From positions 6,084 through 27,957 of IMG/VR virus record IMGVR_UViG_3300002231_000813: a DNA stretch of 21,874 bases. One strand, given 5' to 3'. The DNA comes from a virus. Numbering within the stretch: position 1 is the first letter of the stretch; every line of letters begins with the position of its first letter. This document shows positions 1-21,874 of the stretch, piece after piece. The translations under genes and the position numbers were made by a program. The notes beneath the pieces were generated by a model, which ran no database searches, was not told the origin of the DNA, and was given only the letters and a program-made list of their open reading frames with translations.

Positions 1-10
1 CCCTCTTCTT
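1..10 (-). promoter_or_regulatory. Probable ribosome-binding site of the next gene to the left
   Basis: The minus strand reads AAGAAGAGGG at the extreme left edge, 10 nt after the phosphoesterase stop. It suggests that another gene starts just outside the window, continuing the same transcription unit. Confidence 0.4.
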
Positions 11-19
11 GAGACGCAC

Positions 20-970
20 TTATCCCCACTCCGACATGACATCCCAGTAGTCAAACCATTTCCATGATTTAAGCTGGCCCAATGTCCCAGAGAAATCACC
101 CGACTCGATTTCAAGCACAAGAATACCAGAGCGCCACCTGTTCTTGTCGGTACCAGACCACCTCATCCCAGACATCTTGGGAGAGAAGAAGCACCCGGCA
201 TTGATAGAAGATATCTTCTTGAAGTGATCACCGGGCGCACCGTCCGCATCCTCAAAGAACCCAAAGGAATGCGTGTGACCGAAGACCCTGGTGAAGGATC
301 CCGGGTACTTCATCAGGACTGATCTGGTTGGAACAACCCCTGACACTGGCCTCTTCCCACCTGGAGATTTGAAGTAGTGGGAATAGACCACCCCGTCTAC
401 ATGCGCAGCCTCAAGGAATGGATAGACCTCCCATCCATCCCTGCCGAAGTCTGAATCACCCAGGTCATCAAGATCTATGATCCCCCTGAACCTGGGCTCA
501 AGCTCCAGCAAGCGAGTGATCCTGTCCTCATGATTACCCATGAGTCTGATGTGTCTAGGATATTTATTAGTACCTTTCAAATAATGATGGTACCGCTCCT
601 TAGCATCAGTATATACATCAATATCTTTCCAGTAGCTGAACCCCTCAAAGATTGGACCTTTTGATCCAGACTCAATACCAAGCAGGCTAGACATGTCAGC
701 GCTATCACCAAGGTCAATAACGCAATCAGGGCGTATGGCTTTAACCATACGCCCCAATGCTTCAAACCTTTGATTGCCTTCTTCCCAATGTGCATGGGAG
801 TCTCCGATAACCAAGTGCACCTTAGTCGGGCGTTTAGGTATCGCAATCTTCTGTAACTTCTTTATCTTATGCTTGCCGATCCTCCGTGACTCCCTCCGCT
901 CACGGAACTCTTCGGCCTCTTCCCTCTCCCTATCTACGAATGGCTTGGGGTCCCTCACCATGCACCCCAT
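20..970 (-). CDS. Calcineurin-like metallophosphoesterase
   Basis: This is a 316-residue phosphoesterase of the calcineurin-like superfamily, which uses two metal ions to hydrolyse phosphate mono- or diesters. All core motifs are visible: GDSHAH (56-61), GDSAD (88-92), GNHED (145-149), SHY (197-199) and GHTH (231-234). These supply the expected Asp, Asn and His metal ligands, so it should be active. A charged Arg/Glu/Lys-rich stretch of about 50 residues precedes the domain. The first ATG (970) has no clear ribosome-binding site. A second ATG at 961 has GGGG just upstream and may be the real start; either one overlaps the end of the preceding gene. The substrate cannot be read from the sequence. 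Phage enzymes of this type may act on nucleic acid or nucleotides, which is inference. The stop is TAA at 20-22. Confidence 0.9.
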   Translation of the reverse strand: MGCMVRDPKPFVDREREEAEEFRERRESRRIGKHKIKKLQKIAIPKRPTKVHLVIGDSHAHWEEGNQRFEALGRMVKAIRPDCVIDLGDSADMSSLLGIESGSKGPIFEGFSYWKDIDVYTDAKERYHHYLKGTNKYPRHIRLMGNHEDRITRLLELEPRFRGIIDLDDLGDSDFGRDGWEVYPFLEAAHVDGVVYSHYFKSPGGKRPVSGVVPTRSVLMKYPGSFTRVFGHTHSFGFFEDADGAPGDHFKKISSINAGCFFSPKMSGMRWSGTDKNRWRSGILVLEIESGDFSGTLGQLKSWKWFDYWDVMSEWG

Positions 971-1209
971 CTGGAATCATGCAGTTCAAGGTGACGCCTC
1001 GTTGAATTCTCATGAGCCGGTGACCGCTTACCGAAAGCCCCAGACAATTCCCCGTGAACAAACCGTGCGCTCGGCTTCGGCTGGCCAGACTCCTCCGTTA
1101 TCTTCAGGCACTCCGAGAGCCAGGATGACATCTCCTCATCGTTGCAAATCATACACTTGCGGCTACGAGGAGGCTTAAAGACAACGGGCTCAGGATTCTT
1201 GTCGCTCAT
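955..1209 (-). CDS. Small CxxC...HxxxH protein, possible DNA-binding protein
   Basis: This is an 84-residue protein counted from ATG 1209. That start overlaps the stop of the upstream lipoprotein gene as ATGA, typical of translational coupling. A TTG at 1221, five bases after GGAG, is an alternative start giving 88 residues. Cys-Met-Ile-Cys lies near the N-terminus (19 and 22 from the ATG start), and RRHLELH near the end (His 73 and 77) could complete a zinc site. Between them is a helical region with a G-x-F-G segment resembling the small helix-turn-helix proteins of the C-x2-C...RHxxxH type found in phages, sometimes beside terminase genes. That resemblance is from memory of the family pattern, and function is not established. 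It overlaps the phosphoesterase gene start. Confidence 0.65.
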   Translation of the reverse strand: MSDKNPEPVVFKPPRSRKCMICNDEEMSSWLSECLKITEESGQPKPSARFVHGELSGAFGKRSPAHENSTRRHLELHDSRWGAW

Positions 1210-1415
1210 AGGGCACTGCAATGCCTCTCCATCTCACCTATCCATGAGATCAGGCCACTGTAACGAAACCAATCCCCCCTGAGATACATCTCCTCAAGCT
1301 CAGCGGATACACTAACCGATGGCGCTGGGCACTCAATCTCTTTCGGAGGACCATGAGCGCAGCCTGCGAACGAGATCATGACCGCTAAGGATAGGACGGC
1401 GAGTCCTCTTGACAT
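1206..1415 (-). CDS. Rz1-like outer-membrane spanin lipoprotein
   Basis: This is a 69-residue lipoprotein. Residues 1-18 form a signal peptide with an SFAGC lipobox, so Cys19 would be lipidated. The mature part is short and has a Pro-rich start (GPPKEIECPAP), typical of Rz1 o-spanins that span the periplasm and fuse inner and outer membranes in the last step of lysis. I chose ATG 1415 because AAAGGGG lies 9 nt upstream and the lipobox follows directly. The open frame extends further upstream, but that part is a shadow of the Rz-like gene. The gene starts inside the Rz-like gene in the +1 frame, the same arrangement as lambda Rz/Rz1. Confidence 0.75.
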   Translation of the reverse strand: MSRGLAVLSLAVMISFAGCAHGPPKEIECPAPSVSVSAELEEMYLRGDWFRYSGLISWIGEMERHCSAL

Positions 1416-1557
1416 ATTCACGAACCCCTTTGTACATATCAGCGGCACTTGAAAGCGCAGCATCCGCACCCCCCTTTGATTCCGAGATCTTAGACACAAA
1501 TGCCAGGACCACGACGAGAGCGAACACGCCAAAGAGAACGACAGACAAGTAGCTCAC
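1333..1557 (-). CDS. Rz-like inner-membrane spanin (putative)
   Basis: This is a 74-residue protein with an N-terminal hydrophobic helix (about residues 4-20) followed by a charged, mainly helical tail rich in Arg, Lys and Ser. It starts with GTG (1557) overlapping the TGA of the holin-like gene as GTGA. The topology (one N-terminal membrane anchor and a soluble tail) and the Rz1-like lipoprotein gene nested in its 3' third fit an i-spanin. It is much shorter than lambda Rz (about 150 residues), so the periplasmic arm would be short. It could instead be a second small holin-like membrane protein. The call rests mainly on gene arrangement. Confidence 0.55.
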   Translation of the reverse strand: MSYLSVVLFGVFALVVVLAFVSKISESKGGADAALSSAADMYKGVREYVKRTRRPILSGHDLVRRLRSWSSERD

Positions 1558-1745
1558 TGGATATTCTTAGCCTTACCAAAGTTACCACCCAGGAAATTAA
1601 CAACCCTGAGTAGAAAATCAGCGATCACATTGTCCGCTGCGTTGCTCGTCTGGGTTGCGATCAACGAAAATAATCCTACAGCCTGAAGGGCAATCCCCAC
1701 AAACGACTCCCAATTCAATGATTGAACTACCGAAATAAAATCCAT
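1554..1745 (-). CDS. Holin-like small membrane protein
   Basis: This is a 63-residue protein with one hydrophobic helix (about residues 15-31, GIALQAVGLFSLIATQT) and a second amphipathic stretch ending in LGGNFGKAKN. That C-terminal motif is familiar from small membrane proteins in phage lysis regions, often annotated as putative holins. ATG 1745 has a strong AGAGGTG ribosome-binding site 4 nt upstream. It lies 15 nt after the endolysin stop and overlaps the Rz-like gene by 4 nt. Its place inside an endolysin-spanin cassette supports a role in membrane permeabilisation, but holin function is inferred from context. Confidence 0.55.
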   Translation of the reverse strand: MDFISVVQSLNWESFVGIALQAVGLFSLIATQTSNAADNVIADFLLRVVNFLGGNFGKAKNIQ

Positions 1746-1749
1746 GACA

Positions 1750-1756
1750 CACCTCT
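1750..1756 (-). promoter_or_regulatory. Strong ribosome-binding site of the holin-like gene
   Basis: AGAGGTG lies 4 nt before ATG 1745, in the 15-nt gap between the endolysin stop and the holin-like gene. It fixes the start of that 63-residue protein. Confidence 0.7.
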
Positions 1757-1760
1757 GTTG

Positions 1761-2213
1761 TTAAGTTAGGCCAAGACCCCAGGTTTCACCATTGAACCTG
1801 AGAACCTCACCCCTATTTTTGCCTACATAAGAAACATGAACCCAGCCAGACGATGGATCATCACTACTGTAATGTTCCAGAACAAGCTGATCAAATTCTA
1901 AGTTATCGGATATCCATGACGCCAACTCAAAGTTGGGCACCCCGGGTATCTCTATATCCGCAGCCTCACCCCTTATGTGCTGACTCTCCGGGCTCGATCC
2001 AATTTCGTTATTGAGTATAAGGGATCTGTACCCAGACGATGGACTGAATGGCACACCAAAGGCTGCACGGACGGGCTCCAGTATAGCACTACATAGTTCC
2101 TTCAAGTTGCCCACCTCCACAATTCCGGGCTCATTCGGAATCCCCCTGCGGAGTGCTGTAGAACTCTTGGTTAATTCACTTAGGGTAAAGTGCTCAGAGA
2201 GCCTCACTCCCAT
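1761..2213 (-). CDS. Endolysin, peptidase M15A-like
   Basis: This is a 150-residue zinc peptidase of the M15 (D-Ala-D-Ala carboxypeptidase or L-Ala-D-Glu endopeptidase) type, which cuts peptide bonds of peptidoglycan. It opens with the family's HFTLSEL segment (8-14). It then has SGYRS (60-64), SQHIRGEAAD (77-86) with zinc ligands His79 and Asp86, LEHY (112-115), and WVHVSY (124-129) with His126 as the third ligand. Length is normal for a single-domain phage enzyme. There is no signal peptide, so it needs a holin for export. ATG 2213 overlaps the end of the polyvalent gene by 10 nt and is preceded by GAAGAGGA. The holin-like and spanin genes follow immediately. Confidence 0.88.
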   Translation of the reverse strand: MGVRLSEHFTLSELTKSSTALRRGIPNEPGIVEVGNLKELCSAILEPVRAAFGVPFSPSSGYRSLILNNEIGSSPESQHIRGEAADIEIPGVPNFELASWISDNLEFDQLVLEHYSSDDPSSGWVHVSYVGKNRGEVLRFNGETWGLGLT

Positions 2214-5200
2214 CCAGCGATCATCCTCTTCAGCGTGGGCACCATCTTGAGTGCTTCCTTTTCCATTTCATCCAGCTTGTCATCCATCTCCCTGGTCAGG
2301 GTATTGTTGCGGAACGCCTGAGATCTAGCCTTCCTTATCTTGGACAGCCGCTTGTCGATAACACCAACAGCCTTCCTCGCAGACAGAAGCTCGCGATTGT
2401 CCATGATTAACTCGGCTGCTCTCTCCGGGTCATCACCCTTGGCCTGATTGATTGCCTGGACAACACCCCTGACAGAACTCCTAATATCATAGAAGTCATT
2501 CTTCAGGCCGGGGCCATAGGCATCCTTCACAAACCTCCGAATGATCGGAAGGTCTGTAAGCCTGGGGGCTGGGCGCGTTGGCATGTCGGGGATACCCTGC
2601 CTCAACATGAAATCTACTATCTGGATACCCCATATCCCGACACCACCAAAGATAGTCTTCATCGTGTTATCTATCTTCTTTGGGCTCAAGCCAGTCATCT
2701 TGCCAGCAAGGATGGCCTGAGCAGTGGTCGAGTCACCAAACTGTTCACTGGCTTTCATGTTCTCTTGCCAGTGTGGAACGATTGGATTGCCAGTAAATAT
2801 ATTTTGATTTGCAAGCCACTCATACAGTGGCCGGAGCGCCTGCGGGAGAGGGTTGAAGTTGAGGGTGGAACCTACGTGATGCCAGAAGGACTCGAAAAAT
2901 TCCTTGGAACTGGTCCCGCTCCTGCCGTCCGAAAGCTGCCCCATTATCAATCTTGTAATCATCTCAGGAATAGCCTTCCACGCAACACCGGCCTCAAACG
3001 GGATAGGGATAGACAGCCATCTCTTGTCTTCAAATGTAATGGGGATCAGCCAGTTGTTTTCACGTATCTCGCTGGGTATGTTGTCCCAATCTTCGTCCAT
3101 CTCAGACATGATCGCATACAGGGCGGATATAGTTGATACGGTCATCGCCCTATTGATCATAACCCTCTTGGTTGCATCCGGGTTCAGCCTACCCGTGATG
3201 CTGTTACCCATAAGCGATCTTGCCATAACACCCAGGCCCTGCAATCTGGAATTCAAGAAGGGTACAGTAGCTGTAACAAACTTGACGAAACCGTTGTTAC
3301 CCCTTCGACTAAAGTTAAGAACCTCAATCGCTTGGTTCGCCGCCTCGCCCATGGCCTTTCTCTCAGCCACATTGATACCGTTGCTATCGACATAGTTAAA
3401 TCCCATGTCGCTGTATTTCTTGAGAGCGTGCTGGTATGTGGTCTCGTAAACATTTTCCCTGGTCGCAGACTCAGATCTGGAACTCATCTCTCCGGTAACA
3501 TCCCAGAGCTTGGTCAAGAGGCGACCTACCCCACTCCCCTCTCCAGTCTTCCTGGCGAATCTGTTCGCCAACCTTTCCGGGGTAAGCTCTGCCTGCTCAA
3601 CACCGCTAACAACACCGAGCCTCTGAAGAAGGGTATACGTTTCGTTCGCTTCACCCTTTGGCATCTTCGCAAGGTTCTTTGTCATCGCCTTGCTGGCATC
3701 TATAATTGGAGTCGATTCACCACCGTTCAATATATATACGTGCATCGAGTCTCTCAGCATGTTAGCGATGAGATACTCGGGTGATCGTGTAACGAGGCCA
3801 CGAAGTACCCTGGCTGGCATACCCATATGCTCCATCCATGGACTGATACCGTCGAACGCTCCGACCATAGCCTCATGGAACAGCGGATCATCTAGCAGGA
3901 AATGCCTAGGCTCACCCCTATGTCTGACTGTAACCATCCGGCCCCTGTCGGAAAATCCCAGCTTGGACCTGTCTGAAGACCTGACTTCTTTCGCAAGCCC
4001 CAACATAAGGGCATCCCTGATCGCGCGCTGAGAAGCAATATTCTGCAGGCTTGAATGGATGGCCGCCTTAGCATTCTTAGTAATAGACTCAATGGGATTC
4101 TCAAACTCAGCACCCTCTCGGATACCCTTGAATTTCCTGGAGGGATTTTGATTTGCGATACCTCCAGCCAGGAACATTTCGTCACGCCTGCCCAACTCCT
4201 TGAGCATCACATCTTCGATAGCGTCTGTCGTTGTGTCCTCAAGGTTGAGATAGAAAGGAATGTAGTCAGAGTATTTCCTGTACACATCCCCCATCTCCTT
4301 AGTGATGAGGCCAGCATCAACTTGTAGCTGTATGATCCCCTCATTCCAATTCTGCAGGTTCTGCGCAACAACTACTATCTCAGGATTATCCTTGGCCACC
4401 TCAAATCCAGCCTCGATAGATTCCTTACTAAGGCCAGAAGACCTACCCTCCCTGTCGAGTCTGTACCCACGAAGCGCTCTCATGTACAGCATTAGTTCGG
4501 GTATAAGATTCTTCGATGGGGTCGCCAGAGCTTCAAGCATCGGGAACATGCCACCCGTCTGACCCTCACTGTAGAGATCCGGTATGGAGATCAGATCGCC
4601 ATCAACAAGATCGCCCGTGGTGGGGTCGATGACCTTAGCCCTGGCTTCCGTAACAAGCTTAAGGGTTTCGACCATGGGGACTCCATGTCGGTAGGTCAAG
4701 ATCCCGTCCCTCATGGATGAAGCAAGCAGTGACTGGGCCTTGTCAGACATAAGCGCCATTGAGTGGGCTGACACATCCGCAAGGTCATGCAATCCCTCTA
4801 GTCCCAGCTTGGAAGCCTTCTCCCTTGCCCACTCCCCGTAACGCTCAATCCTCTTGAATCTGTTCATGGTCATCGCAGTCCACTTATCAATCATGGACTT
4901 ATCGGTAGACCTCAGCGCCTCACCAAGGGATCCCCACAGGGTTCTCATGTTCTTCGTGCGAGACCGACCGAGGACCTGCTCCATCGCCTCCCTCACCTTC
5001 GGAGGCCGTCCCTCATAAGAATCGACTGCGTGCCTGCGGCGATCTGAATCACCGAACTTGCGTGCATTGCCCGGGTTCAAGAAGGTCTTAACGGATTCAA
5101 CGCTGGCATCAGGACCATGCAGATGACCAGTTTTATTCCTCCTGCTACCTCCAACTACGGAGAAAGTATCCGTAGGATAAGCAGACACAAGGTAGGAAAC

Positions 5201-7075
5201 ATCCCCCAACCCCTCCTTGCTTGCATTTACTGTGTGTATGAGGATGTTGTCTGCCTCTGAGCTTGGATCATTCCAAATATATGAAACGCTACCTGGCTCA
5301 GCGTATGGGGTAATCTCGCCTGTCTTGACCTTTGCGGGGAAGTCTCCCATCGCCCGCGAGAATGACATGACAAGCTCCTGCCAATTCCCGTAAGGCGTAA
5401 GATCCCTTATCTTGTCGTTGTGACTTTCGATATGGCTAGCGCCAAAGCCACGCTCCTTGATCTCTGAATTATCCGGGGCGTACTGTGCGGGCTCATGGTG
5501 CCCGGAAAGAACTACGAGAGGCATACCCGATTCGGATGATTGCCCATTGGCATCAAAATTGACCCTGAACCAAGAGGCGTTTCCGACAGTCGAATCACCC
5601 TCGGGAGTGTTGGGCGGCACGATAACATCAAACGCCGACTCCTGGACTTCGGTACTAAACGGCTGACCGGAAAGAACCTCCCTTTCAATACCCATGGGGA
5701 TGGCTGGGGCATGTTGAAATTCCAGCGTGCCCCCTGGACCGGTTGTCCTCCACGGTCGGCCAAGATCGCGGCCCTCCGTGAGGGACGGGTCTGTCCTCTC
5801 CGGATCCACGTAGCTTTTCCTGTCACCGTACATGACAAAATTTCTAGTTGCATCCTTCGCCTTGTGGCCAAGGCCCCTGCTATTTCTATCAAGAAATTGA
5901 ACCCCCGGGATGCCCTCGGATTGCAGCGCTTGCGAAGCAAGCATCTCGCTATACTTATATGCGATACGGAGCACGGCATCCCTGCCAGTCCTGGGGCCAT
6001 CTTCCGACATAACCGTCTCGGTCCCGTAACCAATCTGAGACTCAACATCGTACATATTGTTCTCAACAAGTTGCCTGTAAATAACTGGGAAATCCTTCTG
6101 GATTGGCCCCAGCCACCGCCTAACATCCGCAGGTGTAGCAATTTCCGGATTGAGACCATCAAGGAATACTTCGGACAACTCCCTAGCAAAACTTATCCCC
6201 GGCTCATCTATCCCGATGGAATTACGAATACCCCTCTCATAGTCAAGGTCCGCGTCTTCGGATATAGCCAGTCCGTACTTAGAAGCGACACTCTCCAGTG
6301 CCTTCATAACCTTATCGCTCTGATCAAAGAGCGGGGCATCCAGGTCAAGTAGATCTTCTCTATTTACATCATGGATCAGCCCATACACCGAGGGGGTTCC
6401 GCGAGCCCTCCTTACCTCCAGATTGTTGAAGTCGAAATCGCGGATGAATCTGTGGGCAGCACTCCTTATCCACTCACCGTCAGGACTCGCATCGGCAATC
6501 ATTGGCGGGATTAAGTTCTCAAACCTAATCATAGATTCTTCGTATTCTGAGAAATTTCCACCCTCAAATTCCCCCGGAGGCCTACCGTACTCAGCACCCG
6601 TAATACCCTGCCTGCTGCCCACGATGGCATCAAAGATCGAATCTCTAGCCAGCGACAGTCTCTGCAGGGCGGGACCCCTCATGGATACGTTCGGTACACC
6701 GGAAGCCTCCTGCCTCAGGTATGCGTTGATGGAATCTCGAAGAGAGGAATTACTATACTCCGCAAAATATCTATCCTTCAGGGGGCCATAAGCCTCGATG
6801 TTGGAATACCCGGAAGCAACCTCCCTGTCTTCGGCTGAATAGAGGCCAAACGTATACGCCTGAGTGCCTTCACCCATGCCAACCCTTGTCTCATCCGGCC
6901 TGAGGACGCCACGATCATCAACCGTCCACTCCGAGGGGCTGCCCGTGTACGCATCAAGGGATGCCCTGGCTCTATCGTTGGCACGATTCCTAATGTCTGA
7001 TAGATCAGAATCAGAAGACTCCCCGCACCCTCCCTGCTGGATGCCTCGGATAGCGAAGCCCGCTCTCTCCTCCAC
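2204..7075 (-). CDS. Giant polyvalent protein: ART-like, nuclease-like and LPD38-like domains
   Basis: This is a 1623-residue frame from GTG 7075 (GGGAGG 5 nt upstream). Residues 41-418 look like the ADP-ribosyltransferase-like domain of phage polyvalent proteins: AYTGSP (42-47), GEGTQAYTFGLYSAED (68-83), DLDAPL (244-249), GIPGVQFLD (388-396) and TRNFVMYG (410-417). Residues 522-645 (GFGASHIESH at 543-552, then a helix and strands) resemble the phage Barnase/EndoU/RelE-like nuclease domain. The C-terminal two thirds match the LPD38-type region: RSPEYLIANMLRDS (1097-1110), VPFLNSRLQG (1271-1280), WLSIPIPFE (1353-1361), GNPIVP (1429-1434). Such proteins are thought to be packaged and ejected with the DNA. 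A ParB-like domain expected at the N-terminus sits just upstream in another frame (7021-7425), so this start may be internal to a longer gene. Domain names are from motif memory only. Confidence 0.8.
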   Translation of the reverse strand: MEERAGFAIRGIQQGGCGESSDSDLSDIRNRANDRARASLDAYTGSPSEWTVDDRGVLRPDETRVGMGEGTQAYTFGLYSAEDREVASGYSNIEAYGPLKDRYFAEYSNSSLRDSINAYLRQEASGVPNVSMRGPALQRLSLARDSIFDAIVGSRQGITGAEYGRPPGEFEGGNFSEYEESMIRFENLIPPMIADASPDGEWIRSAAHRFIRDFDFNNLEVRRARGTPSVYGLIHDVNREDLLDLDAPLFDQSDKVMKALESVASKYGLAISEDADLDYERGIRNSIGIDEPGISFARELSEVFLDGLNPEIATPADVRRWLGPIQKDFPVIYRQLVENNMYDVESQIGYGTETVMSEDGPRTGRDAVLRIAYKYSEMLASQALQSEGIPGVQFLDRNSRGLGHKAKDATRNFVMYGDRKSYVDPERTDPSLTEGRDLGRPWRTTGPGGTLEFQHAPAIPMGIEREVLSGQPFSTEVQESAFDVIVPPNTPEGDSTVGNASWFRVNFDANGQSSESGMPLVVLSGHHEPAQYAPDNSEIKERGFGASHIESHNDKIRDLTPYGNWQELVMSFSRAMGDFPAKVKTGEITPYAEPGSVSYIWNDPSSEADNILIHTVNASKEGLGDVSYLVSAYPTDTFSVVGGSRRNKTGHLHGPDASVESVKTFLNPGNARKFGDSDRRRHAVDSYEGRPPKVREAMEQVLGRSRTKNMRTLWGSLGEALRSTDKSMIDKWTAMTMNRFKRIERYGEWAREKASKLGLEGLHDLADVSAHSMALMSDKAQSLLASSMRDGILTYRHGVPMVETLKLVTEARAKVIDPTTGDLVDGDLISIPDLYSEGQTGGMFPMLEALATPSKNLIPELMLYMRALRGYRLDREGRSSGLSKESIEAGFEVAKDNPEIVVVAQNLQNWNEGIIQLQVDAGLITKEMGDVYRKYSDYIPFYLNLEDTTTDAIEDVMLKELGRRDEMFLAGGIANQNPSRKFKGIREGAEFENPIESITKNAKAAIHSSLQNIASQRAIRDALMLGLAKEVRSSDRSKLGFSDRGRMVTVRHRGEPRHFLLDDPLFHEAMVGAFDGISPWMEHMGMPARVLRGLVTRSPEYLIANMLRDSMHVYILNGGESTPIIDASKAMTKNLAKMPKGEANETYTLLQRLGVVSGVEQAELTPERLANRFARKTGEGSGVGRLLTKLWDVTGEMSSRSESATRENVYETTYQHALKKYSDMGFNYVDSNGINVAERKAMGEAANQAIEVLNFSRRGNNGFVKFVTATVPFLNSRLQGLGVMARSLMGNSITGRLNPDATKRVMINRAMTVSTISALYAIMSEMDEDWDNIPSEIRENNWLIPITFEDKRWLSIPIPFEAGVAWKAIPEMITRLIMGQLSDGRSGTSSKEFFESFWHHVGSTLNFNPLPQALRPLYEWLANQNIFTGNPIVPHWQENMKASEQFGDSTTAQAILAGKMTGLSPKKIDNTMKTIFGGVGIWGIQIVDFMLRQGIPDMPTRPAPRLTDLPIIRRFVKDAYGPGLKNDFYDIRSSVRGVVQAINQAKGDDPERAAELIMDNRELLSARKAVGVIDKRLSKIRKARSQAFRNNTLTREMDDKLDEMEKEALKMVPTLKRMIAGWE

Positions 7076-7425
7076 GCACTCCTCCCACTCACCCTGGAAG
7101 CGGGGGCAGACCTCAGGTCTTCGACCGGAAAGGGGATCGAATTTCTACCGTCCTGACCAACGAGAGTCTCTGGCCAAGCTCCGGGCACCATATTATCGGG
7201 ATCATTCTGCGCATCCCATCTAATGGCTGGGCCAATATTATTATCCTCCAAAGATCTAAATTCTACGGGGATAGACTCCACCCCCTCCTCCAGCAACGCC
7301 ATGGCTCTATGTCGGCCCTCATGACCCACAACCGTCGCAGTTCCGTCACCATCATTCACAAAGCCAATATAGGGAACAGAGCTAAACTTAACCCGACGCC
7401 TCACCCTACCCCTGGCACTCGTCAT
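7021..7425 (-). CDS. ParB-like (DdrB-like) domain segment in a shifted frame
   Basis: ATG 7425, with GAGG 6 nt upstream, opens a frame that stays open to 6778 (215 residues). Only the first ~135 residues look genuine, and the rest is a shadow of the polyvalent gene. Key features are SSVPYIGF (15-22), GHEGRHRAMAL (34-44), MVPGAWPETL (79-88) and IPFPVEDL (97-104), the pattern of the ParB-like domain of phage polyvalent proteins, plus a terminal RERASLSE linker. The domain's expected opening (HISPQAFLDIS) is at the end of the upstream 1411-residue frame. Its expected continuation is in the 1623-residue frame, reached by a -1 change near the G4 run at 7021-7024. It is probably the middle of one interrupted gene, and a separate small gene is possible. 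Confidence 0.6.
7049..7065. repeat. 17-bp direct repeat, left copy
   Basis: The plus strand reads GATAGCGAAGCCCGCTC, identical to 7554-7570. On the minus strand it encodes ERASLS at the end of the ParB-like segment. Confidence 0.85.
7080..7086 (-). promoter_or_regulatory. Ribosome-binding site before GTG 7075
   Basis: The minus strand carries GGGAGGA ending 4 nt before GTG 7075. It supports an independent start of the 1623-residue protein. It also lies inside the ParB-like reading frame (codons for SGRS), so it may be fortuitous. Confidence 0.45.
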
Positions 7426-10400
7426 GCTTTTCCTCAATCCGCCCATCGTTGGAGATATCCAAAAAGGCCTGTGGAGAAATGTGAATGATGGTGGAGCGAG
7501 ATCTTGGCTTATCGGCCTCAGTGCTGCGCAATGCGTCGTTAGAGAAGTTATCCGATAGCGAAGCCCGCTCCCTTCCGCTTCTTTCCTTGCGCTCCTCCTT
7601 CCTCTCGTCAGCTTCAGCTTCAGCACGCTTGGCGGCAGCCTCTAGGGCGATATCCAGGCCAGCCTCACTGCCCACTGTACCGGCAATGCCACCGAACTCC
7701 CTGGCGAGTTGTGTATCTACCTCTTCATCCAACTCTGCCTGAGTTTTACTCTTACCAGTACGCGCCAGCTTGTACTCAAGCTCACGCCTGCGGACATCCT
7801 GCGCCTTGGTCAGGGCCTCTCTTCCCTCACCCAGACTCCTGGCGGCATCAGCCACCTCACCGGGTCTCCGGGACCACCAAAGATCAAGGGCTCTACCCCC
7901 TTGGATCCTTGTTGCCATCTGGTCGCCATAGAGGTTGGCGAATACATCCTCTGCACTCTTGTATCCCTGGCCGGTCAGGGCCCTCCCGATACCCTTGATG
8001 ACATTGGCAGACCTGAGCAAAAGACCCTTAGGCTGACCGGCGATATTCGCTTCACCCGAAGAATAGTCCTGGTATAGCTGAGCTACAGCCTCCTCTACAT
8101 AATCATCCTTGATGAATTTGAGAGAGTCCTCCCTTGCTATGCCCTGCTCGTACTGCTCCTGGGTTATCTCACCAGCCTCAAGGCTCTCCTTGAGTGAATT
8201 GATCTGGTCAATCCTGTTACCCATATCAGAATAAACTGTGTAGGCATAATCCAGGTAAGTAGAACCCTTCTTAAGTGGGCCCTTCCCTCTGTTGATCAGC
8301 CTGTCGTTGATCTGCTCAAGGCGCTTGTCTGAAATCTTCTTCTTGGAGACATACTTAGTAAGAGACTTCCACTCGATAGCCTTGATTACATTCAGCTTCC
8401 TGAAGACATGAATTGTCTCATGGTTGACGAGAGGTATGAGCCTTTTTACAATTTCCTCCGCACTCTCGATACCCTGCAGCGACGGGTCATAGGCAAGGGT
8501 TATCAGATTGCGCGTATCGTCAAACGTCGCACTCGCACCCTTGGTCTCCAGGCTCTCAGATATCTTAACCTGCACATCATCAAGACCAGTTCCCTTGAGG
8601 TACCTACGCAGGGAGGTTACTATCTTCTCAAGTCTTTCACTTGCACCATCAGGTGCCTCGGGCATGTTGAGACCCGGCTCCAGGGTAGTTACGGGTATCT
8701 CCCTGAGTTCCGGATCAGGGACTGCACCCCTAGCAATCTCAGCCTCGGAGAGAAGCCTTCTCCCCTCCTCGGTGGTTTCCTGGTCGGGCCTAGCCCTTAC
8801 ACCAAGCCTCCCCCTGACAGACTCGCGGCCAACCCTTGCGTGCTGCGTCTTATCCTTGACACTATTCGCAGCCTTCTCTGCCCTCTCAATTAGGCGGGCC
8901 TCTTCCTTGTCAAACCTAGCCTGGGTTATCTCACCCCTATCCAGGCGTTTCTGCAAGGCTTCCTGTTCACGGGAGTAATCAATAAACTCAAGAACTTTCT
9001 CCTTGGAAGTGGTGCCATCTCTATCCAGGGAAGTTTCGGATACCTTGAATCCAACCTCCCGCCTGAAGCTAAGGCCTGAACCAACCCCAACGGAAGATAC
9101 CTTCACATCCTTCATGTAGGATTTTGCGAAGTCCTTGGCCCGCTGTACCGACTCTTCTATTACAAGGCCCTCATCGAAGACCCCAACACTTAGGGCCTTC
9201 AGAACAGATGCTTCTTTCCGGTCCCTTATAGTTGTTTCCTGGGCTACCAGGAACGCTTTGGCCTCTTCCTTGGTACTGAACCGACCAAGCCTAGTCCCGT
9301 CCTTGGTGACATCGTAGGCGTATGTGTTTTGGTCTGCGTTTTTCTTGTAGTCCAGAGCCTTCTTCCTGGACTGAAATATTTTTACAACGGAACCGAGCTT
9401 ATCCCTGACAACCCAAGAACGGGACTTATCCGACCTCTCCTTGTGTGACACATTATAGCTATAGCTACTGACAGCCTCTGGGGATTCAAGGCCAGCAACC
9501 TCAACAACTTCCGCCACTTGTGAGGGCACTTCGTTTTCAAGGAAGCGGCTTGAACCCAACTTGGCAAGGAGGAGTTGATCATTGTCTGCCTGCTCTGGAG
9601 TCTTACCACCCTCCATGCTGTGGATCTCATCGCGAGCAGCCTCTGCCTCCTCCCGACTTGAGTAGAACTGGGGCCTTAGCTCACCGTTCACCTTCAACTG
9701 GAACCTGTTCTTGTTCAGGCTCTCGTCTAGGGAAAAGGGGACAAAGCGACCATCCCTCTCGGCGATGTCTAGCCTGCGAGCAGCAGCATCGCGTATGCTC
9801 TTATATACCTTACTGCTCTTTATCCCGTACTTCTTTGCCAACTTCCTTGGGGACGGGAACTCGCCAGCATCGACCGTATCATCAATGATAGAACTGTAGG
9901 TGTCTTCGCTTACCTGCGGCGGGAGAGTCTTCTTAACAAGGGAATGCTTGTCACCCTTCTTGGACCGCTCAACAAGCCTCATCGAAACCATCTTGTCGAG
10001 GACGCCCTGAGCCATCCTGTCTGACGCCTCTACTTCAATTCTGGGATTATTCAGACCGAGCGCAGACTTAATGGTTGCTAGTGAAACAGTCTTATTCTTC
10101 CTGCTCCCGAACCTCTCAGCTAGGGATATCGCCTCCTCGGCACTTGCGTACTGAAGAATGGACTTCTGCTCCTGCCTGGGCATTGCAGATATGCGGTCAT
10201 ACATAGCCCTCAGCCTTGGCTGATCTAGATCATCTAAGAAAAATGATCCCGTCATCCGCTTCGTGAAGGCTAGGAAAGCGGGGTCATCATCCCATAAAAT
10301 ATTTCTGTCTTCCGCTATCCGATGGATATCCTTTGGAGTAACCGCCTGCGCACCACCGGTTATCCTGAGGAACTGCTCCCTTAATCCACCCGTAAGCTCA

Positions 10401-11641
10401 GCAGCCCTACTTCTCCAGAAGGCGCTGGTCCTGGGCTGCGCGTCTTTGTCAGCAGCATCCGACTCGATTAACTCAGCCGCCCTCCGGGCCTCGTCCTTTT
10501 CTATTGCCTCCATGATCTTGGGGAGTTCTCTTGCGATCTCTGACTTCTTACGCTCCCCAAGGAGCTTCTGGTGCTGGGAATACTTGGCACTCGCTGCACC
10601 AACCCCGCCGAAGCCAGCAGCGGGGAACAGGGTCGCGAAGGCTATCTCTGCATATTCCTGGGCTGCTTCCTGATTAGCGGGGCTAACCTCAAGGCCAGCC
10701 TGCCACCTCTCAAGGGCCTGCTGTCCGATCTCAGCCACCTCCTCCTCTGCCAGCGTGGCAAGGAAGCGCTTCACGGGGGTCATATCGTCTATCTTTTCTA
10801 TCAGGTTGCCTAACGCAGCAAAGCCCGCCCTCTTAACGGGCTCCTTGACGGCACTCAGCGGTGCGGCAATGATAAAGCCAAGACTATCTAGGGCGGCCTG
10901 AGCGCCAGACGCAACTATTGTTCGTCCTATATTTACATCCTTGGTATCAACGAGGCCCTCTTCGTAGGAGCGCTCAAGATCCTCGGACATATACGCAGCC
11001 ATGCTGGCCAACGTCATACCCGCAAAGCCGCCGATCTTCGCCCCCAGCGGGGAGGTCAGCGGGGCGAGTGGGCCACCCAACATACCCAGACCGGCACCAA
11101 CCGCAGCACCCGCAGTGCCACCCGCTAGGGCAGACGGGGCCATGCGACCCATGCTGGAACCTATTTGCTCAGCACCAAACTCAAGGCCGGTACCCACGGC
11201 GGAGAGTAACCCCTCTTCCTCGTAGGCCTTTGTAATGTCCTCAGTTCGCAGAAGTCCAGGCGCTTTAGCCTGGGAACGCCTACTGGCCTCGGCTACCTCG
11301 GCTTGGTATCTATCATAGGCTTCCTCATCTCCTGAGATCGCAGCCCCCATGGCCTGCACCCCGGGAATAGTCCCCTCTACGGTCCTCTGGAACGTCTGGG
11401 AAAAGGCGTCCAGGGGGCCGGAGTCAACATCGGGCTTGGCCACCGCGAATGCCTCGGGGAACCTTTCCCTAGCCTTGGCCGTAGCCTCCTCATCAGACAT
11501 ATCCTTACGGACCATCACATGGCTGCCGTTCGGGAGGAAGAATCGTCTCCTCTCTTCCTCCTCCTGCGCGCCACGACCCATCGGAACCGGGGATACTCCG
11601 GCTCTAATTCTAAGTGAGTTTAGGTACTCCTCGGCTGTCAC
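7406..11641 (-). CDS. Polyvalent or internal virion protein with HExxH metallopeptidase domain
   Basis: This is a 1411-residue protein starting at GTG 11641, which shares one base with the stop of the upstream gene. The N-terminal 160 residues are charged. Residues 167-217 and 241-264 are Gly/Ala-rich and hydrophobic, resembling the membrane-inserting parts of ejected phage proteins. Residues 435-490 (DIHRIAEDRNILWDDDPAFLAF) fit a helical unit common in polyvalent proteins, and 591-620 is helix-turn-helix-like. Three short modules with F/Y-x-S/T-R/K-E/K-E-A signatures lie at 645-670, 726-766 and 773-801. A zincin-like peptidase spans about 1000-1245: NHETIH (1073-1078) gives the HExxH motif and EEAVAQL (1183-1189) a likely third ligand. 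The tail (RERASLSD, then HISPQAFLDIS at 1387-1397) looks like the opening of a ParB-like domain cut off by TAG at 7406. The gene may therefore continue into the next two frames. Confidence 0.8.
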   Translation of the reverse strand: MTAEEYLNSLRIRAGVSPVPMGRGAQEEEERRRFFLPNGSHVMVRKDMSDEEATAKARERFPEAFAVAKPDVDSGPLDAFSQTFQRTVEGTIPGVQAMGAAISGDEEAYDRYQAEVAEASRRSQAKAPGLLRTEDITKAYEEEGLLSAVGTGLEFGAEQIGSSMGRMAPSALAGGTAGAAVGAGLGMLGGPLAPLTSPLGAKIGGFAGMTLASMAAYMSEDLERSYEEGLVDTKDVNIGRTIVASGAQAALDSLGFIIAAPLSAVKEPVKRAGFAALGNLIEKIDDMTPVKRFLATLAEEEVAEIGQQALERWQAGLEVSPANQEAAQEYAEIAFATLFPAAGFGGVGAASAKYSQHQKLLGERKKSEIARELPKIMEAIEKDEARRAAELIESDAADKDAQPRTSAFWRSRAAELTGGLREQFLRITGGAQAVTPKDIHRIAEDRNILWDDDPAFLAFTKRMTGSFFLDDLDQPRLRAMYDRISAMPRQEQKSILQYASAEEAISLAERFGSRKNKTVSLATIKSALGLNNPRIEVEASDRMAQGVLDKMVSMRLVERSKKGDKHSLVKKTLPPQVSEDTYSSIIDDTVDAGEFPSPRKLAKKYGIKSSKVYKSIRDAAARRLDIAERDGRFVPFSLDESLNKNRFQLKVNGELRPQFYSSREEAEAARDEIHSMEGGKTPEQADNDQLLLAKLGSSRFLENEVPSQVAEVVEVAGLESPEAVSSYSYNVSHKERSDKSRSWVVRDKLGSVVKIFQSRKKALDYKKNADQNTYAYDVTKDGTRLGRFSTKEEAKAFLVAQETTIRDRKEASVLKALSVGVFDEGLVIEESVQRAKDFAKSYMKDVKVSSVGVGSGLSFRREVGFKVSETSLDRDGTTSKEKVLEFIDYSREQEALQKRLDRGEITQARFDKEEARLIERAEKAANSVKDKTQHARVGRESVRGRLGVRARPDQETTEEGRRLLSEAEIARGAVPDPELREIPVTTLEPGLNMPEAPDGASERLEKIVTSLRRYLKGTGLDDVQVKISESLETKGASATFDDTRNLITLAYDPSLQGIESAEEIVKRLIPLVNHETIHVFRKLNVIKAIEWKSLTKYVSKKKISDKRLEQINDRLINRGKGPLKKGSTYLDYAYTVYSDMGNRIDQINSLKESLEAGEITQEQYEQGIAREDSLKFIKDDYVEEAVAQLYQDYSSGEANIAGQPKGLLLRSANVIKGIGRALTGQGYKSAEDVFANLYGDQMATRIQGGRALDLWWSRRPGEVADAARSLGEGREALTKAQDVRRRELEYKLARTGKSKTQAELDEEVDTQLAREFGGIAGTVGSEAGLDIALEAAAKRAEAEADERKEERKERSGRERASLSDNFSNDALRSTEADKPRSRSTIIHISPQAFLDISNDGRIEEKHDECQG
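7432..7435 (-). promoter_or_regulatory. Ribosome-binding site before ATG 7425
   Basis: GAGG sits 6 nt upstream of ATG 7425. It would allow independent translation of the ParB-like segment, overlapping the end of the 1411-residue frame by 20 nt. It competes with the view that a base was gained here by error. Confidence 0.5.
7554..7570. repeat. 17-bp direct repeat, right copy
   Basis: This copy is identical to 7049-7065 and 505 nt away. On the minus strand it encodes ERASLS near the end of the 1411-residue frame, so the two copies bracket the ParB-like module. Confidence 0.85.
9239..9709 (-). repeat. Three short F/Y-S/T-x-x-E/K-A modules inside the metallopeptidase protein
   Basis: Residues 645-801 of the 1411-residue protein contain three related units: a strand-like start (FQLKV, YSYNV, YAYDV), a turn, then a signature with F/Y, S/T, Arg/Lys and an Ala-containing helix (FYSSREEAEAA, IFQSRKKALDY, RFSTKEEAKAF). 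They look like small WGR- or SPOR-like repeats by shape only. Their role is unknown. Confidence 0.5.
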
Positions 11642-13989
11642 TAATCAATATTCCCCAAAGATGACTGACCCATGAGCATACGCAAGGCCCGATCAAACAT
11701 TAACTGAACCTCCTCCGGAGAGGGCTCCCTAGTCATAGCCTTTATCTGAGACTGAACCAGATCGGCGGCGGAGTCCCTGATCTTCCTCTTCTCCCCACTC
11801 TTAAACTGGGATATGTCCATCTCCTCCCTGAACTGGGAAAGGGCGAGTTCGAGGGCCTTATTCTGCTTGCTAACACTCAAGCTCTCGTTGAATTGCCTGA
11901 CATTTTCATTGAAGGCCCTCTCGGACTTTTCCTGATCATACTGGAAGCGAGTCATGTCCCTGGCCTCGCGCCTCCTTTCGGACTCGGAAGCGGACATTCT
12001 CTCCAGTGAACTAAGCTGATCCCGGAGCGACTGACCCTCCTGTCTTGAAGTCTCCAGGGCACCAGCCTGCATATAGGGGGCAGCGCCCTGCATACCGGCC
12101 CGGATCCCCTCACCAACGGTCCTGCCGCCCATCATACCTAAAGCAAACTGAAGCTGGGCCGCTGGCCTCCAGTCCGGACCAGACCTACCAGCAATCTGGG
12201 CTTGCAATGCCTCCATCTGGGCCACCCTCGGATCAGCCCCAAGGCCAGCCAAGTTCTTGTTGTACGCATCCTCAAAATTGAACCTTTGATCTTGCTGCAC
12301 AATATTCGGAATATTTGCAGGCCTTTGCGGAGCAACTGAATCCGGAGCCCCCGGCGGGAGCATGGGTGGCCTAGTTCCCCCCTGCTCCATAGACACTTCA
12401 AAGGGGGGTGCCGGTAACGGGTAAGAGAGATCTGTCATCATGCGAGTAGGCTCATCCTGGATAGTAATACCCCGGGCCTCCAAACTCTCCCTGTTACGAG
12501 CCCGGTCAGCAACTACACCCTCGGCACGACGCTTTATGTCCTTCTGCCTGCGCCCCCGAGGTTGACCAAACTTTTCTACCCAGTAAGGATTGTTCCATTT
12601 TTGAGCCTCAGCCCCAGCCAACCCTTCCTCCATCGCTATGCGCTCCCGCTCCGCCTCAATCGCTGGACCCACCGCAGCCGCAGCCGCAGCATCGCCCATG
12701 CCAGAAGCCGCCTCGGCCAAGCCTTCAAGCGTCTGAAGTTCCGTCGGGGAGGAGGCGTACTTACCCGGCCTCTGCGACCTGCTTGGACCCCCCTGTGTTG
12801 GGCCTCCTTGCGGTGGCATCCGTCCGGGGCGAGGGTCGTTGGTGAAGGGGATGGGAAAAGACTGCGGGAACGGGTTTGAACCCTGCAGGGGGTGGGAAAA
12901 CCCAGGTCCCGTAAATCTGCCAGAGGACGCAACTGTACCCGGACCAGACATTGAGGAGACAAGATCACCAACCCCCTCAACTGCCTGACCGGTCATATGG
13001 TCACCCAACAATTCCATATCCCCAGGTGGCATATCCTGACTATTAAAGAGCTTGGACAACAAACCCCTCTTATCCAAGGCCGGATCATACGGCGGAGCAG
13101 CGGGAGGAGGCGCAGCGCCAGCCCCAGCAGCACCCAACTGGCTCACTAGGCCACTAAGGCCACCCGTGGGACCCTGGGCTGGGCTGGGCTGCATCCCGGT
13201 CGCGGTCATCCTGTGATCTATGTTGTTAAAGCCTACACGCGGATCCATATATGGATCATACACCTCCTGAGCCACGGGGGGAGGTGAGTCGGAATACTGA
13301 TCGGGATACTGGGCCATAATATCCTTCTGGTCCTGGATTGCAGCCATCAGAGCCGCCCGCTGCTTAGGCGTCAGGCTCGGATCCTCCAACCTCGCTATGA
13401 GTCCAGCCAATCCACCATCCTGATAATTCCTAACAAGCCCACCACCGGCCATGTTCATGGGTGGACCCTGGGGCATACCGCCCCCGAGGGAGGCGAGGAA
13501 TTGCATAGGATCTTCCTGAGGCATACCGGGGGGCATCCCAGGCGGCATTCCAGGTGGCATCCCGGGAGGCATTCCAGGGGGTCCACCCTGCGGCATACCC
13601 GGGGGCATTCCCGGAGGCATCCCAGGCGGCATTCCGGGTGGCATTCCGGGTGGCATTCCCGGTGGCATTCCTTGCTGCGGACCCTGCGGCATTCCTCCTT
13701 GCAACATCTCCTGAGCGATAGTGGTCTGGGGAGGCATTTGACCCCCGCCAGCACCCCGGGACCGGATATCATTTCGCCTGGTCTTCTCAGCCAGTATTAA
13801 ATATCCGGGGGCAAGGGGACCATCGACCGGTATGGGACTATTCTCTGCACGAATAGCATTATCAAGACCCTGGTCGAGTCTTTCATCCGGCCAATTCTTT
13901 AGCTCCTCAACAAGGTCAAGGTTGGAAGCGGGCTCAACTCCCGTTGTACCCATACCAGAACCACCACCCGCTATACCAAGTCTAGCCAT
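11641..13989 (-). CDS. Structural protein with GMPP repeats and a coiled-coil tail
   Basis: This is a 782-residue protein from ATG 13989, with AAGGG 9 nt upstream and an 11-nt gap after the previous gene. After a short N-terminal segment, residues 107-162 are fourteen Gly-Met-Pro-Pro-type tetrapeptides. Next come an [13 protein letters not shown] segment (185-197), a Gly/Pro-rich pattern seen in many phage virion proteins, and a helical [12 protein letters not shown] stretch (211-222). The middle is Pro/Gly/Ala-rich and probably disordered. The last ~160 residues are highly charged and helical, a likely coiled coil. I do not recognise a named function. Position between the repeat protein and the polyvalent genes suggests an internal-virion or tail-associated structural part. 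The stop TAG shares its last base with the next gene's GTG. Confidence 0.8.
13504..13671 (-). repeat. 12-bp tandem repeat encoding GMPP units
   Basis: This is 168 bp of 14 units of 12 bp. In translation order there are seven GMPP, then GMPQ, GGPP, four GMPP and a final GMPQ. Codons vary in the third position (GGM ATG CCN CCN pattern), so copies are not identical in DNA. The unit is a tetrapeptide and thus not a collagen Gly-X-Y triplet, although the composition is similar. Such slippage-prone arrays can vary in copy number between relatives. Confidence 0.9.
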
Positions 13990-14000
13990 TATAAATTCCC

Positions 14001-14510
14001 TTACGCACCCTGCTGCCCGCTATTATTAAAGATGTTCCCAATCGCACTCGCCCCAAAGCCGAGACCAAGAAGCTCCGAAATCGGAGAGGGGCCGGGTGCC
14101 ATGTTATATTGCTGCTGTTGCGCAGGGGCCCCGGAGTAAATGCCCTGCAGCCAGTTAAGCTGATCACCGGGATAGTTAACCCTTCTCATGTATGTCTCAT
14201 AAGCCATATCTAGGACATTCTGATCAAGCTCTCTCCTTGAAGCCCCCGCACGCTGGAACTCCCTGAGTAGATTCAACTGCCGCTGGTCATAAAGCTGTCC
14301 AAGGTCTGCTCCCAGGCCAGCCTGCTGCGCGTATGCACCGCCCTGCTGCATCGCAAACTCCCGGTCAGCCTGATCTGCCGCTAGGGCCAACTGTGCATTG
14401 CGGAATTGGGCATCATCCCCAAGCCTGTCTGCCTCAAGCTCAAGCGGGGAAAGTGTCTGTAGGGCTGCGAGCCCCTGCTGCCCCGCCTCCTGCAGGCCCT
14501 GCTCCCTCAA
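14001..14510 (-). CDS. C-terminal part of the giant repeat protein, in a shifted frame
   Basis: This 169-residue frame opens with TTG at 14510 and has no convincing ribosome-binding site. The frame is open further upstream, and its translation there (ADIAGRNIDYDLQGRQ) follows naturally after ETTR in the 1363-residue frame. That frame instead ends in a short unrelated tail (RILRVAI) at 14534. Residues here are Ala/Gln/Leu-rich and helical. They are followed by ETYMRRVNYPGDQLNWLQ (104-121) and a Pro/Gln- and Gly-rich end, a pattern I associate with the C-terminus of the same phage structural family as the upstream gene. A -1 change near the G3 run at 14558-14560 would join them into a 1541-residue protein. 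It is a separate gene only if the TTG is really used, which I think less likely. Confidence 0.65.
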   Translation of the reverse strand: MREQGLQEAGQQGLAALQTLSPLELEADRLGDDAQFRNAQLALAADQADREFAMQQGGAYAQQAGLGADLGQLYDQRQLNLLREFQRAGASRRELDQNVLDMAYETYMRRVNYPGDQLNWLQGIYSGAPAQQQQYNMAPGPSPISELLGLGFGASAIGNIFNNSGQQGA

Positions 14511-14533
14511 CTGGCGGCCCTGCAGATCGTAAT

Positions 14534-17500
14534 CTATATTGCGACCCGCAATATCCGCCCTCGAGTTGTCTCCAGGAACTGACCCTCCCTGGATCTAATA
14601 TCTGCAGCGGCCAGATCGGTGTCTGCCCCAGCCCTTTCCCAATCTAGAGCCTGTGCACCCTGGATTTGGGCAAGCTGTTCATTTAGCTGAGCAGCCTGGA
14701 TCATTGCGTCCAAACTACCTTGACTTGCAGCAAGGTTTAACCGACCAAGCTCCGCCTCGTACTGGTTCGTAAGTTCCGCTGCGCGAAGCCTGTTTGCAGC
14801 ATTGAACTGACCAGCACCAAAGGCCCCTTCGGCAGCACCCATACCCAGTCTACCCAAGAGATCAGCCTCAGCCTGCTGGGTCTGGATATTCAGGCCCTCT
14901 CGCTGGAGCGTTTGATCTCCCTGGCGGATCCGGAGTTCCTCTTGCATCTGAAAAACAGATCTCTGGGCCTCAATGCTGCCCTGATCCGCAGCTAGCTTAA
15001 GCTCTGCATACCGCGAGAGGTCATCAATATCCATTTGGGAAGCAGCGATCTTGGACTGAATCGTTGCCTGTTCACCCTCAATGCCTAGAGCAGCCGACCT
15101 AGCGCTAAACTCTTCCTCCATCTGCCTCGCAGAGCGCGCAGCATCAATATCCCCCGCCTCAGCAGCTTGCTGAAACTGGGTATACCGTGACATGTCATCC
15201 AGGGAGAACTGGACCTCACCCATGGCTGCGTCCAACGTCCCCCTGTCCGCAGCCAGACCAAGCTCAGCAGATCTAGCCTCAAACTCTTCCTGCATTTGCC
15301 TCAGAGACCTTGTTGCATCTATATCACCAAGCTCCGCAGCCTGCTGAAGCTCTGCATACCTAGCTTCGTCCCCTCTGCCAAACTCAAGACCGAACCTGCC
15401 CATTGCGAGATTCTCCAGATCGGCTCGAAGCTGCATCTCCGAGGCGCGAGCCCCAAACTCCTCCTGCATCCTCCGGGCCTCCAGGCCAGCCTCCGCGTTG
15501 CCTCGATCCGCCGCTTGGTATAGCTCGGCGAATCTAGACTTCTCCTCGTTACTCATCTGTATAGCAGCACGCTCCCGGTCCATATTGGCGAGTTGCGACC
15601 TCATGGTCATCTCACCAGCAGTCGCCCCAAACTCCAACTCCATCTGTGACGCAGACCTCATCGCGTCAATGGAGCCCATCTCTGCAGCAGTTCGCAACTC
15701 GGAATAACGAGATCTTTCATCAAGACTCATCTGGGAATACGCCCTTTGGGAATCAATATTCGCCTGTCCCGAACGGATACCAAGCTCAGCCGACCTCGCG
15801 CCGAACTCAAGCTCCAACTGCTCAGCCATGCGACCAGCCTCTATATTCCCCTGCTCGGCAGACTGCTGATATTGCGCCAACCTAGAGCGCTCATCGGTAC
15901 TTAATTCAAGGCCAAACCTGCCCATGGAAATATTTTCGAGGTCAGCCCTTAGATCCATCTCAGCAGCCCTGGACCCAAATTCCTCCTGCATCCTGCGGGC
16001 CTCTATCCCGGCCTCCACATTTCCCTGATCTGCAGCCTGGGTCAACTCGATATACCGCTGCCTTTCGGCTATATCCATCTGTACGGCGGCGCGCTCTCTC
16101 TCCATGTTTGCCATCTGGGCGCGAATGTCCATCTCCCCAGCGGTGGCACCAAAGTCTCTCTCCATCTGAGCAGCAGCGCGGCGGGCGTCGATATTCCCTC
16201 GCTCGGCAGCAGCCCTCAGTTCAGCGTACCGACCCTTCTGTTCCAGGCTCATCTGGCTCTCGGCCCTCAGGGATTGAATATTTGCCTCATCCGCGCGAAG
16301 ACCAAGCTCTGCAGCCCTGGAGCCAAACTCCTGTTGCAGTTGGTATGCCGACCTTTGGGCATCTATATTTGCCCTCTCCGCAGCCTGATCCAGGCCAGCA
16401 GCCTGAATCCCTACATCACCCCTTAGCTGAAACTCTCTCCCCGCCGACTCAACATTGGCCAAATCTGCCTGCATCGTCATTCTTGCTTGCTCAAGACCAG
16501 ACGCATCCTGCATCCGCTGCTGCTGTACGTTCGCCTCCCGATCCTTCTCGAAAGCCCGCATCCTCATGTTCGCAGCAGTTACAGCGGAAGCATCTCCCAT
16601 CTGGGCGGCAACAATCGCTGCCTTCCTGTCCATCTCGTACTGCTGTTGACCAAACTTCCAAGCGTTCGCCCTTGCTCGCTCCTCAATATCACCCATAGAT
16701 TCCGCATATCTATCAGCAGCCTGCTGGGCAACCAACTCTTGCCTATAAGACCCCCTCGATCCACGGGCAACTGCCTCGGCATCGTTTTGAACTAGAGTGG
16801 ACTGATAGGCCTCGGTCGCAGCATCCTTCTGCTGGTCAACGAGACCTTGATGGGCCGCCATGTAGGGATCTACGTATTTATTGATCGTGGGCTGATCCCA
16901 TTCACCGAAGTCCTGAGTAGCCTGCGTGTAGCCCAACTCAGAGTAGGGACCAGCCGGATCTGTCGGAGCAGCGTAATCAAAGCCATAGGTTGGTGCTGCG
17001 TACCCGGAGGTCACATCACCCAAGTTGAAGGCTGGGTCCGGGGTAAACCCAGAGGTAACAGACCCGAAGTCTTCCCGTTCCCCGGGGGCTAGGAAATCAT
17101 TCGCTGCCGCACCGAAATCAAATGTCATCTGGCGGTCGAACGGATTCGATATCATGGTCCCGAAGGGATTCGCGCCAAGCTCGGCTGGGTTGAATGGATT
17201 AACCGCCTCGGTCGGAAGTCTCGATGCAAAACCAGCCGCTCCCAGCGGGCCGCCGTATGTTTCAAAAAGGTCACCAGGACCGGAAATGGTACCCGGAGTA
17301 ATCGTACCAGGGCCAGTATAATCGCTCGCAGCAGTTTGGAGACCGGATATAGCTGTATTTAAAGCCTCCGGTGTAATGGCTTGAAACGCTGCCGGATCCA
17401 TTGACCCAAAGGGGTTCACCGTGGGCGCGGCAAACTGGTTTGCTGTAGTGCCAAAGTCACTACCCTCCTGTAGGCCCTGAGTAAAGGGGACACGATTCAC

Positions 17501-18625
17501 GCTACCCCACGGGGGCCCGGGACCCAAACCGGCCCAATATCCGCTGGGGTCGAATTCATTGGAAGCCACCGTTGAAAGCCTGTCGAGGTAACCCTGATTT
17601 GATGTCCTTGGACCATACATCATTACATCAGTGGGGCGGGTAAAGGTACCCCTGTTAATTTCTCCCGGAGCCACATACGCACTATCCGCCGTCCTGAGGT
17701 CCTGGATTGCAGCCGTAAGAGCATCCGGGGTCATTCTCTGGTAAGGGTTCGTGACACTGCCAAAACTAGCAAGGGTACCGGGGCCACCATACGCATTAGA
17801 AAAGGTCCCAAAGTCCGGTGGGTTAAGAAGCTGAGTATAGGGGTTGGTCATGTCACCAAAGGGAGCTATGACCCCAGGGTCACCGTAGGCATTTGTTACC
17901 GTCCCGAAGTTTCCCCTGGGATCTCCCGGCTGAGTGTACCCGCTTGCAATGCCCTGCGACTCCGGGAGCAGAGAAGCCATGAACTGCGCACCACCTACGG
18001 TAGACAACGGGCCCGTGTAGCCGCCAGCGGAGGTCCCGAAGTCCATCTCGGCCGGGGCTGTGTACCCGTAAGTGGCCGAAACGGGCGGCGCGAAGAACGG
18101 ATCAAGGTTGGTTGGACCGCCAAACGCATGGGTTACCGGACCGAAGCTATACGGATTTGCCGGTATGGTATACCCTCCACCCGCACCTATTCTATTATAA
18201 ATCGGGTTATCAACGGTAGCATTGAAGGTTATATCAGTGGGATTGAAGAGATTAGTCGGAACATATTCGCTAGAAACACCACCGGGAGTAAATGTCCCCG
18301 GGGCATAACTTTCACCAATAACATTCTGCCCACGCCCTATCGCATCCATCGCGTTAGTGTACGCATTCCACGCCATTGCAGTTTCGGGCTGGCCACGCTG
18401 GTAAAGATCCTCAGTGCCCTGAAAGGCTGCAACCTGGAATGGGTCAAAGCCAGCAATTCTGGGGATCGACTCACCTCCCGCAGTCTGGTAACTCGGGAAC
18501 GGCCTCAGCCTCGCCAGTTCAGTAGCCCAGCGGGCCAACTCCATGTGGGCAGGCTCCATCCAGACGGGCATATCGGAGGTATAATTAACCCCTTGACTAT
18601 AATTAGTACCACCACCACCACTCAT
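14534..18625 (-). CDS. Giant phage structural protein with eighteen 29-residue helical repeats
   Basis: This is a 1363-residue frame from ATG 18625, with GGAG 9 nt upstream and 2 nt after the GNAT-like gene. Residues 1-100 carry Trp/Pro motifs and a helical segment. Residues 105-575 are Gly/Pro/Tyr/Phe-rich, with recurring FGxVTxxY units and a duplicated helical block (299-320 and 418-440). Residues 580-690 (KYVDPYMAAHQGLVD, then GSRGSYRQELVAQQ) match a domain I associate with phage virion proteins carrying a (N/D)PY signature. Residues 724-1245 are eighteen tandem 29-residue units that are strongly helical. The frame then loses its sense after ETTR (last ~9 residues), and the family-like C-terminus continues at 14001-14510. 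A tail-fibre, tail-hub or ejection-tube role is possible, but none can be chosen from the sequence. Confidence 0.82.
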   Translation of the reverse strand: MSGGGGTNYSQGVNYTSDMPVWMEPAHMELARWATELARLRPFPSYQTAGGESIPRIAGFDPFQVAAFQGTEDLYQRGQPETAMAWNAYTNAMDAIGRGQNVIGESYAPGTFTPGGVSSEYVPTNLFNPTDITFNATVDNPIYNRIGAGGGYTIPANPYSFGPVTHAFGGPTNLDPFFAPPVSATYGYTAPAEMDFGTSAGGYTGPLSTVGGAQFMASLLPESQGIASGYTQPGDPRGNFGTVTNAYGDPGVIAPFGDMTNPYTQLLNPPDFGTFSNAYGGPGTLASFGSVTNPYQRMTPDALTAAIQDLRTADSAYVAPGEINRGTFTRPTDVMMYGPRTSNQGYLDRLSTVASNEFDPSGYWAGLGPGPPWGSVNRVPFTQGLQEGSDFGTTANQFAAPTVNPFGSMDPAAFQAITPEALNTAISGLQTAASDYTGPGTITPGTISGPGDLFETYGGPLGAAGFASRLPTEAVNPFNPAELGANPFGTMISNPFDRQMTFDFGAAANDFLAPGEREDFGSVTSGFTPDPAFNLGDVTSGYAAPTYGFDYAAPTDPAGPYSELGYTQATQDFGEWDQPTINKYVDPYMAAHQGLVDQQKDAATEAYQSTLVQNDAEAVARGSRGSYRQELVAQQAADRYAESMGDIEERARANAWKFGQQQYEMDRKAAIVAAQMGDASAVTAANMRMRAFEKDREANVQQQRMQDASGLEQARMTMQADLANVESAGREFQLRGDVGIQAAGLDQAAERANIDAQRSAYQLQQEFGSRAAELGLRADEANIQSLRAESQMSLEQKGRYAELRAAAERGNIDARRAAAQMERDFGATAGEMDIRAQMANMERERAAVQMDIAERQRYIELTQAADQGNVEAGIEARRMQEEFGSRAAEMDLRADLENISMGRFGLELSTDERSRLAQYQQSAEQGNIEAGRMAEQLELEFGARSAELGIRSGQANIDSQRAYSQMSLDERSRYSELRTAAEMGSIDAMRSASQMELEFGATAGEMTMRSQLANMDRERAAIQMSNEEKSRFAELYQAADRGNAEAGLEARRMQEEFGARASEMQLRADLENLAMGRFGLEFGRGDEARYAELQQAAELGDIDATRSLRQMQEEFEARSAELGLAADRGTLDAAMGEVQFSLDDMSRYTQFQQAAEAGDIDAARSARQMEEEFSARSAALGIEGEQATIQSKIAASQMDIDDLSRYAELKLAADQGSIEAQRSVFQMQEELRIRQGDQTLQREGLNIQTQQAEADLLGRLGMGAAEGAFGAGQFNAANRLRAAELTNQYEAELGRLNLAASQGSLDAMIQAAQLNEQLAQIQGAQALDWERAGADTDLAAADIRSREGQFLETTRGRILRVAI
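14891..16456 (-). repeat. Array of 18 tandem 87-bp (29-residue) coding repeats
   Basis: Exactly 1566 bp, or 18 x 87 bp without length variation, corresponds to residues 724-1245. Consensus per unit: N-I-D/E-x-x-R-x-x-x-Q-M, six or seven variable positions, R-A/Y-x-E-L/M, then A-D/E-x-A/G. Units pair into 58-residue repeats (eight full pairs from residue 753). Pairs group in threes: the units at 753-926 and 927-1100 correspond one to one, giving a 174-residue (522-bp) period that also shows in DNA, for example a shared CTCCTGCATCCT at 15461 and 15983. Flanking sequence has degenerate copies. Confidence 0.88.
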
Positions 18626-18627
18626 AA

Positions 18628-19071
18628 CTAAAACTCCATCTCAAGTGTCACATAAGCCTTGCGGAACCCGTAGGGTCCGAGAACCCTCGCCCAACCCTCT
18701 CGGCCTGAAAGCTCAACGCCTGCACAATTTTGCAGCTTTGCCCAATCTAGTAATTCGGGAACTATTTTATCCCTATGGTCCAACCAATATGAATCTTCAC
18801 CATCGGCACCACAGAACATAATGTTCAGGAGGCGCTTACTTGGATACCTCGCAATGCTCGTAGTTATCGCGACCAGCATCTCATCGCTGTCGCTGTCGTA
18901 AAGCATCCAGAGTATCTGCTGACCAATGTCTATTTGCTGCTTAATATCATCTACAGTAAACCGGCCATTGGACTGACCACTTGCCTTTTCTAGTAACGGC
19001 TTTGCCTTCTCCCAACAACTATTTACAAACCTGGGGCTTACAGCAGTAAATCGTATGCTTGAGTCGCTCAT
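18628..19071 (-). CDS. GNAT-like phage virion or accessory protein
   Basis: This is a 147-residue protein from ATG 19071. It resembles the small acetyltransferase-fold proteins found among phage structural genes, including the T7 gp13-like internal virion family: a helical start with CWEKAKPLLEKA, DDIKQQIDIGQQILWML (41-57), a central strand VAITTSIARYP, W-L-D near residue 96, and a closing SGREGWARVLGPYGFRK (122-138). The last segment occupies the place of the GNAT acceptor-end region. No clear acetyl-CoA pyrophosphate loop (Q/RxxGxG/A) is visible, so enzymatic activity is doubtful. The ribosome-binding site is weak (GGGA about 14 nt upstream). The stop lies 2 nt before the giant repeat-protein gene, suggesting coupled expression. 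Function is inferred from fold resemblance and position. Confidence 0.6.
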   Translation of the reverse strand: MSDSSIRFTAVSPRFVNSCWEKAKPLLEKASGQSNGRFTVDDIKQQIDIGQQILWMLYDSDSDEMLVAITTSIARYPSKRLLNIMFCGADGEDSYWLDHRDKIVPELLDWAKLQNCAGVELSGREGWARVLGPYGFRKAYVTLEMEF

Positions 19072-19098
19072 GCTAGTTGAGGCATCCCTTCCCGACCA

Positions 19099-19180
19099 TT
19101 ATTTGGCCCTTCTGATTTCATCAACTGCAGCCATTAGCGAGGCCGCACCAGAATCTGTACTACCACCACCGATATCTTTT
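19099..19180 (-). other. Out-of-frame 3' end of the structural protein gene
   Basis: In the frame shifted by +1 from the upstream gene, this stretch encodes DIGGGSTDSGAASLMAAV and then DEIRRAK before TAA at 19099-19101. It fits the G-x-G-S-T-D-x-G-A...L...V-R family continuation after the PADVV motif. It is therefore most likely real coding sequence separated by a one-base change at the T4 run 19177-19180. Confidence 0.7.
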
Positions 19181-21874
19181 GACCACATCCGCAGGAACGA
19201 CATATTCCCCGCTGGATAGGTTGACCGGCTCAGTCCCGTCTATGAGGCCCGGAACATCATCCGCCCTACCATCACCGGGACCCCTGAGGAAGCTACCGTC
19301 ACCACCCGATATAATATCCTCTACAAGTGAAGAAAGAGCCTCTTCCCCATACTTGGCTATAAATTCAGCCACGACTTTATCCGGGTTACGTATCTCCCCA
19401 GATAGGGCAGAGATCGTCATGTCTATCAGGTCCGAGCTAGGCTCAGTCGAGGAGTAGTGTGGTGAGTTATCCATTACTCCCCCGTCCTTCCCCGGGCCGC
19501 CGCTTATATTAACAGTGGGCCCCGGGAAGAAGGTTAAAGGAATACTGGTATCGGGAGGAGGGACCCCCCAGTCGGTTGACGGATTCTCCCTCACATTAAG
19601 TGGAAATATCTCGTTGAGACCGCCCTGAATGTAACTCGGTCGCGGCGGAGTATAAACAGACCAATCAGAGGCACTACCACCGGGAGGTAAGTTCCCTGGT
19701 TGGTACACAGGGCCCCAACTCCCAAGCGTTGACGGGGCACTACCTAGGGCTGAAAGCAGAGCACCGGCCTCCGCGTTGGACAAACCAGGGACGGACCCGG
19801 AACCAAATGTTCCTGAAAAATCAGCAGCGGTGCCAGCCGCCCCTACACCCCCCCAATTACTAAACGGGTCCGTTGACATCCCGCCCCAATTTATGGACGG
19901 ATCCTGCAAAAATCCCGAAAACGGTGCCAACTGAACGGAACCAGCCAGGGGGCCTGGGGTACCTACGTATGAAAACTGTGTAGGAACACCAGCCTCTTCA
20001 GTGGCAGATACTCCCTGCCTTGGTGCTGCTGCCCTCGCAGCATCTAGTTGACTCTGGGAAATCCCAAGCTCTTCCGCACTAAGGCTAAGATCCCCAAGTT
20101 CGGAGGAAGCAAACCCAAGCGGGTCAGACTCCGACTGAAGAGCAACGTCAGCAGCGAGAGGGGGGTCAGTAATAGCCGTCTCGGGCGAATAGGCCCCGAG
20201 GGCCGAGTTGAAGTCGTACAGCATTGACAGCGTTGGCCTGCTCCTTATCACCGCATTGATATTCGTACCCGGGGTAGCACCAGGGAATGTTGGTTGACCG
20301 AGCCACGGCCTATCTGGGTCGGGCAACACCCATTCCGACTCGGGCGCGGTCAGGTCCCCGTATAACTTCCCCCTAACGTCCCACTGCGGGCCATCAGGGA
20401 ATTCTACAAACTGCCCAGACTCATCAATATAACCAGAACTCTGTCCACCCAATGTCCTCCCAGGCTCACCTATGATTGCATTAAGGGCATCCATCTCAAT
20501 ATCATTAAGCTCAGAAATAGGCTTACCCGCTGCCGGGTGGGGGGTGCGATCCATCTGGGCACTATCTCCAAACCCAAAAAAGCTACCGGTCTGGGGAGGG
20601 ATCAAAAACCCCCGGCTGTTAAACATGGATGGGAAAACACCCTGCTCATAAATTTCAGAATGGGACTGGATCAATACCTCGTTAATATCCCCGATGGCCC
20701 GATCACCCTCAGAATCTATGTTGACGCCAATACCCATACTCCGGGCAAGGTCAGTTCTCTGCACCTCAGGCGGAGTCTCCCACTGAGCCGGTATTTCCCC
20801 ACCGGGAGTCGATGCCACCGGGCTTACCGTGTAATCTCCAATATCTTCACCCCAAGGATCAGAACCGCCCGGGAGATGCGGATACGCACTGGCGGGCCTA
20901 TTCCACAGGAACGGAGCCCTATTGGGATCCCGTCCTCCGAAAACCTGGGCCCACATACTCGTACCCAGCGGATTCTGCAAAGTGCCCTCAATCCCAGTAG
21001 TTGCAGACAGCGGATCAGCCGGTGTAACTGTTCCGTCCACATCAGTCTCGGTCAACTGCACATCCGGATGGGCAGCCCTCAGCGCCTCCACCATAGAATA
21101 GGCATCATCCCCGGACCCAAAACCATAAAATGGATCACCGGGGACGATTGCTCCGGGGCCACCCGTGGGACTCGGGAATAAACCTGACGCTCCGCGCATC
21201 CCCATTATCTCAGAGTCTGGCCCGGTCGCAAATTCCGCCATGCTCACACCGGAACCAACATTAGAAAGTGCCGATGGGAAAATATCGGTAAAGGCGGTAT
21301 TCGGAAAGGCTGTACCAAGACTCTGCGGGGCCGCAGTGGGGCTCTGGAACGCCTCAAGACCACCGCCCCTGAACCCGGTGGCATTCGGGTCAGTTGTCCA
21401 GTGCGGATAAAGTCCCTGGGAACCAAGGCCTGGGTTCGGGCTGCCCAAATTTTCCGATTGGGACCAGAGGGAATTTGTCAAAGCTGGATTATCACCAAAG
21501 ACCAACTCCCATGGCGCGCTCGCTATCTGCTCATCCGTGTACGCCCCAAAGAGTGGATGAAACCTGCTCTCTATATCCCACCTGTTGTCGGTTTCAAGCC
21601 CTGGACCGAAGAACCAATACGGCAGGAGACCAAGTTGATTGTCTACGTTCGCACCAAACGCCAGACTGAGGGGTACATTGGGTGTGGTGGTGGAAAGGTT
21701 GGACCCAGCATTCATCGAGTCCAACCATGCCTGAACCTCGGGGCTCCAACCCTCCCTCCCGCCGCCAGCAACAATGAACGGATCGCCCAAAAGATTCGGA
21801 TCAATGAAGCTAGAAACCGGCTGGGGTGCCGGTGTCTGCCATGGGAAAAGACCCTCTGGTAGCTGAAAATACGG
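19160..21874 (-). CDS. Gly/Pro/Ser-rich phage structural protein, 5' end outside the window
   Basis: The frame is open to the right edge. A TTG at 21790 would give 876 residues, but 28 further in-frame codons without a stop precede it, so the true start is probably outside. The protein is rich in Gly, Pro, Ser, Trp and Phe, with few charged residues and many short turn-rich segments, and looks largely extended or disordered. Near the end, numbered from TTG, is GPGDGRADDVPGLIDG (837-852) followed by LSSGEYVVPADVV (858-870), a C-terminal motif common in phage virion proteins. The frame then stops as KRYRWW. If one A of the A4 run (plus-strand T4 at 19177-19180) is skipped, it reads KDIGGGSTDSGAASLM and on to EIRRAK, ending at 19099. 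That is the normal continuation of this motif (896 residues from TTG). The GNAT-like gene starts 27 nt after that stop. Confidence 0.8.
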   Translation of the reverse strand, partial: PYFQLPEGLFPWQTPAPQPVSSFIDPNLLGDPFIVAGGGREGWSPEVQAWLDSMNAGSNLSTTTPNVPLSLAFGANVDNQLGLLPYWFFGPGLETDNRWDIESRFHPLFGAYTDEQIASAPWELVFGDNPALTNSLWSQSENLGSPNPGLGSQGLYPHWTTDPNATGFRGGGLEAFQSPTAAPQSLGTAFPNTAFTDIFPSALSNVGSGVSMAEFATGPDSEIMGMRGASGLFPSPTGGPGAIVPGDPFYGFGSGDDAYSMVEALRAAHPDVQLTETDVDGTVTPADPLSATTGIEGTLQNPLGTSMWAQVFGGRDPNRAPFLWNRPASAYPHLPGGSDPWGEDIGDYTVSPVASTPGGEIPAQWETPPEVQRTDLARSMGIGVNIDSEGDRAIGDINEVLIQSHSEIYEQGVFPSMFNSRGFLIPPQTGSFFGFGDSAQMDRTPHPAAGKPISELNDIEMDALNAIIGEPGRTLGGQSSGYIDESGQFVEFPDGPQWDVRGKLYGDLTAPESEWVLPDPDRPWLGQPTFPGATPGTNINAVIRSRPTLSMLYDFNSALGAYSPETAITDPPLAADVALQSESDPLGFASSELGDLSLSAEELGISQSQLDAARAAAPRQGVSATEEAGVPTQFSYVGTPGPLAGSVQLAPFSGFLQDPSINWGGMSTDPFSNWGGVGAAGTAADFSGTFGSGSVPGLSNAEAGALLSALGSAPSTLGSWGPVYQPGNLPPGGSASDWSVYTPPRPSYIQGGLNEIFPLNVRENPSTDWGVPPPDTSIPLTFFPGPTVNISGGPGKDGGVMDNSPHYSSTEPSSDLIDMTISALSGEIRNPDKVVAEFIAKYGEEALSSLVEDIISGGDGSFLRGPGDGRADDVPGLIDGTEPVNLSSGEYVVPADVVKRYRWW

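Follow-up and report, generated by a model that had tools for sequence, protein, structure and literature searches.

The window analysed here is a stretch of 21,874 nucleotides, positions 6,084 to 27,957 of the IMG/VR virus record IMGVR_UViG_3300002231_000813. On its minus strand, three overlapping frames that encode parts of a polyvalent protein occupy positions 11641 to 2204. No RNA families were detected in the window and no tRNAs in most of the record. The IMG/VR records 3300013110_000395 (L003) and 3300013115_000607 (L004) were used as close relatives. The features are listed below in window coordinates.

7406..11641, minus strand: first 1411 codons (5' fragment) of the polyvalent-protein gene, ending at a premature stop
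8408..8422, minus strand: zincin-type metallopeptidase motif HETIH (HExxH)
7551..7573, minus strand: linker DNA repeat of family D8 upstream of the ParB domain, coding for RERASLSD
6778..7626, minus strand: bridging third frame, 282 aa
7451..7483, minus strand: ParB-like first strand and helix (HISPQAFLDIS), upstream of break 1
7419..7424, minus strand: break 1, with one base more than L003 and L004 (extra base at about 7421, phase switch at 7419/7418)
7024..7418, minus strand: remaining ParB-like domain and linker, in the shifted frame
7306..7326, minus strand: ParB-like core motif GHEGRHR
7046..7068, minus strand: linker DNA repeat of family D8 downstream of the ParB domain, coding for ERASLSE, 91% identical to 7551..7573
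7021..7024, minus strand: break 2, where the coding phase returns; a homopolymer of four in DNA common to no relative found
5587..7062, minus strand: domain cassette unrelated to its counterpart in L003 and L004; contains break 2
2204..7023, minus strand: 3' fragment, again in the first phase (mechanical ORF 2204..7075, 1623 aa)
2540..3097, minus strand: LPD38 domain (Pfam PF18857, E = 4.8e-35)
14562..14569, minus strand: two one-base insertions, dividing a relative's 1539-aa gene into ORFs 14534..18625 and 14001..14510
19104..19180, minus strand: two one-base insertions that change the C-terminus of the 19160..21874 gene compared with L004's record (phase switch at 19180)
Outside the window, about 2,960 and about 5,550 bases ahead of its base 1: a further pair of one-base insertions, breaking genes of 301 and 616 aa in both relatives

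A preliminary description of this DNA had proposed that two compensating frame changes divide a single gene. Its ORF coordinates agree with ours: the frames 7406..11641 (1411 residues) and 2204..7075 (1623 residues) share one phase and are bridged by the frame 6778..7626 in another. The ORF translations likewise assign HISPQAFLDIS to the first frame and GHEGRHR to the shifted one. Coding signal is continuous from 11641 to 2204 on the minus strand, with two phase changes at about 7419-7421 and 7023-7024. In a codon-usage model trained on the genes of a relative, the phase changes at 7419/7418 and at 7024/7023, in each case near one of the approximate points suggested earlier, whereas the relative's version of the gene is read in a single phase throughout. 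Together with the single-frame relatives described below, this continuous signal supports the proposal of one gene with two frame changes.

Wherever the gene region can be aligned, L003 and L004 share 94-97% DNA identity with the window, and their flanking genes stand in the same order. In both, the polyvalent-protein gene is one frame of 2966 or 2969 codons that runs across the point of break 1. Apart from this unbroken frame, both differ from the window in the cassette opposite 5587-7062, and L004 also in its N-terminus. The identity of 94-97% applies outside the exchanged cassettes. The N-terminal difference from L004 (window 11480-13376) extends into parts of the preceding gene; L003 agrees with the window at the N-terminus.

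More distant homologues were collected with a profile scan that returned hundreds of matches, of which 37 were examined. Among these, L003's record (there numbered L026) and L027 are close, and most others are about 30% identical. The matched region lies in one frame in all 37, and the 35 that are not cut by a contig end have 2364-3595 codons. L027 has a single frame of 3003 codons, and its C-terminal 850 residues are 60% identical. From end to end, the window's 5' fragment aligns with one intact frame of the relative (L021). The homologues in five cultured phages (PTXU04, D274, MinM2, CF418P1 and HTVC034P) are likewise single CDSs, of 1229-3162 aa. The comparison with relatives that had been proposed as a check thus yields a single gene in both close relatives and in all distant relatives examined.

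Break 1 falls within the ParB-like domain. An alignment of this region comprises L004 and seven other relatives, and in all eight sequences a hydrophobic strand and an FL-helix are followed in the same frame by an H-E/D-GRHR core. The domain of L004 was modelled with an overall pLDDT of 76, rising to roughly 90 or above in most of the core, and break 1 maps within a well-predicted helix (residues 38-49) of this model. Its best Foldseek matches are sulfiredoxin, Noc, PadC and ParB (probability 0.9-1.0, E ≥ 2.8e-3), a modest similarity that supports membership of the predicted fold in the ParB/sulfiredoxin superfamily. At the sequence level, no match to the region was found in cultured phages or solved structures. 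The domain appears to resemble the DdrB type of phage P1 in its ParB/sulfiredoxin fold (a modest similarity, E about 3e-3), its HEGRHR core with invariant arginines and its occurrence in a phage polyvalent protein. The DdrB-like ParB family is described as having an extra helix with a conserved tyrosine and an Asp/Asn closing strand 2 (PMC5512222).

Break 2 has a different setting. In the shifted frame, the ParB domain continues into the second RERASLS linker, and the first frame resumes after the break, which is located some 39 bases into the exchanged segment 5587-7062. No record sharing the window's cassette was found among viral contigs, phages and plasmids, though a nearly identical independent record may exist. 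The cassette has no match in Pfam or NCBIfam, and its single-sequence structure model has a pLDDT of 35. Because no retrieved relative shares the cassette, we infer from the codon signal and the protein context only that break 2 has the same origin as break 1.

The cassette itself replaces its counterpart as a whole between genes that are otherwise 94-97% identical, and the exchange between the window, L003 and L004 starts in the repeated linker. The two linker copies flanking the ParB-like domain are 91% identical over 23 nt in the window and 88% identical over 33 nt in the relative. L027 (3602-12610) carries a different cassette in the ParB slot and has three in-phase linker repeats of 58-70 nt (79-86% identical, coding for REAAGLPEDPxRSRASMVG) that flank cassettes. 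The 37 genes together contain 21 internal repeat pairs, 16 of them in phase, versus zero after codon shuffling; many of the 21 resemble duplicated domains rather than linkers. A reasonable reading of these sequences is that cassettes are exchanged by recombination at linkers.

The paired frame changes are not special in this record, which has at least six other frame-breaking insertions. When the whole 27,957-base record was compared with its close relatives, seven uncompensated indels were detected in five genes, with zero uncompensated deletions: all seven are single-base insertions, at 7421, 14562, 14569, 19104 and 19180 in the window and at two positions outside it. In the relatives, the affected genes encode 894 (cut by the contig end), 1539, 2966/2969, 301 and 616 aa. 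The remaining gaps balance within a short distance, and a comparison of L003 with L004 gave one unbalanced indel, located at an alignment end. A shared direction in seven of seven indels has p = 0.016 (two-sided sign test). Over 21,798 aligned bases, the rate of uncompensated indels is about 32 per 100 kb. This is close to the published rate for polished long-read viral assemblies (22.78 per 100 kb), and short-read-based assemblies lie far lower, at < 2; PacBio errors are moreover enriched in insertions (PMC6487183). No excess of substitutions surrounds the seven insertions, so they do not lie in generally bad stretches, and locally poor sequence was rejected as their explanation.

We consider it very probable, from these sequence comparisons, that the locus holds one polyvalent-protein gene of about 3,100 residues, which appears as three overlapping frames because of single-base indel errors in the record. 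In this reading, break 1 results from an extra base within the ParB-like domain, break 2 from a compensating phase change about 400 bases further on, and errors of the same kind disrupt four other genes, two of them in the window and two elsewhere in the record. The comparisons show the coding continuity, the single frame of the relatives, the one additional base at break 1 and the other insertions; that these indels are errors rather than mutations is inferred. We regard such recurrent error as far more probable than programmed frameshifting or a genuinely split gene, because seven +1 insertions separate the record from its relatives, versus the one alignment-end indel between those relatives. 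About four of the seven insertions lie outside homopolymers, which counts against error, as does the lack of excess substitutions around them.

That the indels are real, i.e. recent frameshift mutations that left the gene broken or split in nature, for example after a badly joined cassette exchange, seems unlikely. The proximity of break 2 to the exchange boundary at 7062 would fit this explanation, as would the start codons with purine-rich DNA upstream at both breaks. The 11 substitutions in the out-of-frame ParB segment are also in its favour, as they have no third-position bias (3, 4 and 4 by codon position), although they are too few to judge. Against it, five genes would have had to lose their frames simultaneously in a record otherwise under purifying selection, all seven comparable indels share one direction and the split would cut the ParB fold within a helix. 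In the out-of-frame parts of the other genes, substitutions still favour third codon positions (9, 6 and 23 in a 169-aa part; 0, 0 and 4 in the tail of the 616-aa gene). A more specific version, in which out-of-frame cassette exchange at repeated linkers would leave the lineage expressing the giant injected protein in pieces, from ribosome-binding sites within the purine-rich linkers, appears very unlikely.

An arrangement as three separate genes, with independent starts at positions 7425 and 7075, is highly improbable. The preliminary description had noted good ribosome-binding sites at both, and the strings are real: ATG 7425 is preceded by GAGGAAAAG and GTG 7075 by GGGAGGAG. They are not evidence of starts, however, as the same strings are present, or nearly so, in relatives as ordinary codons of the intact gene. 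Separate starts at these positions were rejected on this ground. Moreover, within the relatives' intact ORF a Shine-Dalgarno-like core precedes 49 internal ATG/GTG codons, so the two strings carry little weight. A start at 7425 would further leave the ParB domain without its first strand, and the single gene of the relatives contradicts three genes as the ancestral state, against which the position of break 1 inside a ParB/sulfiredoxin-like domain also argues. Programmed +1 and then -1 ribosomal frameshifting, which would fuse the three frames into one protein, accounts for phases that sum correctly and for the continuous coding signal, but we give it almost no credence: the close relatives have a plainly open frame at break 1 and need no shift, so that the frame change is not conserved and the mechanism was rejected. 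No conventional slippery sequence was seen by eye at either point, and frameshifting would be required in five genes of one record.

Restored to one frame, the protein is a new member of the phage-type polyvalent proteins described by Iyer et al. 2017 (PMC5512222). As in that class, several unrelated parts (a zincin-type peptidase motif, a ParB-like domain and LPD38) are joined in a single giant polypeptide, encoded by the frame of 2966 or 2969 codons in the relatives, near virion and lysis genes. LPD38 scores 121.8 bits over the full profile, compared with a gathering score of 27 bits. The HExxH motif occurs in 36 of the 37 relatives, with an aligned segment around it; the polyvalent protein has no Pfam peptidase match. 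Among the domains listed in the preliminary description, LPD38 (by Pfam), the zincin-type motif and the ParB/sulfiredoxin-like fold are supported, whereas the ART-like and nuclease-like assignments are unconfirmed, with no family match and the low-scoring cassette model given above. Unlike the proteins of that class, most of the present protein matches no named family.

An endolysin-type gene adjoins the polyvalent-protein gene. The LPD38-region homologue gp44 of Pelagibacter phage HTVC034P has the same position, downstream of tail tubular genes and an acetyltransferase gene within a late operon, but differs in its size of 1229 aa, its identity of 23% and in that the ParB-like motif was not found in it. 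Delivery in one piece followed by peptidase cleavage has been inferred for such proteins by Iyer et al., who also infer that their ParB domains are nucleotide-regulated DNases (PMC5512222). By analogy, the present protein would most likely be a late, virion-internal protein that enters the host together with the injected DNA, where its own putative zincin-type peptidase would divide it into units.

Most probably, then, a common sequencing artefact accounts for the apparent split, and the protein belongs to a known class. Taken in its deposited form, the record would give three false genes at this locus and several more broken genes elsewhere, and would conceal the ParB-like domain of a giant polyvalent protein. 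The locus also offers a clean example of polyvalent proteins that swap whole domain cassettes in-frame between phages almost identical elsewhere, some of the cassette boundaries carrying near-repeated linker DNA, which can be tested in populations; the words linker, shuffling and frameshift are absent from the text of PMC5512222. In a 782-aa gene, an imperfect 12-nt tandem repeat (coding for PGMP-type units, window 13503-13706) was observed, with a length difference of 12 nt compared with the relative.
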